Assembly (NCBI GenBank): GCA_000697055.1
Contig: JNDT01001030.1
Span: 1 to 64,000 of the forward strand
Reading direction: 5' to 3'
Length of the DNA: 64,000 bases
DNA from: Saksenaea vasiformis B4078
Lineage: Eukaryota > Mucoromycota > Mucoromycetes > Mucorales > Saksenaeaceae
The position numbers and the translations under genes were made by a program. The notes beneath the pieces are model-generated. The model saw only the letters and a list, made by a program, of their open reading frames with translations. It ran no database searches and was not told the origin of the DNA. Below, piece by piece: positions 1 through 64,000 of this stretch (positions within the stretch are counted from its first letter, which is position 1; every line of letters begins with the position of its first letter).

Positions 1-450
1 CTGTAGCCTCCTCCTTCCATTCCTTCTCTCACTCCACCTCGGCTACTTATCTCTATTAACCTTGTGTATAGTTATGCAACTGCCGTGTTATGCGTAGGAA
101 CCTGCTGATGTCTATACTTCCTCCCTGGGCCACTGAGGACGCTCACTGGTACGACTGGCTCTATATCCAAAGGCTTGACAATCCTCTCCTGTACTATTTT
201 CATTTTTATTTTCCCCGTTTGGGTTTTGTTTATTTGTTTTTTGTATCACACACATCTATCTCTCTACCCTCTCTCTTCCCTGCCGCCACTGACCAGAGTA
301 TCATGCCGACCTCTGTGTCACCTGGTCCGTGCACCCCTCCTCTCTTCCCCATTCCTATCTTTTATTTTTTAACCTAGAGTTGAGTTTTTTTTTTTAAATT
401 TTCTTATATACTTTCGATCAAACCCATCCATAAGTACATCTGATGCATCT

Positions 451-1356
451 TTGATTCCTGACCAGGAATTGAAAGTTTCAGTACCAACTCATAAGAAGCG
501 GAAGCCAGAAACTATCCAAAACAGTAACTCGCGCGATTCTAACAACATTGTTAATTCCGAAATCAAGAGAATCAAGATTCGACCTACTCTTAGCTCTCCG
601 GACTTTGATAACAACTACTTGCACGATACTGAAGCCTTTACAACTGACTTCGGTGAAAGAACGTGGCCCTCAACAAAAAAATATGGATATCGACACAGTC
701 AATGTCATTAAGACACTGAATACCAAAATTACCTCTTTGGAGGTAACGGTAACCAAGACCAATGAGGAAAAAAAAGAGGTATTTACTTAACTGAGTAAAA
801 TGACGGACGTCTACTTAAAACTACAAGAAAAATTAGATCTGGTCCTGCAGAATCAACACCAACAACCAAAAACACTACCAGCTCCCAAAACAGTCACTCA
901 GACACTAAAAAAACCATCTGTATCGAAAATACCAACTATTGCACCTGCTCCTATAGAAAAACCAACAAATCCATTAAGCTATGCAAAAACTACAGCCAAG
1001 TATCGTCCCGATCAAAGAAAGTCAAAATCTAAAGACTACGCACAGTGGTGGACAAACTACATGTCGCTTCGACTTCGAGAGATTGTCAACGTAAGTAAAG
1101 ACGTGCTGTAGTTTATGACCAGGCAACCTTACTAAGAATCGTCTATTTGTTTCTGTAGACATTGCAAAATGACGATGCAGATAAATTGGCGCTGTATGTC
1201 CTTGATGCACTAGCAAACAACGACTTCTTCCCACCAGTGTTCCCTGCAACTTTGGCCTTCAGTGCCGATCTGGGCCAAGATGTCAATAATGCTGTGATAC
1301 AAATGATGGATGAAGTCCAAATTGATCTCAATATTCTATTCACTCTGGGCATCTGA
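451..1356 (+). pseudogene. Broken two-exon gene of unknown family, coiled-coil rich
   Basis: I do not recognise the family. The frame opening near 451 is basic and Ser/Asn-rich with a KKRK-type stretch. It shifts into the next frame at a run of seven A around 674-682, then continues as a Leu/Lys/Glu-rich coiled-coil-like segment. A TAA at 788-790 interrupts it, and it resumes from 800 with a Pro/Gln/Lys-rich stretch. A clean intron (GTAAGT at 1091, ..CTGTAG ending 1158) joins it to a last exon 1159-1356 that keeps frame and ends in TGA. The spliced acidic C-terminus argues that this was a host gene and not random ORFs. The frameshift and the stop make it a pseudogene, or else the sequence has errors. 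A transposon ORF1-like protein is an alternative. No ATG start was found. Confidence 0.4.
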
Positions 1357-2757
1357 CTTGCTCAGTATATTGGCTCAGTACCACGCAAACATCAAGAGCA
1401 ATTGGGTACCATCCGGTGTAACCTCCATTATTTTTCTTATTTTTATTTTTATCCTTTATTTTATCTTTATATTTTAGTAGTTAGCTATATTGTTTTTCGT
1501 TATGATTATCAGATGTCGTAAAATAAATGGGGACGCAGAAAAACAAGATATGAGTGAAGTGCTGTTGTTAAGTAACAACAGATCAAACACCGCTAGTCTC
1601 ATACGCTAACCCATTCACAGCGACACTTCTGAAAACTGAAGTCATTGACTTGCATGAACAACGGTGACAGTTATACACGAGTCAGAATTAAACTTCGACG
1701 CACTTCGACAGTCATACACGAAGTCAGAATTAAACCTTGATGTACGTGACGTTTAAAATTGGAATTTCAGTCTGTTTATTGCATAAGGTCAGAAAAGGGG
1801 AGTTCTACGCCTTAAGCCGGTATAACTTACTTTTCCTTGAAGTAGGAATAGAGATAAGAAATGAGAACTAATGTAATATTCGAGACTAATTTAAATAAAC
1901 GAATAATAAGAGATACTAGCTACACTGTCTGGATAAGAGATAATACTACTAATGGAGAAACTGAATCACGTAAATTTATAAAAAAACTGCTTGCTGTAAA
2001 CCAACCTCGACACACTCTAAGCAGTCATACTGCATCGACGAGTCAAGCAAATCATGCCGCTTCAGAATAGCATTTCCCTTTTTGTATTGATGAATTTTGT
2101 ATAAATACCCCAACTTTTCATCAATAGATCTACAGGTTATCTCAAGCTTAAACGCAAGCTATTCTAAGGCTATTACGCCTCTCAAGCGATTTTCTCAAGG
2201 ATTTTCGCTAAAGGTTTTTCTATCACACCTGCCTATTCGCTATACCTCCGTTGGTCACTCTCAAGAGAAACCACCGTTAACCCAAATCTTTTGATTCCCT
2301 TTTCTTTTATTCTTTTATTTTCTCTTTTTTTTCTCTTTTCTTTTATTTCCACTGAGATCTTATTTCTCTCGATCCAACTCGCTGATCACTAGAGAAATAC
2401 CTATATCTCACACATACATTTCTATTTGACGATCCAACACGAGATCGCAGGTATTCTTAAACACGATCTAACTAACGATCGGATTCCTTTATCAAATAAA
2501 ATCTCGCAAGTCTTGTCTATCGACGACTTCACCCTATTTATCTTCTCTGATAAATATTTTAGTCTTGTTGTTTGGCTAAAAACCGACGCCTGGTGCTCAC
2601 ACTCAACTTAATCTGAATATCTGAAATCTATCCAAAACTTGGATCCCTTTTAACCCGAAACTGGAATACTTGAGTTAGACTCTTCTTGTTTCTTTTCTTA
2701 TTCATCACATTCTGTCATAACGCTGAAACCTATACAAGAACTTCTTCCGTAAAATAA
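1357..2757. other. No supported gene
   Basis: Mostly AT-rich sequence with T-rich stretches around 1430-1480 and 2290-2350. The longest open frames (69 aa at 1861-2070, 65 aa at 2097-2294, 61 aa at 2426-2611) show no recognisable motif. It may include decayed exons of the broken gene that follows. Confidence 0.5.
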
Positions 2758-3850
2758 CAGTGTTCGCACCGGACAAGACTTTTTGCACTTCATAACACCT
2801 TCAATGAAGCTTGCGCCCTGGCTCACAATCTACTTCATCGAGGTCGAAGCAACCATGATCGGATTCCGCAACTGGTAGCGAATCTCATAGAAATTGAGCG
2901 GATATGCACGCGTGTTGGTGACATAGACCAAGGTGTTGTTCGTCAATTTGAAGATCAGGTTAATCTCACAGACATATATTGGGATGAGCTTACAGAATGG
3001 GATGATCTGGTCATTATTGAAGACGCAATTGTTCAATGGGAATCCCAGTTTAATCAAGCACAAGATATCTCTCCTGAAGTGGCACAACTGGCAAATCTGA
3101 TGAAACAACAGATCGCTGAACTCAACGAAGCTATCAACGCTTTTACGACCATGCAGCAAAGATATAAACAGGCACAAAGAGATCATCAAGATGCTGTCTG
3201 AAGGTTTTTTGCCAATGACGCATTCGGCAATAGAGAACTTCTCGAAATATTAGTTAGTTATGTGACTCCACTGGATATTCCTGGCTACGGTGAAGGAGAA
3301 GAAGTAAGCAAGACCTTGGATACTGCGCTTGTAACACGACATATCAATTTGTTTACAAGGATGTCCCACCTTATTGCAAAATACATTGAACGGTACAGCA
3401 ACCAAGAAATACAAATAGCTAGCGATGCTCGAGTAGAGGCTACCATCAGATGGACAAGGCAGCAGATACGTGAACTTGAAGAAAATCCAAGGCTCGGAAG
3501 TCGTCGTAGAAACGGTCTGGCAAGACGACTGCTTGGTGCAATTAACAGTGTTCAAGCACTGGACAGTGCTCGAATGAACTACATTAGTGACGCATAGTTT
3601 AATCAATTGCAAGAACTAGTTACTACCACGCAAGAACAGACCCAAATCTCGAAGATTTATGGAAAACCCTGATGCGAACCAAGGGTTTTTTGATCAATGC
3701 CTTCGGCCAGACATTTTCACAGTGGCACATCAGCAACGCTTGTTCAGCGTTGTGCCTAAACCTGGTTTTACCAAGAAATATGCGACGATTGACGATCAAA
3801 CTTGTGAAACATTACTTCGACATATTTATATTTTATATCAACTTTACTAA
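2758..3850 (+). pseudogene. Decayed long gene, family not recognised
   Basis: One forward frame stays protein-like from just after a CAG at 2758-2760, a possible splice acceptor. It runs to a TGA at 3199-3201, continues in the same frame to a TAG at 3595-3597, and passes into the next frame near 3658 for about 60 more residues. The composition is that of a soluble alpha-helical protein: many Glu, Gln, Ile and Leu, a helical stretch at 3070-3190 and an Arg-rich stretch at 3430-3540. At least two stops and one frameshift rule out an intact product. The decay pattern suggests a relic gene or a domesticated or dead mobile-element gene. I see no catalytic motif that would name it. Confidence 0.4.
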
Positions 3851-4488
3851 TATTTACCTGCTTTGTCCGCTTTTATGTTACTATTTGGCGTGCTGTACCT
3901 CGACCTGTGTTGCAATTTCGTTTTATCCGTTTGTAACTCCGTCCAAATCTCAACAGGAAAAACTGTACGTTACACGCATGAAAATTTTCGACTTAACGAT
4001 AGGCGACCGACTCACCTCCATACAATTTTTGCAATCCCAAGAAAAACCTTTCCAAAAACGTGCTCAGTAAGGCCAGTAACAGATACTGAAAATTACAACG
4101 GAAGTTTCAATGACTGCATCGCATTCTACTGAGTTTCTGACTCACTATTATCCCAACCCAGATGTTGGCTAACGAGTGTATAGACGCTGTGAAGTTGAGT
4201 GAGGTGTGATTATGCTGAAGTACCTCCTATGTCTTCTCCTCTAATTTCTGCTATGCTATTGCTTGACGTCCGCTACAGTCAAAAGTGCTGTCATTACCTT
4301 AATTACGGGGAAAGTACATGGATGGTGTCAGACATCTGTTTTATTGTCGTTGTTTTCCGATTACTTTTGAAAATGTCTGTGTATCGGTGACAGAGTGAAA
4401 TTCTTATTCTGCTCTAGCGTGTACTTCGTAAAAACGTTCATTTGAGTATAGTATTATGATAATTATGATACAGGGTGGGGTATGATAT
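3851..4488. other. No supported gene; 3' flank of transporter
   Basis: The overlapping frames at 3672-4132 look like low-complexity Cys/Tyr/Phe-rich translations without motifs. The last part, 4400-4488, is the downstream region of the reverse-strand transporter. Confidence 0.5.
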
Positions 4489-6507
4489 TTATGCTTTTGG
4501 TGATATGGTGTCTGGTTTTTTTTCTATATCTTGGGTAAGCTCGCTTATTCTACAGTTCCAGCTTAACATACCTTCATCTTCTGTAACGGCAGAATCTCTC
4601 GTGGTTGAACCTTCTACACGATCCTTTTCTGATTCATCCAGACCAAACGATTTCATAGGTAGCGAAAACACAAGCACAAGGACAGAGATGCATACAGCAA
4701 TGATGGATAACGTTTTTTGGACTTCTCCATATGCTTTTACAACCCCTTCGTATTGCTCCTGCGGGAGATCCAAAGCATACTTGATTGATGCCATAATCTT
4801 TCGAGAGTCAAACTGGCCAGGCACATATTTGATCAATTCGTTGGGTAGCATGGAATTCCAGATTGCTCCTGCGATGGCAGACCCAACACTAACACCAACT
4901 GAATGACCAAGCTGGAATAGCGATGTCACGATAGCAAGATCTATCAAGGGTATTAGAAAGTCAAAATAGTTCTAAGCACGTTTACTAACCACTGTGTGGG
5001 ACGGAGCTCTGAACAGCAACCATGATTGGGATTTCCAGAGAGCCAGCACCAACACCTGCTACCACTTGCGCAATAACAACGAAAGCATCGGATGAAGTTG
5101 GAACTCTTGCTGGGATCATCAGTCCAACGCCAAGGATAAGCATGCCGACGCCGACCAAGACGAAAGGTCGCCAGATTCGTGTACGTTTCATGCAATAGCC
5201 GACAATAACTTGTACAACAATCGAAGTCATTACGTATGCTCTCTGCATGTAAGTGGCCTTCTTGGGGCTTGCCCTGCGGGTAACCTGGAGGTAGGTCAAA
5301 AGATATTGCCAATTCGTAGCATTAATTAAATGCAAAGTAGAAGCCGCAAGAACACCATAGATTGGATTCCTTGATTCCCACCGTCCAATAGAGATGATAG
5401 GTTTTCGGGCCATCTTCCACTCCCAAAGACCAAAAAGAATCCATGCTACCACTCCAGAGATCAAGCTGCCAAGGGTAGTTGCTTGGTTTTGGTAAAATAA
5501 GTCAGACGGTTTTTGTGAACAAAATGATAACTTACGACTTTGCCAGCCTCCCCATCTTGCGCGAGCGAGTACCATAGGTAGTAAAATCAGATACAATCCA
5601 GCTATTAAAAGAAGGCTGCCCATCAAGTCGACTTCAGTCACGAACCACAGCACACGTTGCATGATCGACTTTTGGTCTTCCGACTTTGATGAAACCTCCT
5701 TAGTCTTTAATAGGCCACTCTTTTTGACTTTGTACTGAGCATGCCAGAGACCAGTGAGAAGTGGAGCAGTGGCGACAAGCAAAATCAGAGGAACCATGCC
5801 GTATACCCAACGCCACTGGTTTATTCCCATGAGAGACTCGGCTGCTAACGGGGTAACGGCAAAGTTTAATAAGCTTGGAAGGGTGTATAACGCTTGGAAC
5901 AGTCCACGGTTTATCACAGACGTCAGATCTATTTTTTTTTTTAGCTGATAGATAGAAAAGTGCAGCTTCATACCTCCGATAAGTATAGGTGCCAAAATGA
6001 TACATCCGCCGTGACCAATTGCGTAGATAGCTTTTCCGCCCTAACTTTATTGTTAACTCGCAAGGTTAAATGATTATGATTAACTTACCACAATCGTGTC
6101 GTAGTTGGTTGCGGTAGCCATTATAACAAATGAAATCATATAAAAGAAAATCGAAAATGTATAGGCTTCTGCTCTGCCCAGCATGTCGGCTGTTTTTGAA
6201 TACATAGGAAGCAGTGCGCTTTGAAGAATAGCAAGAACAATCGGCAGCATCGCCGTCAGATTGTTTGCTCCAAGCATGCCAGCAACTGTGGGTGTGATGA
6301 TAAAGATCATACTTGATTCCCAACTACTGGCCCATGAGAGTAATGTAAGGCTAAAGACGCGTTATAATATACCCCATAAATCCATAGCTGATGAACGTAC
6401 CCTATGCAAACAATGATTTTGTCTGTCTGGGACCAGACCTTCTTGAAGAGTTCAACCTTCTTAACTCCTTGCAGTGAGTCATCGGTGGTTGCTGGTTCAG
6501 ATGTCAT
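4489..6507 (-). CDS. Siderophore-iron transporter-like MFS protein (Sit/Arn/Mir type)
   Basis: Predicted plasma-membrane or endosomal 12-14-helix major facilitator, probably importing ferric siderophores by proton symport; the substrate is inferred from family resemblance. Exons on the minus strand are 6507-6401, 6350-6089, 6040-5974, 5928-5536, 5481-4990 and 4940-4489. They join in frame to 590 aa. The short soluble N-terminus is followed by helices containing LTLLSWASSWESS, then the GRAEAYTFSI loop typical of the Sit/Arn group, and AIYAIGHGG, LIGDLTSVINRG and NQWRWVYGM segments. After a charged central loop (KSEDQKS) come the C-terminal helices, including VGAGSLEIPIMVAVQ and SVGVSVGSAIAGAIWN. 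The tail is acidic. All introns have GT..AG ends and are about 46-54 nt. No frameshift or stop was seen. It stands alone, with no siderophore synthetase nearby. Confidence 0.85.
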
Positions 6508-6548
6508 AAGGAGAAAGTGGATGCATAATACCAGTATTAGTGATCCGC

Positions 6549-6556
6549 TTTATATA
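6549..6556 (-). promoter_or_regulatory. TATA box of the transporter gene
   Basis: TATATAAA on the minus strand, 42-49 nt upstream of the ATG at 6507. The same spacing recurs at other genes in the window, which supports this start. Confidence 0.55.
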
Positions 6557-9500
6557 GACGAAGGCCAAAGCTAAGCCTGAATACACGGTATACAGCAAAA
6601 ATCACTCAACGTCCAATCGTTTGAGCAAGCATTTGTCCGCTTCCTGTCGTAACACATCAAGAACCTTGTTCCTGCCGTGCACACGTCCTGATTGGATCGA
6701 TGGAGTACAAGCATGCCCGATCAACCAAAAATTAAAATGAATAGATGCGCATAGGATAGGCGCGATAGTAAGAAAAGAGAAAAGCATACTTGTCTAATAT
6801 TTTTAAGAAGAGATACAAAAATAATCTTACCCATGCAATCTGATTTCTTCGTACAACACCAAAATTAAGACGGAATTTCAAGTCTGGATTGGCCCTCCCC
6901 CATGCGGAGCATACAAGAATGAATCCTTGCGTTAGCTCCCCGGACTTCTTTCTGGCCAGGGATTATCGGGCTTATTTCCTCCGCGCGCCCAACCGGATTT
7001 CAACTCCCTTTCTTGCACTGACAGTTAAAAATAATTTGCGCCACCATGAGCACCACATGATAACTTTCTTCTCAAACAAGATCTTGTCACCTCAGCCCAT
7101 GTAAATACGATCTGTAACACTTTAGTAGCCGACATTTTCTAGTTTATATTATAATAGTTGGCGTATGTCAACGATATGAAAAATTTTTAGCATCTCTCAG
7201 TTCTTCGGAAAAACCCTCTCAAATATGAAAAGCAATAAAATGTAGTTTTTGTTAGAAACTGATAGTATACGGTGTCAAAACATTGCCGGCTTTTGTTTGA
7301 CCAAGTCAGAAACCGACATCAGACAAGAAGATCCACGGACTGAATGGCTGAGTCCAGATTCATTGCACAACTTAAAAGACGGAATATCAACACCGTTAAT
7401 ACACTAGTCAATTATCCTTTGCATATTTATGAGACAACAATCATACGTCGCATTAAAATACACAAATGCTTAATAATTGTACGCTTTCATACCACGATAA
7501 GAATGACATTCATACTAAAGCTTTTTGCAAATATAGATCTCTTCGTTGCCTGGATCCGACGATAGAACTACAATATTCAAAAAGCTGATAAGTTGTGCAG
7601 GGGTACTTTAAAGAAAAATTATATTTGCACTTATAACTACTGAAGTGTAAAACTGTAACAACTAACCAATTTCCTTTTTGCTGTTTTGCATGGCGGCAGT
7701 AGTCTCGATTTCATTCACGTGTGTGTGGTTGCTTACCGGGTCCGTGTATACGCTATTTTTATATAACAGAAACGACCTCGTAGGATATACTTTGTAGCAT
7801 ATTTTAGTGTGTACGGAAGACGTACACGATCGGCATGATTTTACGTGTATTGTTATTCGCTGGCTATCACTACGACTATGTGGTACTTCAAAAGACCAGC
7901 ACATTCTAACCAGTAAAAGAAATCCAAGATGACGATTCGAGATCAGGACGCCGTTAATATCTTAGAGGCCAATTGATCTTCATTAGCGATCGTTTGCTGC
8001 ACATGACAAAAGCCTTTAAAAAAGCGCCAGCTAGTCAACAAGAAAAAAACATCGCCTCAATTGTCGATCGATGAACATAAGGATGTGGATGATCTTACAT
8101 GCACTCGGTCGCTTTCGCCTTTTCGCTTGCTGTATGGGTGGTGGTAGGATATGCAGATGGCTTGTTCACGTGTGATTAGTACCATGGTTGTTATGAGATA
8201 GAGAAGACGATGACGATTGAGCTTAGTAGTAGAAATTAAAACAATGATAAGAAAGTGATAAAGAAAGCGGAAGAGAAAGTGGAAAATCAACTCGTCCACA
8301 GATAAATTAAATTTAATGCCTTTTTTTCGGATTACTGTTTGCTATTGCATGCGATATACATACCGCTTTTTGAACGATACATAACTGTTACTCTTTTACT
8401 TGTAGTTTCAGTCCCAAACCATAAATGTCTCGCGAAGACTGCAAACAAACCTAACGTAGGTCTATCTTTCAAATAACGCGTTACCATCGATCTTAAGCGT
8501 ATCAACAAATACATATGTCGCTTCACGTATGATCATTTTTGGCGTCACAGCGTTGTGCCTAAGCCTCACGTCCCTTTTCCTTCCTCTATTTTCTATAAAG
8601 GCTCGACCAACCGTAAGGCTCCCGACGTCTCCATCAGCAGAAAATATCACATGCACTAGTGGTTGTTGCTTACGGAATAGCATGCAATGGATTGGCTGGA
8701 ACCACTGCACTGTGTCTAAATCTAACCGCAGACGTGCTACTTACGACCTCCATGAATGTCACTGTAGGAAACCTTCAGATATCTTCCTGGACTCTACCTT
8801 GCAACCGCTTATCAAACTGCTTGGGATCCAATCTAAAGAACCATAGACGATTTGTCAATCAACTCTTTTTTTCCGATGAACCCTAATGCTCCTGGTTCGG
8901 AACTCCGACTCTTCTCCTGCCTGTACTGCTTCTTATGCAAGGAGCGTGCCTTTCAATTCTCCGGCAACGTCATGTCGATTGCCGATTCTCCCTTGCGTTC
9001 CTTCCTCTCTGTCACGCTCCCATTTATCCTCTTTGAATTCCAATTTCCTGCAATCTGCCAACCTTCGCCTTGTACCCTCCCCCTTACGCGCCATGTCTTT
9101 TTGCACGCACACTCATGATCTGGATAGGACGGACCTCACACAGCCGCAGCGTGTATTGATTTTAACAATTTGTCGATGAGCTTGTCAAATATCAACGGCT
9201 TTCTGTTTAAGCAGGAAAAGTCAGAGAGTAATGAAGGTGCCTGATACATCGCCTAACGGGGATAGTGCATTTTTATTGTCAGAAAATGGCTTATGATTAC
9301 ATGCATAATCGCCGAGTTCTATATCATTTTTGCTCGTCCCTTTTGTTAAAAACTTATGCAGGATGTATCTTCATATCGGTTGGTTTCGGCATCTTCTATT
9401 TGCAATATCCGAAAGTATTAAGATCGTAGTTCCCAGAACAATCACTCAATTTGACCGTATTTGTGGATCTTATTGATCGCACGACGTCTACCAAGAATTC

Positions 9501-9757
9501 TATTTCAAGCCACTGTTAGGCAACAAATTCGTATTCACTGGCTGTTTAAGAGGGTTTGGCTACATGCACCCCACTGGCTCACTCCACACCCCAAGAATGA
9601 CGTAGTTTAAGGCGTAAGTGATGTAGCTTATCTGACAAGGAGCGCAGCAGTAAAGGTATGATAATGAAACATCAGGAAGGTGACGTGTTAAAGGATTTTC
9701 TTTTTATTCCATTCGTCGTCACTTCTCTTTTCTTTCTGCCTTCCATGTTTTTATTTT
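6557..9757. other. 3.2-kb stretch without a supported gene
   Basis: Open frames at 7662-7904 (-), 8057-8299 (-), 8529-8846 (+) and 8886-9179 (+) are short, overlap each other in several frames, and show no domain or splice structure I can defend. The segment near 8880-9120 is C/T-rich and may be untranslated or decayed coding sequence. No tRNA-like cloverleaf and no transposon ends were seen. Confidence 0.4.
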
Positions 9758-10060
9758 GTGCTTTTTCCGTGGTTCCCACATTGTTTTTTGATGCAGAGTG
9801 TTCAAAGAACTAAAAAAGAAAGCATATCTTCTGATGATGATGACATTTTCGCAAAAAGGCGATTTACGGATGGTGTCAAGTTTGGTAAGCTGTTTATGTT
9901 TATAATAAACTCCAATCAACTTGAAAAAGTAGATTACTTTACTCTCTTTCATGTGGCACAAGATCAAGTACTTTCGTTTTCAAGTGACGAAGGCTTTCTC
10001 TTCATGCAGCGATCCAACGACAACTTGAAAGGAATTTATGTTTCTTATCTGAAGAAATAA
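9758..10060 (+). CDS. Doubtful small ORF, Asp/Ser-rich start, unknown
   Basis: A 100-residue frame with an SSDDDD acidic patch followed by a mixed hydrophobic and charged region, ending LKGIYVSYLKK. A possible acceptor (TTGATGCAG) lies at about 9789-9797, so this could be the last exon of a longer gene; I could not find matching upstream exons. No family was recognised, and it may be chance coding. Confidence 0.2.
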   Translation: MLFPWFPHCFLMQSVQRTKKESISSDDDDIFAKRRFTDGVKFGKLFMFIINSNQLEKVDYFTLFHVAQDQVLSFSSDEGFLFMQRSNDNLKGIYVSYLKK

Positions 10061-12600
10061 TTAACTACAGCCATCTCTTTAGAGATGCTCTACTAAGATG
10101 TGACCCCATAGTGAGGTGCGAGTCTCCGCAGCGGTTGGCGTTAACCAGTTCTCCTTTGATAAGTCTTACCATCACGTTTAACAAATATTTATTTGTTTTC
10201 TATAGTCTTGGTTGATTGCATCTGTAGGAGGTTTTTGTAGTTCACAGCGATGGTCACCCGGTATATGGCAATCGAAGTCCTGGTTAAGGTTTTTTATTTA
10301 TCCACTTATCAAGTGGTAAAGCGGTTAGAGAGCTGCCATCCAGCCTCTTTGTTAGGTCCGGGTTTTGTCCTCTTGTGGAACGGAGGCAGTGCTGCGGCAC
10401 CTGTGAGGTGAGGAAACTACACATTGATTGATCTTATTGACGTCGTTTTCCGGGTGAGTCAATGGGGTGCGTGTAGCGAAACTCGTTTAAGTTGTGTGGT
10501 GGTGTAATAGCACGGCCTATGGCCAACGTCGCTATTAACTTACGAAGATCGGATTCGTAGGTACAATGGGTGTGGGCGAGGAAACGAGCTTTCAGGATGT
10601 TGGTTAGGAATTTTAGATACCGTTTTCTTAATGATAAAAACGTAGGGATCCTGGATTTAGGATCTCGTCCTTTTATATGAACGCGTCTGTATGCGGAGAG
10701 CAAATATATATAAATGGTATTGAATACAATATCGTCGCTATCTTAATCGTCGCTAACAATGAGTTAATCCGCATACAAGGTCATGAAGACCTATCTGTAG
10801 CACTGCTACAGGTGGTCGCATCTGCGAGCAAAGCTGCCGTTTACGTAAGTCTCTGCTACTGTAATTCTTTCGTGATGTATCCAGCAATGCCTTAGTGGAG
10901 ACTCGATAGCAAGAACAGAATTTGCCAACTCCATTTGTGAACAGTCTCTGCTTTTTGGAATAAGAAGAATAATATCTAGTCACTGAAAGCGCAAAAGAAT
11001 ATGATTTTGACAACTTGTGCTGTTAATCATAGCAATTTAGCACCAGTTTCAGTTTCCAATTAAGCGTAATATGTGTACACCCGTTGAGCTTCCAAGGGAA
11101 TAATTAGACACGTCTTCGGACGTAGCAGCGTGGCAGCTTCAGCTCTCCAGCAGTGAATGCCAATTTAACCTTTGCAGCACATTTGCGCTTTCATAAGAAA
11201 GCTCGACTACCACGATGATGCTTCGCATGCATCTTGCTTTGTCAATGCTGGTGGAGGGACGCTAATGGTCATGCCAAATTTCGAGCCCGCGATATTCATT
11301 ATAAGATGCAAACATATTCTACCGCTAAGCCTATAAACAAAGCAGCTACTATACGACTAGAATATGTTGTGCACAGGTCTAACTAAAACATGAAAACGTT
11401 ACTGTCTTCCATGGAAGTAATGTGAATATCATGCTCAAGTGAAGGCCAGCTATGCACCAGTTATCAAAACAAGTAATCCTCTCTATGCAGAGCCTATAGA
11501 ATAAGATTATGCATAGTTTGTCGCACCAACTAGTCATCCAGTACATTTGGGAAAGCCTCCTGTCCTGCACGTGCATCATATTTTGTAGGACACAAACATA
11601 TCAAGCTTCATGCACGTATACTTGATATGTGTTTGGCGGCGTCAATCATACGTTAAGAAAACGATTCGCTATGACAATCTCTGACACCGATGATGAAGTG
11701 GCTGTTGTTGCTTTCCTGCTCAACTGTCAGAAATATCGAGCGGTTCGCCGTCGCAGATACGAAGGGCCCTAAGGGTTGTCAAGTTAGCTGTAGTCACACG
11801 TTGCCAATTCATAAGGAGACACCCAAGGCGGTGCTATTGAAAGACTCAATTAAGAGTTTCCACAGTCTGCTCAAAAGAAAGCTGATAAACGGCTTTTCAA
11901 GATATAAGTGGTTGCACTATGTTGTGGGAACCTATTTCTTCCGGAGGACATAACGTGGTCATTGATGTCCATCGACTCGCTGATGTTGGAGATATGAACT
12001 CACTCCAGGTACATCATAGACATCGAGAACCACGTGCTTCGCAAAAGCGGTGGAGACATTTTTGAAAACTTTGTCACAGCTGGTGGAAATGTTAAGGAGT
12101 GATCGCCTTAGAAAAAGACATCAATACTGCGTGGTTTAGCTGTTAAGGTAATTTAGGCCTATTCCGCTATCTCTGCTGTCGAAGAGACCCTGGGGGAGTG
12201 AGCCTCCAGAAGAAAAAAGGATTAAAGTTATGGTTCCTAGATACGTGCACGTTGCTTCAGTAGCAGCCACGAGGAACAACTGGCCGTTGCAAAGATAATA
12301 TCCCTGTCAGTGATATGTCATTATAGGTGTCAGAAATACCAACTCCACGTGTTGCTTGTCGTTCTCATCCTAGAGACGTGAGGTCGAAGAACACTTGGCT
12401 ACATACCTTGAAGCAATGGTGCCAAAACAGACGGAATTAACGAGGAACTAGTTTTCTACTGCGTCTGCACAGGTTTCTGCATCCGAGTATATAGATGCTG
12501 GCGCCATCTATTTTAGACGTTACTGGTAGATACAAGAAGTAGCAAAATGAAAACAGTAAACGCTGCAAGTTTGGGATCTATTTCGTTGGCTGATCCCTCG
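10061..12600. other. 2.5-kb stretch without a supported gene
   Basis: Contains a perfect 7-bp-arm hairpin (CATCTCT-TT-AGAGATG) at about 10072-10087. A structured-looking G/C-richer stretch follows at 10087-10410 and resembles no RNA family I can name. A minus ORF (10434-10703, 89 aa) and a plus ORF (11690-11953, 87 aa) have no motif. Nothing else stands out. Confidence 0.4.
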
Positions 12601-13170
12601 TACTGCTTATTGAATGAATTTTTACGCTACTCTATGTAAATTTCGGCATCTATCAAGAACTAGTTTTGCGCTAAGGGAGGAATGAAATACGTGGTTATCA
12701 TTATATAAATCGGCGATAAGATAATACTGTACTCACAGCAACTTGGTCACCAGATGAAGGATGTAAGAATGAGTGACAACTGTGCATATGAATGGATATC
12801 ATTTCACTTACCGAATGTGACAAGAGGGAGCTCACTCAAGGTCGTTCGAAGAGAGGTCTTGTAGGCTAAAATATAAATATGGAGAATGAATGATCCTGTA
12901 TACGTTTTTTGAGGAGTCGACATCCTTACCGGGATGTTTTTTTTTTTGGAAAGAACAGAGCCAAAGACAAGAGAAGGAAATACGTGCGTCCCTTTAAATA
13001 CGAATCATTTTGGGTGGAGCCTGTCCTTATCGTGAGACGTTTTTACTGCTTCCGATGGATCCTGGAAATCCATCACTGAAGTACATCAATGCAAGACTCA
13101 GGTCATTGAGGCGCGAACTATTCCTTGGATCAACGCAAAACGATTTACTTCCCAGCGCAAAGACGCATCG
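12601..13170 (+). repeat. Dispersed repeat family, copy A
   Basis: Shares ordered, diverged blocks with the copies at about 17.9, 21.7 and 51.6 kb. The blocks are a 5' block around TACTGCTTATTGAATGA and TTTTTACGCTACTCT, a CAACTTGGTC block, ATCCTTACCGGGATG (12925-12940), AGAGCCAAAGACAAGAG, and a TATA-like CCCTTTAAATACG near 12991-13003. After the TATA-like box comes an ORF-like segment starting ATGGATCCTGG near 13054. Part of its translation (NARLRS.RRELFLG) is echoed in copy C (NTRLRS.AREIFFG). It could be a solo LTR, a nonautonomous element, or a promoter plus remnant of a small gene family. Confidence 0.65.
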
Positions 13171-13579
13171 CTTTCCAATGCAACAGTTATTCGGCTTGAA
13201 CGTCTTATAATATCTATCTGACACAAACGTTGATTACAAGTCCCTCATAAATTTCGAGAGACCAGAATAAATGGACGAAGCAGGTTTTGAATGATATTTC
13301 ACCGCAGTAAAATAAAATTTTGAGTCCTAATGACAGCTTAAGCTGATAACATCAGGACGGATATTCGTAATTTAGGAGGATAAATTAACCGAGGAGGAAA
13401 GAATGGGCCTGCAATCTTTTTTTTTTCTTTTTTAGCTTTACTATACTAGAAGCTGGTACAATAGGAAAGCTGGCCTCCTATTTCACGTGGGGCGCGGACT
13501 AAATGAAAAAAAAATCAAATCAGATCCGAGAGCGACGTGATATCGGTTACAGACATCAGAGCACTTCACACTTTCGACT

Positions 13580-13586
13580 TATAAAA
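13580..13586 (+). promoter_or_regulatory. TATA box of the proline-rich protein gene
   Basis: TATAAAA 42-48 nt upstream of the ATG at 13628, followed by a CTTCTTCTTC pyrimidine tract and TTTAG just before the start. Confidence 0.6.
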
Positions 13587-13627
13587 TCAGTTTCTTCTTC
13601 TTCTTCTTTTTTTCTTTAGACAATAAC

Positions 13628-14044
13628 ATGCAATATTTTCAGAAGATAGAATACATCACTTTAGTCTTCACTGTGTTACAGCTGGTCTTCACAGTGCAGG
13701 CTTTGCCGATCGTACCAACCGGTGTAACCGACGGGGAAGGCTTTCCTCTTCAGCGGACACGAGACAGTTCAATCAGACAATACGACAATACCCCGGAATT
13801 AGCTAGGCGTGATATTCAGGGTGCTCAGTCTAGTGGATCGCCCATGGCGATTGCCCCTCAAGGTCAACTACTTAACAGTCCGCCCGTCTATGGCGCACCG
13901 ACTTTCGCACCCCCACCGTACGCCCCGCCAGCTTATACGCAGCCAACTTACACACAGCCTCCTGTTGCTGGCCCATTTGCTAACGGTGCACCTGCCCGTT
14001 CAGTAACCACTGCGTCGAGACAACCAGATTTTACAGCATGGTAA
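13628..14044 (+). CDS. Small secreted proline/tyrosine-rich protein
   Basis: Single exon, 138 aa, stop TAA. A hydrophobic core near residues 10-24 (ITLVFTVLQLVFTVQA) followed by LPIVP fits a cleavable signal peptide, although several residues precede the core. A dibasic site (LARRD, about residues 58-62) could be cut by a Kex2-type protease. The C-terminal half is low-complexity and rich in Pro, Tyr and Thr, with repeated PPxYxxP and YTQP units at about 90-115, as in wall-associated or extracellular structural proteins. There is no Cys pattern and no catalytic motif. A TATA box at normal spacing supports expression. The role is unknown. Confidence 0.6.
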   Translation: MQYFQKIEYITLVFTVLQLVFTVQALPIVPTGVTDGEGFPLQRTRDSSIRQYDNTPELARRDIQGAQSSGSPMAIAPQGQLLNSPPVYGAPTFAPPPYAPPAYTQPTYTQPPVAGPFANGAPARSVTTASRQPDFTAW

Positions 14045-14411
14045 AGAATATCGCGAGAAATTATAGATGCAAATGGTAACGGCAATTATCCGACAGCGGT
14101 ACATTTTGTAAGACTGTTCCGCCTGCTTGTGATGATGAAGGTATGATCGTCGCATGGTTAAATTTTCGTAGGCTAATTCCTGATCCTATAGATGATACCT
14201 GTCCATGCAGGGTAAGGAAATACGTGCGATGTTAGCTTTGTTGACAAAATACATAGAATAAGCAGCTGACAGTCAGTTGTCTGCAGTTATTATGCCCTAC
14301 TAGTCCCGATCTTAGGATGCTCGCTCCGCAGGCGAAAACTTGTCAAACAGCTGCACCAGAGAGCGAAGACTAAAGATTTAATGGAAAAAATGTATAGGAA
14401 TGTCGAAATTT
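14045..14411. other. Intergenic, convergent 3' ends
   Basis: Lies between the stop codons of the secreted proline-rich protein (+) and the agmatinase (-). No further feature was seen. Confidence 0.5.
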
Positions 14412-15697
14412 TTATTGTTCATTAAAAGGGGTTTTGACCATGATCGAGAGAACGTCAAATAGCAAGTCTGCTGCAGCAATAGCTGTTATTTGGGCACTAG
14501 TATCATAGGCTGGAGCTACTTCTACAAGGTCGGCTCCAACAATTTTGAGGCCGTCAAGTCCACGAATAATACTTCGGAACTCTCTTGTAGTCCATCCACC
14601 ACTCTCTGGAGTGCCTGTAGCAGGAGCATATGCAGGGTCCAGTGTGTCAATGTCTATCGAAAGATATACATAATTATCTCCAACGATTTTCTTGATGCGT
14701 TCAATGATGCCCGCAACACCAATTCGATCTATTTCACGAGCTTCAACAATATGGAAGCCGAGTTTAGAATCCTCCTAAGCGAGATTTGATTGAAACACAA
14801 CACATTAGCCTTTCTTATGGAAGAGGCACGTTTCTTCTTGTCATACCTCGTATTCAGCAGGGGTATTGACAGTACAACGGATACCACCGTGTACGGATTC
14901 GCCTTTGTTGATAAGGCCTTCTTTAGACGCGAAATAAAAGTAGGTTCCGTGATTTAGATTTGGTTTAGCGTCATCTTTGTATATATAGGGTGACCAAGAA
15001 TCTAAGTGCGAATCAAAGTGAATGACGGACACCGGGCCGTACGTGGCATGAATCGATCGCAAAATAGGCAGCGTAATCGTGTGATCGCCACCCATAGTGA
15101 TAAGTCGGGGGAAGTTCCCAGCACGTTTTGCAGCTGGTTTGCGAATCAGCAGTTCCTTGTAGCCGTCATGGATGCTTTGTACTGCCTTTTCGCTATCAAA
15201 CGGTCTAGCACGGATAAATAATGTTAGGCATGAACAAAGAAGGAAAAGAGGTAACTACGTTGCAAAGATGTCTCCACAGTCTACAATTTTCGCCCAGCTC
15301 ATGAAGGGGTTAACAGCCAAAGGTACATTATAGCCACCAGAGACGATGGTGCGTCGGGAAGCTTCTCGAATACCACTTGGGCCAAACCGAGCCCCTGGGC
15401 GATAACTCACAGCTTTCACTAGTGTCAGAAGCAAATCGACGATAATATGTAGTTCGCTTAACTGGTATCCATCGGTGCTCCGAGAAAGGCGATGTCATAG
15501 TCCACCGATTTATTTTTCCAACATTGCTCGTAGGGCAGATGAGCAAACGTACCAATACCGGCGTACACACCGTCGATGGACGTAGGAAGAACCCATTGCT
15601 TGCTGTCGCCACGCGAGTCAATACCACTGCTTCCATAAAGAGGATGTGCCGCCGCCATAGAGACGGCCGATACAATAGCCATTGAAATGAGTTTCAT
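14412..15697 (-). CDS. Secreted agmatinase-type ureohydrolase
   Basis: Ureohydrolase (arginase/agmatinase fold), predicted to hydrolyse agmatine or a related guanidino compound to urea plus amine. Exons are 15697-15463, 15412-15259, 15204-14847 and 14774-14412, giving 369 aa. The Mn-binding signatures are all present: GGDHT (His171), FDSHLD (Asp194, His196, Asp198) and SIDIDTLDP (Asp290, Asp292). [12 protein letters not shown] near residue 85 is typical of the family. The first 17 or so residues form a signal peptide ([14 protein letters not shown] core), so the enzyme is likely secreted or vacuolar. That is unlike bacterial agmatinase but known among fungal homologues. A start 29 codons upstream (15784) is rejected because it lies upstream of the TATA box. 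Exact substrate not proven. Confidence 0.9.
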
Positions 15698-15760
15698 AGT
15701 AAAAGTACTGTACTGGCAAGAAATAGTTCTAAAGTGAAAATCTTTGAATGGGTCGCTCCA

Positions 15761-15767
15761 TTTTATA
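15761..15767 (-). promoter_or_regulatory. TATA box of the agmatinase gene
   Basis: TATAAAA on the minus strand, 64-70 nt upstream of the ATG at 15697. It decides the start against the in-frame upstream codon at 15784. Confidence 0.55.
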
Positions 15768-16253
15768 TTTATGTTAGTCACCATTGCTGAGGTTACCGGG
15801 CAGGTGTCGTACAGCGAACGACGTTCCGAAGGGATACCGTTGATGTTGTGGCGTATGAGTCATATGTTTAGAGTCGGTGATACGCAGTGAAACACATATC
15901 CAATAATAACTTTGCAATGGAGTCTAAAATAGTTCCTACTTACTTTTAAAGGCACTTTATCCACTAAGTCGGTGCGTTGAGAAACAAGCCAAGGCAATAT
16001 CAATGGGCTGATGCCGTTTTTTAGGCTGTGGTTGAGGGACGGATTTATTTGCCTTTTTAGGGTCTACCCACTTCCCCAAAGAACCTCGGGAATTTCTTGC
16101 TGCTTTACAGAACCAGCACTTTGGAGCGTAGCAATTGCATAGCAGCCACGATAAAAAAAAGCAGAAGTGGAACTTTTTACTTCAAGAATATGTAATAGAA
16201 AACATTTACAATATTTTTGCACATACTGATGGAACATGTATACGGATGACAAC
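15768..16253. other. Intergenic, no gene seen
   Basis: About 490 bp between the agmatinase promoter and the 3' end of the dioxygenase gene. The 62-aa minus ORF at 16064-16252 has no motif. Confidence 0.5.
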
Positions 16254-17270
16254 TTATCGCATCCATGCTGTCAGAGCATATCGCTCTTTATTCGCATGTA
16301 ACACGGCATGATCGACGACACCACTTAGAAATAGCACAACTCGTCCCATCAGTGGATGAACTGTTCTGTCCGATGTATCTGCCATATCAGGACGACCAAA
16401 CAGTTTAAGTTCACCTCCATCACCGGGTGTCCATTGTGGATTGAGATAGCAAATGGCAGTAACTCGTCGTTGATGTGTATCTTCTGGGTCGTCCGTAGGG
16501 AACGCGTCACGGTGTCGTTCATATCGAGCATTATCAGGATGATAATATGCAAGCTGGTATTCTGTGCGCCCTTTCAGTCGAATCATTGTAGACAAATCTT
16601 TATGCAAAGGACCACTGATGAATTCCAGGATCTTTCGTAGATGTGGCGGGTGAGAATCAGATCCAGGCTCTAACCTAACCGGATGTGAGGAGTGGTACTT
16701 TTATATAAAAATAGATGCGTTTTCTTACCACATGATCGCATCGTCTCGCGCACTCACGTCGCGAAAGGGATCTTCCTCTTCGTCCTTGAGATGGCTTGCT
16801 TGACAAAACTTGTTACCTTTTCGTAGTTGCTCAGCCTCCTCGCGAGCGCCTTTACATAGCCATTAATCCATTTGTTACTTTTTCATTTTGATGAAACCTT
16901 TTAACGTGTCCAAATCGAGCAGACCATCGACGACAGTCCAACCATGTCCATAAAGTTCCTCGATGGCTTTACACGACAAATGTTGAAGATGCCAGTCAGC
17001 ACACTTTGCTTGTGCTTGTGTTGTATTGACCTCATTGTAGAACAGCCGTTGCGCAATGAGTAATGGATTTTCTTGTTGATCAAGGTATTTTAAAAGGTCA
17101 TTTTCAGTGATCTCTTCAAATTCTTCCTCCACTTCTTCTTCTTCATCGGGATTGTATTCGAAATCGGACGGAAGATCGCTTTTATCATCAGGAAAGTCGG
17201 GAAGGTCTGAAGTTACAGTGGCAGCAGCACGTAAAATACGAGCTTCCAAAGCGTCGTTGTTGGATGTCAT
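16254..17270 (-). CDS. 2-oxoglutarate/Fe(II) dioxygenase, prolyl-4-hydroxylase-like
   Basis: Non-haem iron dioxygenase that likely hydroxylates a protein side chain using 2-oxoglutarate and oxygen. Exons are 17270-16898, 16849-16729 and 16674-16254, giving 304 aa. The iron triad is visible as HRD (His219, Asp221) and the distal His287, with Arg296 nine residues later for 2OG binding (RYALTAW). The spacing matches the PHD/P4H group. Residues about 38-58 are strongly acidic (Glu/Asp-rich), followed by a helical region. No signal peptide, so a cytosolic or nuclear enzyme is likely. Intron 1 starts at GTTTCATC, a weaker donor. The alternative, an early TAA at 16877, would delete the catalytic domain. 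Substrate unknown. Confidence 0.85.
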
Positions 17271-17539
17271 GAATTGCGATACGTGCTCGTGTTTACTTTT
17301 GAAATTTCCTCATTCAATGCGAGCGGAGACTAAAAGCATGATCAATGCCCATCCATTCGCGCCGAACCAAACTATTCGATTTTTCCCATGATTCTGCGTC
17401 TATTCGAAGATATTTGGCGTCACTTCCAGATAAACTCTGCGTTTTGAAGTATTTTTTTTTACGTGCATCTAATTATATGATTCTCGTATCATACTCTTCC
17501 ATATTACTTTTTGAGCTGTTGATGGCTTCCCATTATCTG

Positions 17540-17880
17540 AAGGCAGAGACAGAATTTCATTGTCTCGTGCAAAGGACATGTTAAAGATAGGACCCGATTA
17601 TCCCGTGTTAAACATAGGATTGTTTGTCTCATGCAAAAGACGTGGTAATGATCAATTCTTTTTTTTTTTTTTTTTTTACATCATGCCAAAAGGTGTGTTA
17701 TCTCACGCAGAAGGTGTGGTCGGTGGTAAGGCATATCGTGTCATGCAAAGGATAAATCAGTGATCGGATTCTTTTGACTCATAAAAGCGGTATCTCAGAA
17801 ACAGGATTCCGTCGCCTCATGCAAAAAGTGCGTTGAAGATAGGTTCCTTTTATCTCATACAGAAAGAATGTCTCAGATAA
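17540..17880 (+). repeat. Degenerate tandem repeat, core TCTCATGCAAAAG
   Basis: At least six diverged units share a core like TCTCATGCAAAAGGTGTG, often followed by TTAAAGATAGGA. Examples start near 17560 (GTCTCGTGCAAAGGAC), 17626 (GTCTCATGCAAAAGACG), 17680, 17700, 17737 and 17813, with a weaker one near 17850. Unit spacing is irregular (about 20-60 nt). It abuts dispersed-repeat copy B. It is not a CRISPR array: the spacing and identity are too poor. Confidence 0.55.
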
Positions 17881-17889
17881 CGGAAAGTA

Positions 17890-18150
17890 ATGCATATTTA
17901 AAGGGAGCCCTTCTTTTTCCTTTTTTTCTTCTTCTTTGGCTCTGTTGAAACAAACATCCCCGGTACGGATGTTGACTTTATTGCATATCCAGGATCACTC
18001 ATTTTCTTGTATACCGTTTAGGCTACATGACCGCTGTCCCGAACCGTCTTGCCCGTGTTGGTGCTTTATGCCCACACTAAAAGTACGTCTCTTCAGAGAC
18101 GCAAGTTTTATTTAATGTAGCGTAAAAAGTGATTCAATAAACAGTACTCT
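17890..18150 (-). repeat. Dispersed repeat family, copy B (inverted, shorter)
   Basis: Reverse complement of the blocks seen in copies A, C and D. In order on the minus strand they are ACTGTTTATTGAATCA plus TTTTTACGCTAC and AATAAAACTTGCG, then CAAGACGGTTCGGGACAG, CATCCGTACCGGGGATG, AGAGCCAAAGAAG and a TATA-like CCCTTTAAATATG. The middle portion found in copies A, C and D is missing. Best match is copy D at 51.6 kb. Confidence 0.7.
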
Positions 18151-19228
18151 CCGTTTGCTTCAAAAATGAGCTTTACAGTGGAGAAATAGTCTTCCCAAGT
18201 GAATGAAATGGACAGGCGCATGTCTAAACAATATGGCTTTCACCATGGGTTTGCTTTATTACGTTTGCAATCCTTCAAAACGTTATTACGATCACCTTTG
18301 TCGATGAATTTCAAAATAGCCAGATAAGAAAAGGCTTAATTATCAGCATCTACCGCTTTTGTTACAGCGAGTATTATCAGAGTTGAGATATCACCAGTCG
18401 ACTTTGAACAATAGGGTGTTGTAAACATGTGTGTATCTCTGCGGGCATTGACGTCGCGTTACCATAACGTACCGCACGTTTGGTAACCAGCACGGTATGC
18501 AGTGTTCGTACAACTCTTTGTTTAGTCATAGGCTCGACATGTCCTTCTGGCACACAATCCAGTATTTTTGTTAACATGAAGTGTCGATATTACCTTTGTT
18601 CATGGCAAGTAAACTAGGATTTTCTGCCTTTTTCAGGCAAACTCGACACCAGTATGCCAGTCCAGAGAATTTGCCGTGCACATTCATTTGGAACGTGGCA
18701 TCCTAAATGCAAACTAAGGGGTCACGTCTGCTGATGATCCTACAGATATTGGATTTCCTGGTATGACGCGCGCTATCTTCCTTATTGCAGTAAAGGGTAC
18801 TCATCTGATGTTTGCAGAATCAACGACGACCATGTTCCCCAGAAGTCGAAAAGTTGTGTGAATCTTGAGCGTCCTCCATGTCGCATATTGTCTGTTTTAG
18901 AGGACTTCCGAAGCGGAATAGACGCTCCCTTTTAAGTCCATTTCTATTATAGGATGGCGACGGATCATTTTGATCCATAGCACATCTTGAGCTACCAAAA
19001 TATGCTTGGGCCTTACATATTCACTAGCTATCTTTTGGATTGAAAGATGATTTGCTATCTACAAACTTCTAGATGTCCAGGTGAGGGCCCACATCCTCGG
19101 ACTCCTTGCTGCAACTGTCTGAATCACTTTCCACTGAAAAATCTATTCAATTTGGATATTTATTTGATGCAAAGGATCATTCAAATTCCAGGATTGCGGA
19201 GATAGGTGTAGGAAAAGAGGTCAACATG
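18151..19228. other. About 1.1 kb without a supported gene
   Basis: Downstream region of the P450 gene (minus strand) plus unassigned sequence. The 66-aa minus ORF at 18377-18577 has no motif. Confidence 0.45.
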
Positions 19229-21208
19229 TTACTCCTTGAGCACAGAATCCTCTCGTCTGCAAATACGGACCTTGAAATCCTCTGGAGCGGAGATCAGTCC
19301 ATTTGCCACGATATGGTGAATATTTGGATAAGCCGGCTTCCCTTGTTCGTCGAGCACTGGCAGAATAGTACAAGTGGAAAACAACTGAACAAGTGTATAA
19401 AATATTTCTACTTCAGCCTAAATACAGAAACTAAGTTATTGCGACTTATTCACTGGTCATTTGCTTACCAAGTGGATTCCAAGACACAAACGTCTATATA
19501 TATCCGTCAGTATCATAATAACTTGCTTCCCTTGTTCTTATTTTACCTTCCCCATGAAAATGAGTATATGTCTCGTTCTTCTGGTTTTAGATTGGCCGTT
19601 ACCCGTAATGGCTTTGAGCAGTTGATAAAACGATCGGGTATGAACGTTTCGGGGTCTTCGTATATGTTTGGATCGGAATGCATGCCCAGGATATTCGTAA
19701 CGAGTACGGTGCCTTTGCGTATTAGATATCCGTTGTACTCGACTTTTTCATTATTTAATACAGATTAGGGTTTGCGGTTAGTACAGCTTACAATCTTCGT
19801 CAGCCATATGAGGAATACTGCTGGGCCCAATGGTACGGTATCGCATGCATTCCTTCTGAACAGAGATCGTGTACGGAAAGGCGTCACGTTCCGAAATCGT
19901 CGGTAGTCGATTGTGCGTAGTAATAAATTGGTCAATTTCATTTGAAATCTTCTTTTGGACGTCGGGGTAATTGCAGAGGATTGCGACTATCCATGCCAGT
20001 GTTGTAGCGGTAGTATCCGATGCGGCCGTAATAAGATCAACTGATAATATATCATCAGCATTCTCCTTCTTTATCTAAAAGTTTACATTACTTGTAGACA
20101 CCAGAATATCCATATCATCTAGACCGTACTCTTCCTTTTCTTCGACCATCTTTGCAAGTACGCAGGGTTTTTTTGAATCCAACGTTTTTTGGAAAATTCG
20201 CTGCATTGTAGCGTTCCGTTCTTTATAAACGAGCCTGTCATAACGCGCATGAACGCGTGTGATAACCTCGAGCCACGAAAGGATCGGTAAAAAAGTACTT
20301 ATATCGGACAATGCACTGGTTTCCTTGATCAGCCCATGAACGTTGTACATGATTTCCTTGTAAAGTGGGTCTTCCACGGACTCGGCTCGTTGGGCAAGCA
20401 TAACGACTAAAATGATATTCAGCGATTCGAGTTGAAAGCGTTTGTAAGGTTCAGCATAGCCTTTCTCAGCGGTTGACTGAACAAAGTCTTTTACGCAAAT
20501 AGCGGCTTCTTTCTCAATCAACGGGTCAAATTCTCTCACCATCCTAGACTTTAGGATCGATTGTACTTGATCATTTGTTATTTTGGAGCAATTTTAAGGG
20601 AAGCAATAAAAGGCTTACCCCATCCTCGTGTTTTCCGCCATTTTGGACCAGGATTCCCGAATATGATACCTCTGTATGCAGGTTTAAGTAACATCTTTGC
20701 AGCTTACATGCATTACCTTCCACCCATTGAAGAATAATGGGAAAACGTGTTATGAGGTCTTGATGAAGTGTGACGTCCATGGCCTACAAGGATATCATGC
20801 GCAATTTGTGGATCCGCTATGAAGATCCACGTTTGTACTCCGACTTGTAATCGAAACATGGGTCCTGTTAACCATAGGTTAGCCATGGTATCTTTACACA
20901 ATCCCTTTCCGTGCCATTTACCAATAGACTTGTGCCAGTTTTTAATCGTTTCCTGTGGATCATTGATTAGTGATAGCATATGCCCTGAATAGACAATTTA
21001 GTACAATAAAAACTTGACTTCAGCATCAAACAATCGTACCAATATATGGGTAGCAGCCTTCTGGTGCTGGTATTTCTCGTAGACCAGTAGAAAGTTTTTT
21101 TGTCTTTCTGCATGCTGTCCAGGTGGCAACGCTGACGAGAGCCAACACACTTGCAATTGCAAATACCGGACTTCGTTGTGCATAGGAGGAGAGGATACAG
21201 TCAGTCAT
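19229..21208 (-). CDS. Cytochrome P450 monooxygenase, microsomal type
   Basis: Haem-thiolate monooxygenase, probably ER-anchored through the hydrophobic segment at about residues 14-32. Exons are 21208-21040, 20984-20717, 20671-20619, 20565-20092, 20040-19792, 19742-19547, 19493-19469 and 19417-19229. They join in frame to 540 aa. Hallmarks are an I-helix AASDTT (about 327-332), ExxR as ECMR (385-388), a PDRF segment, and the haem loop FSWGRRLCLG with axial Cys473. The C-terminus ends in LISAPEDFKVRI. The cysteine sits in a 25-nt microexon (19493-19469). A TATA box precedes the start. The substrate is unknown; the best family resemblance is to fungal CYP clans with an (A/G)SDTT helix. No redox partner or biosynthetic cluster lies next to it. 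Confidence 0.92.
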
Positions 21209-21254
21209 AGGAGAAAGAAGATTGATGAAAGGTCCCTAGGCCGCTATGCCACGC

Positions 21255-21261
21255 TTTTATA
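21255..21261 (-). promoter_or_regulatory. TATA box of the P450 gene
   Basis: TATAAAA on the minus strand, 47-53 nt upstream of the ATG at 21208. Confidence 0.55.
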
Positions 21262-21738
21262 TTTACGGCGATGCTGATCATGCATCGGACCCAAAATGTA
21301 GCCGATTATGCCTCATGTGCTACAAAAAACAAAGCGCCGTGGTCCTTCATCTCTGCACTGCAATAGATGCGCCTACAGCTGAGCACAGGACCATTGAATG
21401 CAACCTCTCTGCACCCAATTTGTTACAGCCACTATCAAACAAAAATATATAAAGTTAGAGCTACAGTAATTTCTTTTTGTAGACAATGGCATCCCATGTG
21501 GTTGTCTTACGGCTAAATACTGTTTGTCCATTGTCGCGACCAGTCGAAAACGGCGCCAACCTGTATCATTAGGATCTCCCCGAATCGTAGATCTAGCGCC
21601 TTTTGAATTCTGTCAATCAATCTTCCGCCTGATTCGCCCTGCGCCGTGCCTCCTGTCAAAATGATCACTTGCAATAGAATCAAATATTAAAATAGAGAGG
21701 ACCGTTGATGTTGCACTGTACTTCTAATCAGCTAAGCC
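21262..21738. other. Intergenic, no gene seen
   Basis: About 480 bp between the P450 promoter and repeat copy C. The 68-aa plus ORF at 21246-21452 overlaps the promoter and is not convincing. Confidence 0.5.
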
Positions 21739-22520
21739 TACTTAGGATTATTAAAAAAAAGTTTACGCTGCTCTAAACAACCTAACCCTCCATGAAGAAC
21801 AAGTTTACGTTAACAGAAAATCGATATACGGGCCATTAGTTGATGAATTGCCAACAAAATCATACAACTTGGCCCTCGGCGGACGCATAATTTACTGGTG
21901 CAACGTAAAAAAAAAGTCTTTCGCGGTTAGCAAATGGAAGACGCTTCGATGCCAATCTACTTATCGCAATGTAATCCCGCGATTGTGATGTCTGCGCCGC
22001 ACTCTGGTACGGTGGGGACAAGGTGGAGAGAATCTGGCATAATGGCCAATGGTCAAGGAGCTCCAGAGGGCTTGGAACAACGCAACGTCTGGCGAAGTTC
22101 TATTCTGGAAAATAAGTAAAGCTGTGGAAGACAACGGTTATTAATCTGGTGGTGAACAGGGAGCTACACGACAGCCGAGACGGTTCGAGACAGAGGTCAT
22201 GCAGGCCAAACAAACAGATAGAGAATGATCCTGCATGTGTTATGAAAAATTAACACCCTTACCCGGGTATTAGAGAGGAACAAAGCCAAAGAAAAGGGAA
22301 AAAAAGAGATTCAGGCGTCCCTGGATTATTTTTGGTGGAGCATTTATCTTCAAACATTTCCACTGCCTCCGATAAGATACTGGGAACCCATCAGTGGACC
22401 AACTCAATACAAGACTTAGGTCATCCGCGCGCGAAATATTCTTTGGATTAATGCAAATGAACCACTCCTCAGCGCGAATACGCCTGATTTTTCACCGCAG
22501 GATTTACTCAACTTCAACGT
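21739..22520 (+). repeat. Dispersed repeat family, copy C
   Basis: Blocks in the same order as copies A and D: TTTACGCTGCTCTAAA, GCGGTTAGCAAATGG with CTTCGATGCC, GAGACGGTTCGAGACAGAG followed by TCATGCAGGCC, GAATGATCCTGCATG, CCTTACCCGGGTA and CAAAGCCAAAGAAAAGG, then GGCGTCCCTGGATTATTTTTGGTGGAGC. A short frame after it (NTRLRSSAREIFFG) mirrors copy A. Confidence 0.65.
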
Positions 22521-25516
22521 ATGGTAGTGTTTATTTGCTGCAAAGCCTCATTCAAAATGCAGTATTGGAGTCTATTCGGCGCCGACAGTAAAGTTACGCC
22601 TATAATGCACATCGAACTATAACATCAATGGATCCAAGTTACCTTCAAATAATGCAAGAGTATTCTCAAGAGACGCTCTGCAACTGTGCATTGCAGGAAC
22701 CTAAAGAATATTTTGTAGAAGCCAATGAAAGCCATCTGCACACGAGATGAATCTGGTAGATCGCCGAGAAGGAATATCATGATATGCCTCAGTGTGTTTA
22801 TCATAATCATGTAGTCGTTTAGTGACCATACAATAAAGGAAAAGAAAGAAAGTTCAGTATTCGAACTTTCTCTCAACACGACGAACTCAGTCCTAGAAAA
22901 GAATGTAGTACTGCATTGCCATTGCATGATATGTCCATTAACATGACAGCTATGGTTTTTACAATAATGTCTGTGTTTCGTTATGCCTGGATATTAAAGT
23001 CAAGCGCACTTCTGTTTTCTTTTGCTGGGCCTTACTTTGAGATGGAATAGGGTAGCGTACGAGTCACTATTAAGAAAATATTTCAAAGCACTTTTTTATC
23101 TAGTTGCGTTCCCTTTTTCATGGTTAGTTTAACATTGATTGCATAAACAAATACGCATGAAAGCCATAGGGATCTTAAGCAGGTTTTTTTTTTCCACAGC
23201 GATTAAGTTAAGGAAAATATTTACTATGAATGCTATTCTTGTTGATGGTGACGATCCTAGTGAGACAGAATGCAAGAAAATCATCTGGTATGACTTGCTT
23301 TAGAAGAACAGATGGGAGCACTTGATCGGCTGTAAACGCTTTTGCATTTGCTTGGGGTTCTTCATGACAAATTACATGAACATCCTGAATCCGGTAAGCA
23401 TAAGGACAAGTTACATACAGTAGTCAGCTAAATTAATAGATTTTGAATCAACATTTGCATTATAGTAATACTTTGAGTTGATCACATATTGGTATTGCGC
23501 TGAAGAGTATTTATCAAATAGTTGCCAGTATACGTACTAATAACAGGGGAACTGCATCGAACACTTGGGCAGTCCGGCTTAGGGACACTCAGGCGCCGGA
23601 ACAGAGGCGGGTGTTAAATAGCGGTATCACAATTTCCCCATACGGACCAGGGCAGGAAAATACTAACAGAAGCACGGAGTGTCCATAACTAGAGTGTCCG
23701 TAACTTGAGTGGGAAAGTTCGGTCTCCCTCCAAATTGTGCTCAAATTTCAGAATAACTGCAAAATTGTAGTTACCTTCCAGGTGGGCCGTTTAAGCCATC
23801 TTCACAACAGAATTCCGGGTTAAAATCCACGAGATTTATGTCATAAGCAACCAATAGAACGAAAGGAGTCCAACCCCTTTCGTCCCATCATACCAAGCCA
23901 TCAGCAACTCCCCTCCTGCCCTCTGGGACACTCAATTTATAGTTCAACCTCGAAGATACACCAATGGTGTACACCATCAGCGTTCAAAGGACCTTTATCG
24001 TTCGTCTCCCTTTTTAGTTTAGCTAGCACATCTTTTCCCTTCCTTTACCGTTGTAAATGTCTGTAGACGTTCCTTATAGCAGATGAATTGAAGATTTGAA
24101 GTTTGCTGCAATAAATTGCGCATTTCAATCGATTGTGTACCAACAAATGTTACTATCCAATGGATCAACGAACATATTTCATCTTCTCGGGTAGTCGGCA
24201 TTGAAGTTCAGCCAAGTTCTTTGTTCAATGATGATAGGTCTAAACTGTAGACATAAATGATCCTATACACGTGGTCAATCCCAGTCTAAAAAAAAGTAAA
24301 GAAGCGGTTCATGCATTCCTTATCTTACATGTTCCAGTTGGAATACTGCGATAACTTATCATAATGAAGCACCTCAACGCATGTATCCCAAGTGATCCAT
24401 GGAACAGCGTAAGATGACCTTGTTCTGACATCCAGAAATTCGATGCTAACTCTCTGCAAAATTTATTCGACTGTTATATCTCTCTCAATGCCTACAGTCT
24501 GAAACCCTTTTTTTTTTTTTGAGGACAAAAAAAACCGAGTATGTCTGTGTTTTTTCCCTTCTTTCTTTTCAGCTTCCCGTCGCTTTCAAAAGGTAAAGAT
24601 TAATTTTTCATAAGTATGCAGTACAAGCTAATGCATCGTTTGCGGTCAATGGGTGGCGTAAGCATGATGAAGGGTGAAACCACTGTTCTTCCGTATCCCG
24701 TCCATGATGACCTCCGTTTCATCAAGAGAAGTATTTGTCACATACAATAACCCTTCATTGACATCATTCATATAGACCATATCCAGAGGAAATAAACTGA
24801 TGATAAAGCCATGAAAGGGGGATCAAATTGAAGCTCAAGCATGCTGTTCACTTCTCTCTTCGTTACAGATGCAAATCATGTGAAGTGATGAGAGACGACC
24901 TTTTCCGATAACTATTTTCTCATTTTTTATTCCACAGCCAGATATTTCATTATGTTTCTTTAGATATCCATCTGGACTACAAGATGGCCAGAAAAGCTAT
25001 AACCTTTCGATAAATCTTCATTGATTTTGGCTGACTAACATTTAGCCTCATTCTGAAAAAGTGTCGTGTATGACATGGATGCTTGCCTTCGTGTAGTCCA
25101 CCCCCGCGTATCATCGTAGATAATACGGCGCGATACTAAGGTAAGTCGCACATATATTTGACCTTTTTTTAAATTGTGTTTACAGGTTTATTGTCAACAT
25201 CCTGCTTTTCTGTCAGTCATTCATGTATCCGAAAAGTGTAAATTTCAGTCAAGTCTATACTGAATACTTTTAAAAACCGTGCGTCACCGTTTAAAGGGTA
25301 CGCCACTCATATGTGTAGTATACGCGCTGACGCTTTTGCAGTGCACCACTGGGTTCCTGTAAATTACGTGGGATAAGGCAGGCTGATGATGGAAACCTGT
25401 GACTTTCGTCCAGTGTGTCCGAAGGCAATTCCCTTGCCAACTGGCTTTCTTAATCATCGAGCATTTCTCTTTTCAACAAACAACAAAGGGAAGATCAAAT
25501 TAGGAAGAATTACACG
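22521..25516. other. 3-kb stretch without a supported gene
   Basis: AT-rich, multi-frame stops, no domain-bearing ORF. Holds the short-repeat patch described at 23676-23940 and a 12-T run near 24510. The last 250 bp are the promoter and 5' UTR of the cyclin gene. Confidence 0.45.
23676..23940. repeat. Possible small MITE-like patch with AGTGTCC repeats
   Basis: Two direct copies of AGTGTCC(A/G)TAACT lie at 23677-23710, then TTGAGTGGG. The inverse word GGGACACTCAA appears at about 23926-23936, and another GGGACACTCAG at about 23574. The shared terminal inverted word is only about 8 bp, so this is a weak candidate. Confidence 0.25.
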
Positions 25517-27238
25517 ATGTTACCACCTTCGTTCGATCTATCTAAATATCCTACCGAGAAGACTATACGACTTCTTGCTTCATTACTGGAACGAATGACA
25601 ACCGCGAATGATCAGTTAAACAAGGCAACAGTCTCACCGAGAAAGGGAGATGTCCGTCGCTCCTCCTCAGCATCTATTCTGGGGTCATCTCAAAGTTCAA
25701 CTAATACAACTGTTGTGTCTGGTTCCAGCACATCGCCGACTACATCCGATCCATATACCCGTTTTCATGCCCGCTCTATTCCTTCGATCGATATCCATTC
25801 ATATTTATCACGTATTCTGAAGTACTGCCCCTGTGCTAATGAATGTTTTCTCAGCCTGCTGGTCTATTTTGATCGAATGTCTAAAAATGCACTTGCGTTC
25901 ACTGGCCAACCGTTTTCGATTGATTCGTACAACATTCATCGATTGATTATCGCTGGCGTTATGGTTTCGAGTAAATTTTTTAGTGATGTATTTTATACCA
26001 ACACCCGTTATGCCAAAGTATGAAGTCAACGAAAAGAGACAAAGAGGAGGGATTCCTGTTTCCCAATCACACTTACCTCTTCTCATTCTATCTTGTTATT
26101 TCTTTTTATTTTTTTTTCTTTATAGGTTGGTGGCCTTCCTGTCTCGGAACTCAACAGCCTGGAGCTAGAGTTTCTGATTCTCAACGATTTCAACTTGACT
26201 GTACCCATCAGTGAATTACAACGTTATGGAGATCAGCTACTGAAGGTCGGCATGATGGAACAAGGAATGCGGAAAAATATGATGTACGAGACACCAACTT
26301 ATACCAATGGTGCCGCCATTCGACACGGTCGGTCGACATCCTTAGGGTCAAATGCACCCTCAGCAGATCAACGCAAGAGTTGGGATCAGTCAGTCGACCG
26401 CGTGTGTGACATGACTGCACGAGTATCCATGGAGGATAATGAGTCTGGCCGACGAATGACCAACGAAGGTGCTTGTGGATTTCAAACAAATTATCCCCGT
26501 GGATCATTTAATCAGATAAATTATACGTCTTACGGGCAGGGATATGGATTGCCAAAGGTGCCATCCAACGGCAGTTTACGCTCCAATGTACGAAGAATGG
26601 CGAGTTACGGGAATTTACGACAGCCGCAGTCTCCACATCACCAACGGCAGCTGAGTGATGGCTTACAACAGAGTCCGGTGGCACTGGATGCCATGGATTC
26701 TGACCGACATCTGTCATCGTTTCAGTTAATGCAGTACAATCGTGCTTCAACGCCCTCGGATGGACAGCATTCCAACCGTCAAAGTAGTGAGTGGTCGCAC
26801 CAACAGCCGTCACCATCCTCTCCTGCAAGACCCACGCGTCAACGTCATGGCAGTATGGGATTCAGCAATAGTAGTAGACCAGAAGGATGGCAGCGCGCAC
26901 CAAGACAGTCGCGCTCGAGTATCAACCTATATCAACAAGGCGGTTTTTGGAAACCGGCAGCTTCTGGTGTAGTGATGGACCAACAGACACCTGTTCCATC
27001 TTCGATGCGACGTTTGTCTCTTACTGCTATCTATGCACCTCCGTTTATACCATACAATGAGATGTTACACGCAAACAACACGGCGTACTATTCCTCGGCG
27101 TATCATTCTCAACCAGCGGGTATTCCCACTCCACCAGCTTCCTCGTCGCCTGTTCATCAGAAACAGAACACTTCGCCAGCACCACCAGCTCATCCATACC
27201 CATCTTCTCAACAACCATATCCGATTATGTATCTATAG
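25517..27238 (+). CDS. Pho80/PCL-family cyclin
   Basis: Regulatory partner of a Pho85-type cyclin-dependent kinase, likely nuclear, linking nutrient (phosphate/glycogen) state to the cell. Exons are 25517-26017 and 26126-27238, giving 537 aa. The intron (GTATGAAG .. TTTATAG) joins RYAK to VGGLPVSELN within the cyclin box. The box spans about residues 90-215: SYLSRILKYCP, FLSLLVYFDRM, NIHRLIIAGVMVSSKFF, DVFYTNTRYAK, then LELEFLILNDFNL and LQRYGDQLL. The long C-terminal tail (about 320 residues) is rich in Ser, Gln, Pro and Arg, looks disordered, and carries many potential CDK sites, as in PCL6/PCL7-type cyclins. Flanking genes give no operon-like clue. Confidence 0.9.
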
Positions 27239-29182
27239 CTTCTTTCCTTTTCTTTTTATTCTTCTTTATTTTTATTTCTATATGTTTTCGTGATAGTATC
27301 CATACACCACTTTATCCTCACCACATTCATATATTATGTGTCTCTGCCATTAACAAAATATCATCTGCTCATAATTACCTCATTTAATCGACTAGCCTTT
27401 ACATGCTTCTCATTCTATGGCATGATTTTCTGCTCACACAAGTGGTCATCGATGGATGAAACATTATTTGTTGCTTCAGTAACAAGGGTGCTATCAGCTT
27501 CTGCAACGTACGGATCAGTTCCGTAAACGTTCCATAACCCACAGACCTATTTTTGTTTGGGTTTGAGCTGTCGCAGTTACTCCTGCAGAAACTTTGTATT
27601 GGTTCTTGCCTCAGTATATTCATTTTTTCTGGTGGATCTACAAGCTTCTAGGTAGTTCCCGTTTGGATAACCCCTGCCATCAAGATGTTAGCAACATGGT
27701 AGCTGAGATAGTGGATATAAGCCATATTACCAACTGATTTGTCGATAAAATGCTGATGAGAGTGCCTCAGCTAAGTGTGTGTGCTTTCTTTATCATCATC
27801 GTTGCATCAAGATCAACACCCGCGATAGCAATATATCCGACATGGTAACAAAGGATGACAAAGTTATTGACACTAGGATTAGTCTAAGTAACCTTCTCCG
27901 TTATTTCATCGTTTGTGATAGATTTGATAAATCGTATCTGCTGATTTGATGCTGCTACGGAACTTCTCCGAGGAATGATACAAATAAAACTGAGGATAGT
28001 GTTAAAGAGACGCTTCTCAGTGACCGGTGAAAGCACAACCGGAACAACAGAAAGGACTATAGCTTGATGATGTTGATCTAGATGGGGGTAGAGGTACGGA
28101 GCATGCATCTTTTTTGTCTTGCCTTCTCTTTCATCGGCTTTTCTCTACTGCACTTAAAGGATAAATGCCTCACTTACTGAATTTCCTCAGAATGTCCCTC
28201 TTTACCATGTTCTCAGAGTTCGTATTCTAATGCGCTACCGATGGTCAGCTTTGACATACCTTCATAGCTAATATGCAGAAGATATGCCGTTAACACGTTT
28301 TCCAATAGGGTTGACAACATTGATGCTACGTTTGCTTCATCGTGGAACAGTTCAACGCATCTTATGTGCCTTTAAGCAGAATCCGTACGGTTCACGATTT
28401 ACATCTTTCACATGGGTTGTGACTCTCTGACCATCCCTGGTCTTAAGGAATCGTGGATGTAGGGCGAAAGTTCTACAAGTGAAGGACCAGGAAACACGAT
28501 ATGCACTGCGCGATCAATATGAACCAAGGCGATAAACGCGAAAACTTGGAAGCGGCTCGATAGTCTTGGATATAACATTGGTTCTGCACAAAAGTGTTTA
28601 AATGTTTTCTATAGGAGCTCATCATGCTTCATCATTTACAGCTGTAAAATTTTTCTTTCTCATTTTCTCTTCCTTTATGCTTTTGACACGAGCACGAGTG
28701 GTCACTGGTGCCCTGAAGTCAATGCAGTTACAAAAGTACAAAATGTCAGAGGATCACACTTAAGAAAATAAGCGAAGTGATCAGCTGTGTCGATCTAGGG
28801 TACTCTGACTTATGCAGAGGACGTGCCGCTACGGGACAAGATACTTATATTTCATGGAATACAGCTTTGAAAAAGGATTCTTGATGATTCTTTCTGTGCA
28901 CGGAAGTCCACTGCCGCACTTCAATCCTCAGCACGCAAGCAATCTTCAGCTCGACAACCAAACCAGATACGACAAATGCAAAAGTAGGAAAGAAAATTGC
29001 TATGGTAAGATACTCTGCTTGCACTCTAAACTGATTATTCCAGCTGAAAATAGATTTCTCACTCGGTACCTTCCATTGTGCTAAGGATCCTGTTTCCAAA
29101 TTTGTCAGTCCAATCAAAATCCATTTATAGTCATGTCGGATCATGAAAAAGGTGGGGTATATTACGGGAACACGAAAGAAAT
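27239..29182. other. 1.9-kb stretch without a supported gene
   Basis: Begins with a T-rich 3' region of the cyclin gene. ORFs at 27399-27623 (-), 27884-28108 (-) and 28812-29084 (+) lack motifs. No repeat or RNA gene was seen. Confidence 0.45.
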
Positions 29183-29773
29183 TCAAATTTTAGATGCTTC
29201 TGCTGATTTCTTCAGTCTATCTCGAGCAATCAGCATCATATCTGTTATGGCCGTGTACATCTCGGCTTTAGGATCGTTTCTAGCAATACGTTCCTGAATA
29301 ACGGGTATTATCTGTGACCGAGGACGACCTGCAACAAAGACGATAAATTTAAAGCCATATTTTTCTTCGTATGCCTAGAAGAATAACGAGTGTAAGTAAC
29401 AGGCAAAATAATATCTTCTTTTCACCTTGTTTAAAAGTCCCAATGTTGTATTGATTTCCTTGTCTTGTTGTGATAATTCTCCTTGATACGCAGCATAGCC
29501 TTGTTCCCGGAGGGACTCTTCCGATAATTTGGTTCTTGATTCACCGATACGAGGATGAGCATTAATGACCTCTATTTTCTCTTTCTCTGTCAATTCCAAT
29601 CCCAGGCACAATTTCTCGGCGTAATCAATCAACTGTGAGTAAGAGGGAAAGGGTCTGGCAGCAAGTAATCTTTGAGCTAGAGGAGGAGCGGTTTCGAATA
29701 AAGTATTGACGGCTTCTAAAAAGGTTTCAGCAGGAGCAGAATTCAATTGGTTAATGGGAAGTAACGTGGCCAT
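29183..29773 (-). CDS. OHCU decarboxylase (urate degradation), URAD-type
   Basis: Converts 2-oxo-4-hydroxy-4-carboxy-5-ureidoimidazoline to (S)-allantoin, the last step of the uricase branch of purine breakdown. Exons are 29773-29426 and 29374-29183, giving 179 aa, normal for the family (about 160-180). The catalytic HPRIGE motif is at residues 73-78 (His73). Conserved elements include INQLNSAP at the start, FxxxxxPL.ARPF, and YEEKYGFKFIVFVAGR in the second exon followed by RL. The protein ends Ser-Lys-Ile, a plausible peroxisomal PTS1-like tripeptide that matches the peroxisomal site of urate oxidation. Neighbouring citrate synthase is divergently oriented 482 bp away. Confidence 0.92.
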
Positions 29774-30255
29774 GTCTTTAAAAATAAAGAAAGAACAGAA
29801 AGTTTAAGGGAAAAAAGTGAAAAAGAATGCGGAGTAGGAGCAAAAAGATCACATTTCTGGAAGGATGAAGAGAGTGACTGTCAAGTTAAACAAATGAACG
29901 CGATCGGCAAGGCCGATAAGATGGGTTCAATGGTGTAACGGAGAGTGAGCTGGGGTTAACAAATTTCACATGCCGAACAGATTGTGGAGAGTCAGCAGAA
30001 ACGAAGGGCAACACAAAGGAAAATATTTTAGCCTCAGTTAACGTTAAATAGTGACATCACATACCAAAAAAGGAAAAACAAGAGCGAGGCTTTGTGACAT
30101 GGGTTCAATAGTTCCAACCCCCCTTGCACGCCGCTAGAAATCAGCAATCATTTTGAAAGACAGAATTTTATTTTTTTTCTTATATAATCATTTCCATTTA
30201 TCTGCGCGTTCCCTTTTTTTCTTTCTTTTGTTGTTGTTGGTTTCTTCTTTTTACC
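29774..30255. other. Divergent promoter region, URAD-type gene / citrate synthase
   Basis: 482 bp between two start codons. The citrate synthase side ends in a long pyrimidine-rich tract (30165-30250) typical of strongly expressed fungal genes. No classical TATA was identified. Confidence 0.45.
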
Positions 30256-31929
30256 ATGTCTGCCATCCGCGCTTTCACCACACTTAAAGTAAGAAGAAGA
30301 CATTTATATCAGTAGAAGAAGAACGTTATCATCTAAACGAAAACAATCGATTAGGCTGCCGCTCGCCCCAGCGCTTTCCGTTTCGCTCCCGCCACCGCTG
30401 TTGGTGCCACCCGCGCCTATTCTTCCAAGGTCAAGGTATGAATTGTACTTCCTTGAAAAATTTTTACTTAATTACGCGATTTTTTTTTGTTTTACAGAGC
30501 TTGAAGGAACGTCTTGCTGAACTTATCCCAGAAAAGCAAGAAGAAGTTAAGTCCTTCAAGAAGGAATATGGTAGCAAGGTTCTTGGTGAGGTCACTGTTG
30601 ACCAAGCCTATGGTGGTATGCGTGGTATCAAGGGTCTTGTTTGGGAAGGCTCTGTTTTGGATGCTGAAGAAGGTATCCGTTTCCGTGGTTTGACCATCCC
30701 CGACTGCCAAAAGGTTCTTCCTGGTGCTGAGGAAGGTGGTGAACCTCTTCCCGAATCTCTTTTCTGGTTGTTGGTTACCGGTGAGGTCCCCACCCAGGAA
30801 CAGGTGAAGGCTTTGTCTGCTGAATGGGCTGCCCGTTCTGCTATCCCTGAATTCGTTGAGGAAATCATCGACCGTTGCCCCAAGTCTCTTCACCCCATGT
30901 CCCAGTTCTCTCTTGCTGTGAACGCTCTTCAACATGACTCTCACTTTGCTAAGGCTTACTCTGAGGGTATCCACAAGACCAAGTACTGGGATCCTACCTT
31001 CGAGGATACCATGGACTTGATTGCCAAGCTTCCCAAGGTCGCTGCCCGTATCTACCGCAACGTCTACAAGGATGGCAAGCTTCCTGAAATCGATGTTACC
31101 AAGGATTACTCTTACAACTTCTCCAAGCTTTTGGGCTTCGAGTCCAACAAGGACTTTGTTGAGTTGATGCGTCTTTACTTGACCATCCACTCTGACCACG
31201 AAGGTGGCAACGTCTCTGCCCACACGTAAGTAAACTAGTTCATATGATCTTTTTTTGGGGGGATGAAGGTGGAAACATAGATGGGAGAGGAGGTGGGAGA
31301 TGGTGAAGAAATTTAGGACTGGTTATTGACATCGACATGAACCTATTTTGTTTAGCACTCACTTGGTCGGTTCTGCCTTGTCTGACCCTTACCTTTCCTT
31401 CGCTGCCGGTTTGAACGGTTTGGCTGGTCCTCTCCACGGTTTGGCTAACCAGGAAGTTTTGCGCTGGACCTTGAAGCTTAAGGACTCCATCGGTATTGAT
31501 GCCTCTGAGGAAGAGATTAAGAAGTACTTGTGGGATACTTTGAACGGTGGTCAGGTTGTTCCTGGTTATGGCCACGCCGTGTTGCGTAAGACCGATCCTC
31601 GCTACACTGCTCAGCGTGAATTCGCTCTTAAGCATCTTCCCGATGACCCTCTCTTCGGTCTCGTCTCCAAGTTGTACCACATCGTTCCTGGTGTGTTGAC
31701 TGAGCACGGTAAGACCAAGAACCCCTGGCCCAACGTGGACGCCCACTCTGGTGTCCTTCTCCAGTACTACGGTTTGACCGAGCAGGACTACTACACCGTC
31801 CTCTTTGGTGTCTCGCGTGCCCTTGGTGTCACCGCTCAGTTGATCTGGGATCGTGCCCTTGGCATGCCCCTCGAGCGCCCCAAGTCTTACAGCACCGCTT
31901 ACCTCAAGAAGATGTTCGCCAAGAACTAA
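30256..31929 (+). CDS. Mitochondrial citrate synthase
   Basis: Condenses acetyl-CoA and oxaloacetate to citrate in the TCA cycle, in the mitochondrial matrix. Exons are 30256-30288 (11 codons), 30355-30435, 30498-31225 and 31356-31929, giving 471 aa. Residues 1-38 are rich in Ala, Arg and Ser with no acidic residue ([17 protein letters not shown]), a presequence. Catalytic residues match the family spacing: His308 in PLHGLANQE, His354 in [10 protein letters not shown] and Asp409 in PNVDAHSG. Codon use is strongly biased (GGT, AAG, CTT and TTG, GTC, CCC) compared with neighbours, a sign of high expression. Intron 3 contains a T-run and G-run (about 31250-31261). The tail lacks an SKL-type signal, so this is not the peroxisomal form. 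Confidence 0.97.
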
Positions 31930-33107
31930 ACCAAAAAAGATGCTATGTAAAGAATTTAGATTATCTTCAAAAACTTTTCTCCTTTAGGTTTCCCCTACTC
32001 TTGTACATTTTTTTTCTTTTTACCGGGAAATACAAACACCTATCACCATACATACACTTTTCCAACATGTGCATTTAATCCTATTCCTCTACTGTATGGA
32101 ATGCAGGATCTAATGCAGTCTTATGTCAATGACAAAGACGATATGCAAAGCAAATTTGTCATCATATTTTCTACCCTGCAGGAAGGGGCAGCACAAGTGT
32201 ATAATTTAACGAAGAGGAAAAAAGAATCACAGGGCCGTCGGAATTTTAATCCACGGTTGGAGTCAGAACACACACATCTAATGTGAAGTCTGCCACCTAC
32301 CAGTCTAGTGGATCTAGTCAGTTCAGTATACAAGATAGATTGAACACTTATCATGGATAAATAATAAATAATAACTACTCTATTGAATGGGTTCCTTGAT
32401 GCAGCTCTAAAAGCGTCTTGCTTTCGCAAGAGTGAAGTTTGTGACGAGAGAAAATGACACATGCATTGTTGATAGATCAAGTTCTGGTGACAAGTTCATG
32501 ATCAAATTAAAAATTCCCGAAACTATTGGTCATTAGATTGAACACTCCAATAGTGGCCCTATCGAGAATGACCCAAGTGCTTCGTACTCCTCAGAAAAGA
32601 GAAGAAAAGCAAAAGAAAGGGGAGCGATCTACGTAGAAATGATTCCATATTACTGATGCTTGCTAGAGGACACTGCCGATATGTCGACATTTCTACATAG
32701 GTACAATGTATATAATGGCGCTGGTAAAAAGAAACACCTTGCAAAACTATATATGCACAAGATAAAATAGTTCGTTCTTATACCAGAAGTCAGACACTTG
32801 AAGATTATAGGACAATATAGTCTTACTATTGGAGATGAGGAGCTTTAAAAGCAAAAGTAAGAGAGAACGACATGACTTTTCTTGTATAATATAAGTTGGC
32901 GATGTATTGTCATATGAAGAATGCTATATATGCTGTCTATGTGCCTGATATCCTTCAGGTTTCTCTTATGTGCCTTTACTAGGTACTTTCTTCAACTTCA
33001 ATTTTCGCATTCACTGGATAGCGGATGTACAGCTGTTCTGTACCTTACCTGCTCTTGAGCGCGTAGGGCATTCCGTTTTTCATTGCCAGTTTGCAACAAT
33101 TGTAGGA
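31930..33107. other. About 1.2 kb without a supported gene
   Basis: 3' flank of citrate synthase, then AT-rich sequence up to the TA target of the transposon. The ORFs at 32101-32286 and 32121-32480 (-) overlap antisense and lack motifs. Confidence 0.5.
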
Positions 33108-33304
33108 TACAGTCGCTCCAACGCCAAAGAGCGGCTTTTTGAAAACAAGGGCGGCCAATAAAAAATCAGAAGGCGGGTTTTATTTTCTCAAAGGGCAGTT
33201 TTTATTCCCCCAAAGGACGGGTTTATTTTCCTCGAAGTTCGATATCTTTAACAATCTTTATTTACTGAGTGTTGATTTAAATATGCTCCTCATTTAAACA
33301 CATT

Positions 33305-33918
33305 TCAAAAACGTTTACAGAATGCTGTACAAACGCATGGAGATGATTGGGAGGCAGCTAGGTCCTCCTTCTCCTCAAACTTACCACGCTTGACTTTGTT
33401 CTTAACTATTTCCCAAGACTGCTCGATTGGGTTGAGCTCTCGAGAATAGGGTAGAAGATAAATAGGCTTATAGCCTTTCCTAGTTATAAGTTCATCTATT
33501 TCTTTAGCAATGCGAGTAGACGCATTATCCACAACTGCGTCATGGCCCTTCATCTCAGGGAGACAGTCTATATCATCCATAGTTTTCTCGAGAAATACAA
33601 GGTAATGGCCAGTAACAGTACCTCTAAGCACAGACTTTTTGTTATTATATGGCGTTTTTCTTTTGCGATTATAAAAATCGATCTTGATGCCCTTAGACCA
33701 TTCCTCTTGGGGGTTTCGAAGCTCCATGGATACGACAAATTTAGAAGAAATGGCACCAAAATCGTATGAGATACTGCTCTCGTAGAGGGAGTGGTTACAA
33801 TAGCTGGTTTTCCTTTTTCAGCCCAACCACCTGAAGGTCGCATGTTGATATTGAAAGCAGATTCATCTACAAATATGCAGTTTTCAAGATAACTCACTGC
33901 GCGTGCTACTTATCCCAG
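33305..33918 (-). pseudogene. IS630-type transposase, C-terminal catalytic half (interrupted)
   Basis: Continues the split transposase: SYLENCIFVDESAFNINMRP carries the first catalytic Asp, and KGHDAVVDNAS the second, with a deletion replacing the usual PxH. LLPYSRELNPIEQSWE carries the Glu. A frameshift lies near 33,715-33,730 between the two halves (the frame ending SYPWSFETPK and the frame containing RNPQEEWSKG). A further frame change after EKEDLAAS precedes a C-terminus readable as HSVNVFEMCL. Inactive. Confidence 0.8.
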
Positions 33919-36659
33919 TAGAAAGTTAAAGGCGAATTTTTAAAAAAATAAATCTTAATACGGTAGGATGCAATATCTTTTTGAGTTAAGCATCTAGATT
34001 GTTTTTGTTTTTAGTCATCACGGTCTAACTTGCAATTAAACAATAGCCAAACGATTTATTTCGAAATCTGTATAGGTGATAATTGAAAAAGTATTGATTT
34101 GTGTCATAAGCGACGAACGTGTTGATTTTAGTGCTGTTTTCTTAAGGCTTTTTTTAAATGTCTGCGTGCCCTCTTCAGTTGTTGTATTTCTTTACTAATT
34201 TCATTTATCGCACGTTTGGTGTTGAGCCTCCATTCACTACTAGGGGTAGTAACAGCATCGGTGATATCAGCATTGGCTTGTGATGAAGATATAGGCGTAG
34301 TGGTACTGTTAGCAGTTTGACCATTAATACTGGAAGAAGTAGATTGGTTGTTGAAGTTGATTTTTTTGTACAGAGTAAGTCACTAAAATGCCATCACGTA
34401 GTAGAGTTGGATGAAATGTAAAATGTATATTGTTAATGATAAGGCCCTTTTTGACATAAGTATTGTAAAATACAGATGCGGCTGTGGTATTTGAATAAGT
34501 TTAACAAAAGGGAAACAGATAAAATCCTTTGAGACTGTTGGATATGTTTATTTCATTCAATTTGTCTGCCTACTTATATTTGTTCAGTCTTTTTGGAATT
34601 CAGATTTAAGTGAACGTTCTTCTCGGTGATAGGTGTTCATGATGGTAATTACTGTGGTAGCAGTGCCACCTTGTTAACGACCTCGGCGATGTCTCTATGA
34701 TTTAGAGATGAGGCATAATCGGTGTTCCAATATAGAGAAGCTCACTGTAAATGGAAATACGTTAATCCCGATCTTCCTGTTATGGGACATATTTCAATAG
34801 GATGAATACTACGACCGTCTACATGTACCACAGCGCCTTCAGTGGTTGAGAAATGAAGATATGAAGCACTAAGAAGAAAAGTAAAGAAAAGTTAGTAATC
34901 AAGTAAGAATTTGATCAGGATACATACTCAGACTTTATGTCTTTCTGAACCTCATTCGACAATTTAAGATTTAGACAACCTAGAATCTCTTTCATCTGGC
35001 CGTTCGTCATATTTCTTTTGCTGAAACGCTTCTTACGCACACTTGTTTGTTGGGTTTGTTACATCCAGCGCATATAGTTATGTTTACTACGACAACCCTG
35101 CAAAATACAGATCGGCCAACTCTCTCTCTGACTGCACTAAATGTTTATGGATCTGCTCAAATGCTAGATCGAGAGGCAGAATGGCGCTTAGATTACGTTT
35201 CAGTGCGCTACGACTGCTCTCAACGCGCTGAGTAGCGGTAGATCCGAAATGCAGCAACTTTCTCGTCCGATATCCAGCCCATTTATCCACGCAGTTGAGC
35301 CATTCGGTTGAAAAATACGAGATAATGTCTTTTCTCGTCGGCTTCAGACAAAGATCTGTGTCTCTAGCGAGAAGCTGAAGCTGTTGCAGATTTTCTTCAA
35401 AGTCTTCCGCGGTGCAGCTGTAAATCATCTTCTTAACATAGCTGACACGTATGCTTGGTTTTAATGTCTACAAATACTCCGCTAAATGCCTTGGCAATGT
35501 TATTCATCATGTGCGAAATACACAATAACTTCACATTATGTGGGAACACACGATCCAACGCATTCGTCAGGGCTACACACTTATCAGTGGCAAAGATGCT
35601 GGCTACTTCAGCATTCTTGAAGATCTGTATCCTTAGGGTTTGCAAGAACCACATATATGTATCTTCTTGCTCATTATCAACCCATACAAACGCAATAGGA
35701 AAAGTTCGCAAGGTGGAGCCACCGACGTTGCTGACACCTTGGACCGAAATCAAGGGAATTTTCGTACAGCTTGTGTTGTACGTCGCATCAATCTGTATAG
35801 TTTCTGGGAAACGGTGAGCCCTCTCAACCATCTTTTGCGAGGTGAAGAAGAGACACTGCAGATGACCTGCCATTATGATCGTATAGGACATTGCAGCCCT
35901 TATCTTCCATGCGTCTGACTAGGGATGTCGCTGCCTGATGTAACTCTACATCTTCTCGCTTGGCGTTCTCGTACTTCAGGCTGTTGATGTCGTGGACTGT
36001 CAACTTGTTGCGCAGTACATTCTGATCATTCAAAGCCCTCAGAATTAATCTAGTGTTGACATCAGCATCGATCATTGTTGTCAACTTCTTGACATCGTCT
36101 TCAGTAATCATCAACTTTCTGCCTTTGCTTGACGATGAGAGATTCTCAGGCGTTAATTGATGGTTATGATATCTCTCTTCTCCATCTTTGGGTTCAATCA
36201 GAAAGAAACCCGAATCTTTTCTCATATACAGTCTCAAGATGTAAGGACAGTTGGTGAGAGTAGTCTCACAGAGCTTTTTGCGATCACTATCCTCAATGCT
36301 GCGAGTGTTGCGATAGGTTCCTCCTTTGGTGTACTTAAGATATAGCTTAGTAGGGATATTGTACTTAGTAGCTGACGTAAAGTTATTAGATGCGGCATAG
36401 TCGTCTAGAACTTTGCGGACAGTTCCCTTGTCGGGAAAGTCATTCGTAGGAAATTGCGGAGGAGGGTGGCTGACGGGATAAAGGTTCTTCTCCTTGATGA
36501 TGACAAAGTTATTAGCGGGATTCATGGAGATTCGCGTTCAGGTCAAAAGTAATGAAAACAGTTAAGACGGAGGAGATGAAAAAAATAGCCGCACCGACTA
36601 AATTATCGGCGCCGGACAAGACGTCGCTTGGATAGTTGGATCGGGAGTGGTATGGTCCC
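33919..36659 (-). mobile_element. Mutator-like (MULE) element nested in the IS630 element
   Basis: About 2.7 kb inserted between codons of the IS630 transposase. Boundaries are set by where the host transposase reading breaks, so they are approximate to about 20 bp. I could not find convincing terminal inverted repeats or a 9-11-bp target duplication, which many MULEs lose or lack. The internal gene is a FAR1/MULE transposase. Confidence 0.65.
34128..36525 (-). pseudogene. FAR1/MULE transposase, frameshifted
   Basis: The N-terminal FAR1-like zinc-binding region (about residues 25-125) has CPYILRLYMRKDSGFFLIEP followed by YHNHQL. The MULE catalytic core shows IQIDATYNT (first Asp), IFATDKCVALTNAL (second Asp), HMMNNI, and ATQRVESSRSALKR (Glu). 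The frame is lost near 35,850 and again near 35,440-35,470, and the distal part (35,087 to 34,128) is further broken. Distal pieces readable as RFSKRNMTNGQMKEIL, VHVDGRSIHPIEIC and a final coiled-coil NEISKEIQQLKRARRHLKK suggest several terminal exons. Dead transposase; its transposition role is known only from the family. Confidence 0.8.
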
Positions 36660-37150
36660 TAAGAGATCTGATCGATTGGCGATCTTTATGCTGTCATTTC
36701 TAGCGGCTGGCTGACGTGATATCCTTTTGAAAGAAAGATTGCAGTTGGACTTCAAGAAATTATGGATAGTAATCTTTTTAATGTTCAAGCCGTCGAAGCT
36801 TGTAGTGAGAGAGGCGACTGCGTCAATTAGTCGTGCTTGTGGGTTTTCATCGTAAAAGTCAACTAAGTAAGTTTTATGCCCCTGTCCTAGCTGGGTCTTT
36901 GGCCTATTAATCTTTTCGTCTGTTTTTCGAAAATATTCCAGTCTTTGTCTTCTTTAAGTCTTTTAGCCCACTTTTGAGCAGTACGCTCAGCAATACCGCC
37001 TGCTAAGCGGCCAGACTTCGCAGCATTAAAGAGCTTCACTTTGTTCATATACACAAACAGAAGCTTTTGCTCGTTAGAGTACTTGTTGTATCTCTTGACT
37101 TGCATCTTAACAGCCATTGCAACATCCTCCATCATCGCATCAAACTCCAC
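36660..37150 (-). pseudogene. IS630-type transposase, N-terminal half (interrupted)
   Basis: Holds the DNA-binding helix-turn-helix half: FNAAKSGRLAGGIAERTAQ then KWAKRLKED. It aligns with AATAAKQLGIHVRTAQKW of the intact transposase at 46.5 kb. A frameshift occurs near 36,905 (EKQTK into a frame reading NRPKTQLGQG), and the frame continues to NLSFKRISRQPAARND and IANR. After that the reading turns into unrelated sequence near 36,660, the MULE junction. Dead by frameshift and insertion. Confidence 0.8.
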
Positions 37151-37450
37151 ATCAGGTCCTGCTCACTTCCTTGTGCTTCGCAATACTGCATAATACGAGT
37201 TAAGGTGGTTAAATGGAACTGAGTCACATTGTCTTCCCACTCCTAGCATCATTTCCATTCTCGTCAAACATTTTTCCTTGTCCGTCTTCGTAATAAAAGC
37301 GAACACTCATTGTTTTTATGGTCTTTGTTGAATTAAAAAACGAATTTTGAAGAAGAGAAAACCGCCCTTTGACAAAAAAGAAAGCCGCCTTTTGAGAAAA
37401 AAAACAACCGAACTTTGATATTTAAGTAGCCGCCCGTTAGAACGACTGTA

Positions 37451-38120
37451 GGTCCGATATTTCCAAAAGGAGATAGCCGACAAGTTACACTAGCACATGC
37501 GGGTTGAAATGCGTAGAAAGCCGCTCTAGACTTCTTTGAACACATTCGGACCAAAGAGCTACTCAATTTTTTGGAATAGAAACGATTCAATATCAGCAGA
37601 ACGTCATAATCATATAAAATCAATGGTTCAGAAAGATAGGAAGAAAAGGTGAAGTTGATCAGACATAGGCTTCAACGGAATTTAATGGACAGATTTCGAC
37701 AGGAGATGGCGGAACCATAAAATGTAGCGAATACAGCGGAACTGATAGAAAAAAAAAATAATAGACGGAATGAAATCTCTGCAAGTGATTTACCTATTGT
37801 ATGGAAAATGAGACAAAGTATAAAAAATCTGAAATGAGATATACCGGTCGACAGTTTGACGAAAGACGAGCATTACAATTATGTATCATTCTCTGCAGTT
37901 GTAATGTTAAACGTGTTACACTTCCCTCAAGTTTGGTTGTTCACGCATGACAGCGCCTGGAGTCGCGCTGATCAATTTATCTGTCATACCAACGAGCCAC
38001 ACACGTCGCAAAGCCCGGCGATTTATTACAAGACTCAAGAAGGAGGAGGAATTTTCGGAGTTCCGCCGTTTTGCACAGCCGTAGGTAACAATAGATAGTG
38101 GCACTTGTGACACCCTGGCA
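37451..38120. other. Intergenic, no gene seen
   Basis: About 670 bp between the transposon and the membrane-protein promoter. The ORFs at 37333-37623 (-) and 37856-38098 (+) have no motif. Confidence 0.5.
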
Positions 38121-38133
38121 ATATATTTAAAAG
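38121..38133 (+). promoter_or_regulatory. TATA-like element of the membrane-protein gene
   Basis: ATATATTTAAAAG lies 39-51 nt upstream of the ATG at 38172, at the spacing seen for other genes here. Confidence 0.5.
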
Positions 38134-38171
38134 CTCGGGATCAGCAAACGTCATATACTCGCCTTTTCCTT

Positions 38172-40067
38172 ATGGTGTTTGTAACGCAATGGGTGGCATC
38201 CGCTCTGTACGTGATCATTCAGGTATCCGCACGTGCCGCTTTCTTTGGGCTCTGGGCGATGCTTGCCTTTAGGATGGAGCGCGTATCGTTGGTGTACTGG
38301 CTAGGCCAACGCAGTCTGATAGACAGGATCTGCACGATGTTTCGGCCAGCTGTCGCAATTGGTCGCCGAAGCCTCGCATATATTCCACTTTTGGTTCTGA
38401 TTGTTGCTGTGGATTTTGGTCTGGGAATCTTAAATCCCATTCTCTCTCATGTTTACAATCCTAGAACTATCCCAATCGACACGGGTGCGCAAAATTATTC
38501 CACCGTACGTATAGATGCATTGAAAAAGGCACCAACTTATCAAGAACTTGGAGCTATTGGAAGCTCTCCTGTCAACGGCTTGCACATGATGACGGACTAC
38601 ACGTGCCGTTCGTTATTCCAAGGCTGTTCATCTACAAAAGACAGTATTGGCCTCTACTTGACTCCGCCCGAACCTCTGAAGGAATTACCAGTTGACCGCA
38701 GCCAAATTACAAAGTACGACTACGATAAAAACGTATCGTATCCTTCTTTCTTTCGTCGATGGGGAAACATCGATGTTCTGCCTTTTGGAAACGATACACA
38801 ATACCTCATTGACAGCTTTGGCGGCCTTAATCACACCAGTTTGTTCGAGAAGATAAGCGACAATGGTCGACGAATGTACAACATTATATCAAAGCGGGAA
38901 CTAATAGAAGACGCTGCAGAAGATTTTAAATTGATGATGAACAATTTGGACGGCGGTGTTTACTATCATACCGATGCGCCATACAGCAAACGTCTCCATA
39001 TGTATAATCTAACGTTCGCCAAACCGCCAACTACCCATATGTGGTCGCCAATACAAGGAATTCAGTTCCGTTGGAATCACTCGGCAGTGTCAAGCATACT
39101 TTATCAAGTTAATGGCGATCAACAAAACTATACTATCTTGATGGAGATTGACATAAAGCAGAGCAACTATTACTCTAGATCTCCTTATGATCCTGAGAAG
39201 TTTGCGATGCTGGAGAACTTTATTCCATCAAGCCTGAATCGCAGTATCACCTCAGGATTATTCAAAGAGCTGTGTGCCAATCTCACCAAAGCCTCTAGCA
39301 ATGCAGATAATACAATTGGATACATCGATATGTTCTCCGATGATAACGTTTTTGGGACGGCTGCGATCAAGCTAACTAATCAGGCTCAATTCTCGGGAGG
39401 CGATAGATGGACCAGAGGCCTTGTCTTTATGACGCTACAGGCAATTACTAAAGTGCACGTTTTTGAGAGACCAGAAAATTGTAGACCGCAAAACGTGAAC
39501 GTAGCATTGAATGAACCGTACTATAACTTCATCGCGACAGCTAATAAATCGGACCAGGATGCATGTGCCAAACTGCAGACGCTAGCTTTCGATACTACAA
39601 CAAGAAGCCATGAATGGTTGCCAAGGTCCCCAGAGATGGAAGACAACCCCTACGACATGCCACTGCGACAGTTTGCATCGTTACTGGGCAGTTCGCCAGA
39701 TGTACCTGCATTACTTGCTTCGTTTGCTACAAATACATTCCGTGAAGGTTCTGTTGCAGTGTATGGGACTAATATCATAGCATATACAGGTGTGCAACTC
39801 GAGACCGCGTTCTGGGCCGGATTTGGCGTCCTTCTAGGGATAACTATATGTATCTTTGCGCTATCCATCTTCCTTACGACGTTCTACTACCGAAGCTCTC
39901 TCTACGATGTGCTCAGAATAACCGTTACTGGAAGTCCTACGCCAACAGCCGAGATAGGCCTACGTGTTGATGAAGACGATAGCAGAATCGCGTCGTTAAC
40001 AATTAATGGCATGCAAGTTGGTAGCAACGATCAGTCTTTAGAAAAATTATATAGCAGAACAAAATAG
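38172..40067 (+). CDS. Membrane-anchored glycoprotein, unknown function
   Basis: Single exon, 631 aa. I do not recognise a named family. Two or three hydrophobic segments lie near the N-terminus (about residues 8-33 and 70-92, the latter IPLLVLIVAVDFGLGI). A long hydrophilic domain (about 95-545) follows, with roughly ten N-x-S/T sites (for example NYST, NHTS, NHSA, NYTI, NRSI, NLTK) and several Cys. A strong C-terminal helix (about 555-580, GFGVLLGITICIFALSIFL) leads into a short tail of about 50 residues. The topology suggests an extracytoplasmic sensor or adhesion-like domain held between membrane anchors. No catalytic motif was seen. Start supported by the TATA-like box and the uninterrupted frame. 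Confidence 0.75.
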   Translation: MVFVTQWVASALYVIIQVSARAAFFGLWAMLAFRMERVSLVYWLGQRSLIDRICTMFRPAVAIGRRSLAYIPLLVLIVAVDFGLGILNPILSHVYNPRTIPIDTGAQNYSTVRIDALKKAPTYQELGAIGSSPVNGLHMMTDYTCRSLFQGCSSTKDSIGLYLTPPEPLKELPVDRSQITKYDYDKNVSYPSFFRRWGNIDVLPFGNDTQYLIDSFGGLNHTSLFEKISDNGRRMYNIISKRELIEDAAEDFKLMMNNLDGGVYYHTDAPYSKRLHMYNLTFAKPPTTHMWSPIQGIQFRWNHSAVSSILYQVNGDQQNYTILMEIDIKQSNYYSRSPYDPEKFAMLENFIPSSLNRSITSGLFKELCANLTKASSNADNTIGYIDMFSDDNVFGTAAIKLTNQAQFSGGDRWTRGLVFMTLQAITKVHVFERPENCRPQNVNVALNEPYYNFIATANKSDQDACAKLQTLAFDTTTRSHEWLPRSPEMEDNPYDMPLRQFASLLGSSPDVPALLASFATNTFREGSVAVYGTNIIAYTGVQLETAFWAGFGVLLGITICIFALSIFLTTFYYRSSLYDVLRITVTGSPTPTAEIGLRVDEDDSRIASLTINGMQVGSNDQSLEKLYSRTK

Positions 40068-40930
40068 TTCGTCATGGTATGGTAATGCATAAAAAGTAAT
40101 TTTTATTTCTGTTGCCATCCTTATTCCAGGTACTTATTACCATGAAACAAAACAAAAAACATGAATTTCCACATAGTCGCGTACGTCCCTTCGTCTATAG
40201 AATCTCAAAGATTAGTTAAAAGCTATATGGTTTAGCGTTGTTAATCTAGTAGTGAATTACATTCGATTTTCATTGCTGGACGAGAAGTTGTTAGCGAAGC
40301 AATCCTTTTTGGTAGGTAAGTAACCGTCCACAGACTGTATTCTCTGAGGAAAGACGACATCTTTCAAGATATAGGGATATGTTACGGGATACTTACCTAT
40401 CCTGCATGGATACCACTCGTCTTTTAAGGAGATATCATGCATCACCAAACCGCAGGTGTGTAAATTGTAAGCTTGTGAGCCATTGATACCAAAGCTTTAG
40501 ACGTTGTTTAATCCATGGGTTATACTCGTTACATATAATGCCTATCGGTAGCTTCGGAATTTTCCTGGACGTCTCTCCCGGCTTCGAGGTCACTTTTGAC
40601 AACCTTGCAGACTTTTTTCCTTTGAGCAATAATAGCTCGCAGGAATTACATTGCCAGATCCTCAGAAGCATAGTTAAATAAGAAACCTTAGATGCAACTC
40701 GTAGAATGAGCGGAACTTCACTTGTGATTTCGAGACGTTTCCCCAATATGTTGCTTGTTGACCAGAGCTTGTTTGCATGTTGTGGAACGGGGTCTCAGCC
40801 AATAAGATTACATAGAAATGCGACCTGAAACTGGCAGTGTCTCCACGGGCCGCAAAAATTTCACGGGCACAAAAATTCCAAAAGCGCTGGCCACTTGTTT
40901 TTCGAGCAGGCAACCATTATCTTGTTGGCT
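40068..40930. other. Intergenic, no gene seen
   Basis: About 860 bp. The minus ORF at 40435-40746 (103 aa) lacks motifs and lies in the 5' region of the Atg29-like gene. The last 100 bp serve as that gene's promoter. Confidence 0.45.
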
Positions 40931-42432
40931 ATGGGTCTAGAAAAAGACACACTTCATGTGGTGGTTCGCTTGCCTTTTAAACGACCTTCTGGATTTGTCG
41001 AGCCGCCACCGGTAATATGACAACTTCTCTCTTCTTTCCGTGACCTGTTTATACGTTAGGTTGTCTGGACGGATGACATGGAACACCGGCTATGGCGCTA
41101 CATGAGTCAGAAACACACTGATTGTAATATGCCCTTGAGACATCTTTCATGCTGAGAAATCAAACTAAACTGTACTTGCAACAGGGAATTCTATTGCAGA
41201 ACAACTGGGGGTACCCAAGGAGTACGTCGTCCGGCATGCTGCCTTTATTTACGAAACTCAATTGCGAGGCATCCATCAGCAGCTTCGACTAAGTGAGGTT
41301 GGCAAGACAGCTTCCTCTTCACCGTCAACTCCACAGCCTCCACCTTCCCCACAGATTCAGAATATAAGCAACAGACCACCCAGCCGATTACAGTCTAGAC
41401 CTGAACGATCAGAGAAGAAAGCGGACAGTGATGGTTTCGTGAAAGCGAGATCACCCTCCAGAAACTCATTTAATCGGTCTACTTGGAAAGACAGTAATCA
41501 GATATCCTCGTCTTTAGATACTGCGATCATGGATGCTGCTTCCGCAGAAGGAAATTCATCCGCTGTTATGCCTGATGTGGATACGTCACAGATGAAAGAT
41601 CATGCTAATTCTATGATGTTATCAACACTGTCGACCATTCTGCCCCGTACCACAGCAGAGAAACCAGCTGATACCCAAGAAGAATCTATCTACAAAAGCT
41701 TTTCGAGTCAGACGAGTCGGCAGTTTTTTTCACCTTCGCAGTCATTTATTCGTAGCAATGTTATCCCTGATTCCACACAAGCAGCAGGTTTACGAGCAAA
41801 TGAAGACGATCCAGGCGAGGAGACCGAGGATCATGGTGAAGACGAGGATGAAGAAGGAGAAGGAGAAGGAGAAGAGGTCGATGTCGCCGCAAGAGAAGAA
41901 GAAGAAGAAGAAGAAGAAGATGATGACGAAGAGAATAAAGGGGAAGAGGAACAAGAAGAGGAATTTAGCCGTCGTTTTGCAAAGATGAGGTTAGAGCTAG
42001 AAGAGCCAGCGTTTTTGCCACGTAGCAGCGTGTCTCCATCTACGTCGAGAAATAACATAAGCATACCTTTATCGCATCAAATAACAAAGGATGGGAAGAC
42101 AGATGATCGTCAAACAATCAGCACAACCCACAGAATACGCGCAACGGTGACAACAAATACCTCGCCGCCACCACCACGAAAAGTGTTTGGACCGAGCCAA
42201 CCGCGGACTTCACCGACTGCTGCGCACACCAACATCGTTGTTTCAGATGATTCGGGTAAAGAAAGTGGCAGCGCATTAAATTCAGTTGGCTCGTCCTTCA
42301 GTGATCTATCAGGTAAGAAATTTACGGAGTAGTGTAATAGCCTCGTTACGATCTTCAATAGATTCCTCCATTACGCAATCTGCCCTCGAAGACGCATTCT
42401 TATCCAAGCTTAACAACGGTTCCAAGATGTAA
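40931..42432 (+). CDS. ATG29: Autophagy protein Atg29
   Basis: Subunit of the Atg17-Atg29-Atg31-type scaffold that organises the phagophore assembly site in selective and starvation autophagy. Exons are 40931-41011, 41060-41123, 41185-42312 and 42362-42432, giving 447 aa. The conserved domain is residues 1-80: VVVRLPFKRP, then FVEPPPVVWTDD, LWRYMSQKHTDWNSIAEQL, and VPKEYVVRHAAFIYETQL. The extreme C-terminus SFSDLSDSS..QSALEDAFLSKL matches the conserved tail of fungal Atg29. The middle is disordered, Ser/Pro-rich, with a long Glu/Asp run (GAA/GAG/GAT codons, 41800-41970) that is probably length-variable. The protein is about twice the length of the budding-yeast protein, as in filamentous fungi. 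The ATG at 41,262-region alone would lose the domain, so the spliced start is chosen. Confidence 0.9.
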
Positions 42433-42603
42433 AGGATCAGACATGCATTATCTCTGGGTCACTCATTTTATTTTCTTAGGTCTTTGCTCGCATTTTCTCG
42501 GAAATACTCATAATAAAGAAATAAAAGCGCAGAAGGCAGAAGATGAAAATGCTTGCCATGGTTTATTGAGGGATTACATGTGAAGTTCATTAATTTTCTA
42601 TCT

Positions 42604-44097
42604 CTACTGCTTTGCAGCTTCGGCAGGGGCAGCAGCCTTGGCGGCAGACTTCTTCTTGTTCTTCTTCTTGGAGGGAGCCTCGAAGGGAGTAGCAAGAAGC
42701 TTCACGATCTCTTCATTCTTAACGGACTTGTCCGACTTGATCAAAGCAGCATCGAAGCGAGGATCGGTAGCCATGACGTTACCGTTCTTGGTAACCAAGA
42801 GGGTGGTCAAGAACTGGGCAACAACTTCACCCTCACGTTCGTACATGATATCGTAGGGAAGGACAGTCTGGTGCTTGCTGCACTCCACAATACCCATGCG
42901 AGCCTTACGCTCATCGTCCAAATCGCGGAGCGAGAAGGGGAAGCTACCAGCCTTGGACTGGATTTCGGAGTAGACCTGACGGGCAGCAGCCATCTTGAGT
43001 TGGTAGCGGATGTCGGTCTTCTTGAAGATGGTGGTACGGGAGTCAATCTGACGGACCTTGCCCTCACCGCTGGAAATGAGAATATCAACAGCATAAACCT
43101 CGTTCTCGGCAAATTCAACACGCTGGAAATCGCGAAGATGGGCTTCGGTAGGGTTCAAGATGATCTGATACCAAGGTTGTTCAGAAAAAAAGATTTCTCA
43201 CCATCAAAAACAATTTACCTGCTTCTTGCCATCAGTGACATTCTGCAACTGTTGGTGTGTAAGCATGCCCTCGACAGGCTTGGTGTTATAAGCAGCAGCG
43301 ATTTCGTCAACAGCCTTGGTGACATCCATGTTCTGTGGGCAAAAAAAAAAAAAGAAAAAGTTTGGTTGGTTCTTCTTCTTCTTTTGCAAACACGCTTTAT
43401 TACCTTGTTACCAGGACGGATCATGCGGACAGCGGCCTGCAATGCGGTCTGGGCAGCTTGAATGACATCGGCCTTGACACCAGTGACGGGCTTCTCAGCA
43501 GAAGCACCAACCACAAGGGTATGGGCAACGCTGGAGCAATAACCGTCGATCTGAGCACCCAATTGGCTTTACGCAGCAAACGTTAGACAAACAAACTATT
43601 TTTTTCCCACAGCAATTATTCAGCTTACATCTTAACGACATCACCGTCCTTCAAGACAGTTGCGGCTTCAGCATCGCTGGGAAGAGGGGAGAAGTGGGCA
43701 ACACAGTTGTTGACAGAGATAGCGGTGGGGAAACCAATACCTAAACGCGTGTGTCAGATTCCCAAAACACACACACAGAAAAAATAGCCGCGTCCTTTTT
43801 TTCCTTACCCTTGCTGATCTTTCCCTTGGTATACACAGACTTTGTGGATTCCGTAATCAACTTGTCACCAGCGATACAGATATCAATAACCTTTGCGTCC
43901 TTTACGCAAAGCTTAATGACCTTCTCAAGGACAGCTACGTAGTATGTCAATTTTTTCTAGTTCGAGACTGTATTGCGCGTGTACGCGGCCGTATTGGTCG
44001 TCTAAATACCGTTCGCAATAGATGCGGCATCCTTGTATTTTGACAAGACGTTGGAGTCAGCAATAGTGTTGTCAACTGCGGGTGCTTTCTCGGCCAT
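42604..44097 (-). CDS. PA2G4/Ebp1-like protein (pita-bread fold, MetAP-like)
   Basis: Non-catalytic relative of type 2 methionine aminopeptidase that binds ribosomes and pre-ribosomes (family knowledge: Ebp1/PA2G4, Cdb4 in fission yeast). Exons are 44097-44010, 43934-43809, 43740-43629, 43566-43404, 43332-43219 and 43164-42604, giving 387 aa, the usual length. Recognisable segments are [17 protein letters not shown] at the N-terminus, [19 protein letters not shown] near residue 85, [45 protein letters not shown], and a C-terminal Lys-rich [14 protein letters not shown] tail for RNA/ribosome binding. Metal ligands of true MetAPs are not preserved. Codon use is biased, like that of citrate synthase. 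Divergent from Dbp8, 167 bp away. Confidence 0.93.
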
Positions 44098-44264
44098 TGG
44101 GAGGTTTTAGAAAAAAAAGAGGGTTGGTTCAGACCGGTGGCGATGAGAGCTTGAATGCCCAAATTTTTTCAACCAAGCCGTGACCGTGCAGAACACAAGC
44201 CACTGCCGTCTCCCCTTTTTCGGACACTGCTGATTCTCCTCCATCGAGTATTCCGATCGATTCC
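44098..44264. promoter_or_regulatory. Bidirectional promoter with PAC and RRPE motifs
   Basis: 167 bp between the start codons of the PA2G4-like gene (-) and DBP8 (+). It contains GCGATGAG at 44140-44147, the core of the PAC element, and TGAAAAAATTT on the minus strand at 44161-44171, a close match to the RRPE element. The two are 13 bp apart. In yeasts these paired motifs control ribosome-biogenesis genes through Dot6/Tod6 and Stb3. Function here is inferred. Confidence 0.65.
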
Positions 44265-45853
44265 ATGTCAGGCAGAGTAGCCGCAGCGCTGAAGAAGGAA
44301 AAACAACCGACCACCCATTCAGCCAAAGGATTTTCCGATCTTGGAGTCGATGAATGGTTGGTAGACACTCTGAAATCCATGCAGATCCGGCGACCAACCG
44401 AGATCCAGCAGGCATGCATTCCTCCTATTCTCGCAGGTTCGGGCAAAACCCAATACACAAAGAATCTCAGCTAACATGATGTATCGATGTTAAAGGAAAG
44501 GATGTGATTGGTGGTGCAAAGACTGGTTCCGGTAAAACTGCTACATTTGCTCTACCAATTTTGCAAAAGCTGTCCGAGGATCCCTACGGTGTTTTCGCTT
44601 TGGTACTCACACCAACTAGGTAAAAAAAATATTTAGTGTAATGATGAGCCGTATAATGACCCATTCAATAGAGAGCTTGCATTTCAAATTGCTGAACAGT
44701 TCCGTGTACTGGGCAAAAGTATGGGTCTTAAAGAATGTGTCGTCGTTGGTGGCATGGGTAAGTTTGATTATGCGTCAAATGAGCTGTATAATTTAATGAA
44801 TGTGGTTTGTAATAGATATGATGAAGCAGGCTTTAGAGCTTTCTAAGAAGCCGCATGTCATTATTGCTACTCCCGGCCGTTTACGAGACCATGTTCAAAG
44901 CAGTTCAGGTGCGGTCTGCCTTTCTCGAGCCCGTTTCCTAGTGATGGACGAAGCAGATCGCATCCTTTCGCCAACATTTATGTCTGATCTTGAAGTGATT
45001 CTTCCTCTCCTTCCAGAAAAGCGACAGACTTTGTTATTCACAGCCACAATGACGGATTCCATTCTTGCACTTCGCGATGCCAAGGAAGATCCAAAGGAGA
45101 GACCATTTGTGCATCTATGTGACATGAGTGTTTCTACTGTCTCTAGCCTTGATCAATTGTATGTCTTTGTGCCATCGCAAGTACGAACAGTCTATCTTGC
45201 GCACATTTTACGATCCGAGGATTTCAAAGATAAGAGTGTCATCATATTTTGCGGCAGGGGCTCTACCGCTGAGATGATCACAGTCATGCTCAAAGAACTT
45301 GGCATCCGATGCACATCTTTGCACTCCGAAATGACACAGCAGCAACGACTCGACTCGCTTGGCAAGTTCCGGGCTGAAGTCGTTAAGGTGCTAATTTCCA
45401 CAGACGTCGGTAGTCGGTAAGTGGGACAAGCCTGCAGCAATTGCAGTCATTAATCGTCTCGATTCAGTGGTTTGGATATTCCCTCGGTCGAACTTGTACT
45501 GAACTATGATATACCTCGTGATCCAACTGACTATATTCATCGTGTCGGTCGTACAGCGAGAGCAGGGCGAGGCGGTAAAGCTCTGTCAATTGTCTCAGAG
45601 AAAGATGTCCAGTTAATTCAGAACATCGAAGAACGAATTAACAAGAAGATGGAAGAGTACCAGATTGCAGACAATGTAATTTTGGATGAACTTTCTGAGG
45701 TGACTACAGCGAAGCGCGTTGCAACAATGGTAAGGATTCTATAATGCAAGGAAATGATTCAACTGATACGCTATGATTTAGCATTTGCATGACACAAAGT
45801 TTGGAGAAAAGCGACATGTGAGAAAGAAAAAGAAATTAGCGGCTGCAGAATAA
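44265..45853 (+). CDS. DBP8: DEAD-box RNA helicase Dbp8 (DDX49-type)
   Basis: Nucleolar ATP-dependent RNA helicase for 18S rRNA maturation (family knowledge). Exons are 44265-44436, 44496-44619, 44672-44757, 44816-45416, 45468-45729 and 45782-45853, giving 438 aa, matching Dbp8 length. Motifs in order are the Q-motif region with FSDLGV and [15 protein letters not shown], motif I AKTGSGKT (65-72), Ia PTRELAFQ, Ib ATPGRL, II DEAD (172-175), and III FTATMT (TAT in place of SAT, usual for this group). These are followed by STDVGSRGLDIP and motif [15 protein letters not shown] (352-364). A basic C-terminal tail ([10 protein letters not shown]) follows. Assignment to Dbp8 over other DEAD-box members rests on overall length, the short tail and motif III. 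Coregulation with the PA2G4-like gene is suggested by the shared promoter. Confidence 0.92.
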
Positions 45854-46258
45854 GCCCAAATCACTCCCCTTTTTGTTTTTACCAATAGACCTATCGTGTA
45901 AATATAAAATTCAACCAGCATTTCAACATATAGTATAGTCTTCCTTGTTCGTTTTCACGACGTCTTACAAACATTTAAGTCGTTACTGTCAATGTTTGTG
46001 GATAAGATGGAGACTTATAGCTGATTAACAGGAGCTATTAATTGCTGCGTAGATATTCAAATAAGCAATACTCTTGTAGTTTCAAGTGAAATTTATGGCG
46101 GCGTGCAGCCGGGTTTTTGCAATCAGTTCTAGGTTGTCACAGCGATATGCAAGTCAATACAGCGTAGGCAAGAGCTTGAGGATAGGTCAAAGGCCCTGCA
46201 CTGACGACAAATCCGAATCAAGTACGAGATGGTACCATCAGTCTGTTCCCCAGATATA
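45854..46258. other. 3' flank of DBP8, no gene seen
   Basis: About 400 bp of AT-rich sequence up to the GTAC at the outer left edge of the inverted transposon pair. Confidence 0.5.
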
Positions 46259-47834
46259 GTACACTCTTTCCGGAAAGTAAATTCGCCCAATAACGAGAAC
46301 AAAATTCGGGTTGCACGAAAAATCAATTCGCCCTGATGGAAAATCAATTCGCCTGACGGGAGAGCAAAATTCGTATTGTACGAAATGTAAATTCGTCCTG
46401 GCTGACAAATCAGATGTCCTGCTGCCTAGAATATTTTGTAGGACAAGTCTTGGCATCTTTGGATATTTAAGAGCATACCAAATGCTCGTCTTCGTTTTAT
46501 TTCTTTTTCACAATTGCATCAGAAATCACAGATTATGAACATTCAATTCATGTTTGAAAATGGGAAAGGCTCTGTTGTCGACGAATATGGTCGACCTGAA
46601 CCAATGGATTATATTGTTGATGAGGAGCAGTTTCGTCTCGAAACGTTGAGCTCTCGTACACAATATTTAGCTCAATTGGCTCTAAAGAGCGAGAAAGAAA
46701 TAGAGACAATGCAGGTGGAAAAAGAAGTGGTAAAGCCTTGTAGTGATGTTATTATGAGGGAAACATCAGTGAAGCGAAATTATACACGCTACTGTGATCA
46801 GGACAAAGTGAGGTTCTTTAAATTGTTGTTTGAGAAGTGTTTGAGTGCGGCCACTGCTGCAAAACAACTTGGGATTCACGTTCGTACAGCACAGAAATGG
46901 GCTAAACAGTACGAGACGGATCCTGACAGCATCTTTGAGAAACGGAGAAGGACTGGTCGTCCTCGTATTCTCCATGAGGAACACAAAAACGCTATCCTTG
47001 AGTGCATTGATGACAATCCTTCCGTCGTCCTGGACGAAGTAATGAAGAAGTTAAAACAAATATTTACAGAATTAAAAGTATCCAAAACTACCTTGTTCGA
47101 TTTTGTAAAACAACATTGCAATTTGTCTCTCAAAAAAGCTCGGCTTCAACCCATAGATCGGAATAGCGAAGAAAAGATTCAAGAGCGCTTGGATTGGGTT
47201 CGTAAATGGGAAAAAACAGACATGGATTTCACGAGAAACTGTGTCTTTCTTGACGAGTCTGCTTTCCATATTAATTTGAAACGTAGTATGGCATGGTCAA
47301 GGAAAGGTACACCGGCAGTGATCACTGTTCCCAAAACACGAGCGACAACAATGACTATTTTAGGCGCGATTTCTGCTGAAGGTCTAATCAAATGCAGCCT
47401 TAGACTTCCTCAGCTTCCATACAATAAAAAGAGAAAGCGGGGAGATGGTGTTGGGCAAATAAGCAAAGGAACGGTTACAGAACACTATATCAGCTTTCTA
47501 AAAGCCACAATGGATGAAATGGACCATTATCCACACATGAAAGGTCATTATCTTGTGATGGATAATGCTCCTATCCATACATCAGATAATATCGCTAAAT
47601 ACGTAGAATCTCGCGGTTACCGCTGCGCTTATTTGCCTCCATGTTCTCCTGAGCTCAATCCAATCGAGCAATTCTGGTCAGTGGTCAAAAGCAAAGTGAA
47701 GCGCAATAAGTTTCTCGAGAAGGAAACGTTGATGACCCGGATCAGTGAAGCTTCTAGTAGCTTGAAATTAAGTGATTTTAAAGGGATTGTTAAACATTCT
47801 TATAAATGCTTGGACAAGTGTCGTAATGGGCAAG
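46259..47834 (+). repeat. Left arm of the inverted transposon pair
   Basis: Starts GTACACTCTTTCCGG. A subterminal region follows with repeated AATTCGCCC/AATTCGTCC words in Gly/Asn-like spacing (46275-46410), then the transposase gene. Ends ..CGTAATGGGCAAG at 47834. Confidence 0.9.
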
Positions 47835-47842
47835 CACTCTGA
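46535..47842 (+). CDS. IS630/Tc1-type DD34E transposase, left copy
   Basis: Cut-and-paste transposase acting on TA targets. First ATG at 46535 gives 435 aa; the frame opens upstream with TTG only. The N-terminal helix-turn-helix is at about residues 95-130 (AAKQLGIHVRTAQKWAKQY), followed by GRPRILHEEHK and a second HTH-like region. Catalytic residues are Asp240 in VFLDESAFH, Asp343 in LVMDNAPIH, and Glu378 in SPELNPIEQFW, with 34 residues between the last two (DD34E). No stop or frameshift, so the gene looks young and potentially active. The stop lies in the spacer, eight bases past the shared arm. A TATA-like ATATTTAAG occurs near 46464. Confidence 0.92.
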   Translation: MNIQFMFENGKGSVVDEYGRPEPMDYIVDEEQFRLETLSSRTQYLAQLALKSEKEIETMQVEKEVVKPCSDVIMRETSVKRNYTRYCDQDKVRFFKLLFEKCLSAATAAKQLGIHVRTAQKWAKQYETDPDSIFEKRRRTGRPRILHEEHKNAILECIDDNPSVVLDEVMKKLKQIFTELKVSKTTLFDFVKQHCNLSLKKARLQPIDRNSEEKIQERLDWVRKWEKTDMDFTRNCVFLDESAFHINLKRSMAWSRKGTPAVITVPKTRATTMTILGAISAEGLIKCSLRLPQLPYNKKRKRGDGVGQISKGTVTEHYISFLKATMDEMDHYPHMKGHYLVMDNAPIHTSDNIAKYVESRGYRCAYLPPCSPELNPIEQFWSVVKSKVKRNKFLEKETLMTRISEASSSLKLSDFKGIVKHSYKCLDKCRNGQAL

Positions 47843-48427
47843 AGAAGCTTTCTTTCTACGGAAATCAGGGTGTCTGTTTCTAAAAAAAAAAAACCGACTT
47901 ATTGAAATGGATCCGTTTACGTTTCTTTTTCTTTTCTCTCATTGGCTGAATCTTTAAAAATATTACGTTTACGTTTACGTTTCCGTTTACGTTTCCGTTT
48001 ACGTTTCCGTTTACGTTTACGTTTACGTTTCCGTTTACGTTTCCGTTTACGTTTACATTTACGTTTACGTTTCCGTTTACGTTTCCGTTTACGTTTCCGT
48101 TTACGTTTACGTTTACGTTTACGTTTCACTTTATTATTTTTCCCATGACAACGCCAACTTTTCAAATTTCCTTTGAACGAAGACCGGGAACGGACACGAC
48201 AACTAAAAATCTTCTGAAACATCCGGAAGTCAAAGACATTGTAACTAAGGCAGTCGCAGGTGTTGATGGCGATGCCTATATAATTGGAGATTCTGAATGG
48301 GCGGACGGCACACAATCTGATGTACTATACGCTCCCAAGGATGAATCACTTGGGCATGCCCCAATTATCGTTGAAGTGCAGCATTCAGTGAACTTTGCCT
48401 TTGTCAATCGATCAATCAGGTATTGTA
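47835..48427. other. 593-bp spacer between transposon arms
   Basis: Single-copy sequence held between identical inverted arms. Contains a poly-A run (47881-47892), the TTTACG/TTTCCG array, and the start of a host-type coding sequence. Confidence 0.8.
47962..48127 (+). repeat. Hexanucleotide array TTTACG/TTTCCG
   Basis: About 27 tandem six-base units, mostly TTTACG with interspersed TTTCCG and one TTTACA. The six-base period keeps several frames open (Leu-Arg-Phe-Arg or Lys-Arg repeats), which creates artefact ORFs on both strands. It ends 18 bp before the ATG of the following coding fragment. Confidence 0.9.
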
Positions 48428-48462
48428 CTTGCCCATTACGACACTTGTCCAAGCATTTATAA
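48145..48462 (+). pseudogene. 5' fragment of host gene, possible PD-(D/E)XK nuclease-like, cut by transposon
   Basis: Opens with ATG. About 94 codons look genuine, up to the arm boundary at 48427: MTTPTFQISFERRPG, VDGDAYIIGDSEW, then SDVLYAPKDESLGHAPII and VEVQHS, ending NRSIRYC. The spacing of the acidic residue in SDVLY and the EVQ triad recalls PD-(D/E)XK folds such as Rpn-type and Mucoromycota-specific families. That link is tentative. The frame then runs into reverse-complement transposon and stops. No continuation is found after 50003, so only the 5' part survives here. Confidence 0.6.
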
Positions 48463-49727
48463 GAATGTTTAACAATCCCTTTAAAATCACTTAATTTCAA
48501 GCTACTAGAAGCTTCACTGATCCGGGTCATCAACGTTTCCTTCTCGAGAAACTTATTGCGCTTCACTTTGCTTTTGACCACTGACCAGAATTGCTCGATT
48601 GGATTGAGCTCAGGAGAACATGGAGGCAAATAAGCGCAGCGGTAACCGCGAGATTCTACGTATTTAGCGATATTATCTGATGTATGGATAGGAGCATTAT
48701 CCATCACAAGATAATGACCTTTCATGTGTGGATAATGGTCCATTTCATCCATTGTGGCTTTTAGAAAGCTGATATAGTGTTCTGTAACCGTTCCTTTGCT
48801 TATTTGCCCAACACCATCTCCCCGCTTTCTCTTTTTATTGTATGGAAGCTGAGGAAGTCTAAGGCTGCATTTGATTAGACCTTCAGCAGAAATCGCGCCT
48901 AAAATAGTCATTGTTGTCGCTCGTGTTTTGGGAACAGTGATCACTGCCGGTGTACCTTTCCTTGACCATGCCATACTACGTTTCAAATTAATATGGAAAG
49001 CAGACTCGTCAAGAAAGACACAGTTTCTCGTGAAATCCATGTCTGTTTTTTCCCATTTACGAACCCAATCCAAGCGCTCTTGAATCTTTTCTTCGCTATT
49101 CCGATCTATGGGTTGAAGCCGAGCTTTTTTGAGAGACAAATTGCAATGTTGTTTTACAAAATCGAACAAGGTAGTTTTGGATACTTTTAATTCTGTAAAT
49201 ATTTGTTTTAACTTCTTCATTACTTCGTCCAGGACGACGGAAGGATTGTCATCAATGCACTCAAGGATAGCGTTTTTGTGTTCCTCATGGAGAATACGAG
49301 GACGACCAGTCCTTCTCCGTTTCTCAAAGATGCTGTCAGGATCCGTCTCGTACTGTTTAGCCCATTTCTGTGCTGTACGAACGTGAATCCCAAGTTGTTT
49401 TGCAGCAGTGGCCGCACTCAAACACTTCTCAAACAACAATTTAAAGAACCTCACTTTGTCCTGATCACAGTAGCGTGTATAATTTCGCTTCACTGATGTT
49501 TCCCTCATAATAACATCACTACAAGGCTTTACCACTTCTTTTTCCACCTGCATTGTCTCTATTTCTTTCTCGCTCTTTAGAGCCAATTGAGCTAAATATT
49601 GTGTACGAGAGCTCAACGTTTCGAGACGAAACTGCTCCTCATCAACAATATAATCCATTGGTTCAGGTCGACCATATTCGTCGACAACAGAGCCTTTCCC
49701 ATTTTCAAACATGAATTGAATGTTCAT
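48276..49727 (-). CDS. IS630/Tc1-type DD34E transposase, right copy, read-through tail
   Basis: Same protein as the left copy across the whole shared arm, ATG at 49727, with the DD34E catalytic triad intact. At the inner edge (48428) the left copy's stop is absent. The frame instead runs 51 codons into the antisense strand of the spacer and the host-gene fragment before stopping at 48276, adding an unrelated tail to the transposase. Whether the extended protein is active is unknown. Identity with the left copy implies a recent duplication or ongoing gene conversion. Confidence 0.88.
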   Translation of the reverse strand: MNIQFMFENGKGSVVDEYGRPEPMDYIVDEEQFRLETLSSRTQYLAQLALKSEKEIETMQVEKEVVKPCSDVIMRETSVKRNYTRYCDQDKVRFFKLLFEKCLSAATAAKQLGIHVRTAQKWAKQYETDPDSIFEKRRRTGRPRILHEEHKNAILECIDDNPSVVLDEVMKKLKQIFTELKVSKTTLFDFVKQHCNLSLKKARLQPIDRNSEEKIQERLDWVRKWEKTDMDFTRNCVFLDESAFHINLKRSMAWSRKGTPAVITVPKTRATTMTILGAISAEGLIKCSLRLPQLPYNKKRKRGDGVGQISKGTVTEHYISFLKATMDEMDHYPHMKGHYLVMDNAPIHTSDNIAKYVESRGYRCAYLPPCSPELNPIEQFWSVVKSKVKRNKFLEKETLMTRISEASSSLKLSDFKGIVKHSYKCLDKCRNGQVQYLIDRLTKAKFTECCTSTIIGACPSDSSLGAYSTSDCVPSAHSESPII

Positions 49728-50003
49728 AATCTGTGATTTCTGATGCAATTGTGAAAAAGAAATAAAACGAAGACGAGCATTTGGTATGCTCTTAAATATC
49801 CAAAGATGCCAAGACTTGTCCTACAAAATATTCTAGGCAGCAGGACATCTGATTTGTCAGCCAGGACGAATTTACATTTCGTACAATACGAATTTTGCTC
49901 TCCCGTCAGGCGAATTGATTTTCCATCAGGGCGAATTGATTTTTCGTGCAACCCGAATTTTGTTCTCGTTATTGGGCGAATTTACTTTCCGGAAAGAGTG
50001 TAC
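48428..50003 (-). repeat. Right arm of the inverted transposon pair
   Basis: Reverse complement of 46259-47834 with the same length. The outer edge is ..GGAAAGAGTGTAC at 50003. Confidence 0.9.
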
Positions 50004-50324
50004 ACATCAATTTTAAAAATTAGCCAAACTTATGACGTACAGGGCAACTACTGCGACGATATATATGATGCGTTGTGCGGTCTCTGCACATGCCCTTGTG
50101 ATTCCCATCCGTCCTGAAATACTATCGACTTTCGGCACTGGCGTATTTTTTTTTTTTTTTTTGGGATCAGTGTCCCATATGATATGATCATTATATACCA
50201 TTCAATATCATCGTAGATATATGGGTTCCAATGTCTCATGAATATTTGCAGATATAGTAACATTTTTCCGGAGTATCCTCCTCATATCTAACACCAAACT
50301 CTAACAAATTCTAGTATACAACGT
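50004..50324. other. Intergenic with 17-T run
   Basis: A run of about 17 T at 50146-50162 may mark an old poly-A insertion or a slippage site. No gene was seen. Confidence 0.5.
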
Positions 50325-50754
50325 TCATTTTTTTGCCTTCGCCTCCAGAAGCTCTTTTGCCTCGTTGATCTTCGTTGCCAAGTAAGGTGATCCACCACGA
50401 TCGGGATGATTCAACAACATAATACGACGATGAGCTTCCTTGATCTTTGGTTTGGTCGCCTGCGCCTCCCTAAATAAGAGTTGCAAGGTCAATACATAAT
50501 TAGGACACCACTGACCGAATTTTACCTCAGGCCAAGAATTAAAGCGGCCTCACGCTTGCTCATTTTCGCTTCAAATCCTCCTTTATAGAATTTCGACATT
50601 CGAGGTGCTTTTGGCATTTTTTGATACTCTTGAAATGCCCGCAATCCAAGACGACCGGCAGTGGCAGCACCAGCAACTGCAAATCCAATAATAATAGGTG
50701 TAGACTATACGCCAAACGTAAGACGAGATTCATGCAACTTGCGACACATACCAT
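50325..50754 (-). CDS. PAM18: Pam18/Tim14, J-protein of the mitochondrial import motor
   Basis: Inner-membrane J-protein that stimulates mtHsp70 at the TIM23 channel. Exons are 50754-50752 (the ATG alone), 50704-50526 and 50469-50325, giving 108 aa, a normal length. After the start comes [19 protein letters not shown], the single membrane segment (about residues 2-21). GLRAFQ and [20 protein letters not shown] follow, then the truncated J-domain with the essential HPD (82-84, [19 protein letters not shown]). The first exon carries only the initiator codon; the same arrangement is common in fungal PAM18 genes. Its 3' end faces the transposon pair. Confidence 0.93.
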
Positions 50755-51243
50755 TTGGTATTCTGCAATGTTTCCAAACCTTCTCCCCAGGTCAAAACGT
50801 TCCCAGTTACTTGTGACTGTTTGAAGGTTCTCCAAAAAGCGCTCTTTGAAATGAAGACAATCACAGACTTGCCCGGTCGGGTTGCTTTCGCCAGATCTAG
50901 GAATTTTGGAACAACCTTCTATTCATAAATGAATTACACCATAGTGATGGCAAGTGATAATGATTACTCTGTACAACCGTGAAGGAAGTGACGCTAGAGA
51001 AAAATACGGACAATCTAGTGAATGATCCAGATCGATATTTGAATTAGAGGATAGGGATAAGAAAACTTATAGCAGTAATGTCAGTGTCTCAAAAGGAGAA
51101 AGACTAGTAATAGTATTGAATTTTTTTTTTATTCAATTGACGTGCTTAATGATGATTAGTTCAAACCACATCGGGGGTTTTGGGGATATCTTTGGCAAAA
51201 AGGATCATTAATCTTTTCTTGAGGGACCTCTGTGGAGTTTTGG
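50755..51243. other. Promoter of PAM18 and convergent 3' flank
   Basis: 490 bp. The minus frame upstream of the PAM18 ATG (50755-50835) stays open but is probably 5' UTR. A 10-T run lies near 51120. Confidence 0.45.
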
Positions 51244-51366
51244 TTAACTTTCTGAAGCGTCTCCAGTTATGTTACCATTTTCAATAGCGCCTTTATTGGT
51301 AGGGGATGCCATGGCGGTGGCGGCGAGGCAGAAAAGGGCCGACAGAGTGAGCAAAATGGATCGCAT
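51244..51366 (-). CDS. Candidate 40-residue secreted peptide
   Basis: A short frame with a textbook signal peptide: MRS, hydrophobic ILLTLSALFCLAATAMA, then a mature part of about 20 residues that is small and polar (SPTNKGAIENGNITGDASES), with one N-glycosylation sequon (NIT). TATAAAA sits 53-59 nt upstream (51419-51425), matching confirmed genes. No homologue is recognised. It could be the first exon of a longer gene, but no donor is seen before the stop. It could be a secreted signal or effector-like peptide, or a decayed secreted gene. Confidence 0.5.
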   Translation of the reverse strand: MRSILLTLSALFCLAATAMASPTNKGAIENGNITGDASES

Positions 51367-51418
51367 GGTTGACAATTGAGACAAAGTTAAAGGCTATGGA
51401 AGCAAAGCGATTAACATC

Positions 51419-51425
51419 TTTTATA
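51419..51425 (-). promoter_or_regulatory. TATA box of the secreted-peptide gene
   Basis: TATAAAA on the minus strand, 53-59 nt upstream of the ATG at 51366. Confidence 0.5.
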
Positions 51426-51580
51426 CAAATTTTGGCTCAAAAGTCATACGTGTAATCCTTCTGAGAAGCTTATTTTTTCACATTCCTCTTTTGCGTCGCT
51501 ATTCCTTTTGTAGTTTGTCGTACTTCAAGTCGATTGTCAGAGTACAGAAGTTTTATAGCATCTGACCTATTACCGCCATA

Positions 51581-52290
51581 CTATTTATTGAATCATTTTT
51601 TACACTACTCTAAATAAAATCTTGCGCCTCTGAAGATCCTGGTTTGCACTACAGAAAAATTGAATATGCGGTGGTTAGTATATTAATTTTACGCCAGAAG
51701 ATTAATCAACTTACGTGAACTTGGTCTCTCCAGTCGACACAAACTTATTCGAGCAGCGTAAAAAATAACTCATGGTTAGTAAATGAAAGGTGCTTTGATG
51801 CCTTCTACTTAACTCCCCGAAGGGTAATACCGTGGTAACACGGGACCCAACCCCGCACCGAAGCAGTGGGGCGGGTGGAGGTTGGTGGCCGGCGTCTAGG
51901 AGCAGAGGACTTCAAGCGATCCAGCGTCTGGTGATCTATCACGAAAAAAAAATCAGTGATACTGAGTATGATAACGTTTACTCACTGAAATGGTGAACGT
52001 TGGTTACACACACGGCCAAGACGGTTCGGGACAGAGATCGTGCAGCCTAATCAAGAGGCAGAAAACATGAATAATCTTGCAGATGTAATGTATTGACATC
52101 CTTACAGGGGACGTCCAAGAGTAACAAAGCCGAAGAATAAAAAATAATTCATGCGTCTCTTTGAATACGGATGATTCTGGTATGAGCTCACCATGAAACA
52201 TTTCTATGGCTTGTGATACCGTGTAAAGAAACTGCCACTGATGCAATAAATCATCTCAACGTCAAAAGAACGTACTGCTTTTGGCGGAAC
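51581..52290 (+). repeat. Dispersed repeat family, copy D
   Basis: Most complete match to copy B: TACTATTTATTGAATCA, TTTTTACACTACTC and AATAAAATCTTGCG with CCTCTGAAG. Next come AACTTGGTCTC, GGTTAGTAAATG with CTTTGATGCC (as in C), CAAGACGGTTCGGGACAG, CATCCTTACAGGGGACG, CAAAGCCGAAG and GCGTCTCTTTGAATACGG. An extra G/C-rich segment (51820-51930) is present only here. Confidence 0.7.
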
Positions 52291-54735
52291 AATTTCCTTT
52301 CTTAGGACATTTTTACGCTTTCCAACAGAGAAATCATCACTGTAAATATGAACTACTCTAGTGCGAACCGCAGTTATCCAAACGTGAATTGCTCATTGCA
52401 TGGACGTAAAGACACCCACTTCAAAACGCATACTTCATCTGGAAGTAACGCCTAGTAATTTCGAATAGACGAAAAATCATAGGAAAAATCCTGTAAATTA
52501 ACATTACATGAATTACATCTAATTTTGTACCGCTATTGTAGCACATCGAGAAAGCCCTGGCATGTCTGCGTTTAGTTCTGCCATTGTATCAAAAGTTTAT
52601 CCGCGGGTAGTACCTATCCCGACCGACTGTCCTTGATGAAGTAGGTTTGTGCTAGCACCGTTCCCACGACGCAGCCAAGACCGCCAAGGAATTCCTTTAT
52701 GAATATCGTGACCTAAAAGATAAGTTACCTTAATCAATATCACGCTAATCGAGAAGCGTTAATCAGAAGATGCTTTAAGGATTATATGAGCTTGTGTTTC
52801 CGCGTAATACGCGTAAGACAAGGACATCATTTTCATTAGCACACACTTTATTATGGCGGTTGACATCGATTGAAAACCTAATAAAAACCACAATGCAACA
52901 GACATTACGTGCTCCGCTTGAAAATAGTTAGATACGACAACTTTTTGCCCTAAGGCGTCTGATTGCATCGCAGCCTACACCCACTAGTGGATCAGCATAG
53001 AGCCTGTATGATTTGCATTCTTAGTGGCCTGCTGTTACCTCCAGTATAAAAATGCTATGTGCGTTCCTTCCTGCATCTTTATCCAGCATACTAACCGGTG
53101 TCTTGGCTTCATTATCTTTCAGCCCTTAATCCCATCGTACAAGAGCTTGAATCACCACCCTGTCCATCTCTCAGGTGCATAATCGTTCTCTGCTTTACGA
53201 CACTTGCTTCGCCATTCTGGAATTTTCTTGGCCTTATCCGTTTGGATCACCCTGGCTATATAACCAGTCAACAGCAGTTGCTCCCAAGAGATCGGGACAA
53301 GTATTTTTGAGATCAGATGAGTGAAGTTGGACCTGGTTACCGTCGTAATAGTCGCAATAGTGCTTGCATAGATACGGACAATTCCTTGAAACGGATACAT
53401 GTACTTCATCGATTGCTTCATCGTCGCAACTAGCATCGCTAAGTCATAGCTCCCTTAAATAATGCTGATGTTCGATAAATTTCTCTCTGAGATTTCTGCT
53501 TGCACAGCCATAGAGATCCAAAGCCGTAACAATTTCCAAACACCTGAGATATTATCGAAAGCGATACTAACATGATATCATCGGAGCTCGAGACAAATCA
53601 AGGTTTGACAGACTGATAAATCTTCTAATGCTCCGTTAAGCGAGTCGTTAGCATAGACATCAAAAATAACACTCTGAATTGTTCGTCGAAAACCTTGTAT
53701 CAAATCAATGGAACGTCTAGTAAATCCATGAATCCGCATAAGTTTCCGTTGTAACATATTGATTTGCGCCCAGAGCATCGGGATAGGCATCCCCAGCTTG
53801 GCACCCGCAAACGTCCAGACTTGTCAGATAAGGATACTATCTGGCAGGCAGCAATATATACGTGTACGCTACTTTGTGATCCAGCCTAACCCAAGGAGTG
53901 AGCCTGACTATCTCGACGCTCGGATGCTTCCGGACACAATATGGGAAGCACTGGTCATCAGCCGTGCTTCAATATCTAATTCGCATAATACGCTTCACCA
54001 CTTGAGGGAAGAATATGATACTTTTCTTTACAATTTCCATAGGTATCCTCGGTTAAGTTATCCCCGTGTCGACTACGTAGAAAAGAAACTGGGACAGACA
54101 CAAGCGCTGTATAAAGCGCTTGTAGCTGAAGGGATTCCATGCGTTACACAGCAAGCCCAGGATACAGAATATTGTGTGTCAATTGATCATTTTCTGTTCT
54201 CCCATCATCCCACGCTAAAAGATGTCCGCATGATGGTTGTTGCTTCAGCTTCGCCTCATCTTCGCCACTATTCTCATTGTTTCTCCTAGGATAGGAGCCA
54301 TTCCTCTCTGATGCTTTTCTCATCCGCTTAGAGTAACCATTTGACACCTTCTGTGGTCACAACCTCTCCTTCGTCTTGTCTTCGACGCCCCATGAGTTCT
54401 TCTGCTATTAAATTCCATGGCCTGCATGTCGTCGAATCTATTAGATGCGCTATCCGACCCATCCACGACCATCAGTAGGTTGGATCCCCATCGATCAAGC
54501 AACGCGGCTACACAGCATTCTTAGTTCAAGCACAGTTCTCCAAGGCAGATTTGTGGGCATCTCTATCATGGGTGATGAGGCAAAAGTAACTGAAAAGGCA
54601 TGGGGTGTAACGGAAACCTTAGTGCCTTTTGTGGAAAGAGTCGACTAATCAGGAATCTACTTTCTGCCCTTTCAATTCGCGCTTTTCGCACGCCATTTTT
54701 TTCTTTGTTTTCTTCCTTCATTCCACCACAGCACC
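52291..54735. other. 2.4-kb stretch, only doubtful ORFs
   Basis: Short frames at 52759-52968 (-), 53098-53310 (+), 53152-53436 (-) and 53578-53790 (-) show no domain. TATAAAA near 53044 could start a transcript, but no supported CDS follows. See the separate entry for 53759-54289. The last 100 bp are the promoter of the broken peptidase gene. Confidence 0.4.
53759..54289 (+). CDS. Doubtful ORF, unknown
   Basis: 176 codons open; the first in-frame ATG is near 53927, leaving about 120 residues. A helical, charged segment (EYDTFLYNFHRYP, VDYVEKKLGQTQALYKALV) leads to AEGIPCVTQQAQDTEYCV. That loosely resembles the region of XPG/FEN-type nucleases that follows the first acidic cluster. The resemblance is too weak to assign. 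No clear splice partners were found. It may be a remnant of a larger gene. Confidence 0.25.
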   Translation: MICAQSIGIGIPSLAPANVQTCQIRILSGRQQYIRVRYFVIQPNPRSEPDYLDARMLPDTIWEALVISRASISNSHNTLHHLREEYDTFLYNFHRYPRLSYPRVDYVEKKLGQTQALYKALVAEGIPCVTQQAQDTEYCVSIDHFLFSHHPTLKDVRMMVVASASPHLRHYSHCFS

Positions 54736-57038
54736 ATGGCCCAGGATCCCAGCAGTCTTTCCAATCTTTCACAAGTGAAGACCACACCTCCATTTGACAT
54801 GGTCAATTTCGTTTACCGAGAAGCGCATTAGCGGTAACGTAGTCTTAGACCTTGTTGCGTTGGAAGAAACACAACAAGTCGTGTTGGATACAAGCTACCT
54901 GGATATCCAACGTGTGTTTCTCGGTCAGTCTACGTTAAAGGTAGAAAGAGCAAGTAGATTTTAACGGCTCTTAACCTTCTGTATTTAGTTCGATTTGCCT
55001 GATCCCCATCCAACCCTGGGCTCCGCATTGACGGTCCATCTTCCTACGGCACAACCGGCTGGAAGTCAGTTTAAGCTTCAAATTGACTATGCAACGAAAG
55101 AACGCTGCACAGCGGTCCAATTTTTGACACCCGAGTAAGTTTTCGAAGGAAAGCGCGTAGAAACAGAGCTTAAACGTACCTGGATGGATAGGCAGACGGT
55201 TGGTAAGAAGCATTCTTATCTATTCTCGCAATGCCAAGACGTAAGTAAAGCAATGGTATGAGAAGAAGAAGATCATCCTGATGTTATTTGGTATATATAG
55301 ATACATGCTCGGTCGTTTGTGCCTTGTCAGAATTCGCCCTCTGTGAAGCTCACGTATTCGGCGACCGTTACTTCACCTCTCCCAGTTGTCATGTCTGCGT
55401 TGGCAGTAGTGGATGAAGCAGCCGTTTCACAGAATGTTTACCGGTTTAACCAGCCTACTACCATCCCTACCTACTTGATTGCCATTGCTGCAGGAAATCT
55501 TGTAAGCCGAGATATTGGGCCTCGCAGTAAAGTGTGGTGTGAACCCGAGGTGGTTGATCGTGCCGCAGCGGAGTTTGAGGTACTCTATAATGATGTCCGT
55601 GCTCTGTGTCGTTTACGCTGCTTCTTTCTTCAGGATACCGAGAAATTCATTGCTACAGGAGAAAGTCTGCTTACACCCTATGAATGGGGCCGTTACGATG
55701 TCTTGGTTTTGCCTCTTTCCTTTCCCTACGGAGGCATGGAGGTAAGACAGAAGAATTATGTTCTATGCGTTTTTTTAATCCGTGGATGCTAGAACCCTTG
55801 CCTGACATTTGTAACACCTACTTTGTTGGCTGGTAAGTTATAAGTAGTTGCATGATGTGATTTACAAAAAGTGAACATTAGGTGATAAAAGTGCCGTGCA
55901 AGTTGTGGCTCATGAGGTGTCACATAGCTGAATGGGTAATCTAGTAACCACCCAGAACAGGGAACACTTTTGGTTGAATGAAGGCTGGACCGTCTTTACT
56001 GAACGTAAGATTGCTGGCCGTCTACATGGTGAAGAGCATCGCCAGTTTAGCGCTATTATTGGTAAGCATTTTCTATTTTGTGCTTCTCTTCCCCTGAGTT
56101 CTTCTTCTAGGTTGGAAGGCTTTGAAAGAAAGCGTTGCATTGTTTGGAGAGGATTCGCCAGCGACTATCCTTAAGCCCGACCTGAGCAGCGGCATTGATC
56201 CAGACGATTATTTCAGTTCTGTCCCTTACGGTTAGTAGTACCTCATGTGCGAGGGACAGCAATAACGATATATATAATAGAAAAGGGATTTAATCTACTC
56301 TATCATATCGAGAAGACGGTGTGTGGCCCAGGGGTTTTTGAACCTTACATGCGTTCGCATGTGGAGAAGTTTGCTTCGCGATCCATTACGACAGAAGTCT
56401 GGAAACAACATCTGTACGATTATTTCCGTACGCATCACGGCGAGGCCATGGTCGAACGGTTGAACACAATCGATTTTAATCAATGGATCTTCAGCCCAGG
56501 CATGCCACCTGTAGATCCTCAGTTTGATACGTCCTTAGCCGATGCTTGTTATGATCTGGCCAAACGTTGGGATACCGCGCGCGATAGCGACAACGATCTA
56601 TCGACATTTGATCCTAGCGATATCCAGTCATTTAATTCACTACAAAAAGGTAAGTCATTGCTTTTCTTATACGACGTTACGCTGAACGTTTCTTTATAGT
56701 TGTGTTTTTGGAACGGTTGACAGACTGTGAACCTTTGTCTCACGCGATGCTCGCTAAAATGGACGCATTATACCATCACACCTGTTCGAAATGCCGATGT
56801 TCGGTTCCGCTGGCAAAAGCTGTGTCTGATGGCGGTGTATACGCCCATTTATCATCATGTTATTGAATTTCTGACCGAACAAGGACGAATGAAGTTTGTT
56901 CGACCTCTTTATCGTCTGCTACACAAGGCGAACGCGGCATTGGCCAGGGAGACGTACGCTAAGCATAAATCCTTTTATCGTCCTATTGCGGCTACTTTGA
57001 TAGAGAAAGATATCGGTTTTGTAAAATGTAAACAGTAA
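54736..57038 (+). pseudogene. Leukotriene-A4 hydrolase/aminopeptidase (M1 family), broken
   Basis: M1 zinc aminopeptidase with epoxide-hydrolase-type C-terminal domain. Apparent exons are 54736-54940, 54989-55134, 55192-55240, 55301-55579, 55634-55741, 55793-55832, 55882-56061, 56111-56230, 56281-56649 and 56700-57038, all with GT..AG introns. Hallmarks are SNLSQVKTT, the substrate-binding FPYGGMEN, the zinc site HEVSH, and [13 protein letters not shown] supplying the third ligand. The C-terminal helical domain is full length. Three lesions are visible. A 2-nt loss in an AC repeat near 54,784-54,788 shifts the frame after codon 17. A TGA at 55929-55931 stands where a Trp is expected right after the zinc helix. 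A further frame change lies near 56,776-56,790. Splice sites are intact, so decay looks recent, or the base calls are wrong. Confidence 0.85.
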
Positions 57039-57667
57039 TAAAAGCGTTTCCGTTGTAATGCAAACCCAACATCCACAAGATTCACGAAGTTACCTAACTA
57101 TGATCGGCCTTTACGGATTGTTGCTCTCAGATCAATTTCCCAAGGATGCCAATCAATTTCCCTCACGGCTCATCAGTCGTGCTCAATAGGTCCTTGTGCT
57201 GTACGAGAGCTTACGAAAGCTACGTACTTGAAGTGCTATATCCGTAATGCAACCTTGCAAGAAGCTCTTAACGTCTTCGCGAAATAAAGTACATGACACT
57301 CAGCTGTCTCTGTCGAACCGTTAGTTTCTCGTTCTTCCTTTTTTTTCCGTTGCGAAGGGATGTTCTCTTAGCGCTAACCTCGAAGAGAACTGACAGGTCA
57401 GGTTATCTACATAGACTTCTTTCTGGAGATGATTGGCATTAAGTTATACATCTTCATTCAGTACAACACCATCAGTTGGAACACCCTCCTCAGCATTGCC
57501 AGCATAGAGAATGCTGTCGTAAACTGACTCCAACATCAAGCTGATGCACGGATGGATCTAACTTGAGCCTCTTCTCAAACCACGCCATTAATGAAAAGTA
57601 AGGGACCATAACGCAAGCAGCGTATACATCACATACGAACGAAGTGGTCGTTAGCTTTAATAGGGTC
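57039..57667. other. Intergenic between convergent genes
   Basis: About 630 bp between the peptidase pseudogene (+) and the F-box gene (-). The minus ORF 57490-57687 overlaps the F-box gene's stop in another frame and is not real. Confidence 0.5.
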
Positions 57668-59407
57668 TCAGACAACTCTTTCGCCATTAATTATTACTTC
57701 TTTGACGGATCGACACACAATAGACGCAACACGGTTGACACCAAGAAAAGGATCGTCGTCTTCATCGTATTCGTCGTCGTCGTCTTCATCGTCTTCATCG
57801 TCGTCGTCGTCGTATCCGTCGCTGTTACCCTCCATCAGTTCCAGCAGCTCGCTGACTTCGGCCATCCTTAACCTTCGGAACGCATTACCGGGATATCGAG
57901 TATACCATCTAGTCGAACCGCCCAGTATATGTTCTTTTGTTGATTCATCATGTTTGCTCCTACGTCTTTTGTTTTTCTTGATCTTGTCTAGCTGAGTCAG
58001 CTTGAGCACAACGCCAGACAACTCTGACAATTCCAAACGATCGAGGTGAGCGTCTCTGAGATCAAAAGCATGAGGCTCAAAACGCTCTCCTAGATCTACA
58101 ATTTCGTAGCCATAGTGGAATGTGGAAAGGTTGGGACAATTCCTCGTGAGATATGGAATAGGTATGTCGGGGTATTCATTAAGATAACAGCGTACAATGT
58201 GTAGCTCCTTCAAATCATGTGGAGGTTCTATCGCCGTCTCACTACAAATTAGCTCCATGAATCCCTCCAGCTTCAACGTCTTTAATTGCGGTAGGTGCTG
58301 CAGAATGTCATCAACATCAATACTACAATATGTCAATAAGCCGTCGATGGCGAACTCCGTCAAGGATCGGCAAATTGACAAACTTTTTAGAAGTTTAGCA
58401 AACGGTAGCGGATCGTAGCCTGTGATAATAACAGTTCGGAGAGTTCGTTGGAAATCCGTTATCAATGTGGAGTAGAAATAATCTTCCCGACCATCAATTC
58501 TTATGATCTCGCATGGTGCGCCGATATCTCGGGCTTTCATCAGAGATTTTTCGTATTCTATGTAGCCACCAACACTGATGTCTTTCAGAAATGGCCACGC
58601 CCCCACGAGAATCGGTAATACTGCATCGAGCTCCTTGGATTCCATAAATGATCTCGTTTCGAGCTTAAATATCTCAACGTTGGGGTACTTTCGGGCAAAA
58701 TATGTGTAATAATGGCTGTCAACGGTCCTATCGAACGTTAATTCGCGTAACGTGCTGCATGGCTTAATATTATCTGGTATAGATCCACAGAAACGTAGAC
58801 GACCGAATTCAATTTCTTCCAAGCATGGGACAACAGAGTGAATCAATTCCAGGTCTGATATATGCAGACTGCTATACTCGGTGTGATTAATCTTCAGCGA
58901 TTTAAGCCTCGGTAACTTGGTAACCAAATTGATCCAGTCAGGTATGTCAATATTTATGGAGAGACGAGTGAGACATCCGACAAATGGTGATGGATCCATG
59001 GGTTGCTGTAGGGAAAGCATTGGTAACCCGTCCAGCGATTTGTATCCTGTTGCTATCACCGACTTCAAGTGGGAGTGCCAAAATCGCTTATAATGAAGAG
59101 TGGTAAGAAAGGGACAGAGCCGTGGAAGGGCTGAAATGTGCTCGTAAGACATTCGCAAATGGTCTTTTACATATAAGCGACGAACGAAATGACCAAGATA
59201 GTTGACATTTTCCGTCGAGATTATCGTTTCAAAAAACAATCGCAGTCGTCGCTTCGTCTCCAGATGCACGGAATGATATAACATCTCGGTGAAAGGTCGT
59301 CGCCATGAGCGGCAGACGCGCGAACAAGCGCATAGACTGCTCTGTGGTAGCCAGGTGGCGATATTTGATACAATTTCCATTGGTATCCTTTCCTGCGGCG
59401 GTTTCAT
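57668..59407 (-). CDS. F-box/leucine-rich-repeat protein
   Basis: Likely substrate receptor of an SCF ubiquitin ligase: the F-box binds Skp1 and the repeats bind a target. Single exon, 579 aa. The F-box covers about residues 5-45 (RIPMEIVSNIATWLPQSSL, CSRVCRSWRRPF). From about 90 to 480 run irregular leucine-rich repeats (LTRLSINI, LPRLKSLKINHTEY, LRELTFDRT, LPQLKTLKLEGF). Near the C-terminus a run of Asp/Glu (about 535-560) is coded by a GAC/GAT/GAA triplet array (57757-57820). The protein closes with VASIVCRSVKEVIINGERVV, a tail shared with the paralogue at 61 kb. No target is known. Confidence 0.85.
   Translation of the reverse strand: MKPPQERIPMEIVSNIATWLPQSSLCACSRVCRSWRRPFTEMLYHSVHLETKRRLRLFFETIISTENVNYLGHFVRRLYVKDHLRMSYEHISALPRLCPFLTTLHYKRFWHSHLKSVIATGYKSLDGLPMLSLQQPMDPSPFVGCLTRLSINIDIPDWINLVTKLPRLKSLKINHTEYSSLHISDLELIHSVVPCLEEIEFGRLRFCGSIPDNIKPCSTLRELTFDRTVDSHYYTYFARKYPNVEIFKLETRSFMESKELDAVLPILVGAWPFLKDISVGGYIEYEKSLMKARDIGAPCEIIRIDGREDYFYSTLITDFQRTLRTVIITGYDPLPFAKLLKSLSICRSLTEFAIDGLLTYCSIDVDDILQHLPQLKTLKLEGFMELICSETAIEPPHDLKELHIVRCYLNEYPDIPIPYLTRNCPNLSTFHYGYEIVDLGERFEPHAFDLRDAHLDRLELSELSGVVLKLTQLDKIKKNKRRRSKHDESTKEHILGGSTRWYTRYPGNAFRRLRMAEVSELLELMEGNSDGYDDDDDEDDEDDDDEYDEDDDPFLGVNRVASIVCRSVKEVIINGERVV
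57757..57820. repeat. Trinucleotide-type Asp-coding array
   Basis: Tandem CGT/CAT/TCG-type triplets on the plus strand, equivalent to GAC/GAT/GAA codons in the minus-strand F-box gene. Likely length-variable. It creates Ser- and Val-rich shadow frames on the plus strand. Confidence 0.8.
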
Positions 59408-60360
59408 TGTTGTGAAGGAAATTCGTAGGAAAGAGCCACACTATGACTGAACTCTCATCTACCACTTCCTAAAGGACTGTGCCCAAACCAACCATGACGT
59501 CAGTAAAACGACGTGACGAAATGACTAACGTTCCCAGGAAGTGTTCTCCCGTTGCGCTATCGGATGTGAATCCCGGGACTGACGGAAACGGGTCGGCAGC
59601 TCCTCAAATTCCCATCGTTGTAAGGGGAAGATGCACCACGCTTAAAACAACAAAATAGCAGCTTTGGAACTATACCAAATAACGAGCCAATGATAACAAC
59701 ATCATAACGATGTGTACCGCCATGGGCAAGATTGACAGTATGCGTGCTAATAGGATCTATTTCGTGTAACATACACAACGAGAAGAGCATAAACTTTGCG
59801 GGTGACGTTAAATGTAATGATGGGATTTTCACGGCTGCGGATACTACTCTCTTGCTTTAGCTGCGTCTTTAAACAATGGCAAGCCGCGTTTGGTCTCTGA
59901 TATGGACTTCAAAGCACTGCTCCCATGTGTACTCTCATATGCTTCTTCCCTATTCGACTCTTTACATTTCTGCTTGCCAGTTGCCAGACGATCACTATAA
60001 CAAGTATGATGACGAAAATATGGCTTCGTCATGATTATGTACGCTTCAACTTTGGTGATAGCATAGTCAGCACAAAGTCGAGGAGAATTGTCGCAAAATT
60101 CTGTCAAACACTTCTAAAAAAACGCATGAACGGGCTCATTATCGTTGTTTGATATCATCAAGAAGACGATATAGTCCGTGATATACAACATTAGTACGAG
60201 ATAGGCTCCAGAACGCTTACTACGTAAACGCAATCTTGTGGAAGTGAGTATTGCTGTAATCAGATGATAATAAAGCCCACGTGTTTGTTTGTCCAAGATA
60301 TCATCTGACACGTTGACGCCCTCGGTCTTCAATATTTGGAGCCGTCCACCATCATTTTCA
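59408..60360. other. Spacer in the F-box array
   Basis: About 950 bp with no supported gene. The overlapping ORFs at 59557-59832 (-), 59844-60107 (-) and 59925-60152 (+) lack motifs and may be decayed duplicate sequence. Confidence 0.4.
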
Positions 60361-60580
60361 GTGTGCTGCCTTGTCCAGGAGTGTCAGTTTGAGAACAATT
60401 TTTGATAGGTCGAAATTTCCAATGGCCGAGTGAGCGTTTCTAAGGTACAACGAAGTAGACTGGAGTCCTCTCTCGTAGCTACAATGGAACGTGGAGGTCG
60501 TGAAGCGCTCCTTATGATGTGTTTTAATAATATCCTTATCGAAACAAGTGCTTCTAAGGTTCAGTAATCGTAGACTGTGC
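60361..60580 (-). pseudogene. F-box/LRR gene remnant (C-terminal part)
   Basis: The minus-strand translation gives STFHCSYERG, LRNAHSAIGNFDLSK then IVLKLTLLDKAA. This lines up with STFHYGYEIV, LRDAHLDRLELSEL and VVLKLTQLDK of the intact F-box protein, and with the paralogue at 61.2 kb. The frame is broken on both sides and no F-box domain accompanies it. Further diverged pieces may extend to about 60,830. Confidence 0.65.
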
Positions 60581-60975
60581 AGAGGCTGAATCAGAGTTTC
60601 TACAAATCAGATGTCTGCATTAGTTGGACACCAATGCTTTCAGCCGGATTGATAGCGCTTCCAATATTCTGTAAACAATCCCACGCGATGGACTGCAAAT
60701 ATAATGCGTTGGAGTGTCTATTGGAAATTCGACGTGGTGTACCACTGTGATCTCTTGATCGACGTTATCTCCTTTCCGCTTTACCATAACATGACAGTGC
60801 AGTCTTCTCACATAGGCAGTGCTACTATAAACTGATTTGAATCATTGGAGCGAATGGATATACATGTTTAAATTCTTCTCTCCGGTCTAGTATTATTAGT
60901 GAGAATTAGAAATGCATTGCGACAGGGGTTCCCATGACATATGAGCAATAGTCGATAAGTGCTTCAAATGAAATC

Positions 60976-62627
60976 TCAGAAAATCTTTACACCGTTTACT
61001 ACCACCTCCTTAACTGATCGACACAGGATGGATACAATATGCAAGTTATTCGGATCACCACCGTCGTCGACATCGTTGCAGCTAAATTGCACTGATATAG
61101 TCTTGTTTGTTTCTTCGTTGATTATCTTAGCCAACATGTTGACTTCGTCGGTCTTCAGTCGCCGGATTCCTCCGTAGGCATTTGGGGTGTACCACCTTGT
61201 CCAGCCATCCACGGTGTGTTCATCCATTGAGCCATGGTACTTCCTTTTTCGTTTCAGGATTCTTTCAGTCTTGTCCAATTGGGTCAACTTAAGCACAACC
61301 TTATACCAGGTTGATATTTTTAAGCGATCAAGATGAGAGTCTCTGAGATCAAACGGATGGAATTGGGTAAGATACCCATCATTGTATTCGCAGCGAAAGG
61401 AAGAAATCTTTGGAAAGTTCCTTATAATGTGCGGGAACGTTTTTGCAAGACTATTATCGAAATAACAGCTTACAAGATTTAAGGTTTCCAGGACATGTGG
61501 CGATTCCATCACGGTTTCGGTACATCTTAGATCTCGGCAGTGTTCGATTGTCAAGGTTTTCAATTTCGAAAGTTGCCGCAAGATGTCATCAATGACGATA
61601 GGTACATGTGGTTGACGTATAGTGAGTTCTGTCAATGCTCGGCAAGCTGATATAATGAGTTCCGCCAATGCTCGATCTGTTATCAGTGCAGCATAAGGAT
61701 ATTCCGCCCAACTAATGATTTTCATAAATTCGCATGGAGCCCCAATATCTCGACTCTCCGTCAGAGCCTTTATATGCTGTTGAATGCTCTAACATGCATA
61801 AATTTGAGGGATGGCCACGATCTTGCAAGCATCGGCAGCAGTGTGTCGAGTTCGCTGGGATTGTTATCCGCCGACATGTCAAGTCTAAATTTTTCGACAT
61901 GTGGGTACTTTCGTGCGAAATAGGTATAATACTGAATGTCGAAGTTCCCCACCACCGTTAATTCACGCAGCGTGTGGCACGGCTTAATGCGGTGTGGTAC
62001 AGGTCCGCAGAGATTTAAATGCCCGAACTTGATTTCCTGCAAACCTGCCACCGCGGCGTGGATCGATTCCAAGTCTGATATACTCAAAGCAACGTCAAGG
62101 AGGTGATCTATTTCCAAAGATTTAAGTTTGGGTAAAGCCATAATCATGTTGAGGCAGTCAGATATGTCAGCTCGTAGAGAAAGGCGAGTAAGGCACGTTT
62201 GAAAAGGAGAAAGATCTGTTGGAAACCACAGGTAAAGGCGGGATAGCACGTCCAAGGATTCGTATCCATCTGCTATCACTGACTTCAAGGGCGACTTCCA
62301 AAACTGTTGGTAACCAAGAGTAACAAGGGAAGGACAAAGTCTTGGGAGAGCCCTGGTATCTTCGTAAGAGATTCGCAAGCAGTCTTGCAGATACAGGTGG
62401 AGGACAAAGTGGCCAAGTCGACTCGTCGTCTCTGCACGTCTCAATGTTTCGAAAAATAAGCGTAGCTGTCGTTTTGTTTGCAAGTGCACAGTACGATACA
62501 AGGATGCGGTAAATGATTCTCTCCACCGTCGACAGACATGCACGCAAACGTGTAAGTTCTGCTGAGGCAATAAGGCAACAATATCCGACACAATCTCCAT
62601 CGGCAGTCTTTCTCGTGACACATCCAT
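60976..62627 (-). pseudogene. F-box/LRR paralogue with one frameshift
   Basis: Starts MDVSRERLPMEIVSDIVA, an F-box close to the one in the 59-kb gene, then LRRs (LTRLSLRADI, LPKLKSLEIDHL, CHTLRELTVVG). The frame ends at a TAA near 61,770 after HVRAFNSI. The next frame resumes at once as IKALTESRDIGAPCEFMKI and continues through LKTLTIEHC, RDSHLDRLKI, VVLKLTQLDK to SILCRSVKEVVVNGVKIF, stop at 60976. One single-base-type frameshift at about 61,770-61,795 therefore splits an otherwise full-length gene (about 535 aa). It could be a true pseudogene or an assembly error. The Asp-rich run of the paralogue is absent. Confidence 0.8.
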
Positions 62628-62946
62628 TTTTGCGGAAAAGCTTCAAAAAAGAAGCTGCTTCGTGCAAATATAGAGTAACTGGATATTACACAAATTACAC
62701 AAAGCAGCAACACGGACATATCGGAAGTTCGCCGTCAAATAATACGACGCTTTACCGATTTAACTTGTTAACGCAGGAATAAGTGTAAGCAGCAGCTTGC
62801 GACAAAATGAAGATGTCGACTTTTACTGAAATACGTGAGCACAAATAGGGTTATGGACCCAAAAACGCGCACCGTCACATCTTTGCTCACCTTTCTCAAG
62901 CACCTAATCAACTATAATCATCCTTAGACCGCTCCATTTCTTCAGC
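62628..62946. other. Intergenic between divergent F-box and Crinkler-type genes
   Basis: About 320 bp, AT-rich. No confident promoter motif was identified. Confidence 0.45.
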
Positions 62947-64000
62947 ATGGTTAATCCATTGATACTCTTCTGTCTCGTTAATGGTGAACCTTTATCAAGG
63001 GCGCTCTCTGTAAAGATTGGGTTGATAGAAACGGTGGATGACATAAAAGCCAAAAAGTCTCCCGAATTCGAGGACATTGCTACGGATAGACTCACAGGTT
63101 GACGTGTCTCTCTATTCCCACTAGTAATGTCAGCAGACACCATGACGTCTTAGCTGATAACATCACAACCAAGGAGGAGCTTTTCCCAAATGACGAGCTC
63201 TCGGATGTTTTTGACAGGAAACCGCCAAAAAGAAGAGTCCACATCATGGTTCAAATACCAGAAAGATGTCGACAAGGACTTACAGCATATCGGGATAGTG
63301 CTAACCACCTATATGATTAACTTCTGGACAGAGGGTAGCTGAGTTGTGTCAACGAATTCAACTGTCATCGATAATAATGATGCAACATGTGGCAAGCCTT
63401 ATAAAACTTAAGTTCTAGAATTACAGATTTCTAGCTGATTCCTTAATATAACACACCATAGCCTTTAACCTTATTGTCAAATGTGAAAGAAATGTTTCAT
63501 TCACTTCGACAACGGATACCAATACAGCTAACGCTCGATAAATTCAAAAGGGTTACTTTTGTCGAATATCCTCAAGCTGACGATGACGATTATCTCGAAA
63601 AGATATCTCTATATCAATGCTGCACAGCGTCCTACGAGATTGAGCAAAGATGAACAGTTACAACAAGTTCTCAAACCTGCAGGAAAGGAACACAAACGCA
63701 AGCTGATCACGTCTTTGGAATGCCCTTCAAAAAAAATTTTCTGCACGGACATTGGAAGAAGTGCGCCTGGAATATGGACTAATACATGTCATCTCCCACG
63801 GTTGACAACTCTACACCATTCGGTGGTATTCAATCAGACCCGTTACAAACTACAAACTACAATGCATGTCTACAAAAATTTATCCAAGAGACCGGAACGC
63901 GTCAGATGCCAAAAGTTGGAAACGGCATCCGAATCCACGCGACCAATACTTGTGGCATCGTGCTTATTGAATGCTACATCCGCCTTTCAGGAAAATTTAT
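62947..64000 (+). pseudogene. Crinkler (CRN)-type protein, broken, runs off window
   Basis: The N-terminal CRN header, a ubiquitin-like domain, is recognisable: ILFCLVNGEPLSRALSVKI, ETVDDIKAKKSP, EFEDIATDRLT. A TGA at 63100-63102 stands where the header normally has Trp. The frame then changes near 63,103-63,113 in a TCTCTCT run, after which TTKEELFPNDELSDVF and PPKRRVHIMVQIP complete the header. Farther on, RLSKDEQLQQVLK (about 63,630-63,690) and NACLQKFIQETG (about 63,860) in changed frames hint at the downstream region. Known CRN proteins of Mucoromycota and other fungi are secreted-effector-like or intracellular conflict proteins; the role here is not inferable. Truncated by the window end. 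Confidence 0.7.

Follow-up and report, generated by a model that had tools for sequence, protein, structure and literature searches.

Tn5 and Tn10 are bacterial composites in which near-identical insertion sequences stand as inverted arms on either side of a central cargo; the outer ends are used, and each arm keeps its own inner end. In Galileo, the transposase sits between the terminal inverted repeats (TIRs) and not within them. Galileo is of the foldback type and belongs to the P superfamily, and it is described with long TIRs of up to 1.2 kb with internal repeats, from which stem-loops are expected (PMC2775673). Kojima and Bao (2022; PMC9587614) treat composite transposons as mostly bacterial and as opportunistic creations, and present KolobokP as a eukaryotic lineage of composite-like DNA transposons whose internal region carries a nuclease gene. 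Tc1-MP1 of Mucor piriformis, as described by Chang et al. (2023; PMC9977792), is a DD34E Tc1 element of 1,688 bp with a 434-aa transposase and 141-bp TIRs on either side of one gene; its companion, Tc1-OP1, has excision sites of the form TACA/.../TGTA.

The window considered here is the whole 64,000-nt stretch from Saksenaea vasiformis B4078, the assembly of which comprises 38.7 Mb; C-numbers denote contigs of that assembly. Part of the window carries what we take, with a probability of roughly three in four, to be a copy of a palindromic composite-type DD34E Tc1/IS630 transposon, in which the two inverted arms move together, conversion has acted between them and one deletion has occurred. Each arm supplies one transposon end and one transposase gene, the two arms facing each other across a central region, and in fuller copies that centre holds a tandem satellite as well as a gene whose motif is PD-(D/E)XK-like. 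The features, with positions counted in the window, are these:

46260..46261, no strand: TA target dinucleotide at the left outer edge; the same TA edge is seen in the C662, C599 and C24 units
46262..46400, + strand: left outer terminus (CACTCTTTCCGGAAAGTAAATTC...) with degenerate subterminal repeats of 18-41 nt
46262..47837, + strand: left arm, the portion common to the right arm
46535..47842, + strand: left-arm DD34E transposase gene, intact, 435 aa (a 442-aa ORF with a TTG start at 46514)
47838..47905, + strand: native 3' continuation of the left arm, absent from the right arm (from BLAST to C662, C511 and C232, and alignment)
47963..48126, no strand: hexanucleotide satellite (TTACGT)n, 27 copies
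48145..48423, + strand: truncated central gene, N-terminal 93 aa, with a D-x17-E-x-Q motif
48276..49727, - strand: right-arm transposase ORF, 483 aa; the final 2 residues and the stop are gone, and it runs across the junction
48424..48425, no strand: putative deletion junction, where the right-arm transposase would join the central gene by its last codons
48425..50000, - strand: right arm, inner side missing
50001..50002, no strand: TA target dinucleotide at the right outer edge

The inverted arm pair spans 46259-47837 and 48425-50003 (1579 nt, reported as 100% complementary, with 587 nt between). Counted from the TA inward (46260-47837 and 48425-50002) the arms are 1578 nt long and differ once, 3 nt from the inner edge; over the 1573 nt inside the TA, left and right are identical. 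A match of such length between the arms cannot be due to chance. Both outer termini are perfect and the breakpoints are exactly TA/CACTC, with TA outside each end (left, ...ATATAG-TA-CACTCTTTCC; right, GGAAAGAGTG-TA-CACATC). The left flank differs from the right, and each is single-copy in the genome. The initial annotation, made from the letters alone, was right about the near-perfect pair of equal arms of some 1.58 kb, the TA outside both outer ends and the IS630 DD34E identity of the arms; the spacer, which it gave as 593 bp, is shorter by the count above.

The catalytic residues of the window transposase are D240, D343 and E378, with 34 residues between the last two (hence DD34E), and the protein matches the DDE_3 domain PF13358 at 7e-27. 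Sequence searches found no relative in viral_contigs or plasmids. By its transposase and its TA target the element is filed under Tc1/IS630, of which its architecture is a variant: instead of TIRs flanking one transposase gene, the inverted repeats contain the gene. Compared by description, Tc1-MP1 is alike in its DD34E motif, its transposase (434 aa, against 435 aa here) and its occurrence in the Mucorales, but it is an ordinary two-ended element, whereas no 3' terminus occurs in the copies tested here, and a complete unit comprises a centre and two genes in inverted orientation. With Tn5 and Tn10 the locus has in common inverted, near-identical transposase-module arms, outer ends and a central cargo. 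It differs in that the window clade yielded no inner ends (0 of 13) and that the plan recurs across a diverged eukaryotic clade; two modules that are each two-ended are seen in C445, of the sister group. KolobokP has direct long terminal repeats, a Kolobok-superfamily transposase in the internal region and a His-Me finger nuclease, while the repeats here are inverted and the transposase is DD34E with a DDE_3 domain. Like foldback elements, the window unit is mostly long inverted repeat (1578 of about 1872 nt per half), and it resembles Galileo in its long TIRs with internal repeats, here degenerate and subterminal; a transposase gene in each arm sets it apart.

The same plan is seen in C662, C599, C24, C119, C440 and C522, and in decayed form in C160 and in C654, where arm remnants flank a central gene. 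Within each of the six units the arms are 98-100% identical, against 66-83% with the window arm. The inverted arms measure 1781 nt in C662 (99.7%), 1786 nt in C599 (99.0%) and 1623 nt in C24 (99.9%); the C119 and C440 units are cut by contig ends, and C522 is partly deleted (98.2%). TA stands at both outer edges in the four complete units (window, C662, C599 and C24). The spacer DNA of the window unit is itself unique in the genome. Most copies are single remnants, a strict terminus pattern giving 3 facing pairs only among 50 termini, and no left arm was found for C391 in a further 3 kb of its contig. Two candidates were set aside: the 275-nt, 92.7% inverted repeat of C602 is a repeat dispersed over eight other loci, and it was not counted as a pair nor its 20 mismatches used; the 149-nt, 72% inverted repeat around the C418 copy is a dispersed repeat without a terminus.

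In the tree, C599, C24, C119 and the window unit lie in one clade. Palindromic units are spread over the inner clade and stand on either side of their clade's first fork. Ordinary two-ended relatives, C189 (1.7 kb, 102-nt TIRs) and C339, fall outside the clade. In the sister group, C445 contains two ordinary elements, each keeping its own inner end, and the sequence between them is mirrored too; its close ordinary relative is C189.

A terminus 3' of the transposase was sought in 13 unpaired copies of the clade with a terminus profile and by self-comparison for a convergent terminus, and was found in none; each copy extends through the 3' end of the gene into 1.4-3.0 kb of flank, and a recognisable 5' terminus is present in only 4 of the 13. 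That only a 5' terminus is present, as the initial annotation saw in the window unit, is also true of the family copies tested and so is not damage to the window copy. As no 3' terminus was found, a lone arm should not move; the inverted pair would then be the mobile unit, and a functional element would need two arms. Bound at both outer termini, the transposase of either arm would be expected to cut the unit out whole and place it at a TA. The 6.6-kb C24 unit has TA on both outer sides, and its joined flanks are matched over 51 nt by a copy of a repeat on C535 (37 nt on the left, one TA and, on the right, just 12 nt past it). This single-TA empty site, found for C24 only among the units inserted at TA with TA duplication, implies that the entire palindrome inserted as one unit, and for C24 alone it suggests that the outer ends mobilised the whole. 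Four longer copies of the C24 left flank (C22, C7, C92 and C641) have another end at the right side. No empty site for the window unit was found in the genome, its flanks being single-copy, and the right flank of C599, searched alone, is single-copy too. Judged from such sequence comparisons, the whole mirror-image block appears to move as one piece. The proposal that the 3.7-kb window unit is one TA-flanked mobile unit accordingly draws support from the units of the same plan and from C24, and with its left transposase intact and both termini perfect the window copy looks able to move.

The inner edges of the window unit require a different account from that first given, in which both had broken at the same base through an identical 3' truncation. 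The family sequence of the left arm runs on past 47837: by BLAST it matches C662 over 47702-47856 (88%), C511 over 47703-47905 (84%) and C232 over 47703-47889 (89%). The truncation is one-sided and affects the right arm only. Nor is ..GGGCAAG the native 3' end at both sites, as the family sequence continues beyond it. A single deletion would have removed the 3' part of the central gene together with the flank on the right arm's inner side. The window copy has the look of the palindromic form in C599, C24 and C119 after an internal deletion. The earlier derivation of this copy from one inverted duplication or fold-back, with both arms truncated at one base, gives way to a plan common to one clade.

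C662, C599, C24 and C445 carry tandem arrays too, centrally or at an arm's inner edge; the centre of C119 has none. The window central gene is 41% identical over 88 aa to a protein of C391, itself tail-to-tail with a transposase, and a homologous central gene is common to C599, C654 and C24. An RPD...E[VI]K motif, of the PD-Xn-(D/E)-x-K form and so PD-(D/E)XK-like, is found in C599, C24, C405, C582 and C602 and is decayed at the E in C511; the window gene has D...E-x-Q instead. In the central-gene alignment (16 of 20 relatives aligned) RPD is invariant and E344 almost invariant. From this motif, the gene may be proposed to encode a nuclease. Pfam gave no nuclease match, and a PDB sequence search at E up to 10 returned mostly zinc-finger proteins, with no PD-(D/E)XK enzyme recognised; the C391 central protein had no homologue at E <= 0.001, and an AlphaFold2 model of the central gene with 16 relatives was too poor (mean pLDDT 43).

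The arms of C662 differ at 6 of 1781 sites, and all four of its frameshifting indels are common to both arms, which points to gene conversion between them; in C24, an in-frame stop interrupts the transposase of each arm. Arm identity is probably kept by gene conversion, which would hold the arms near-identical while stopping short of the outermost bases. Outside the inner edges, 8 of the 11 arm mismatches in five units fall within the outer 30 nt, a clustering that none of 100,000 shuffles reached; C522 alone accounts for six of the eight, and the interior mismatches number two in C662 and one in C24. This comparison left out C119 and C440 (the outer ends of both arms are not present), C445 (the other group) and C602, along with inner-edge mismatches and the C599 satellite. 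A real though lesser possibility is that the arms are re-equalised during transposition, one being copied onto the other in a fold-back intermediate, and not by conversion in place; the mobile unit would be unchanged. Identities of 99-100% and common lesions would be explained equally well, but the outermost bases should then be identical, and it is there that most mismatches lie. Hairpin RNA from Mu killer in maize triggers RNAi against a transposon family, and the truncated palindrome might now serve mainly as a silencing locus of this kind, with a long hairpin RNA from the inverted transposase genes directed against its own family. The anatomy would suit such a role, as the transposase genes converge and 1.57 kb of their sequence forms a perfect inverted repeat around a 587-nt loop. 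Mucor lusitanicus has been used for RNAi pathways acting on transposon RNA (PMC11943222); the terms inverted repeat, Tc1, palindrom and DNA transposon do not occur in the text of that paper. The copy looks mobile, however, and we consider this role unlikely.

If one element had recently been duplicated in inverted orientation, or folded back, just once at this site and independently of any family structure, its arms should be as alike as those of the window unit are, and C445 shows that ordinary elements do give rise to such pairs. Such an origin must contend with the same plan in five more complete or contig-cut pairs (C662, C599, C24, C119 and C440), with DNA up to about one-third diverged from the window arm, with the homologous central gene of C599, C654 and C24, and with palindromic units on both sides of the first clade fork. 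Every one of these would have to stem from a separate duplication broken at the terminus, and we regard this as quite improbable. Still less probable is an assembly artefact, in which a false palindrome was built by copying or chimeric joining of the reads of one arm, or the two arms were merged to a false identity. The assembler did struggle, as contigs C216, C201, C119 and C440 end inside arms; consensus merging predicts near-100% arm identity, and mismatches clustered at the edges could mark reads reaching unique flanks. Yet a chimeric fold-back would mirror the flank, and the window flanks are different and unique; the breakpoints are precisely those of the terminus, the truncation is confined to the right arm, the flanks of C24 are contiguous in its empty site, and the interior mismatches of C662 and C24 argue, weakly, against merged reads. 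Ordinary elements inserted on two separate occasions, in opposite orientations and close together by chance, could suit C445, where both inner ends are kept even though the intervening sequence is mirrored. For the window clade such an origin is highly improbable: no inner ends were found there, the whole C24 unit has a single-TA empty site, and the C662 arms are identical with lesions in common.

The palindromic composite transposon is thus preferred, and a fungal Tc1/IS630 clade appears to have the inverted composite as its regular form; in open-licence PMC text, no Tc1 element was found with transposase genes in both inverted repeats. Possibly, though this is doubtful, it is a self-perpetuating eukaryotic composite clade, in which the transposase became locked into inverted repeats once the 3' end was lost and conversion, perhaps provoked by a central nuclease cutting the element, keeps two identical genes, so that the palindrome would have evolved and been maintained and would not be an accident; each arm would then repair the other. 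Annotation built on the pattern of a single gene flanked by a pair of short TIRs would split or overlook such elements. If our reading is right, they would offer a natural system for the persistence of long palindromes in a eukaryotic genome, for the preservation of a selfish gene by gene conversion and for any role of a partner nuclease.

The window unit is indeed a near-perfect inverted pair, as the initial annotation had it. In the inverted-repeat comparison its arms are 1579 nt long and 100% complementary with 587 nt between them, which corrects the 593 bp first given for the spacer; counted from the TA inward they measure 1578 nt, with a single mismatch 3 nt off the inner edge. Both arms encode the same DD34E transposase (D240, D343, E378), which matches PF13358 (DDE_3), and its nearest named relatives among the best 120 of 497 matches come from Rhizopus, Rhizomucor and other Mucoromycotina, which points to a host probably in the Mucorales. 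The unit has perfect ends, one intact transposase gene and one read-through copy. We put at about 0.75 the probability that it belongs to the TA-inserting DD34E transposons and has a palindromic composite as its mobile unit, the copy in the window having suffered an internal deletion. Two genes flank it:

44800-45741, DEAD-box helicase gene on one side of the unit
50325-50471, minus strand, last exon of the gene on the other side

This exon we take to encode a J-domain. Within the right flank, 50249-50272 resembles the left insertion site and terminus at 46251-46274 (24 nt, 83%), perhaps an old terminus or else chance. The window also holds a related transposase remnant (33350-33757, minus strand, 48% identity) and three copies of a further dispersed repeat (12601-12737, 18089-18146 and 51576-51688), which on contig C418 brackets a transposase fragment as an inverted pair.

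The initial reading that both inner edges break at the same base does not hold. Family sequence in the left arm runs on past 47837, copies on contigs C662, C511 and C232 aligning up to 47905, and the right arm alone is cut. Its transposase is without the last two residues and the stop, and the frame runs on through spacer sequence to 483 aa, against 435 aa in the left arm. The gene within the spacer has a longer homologue on C391 (41% identity over 88 aa) and is itself broken off at residue 93. One deletion within a formerly larger palindrome would account for both losses, so that a double truncation is unnecessary.

A search of the 38.7-Mb host assembly (666 contigs) with the window arm gave at least 50 scored matches. 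Thirty regions (L021-L050) were taken from these and checked for partner arms, and seven had a facing arm or its remnant (C662, C599, C24, C119, C440, C522 and C160); the C119 and C440 units are cut by contig ends, and the C160 partner is weak (a terminus at E 0.03 plus a transposase N-terminus). In the six better-kept units, all except C160, arm-to-arm identity is 98.2-99.9%. Over the longest stretch, the window arm is 83% identical to C662, 78% to C522, 72% to C119, 69% to C599 and C440 and 67% to C24. A strict terminus pattern, which overlooks the known C662 pair, found 50 matches (control 2), the majority apparently single ends, and only three facing pairs within 10 kb (C24, C53 and C599). 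C654 and C602, both holding transposase and central gene, were added afterwards; C654 is one more decayed pair. C602 was rejected as an arm pair, its inverted repeat being a dispersed repeat of ~270 nt (L058:818-1092 and 3164-3438) that lies near transposase copies and recurs in L055, L027, L026, L043, L049, L030, L034 and L053. The C522 left arm breaks off exactly where this repeat begins (L026:1956), and the repeat may be a small element inserting in or beside units. At C398:13368-14834, an inward-facing terminus comes after a fragment of the window-type central gene; this too may be a decayed unit.

The arms of a unit appear to change in concert. C662 is a pseudogene with four frameshifting indels, each in both arms, which differ at 6 of 1781 positions, and the C24 transposase has one in-frame stop, again in both. 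Mismatches were counted in the window, C662, C599, C24 and C522 units, leaving out the C599 satellite and inner-edge mismatches, since alignment overrun can produce the latter. Of the 11 mismatches, eight lie within 30 nt of the outer end, C522 contributing six of these, a clustering predicted by gene conversion in place. Equalisation by copying during transposition, which predicts no such clustering, is less likely. An assembler merging arm reads could mimic both the identity and the edge clustering; with C602 withdrawn, only three mismatches in arm interiors, two of them from C662 and the third from C24, speak against this.

TA-CA stands at both outer ends of all four complete units. The C24 unit breaks into repeated sequence, just downstream of a TnpB/Fanzor-like ORF (L023:385-1236, left flank; PF07282 match with a score equal to the cut-off), the 3' end of which has 97% copies on C22, C7, C92 and C641. 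When the C24 flanks were joined with one TA and searched against the host genome, 11 of the 12 matches were to one flank or part of one. The other, on C535, spans the junction over 51 nt at 96% (37 nt left, TA once, 12 nt right) and is the sole witness to an empty site, because the longer left-flank copies on C22, C7, C92 and C641 diverge just beyond it. This indicates that the C24 palindrome, all 6.6 kb, arrived as one unit. Movement of the whole, suggested for the window unit, is thus supported at C24, the only unit with an empty site seen; the window flanks are single-copy in the host genome. At C216:67626-67694 a contig ends inside an arm whose flank shares 222 identical nt with the C24 right flank, owing either to overlapping contigs or to a duplicated locus. 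At C599:39446-39487 the unit adjoins another element's terminus (TACACTCTTTCC...) with the TA in common and single-copy sequence beyond.

The C599 centre encodes a 480-aa protein with C2H2 fingers and 20 database relatives (one covering only 12% of it) in Rhizopus, Dichotomocladium, Phycomyces and other Mucorales, the closest 83-92% identical. Central genes of C24, C405, C582 and C602 are akin to it, all with RPD...E[VI]K; that of C511 has lost the motif E. The window and C391 have a different central protein, with D-x17/18-E-x-Q. Both motifs resemble those of PD-(D/E)XK nucleases, a fold that neither Pfam nor AlphaFold2 (model mean pLDDT 43) confirmed. Where one arm is seen, central gene and transposase are arranged tail-to-tail in the DNA of C405, C511, C582, C602, C391 and C146 and by match coordinates on C321 and C565, C236 being an exception. 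Linkage is not universal: a transposase match lies within ~3 kb of the C599-type protein on 5 of the 15 contigs with a match.

Tn5 and Tn10 have the plan of the window unit, yet keep their inner ends. No report of a palindromic DD34E plan was found in the open-licence PMC text searched. The closest published element found, Tc1-MP1 of Mucor piriformis, has the same kind of enzyme and, in the passages of PMC9977792 describing it, an ordinary plan unlike that of the window unit (DD34E, 434 aa, 141-bp TIRs, 1,688 bp). KolobokP is composite-like in the relevant passage of PMC9587614, but with direct repeats and of another superfamily.

The terminus profile places the terminus 5' of the transposase gene and found a convergent 3' terminus in none of 13 unpaired copies that retain the 3' end of the gene together with 1.4-3.0 kb beyond it; the strong cases are the four that keep their own 5' terminus (E < 1e-3). 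A mobile element would on this showing need two arms. In the tree, a 21-row clade (95/93) takes in the palindromic C599, C24, C119 and window units, C599 branching at its first fork, and the single-arm or cut C271, C391 and second C662 copy. Two-ended ordinary elements, C189 (1.7 kb, 102-nt TIRs) and C339, sit outside, grouped apart with C150, C389, C557 and C445. The last (L052, C445:79068-82738), whose sister is the ordinary element C189, is a palindrome in which both of the ordinary DD34E elements still have their inner ends and a TAGCCG satellite occupies the centre, an arrangement that is possibly a first step towards the palindromic structure.
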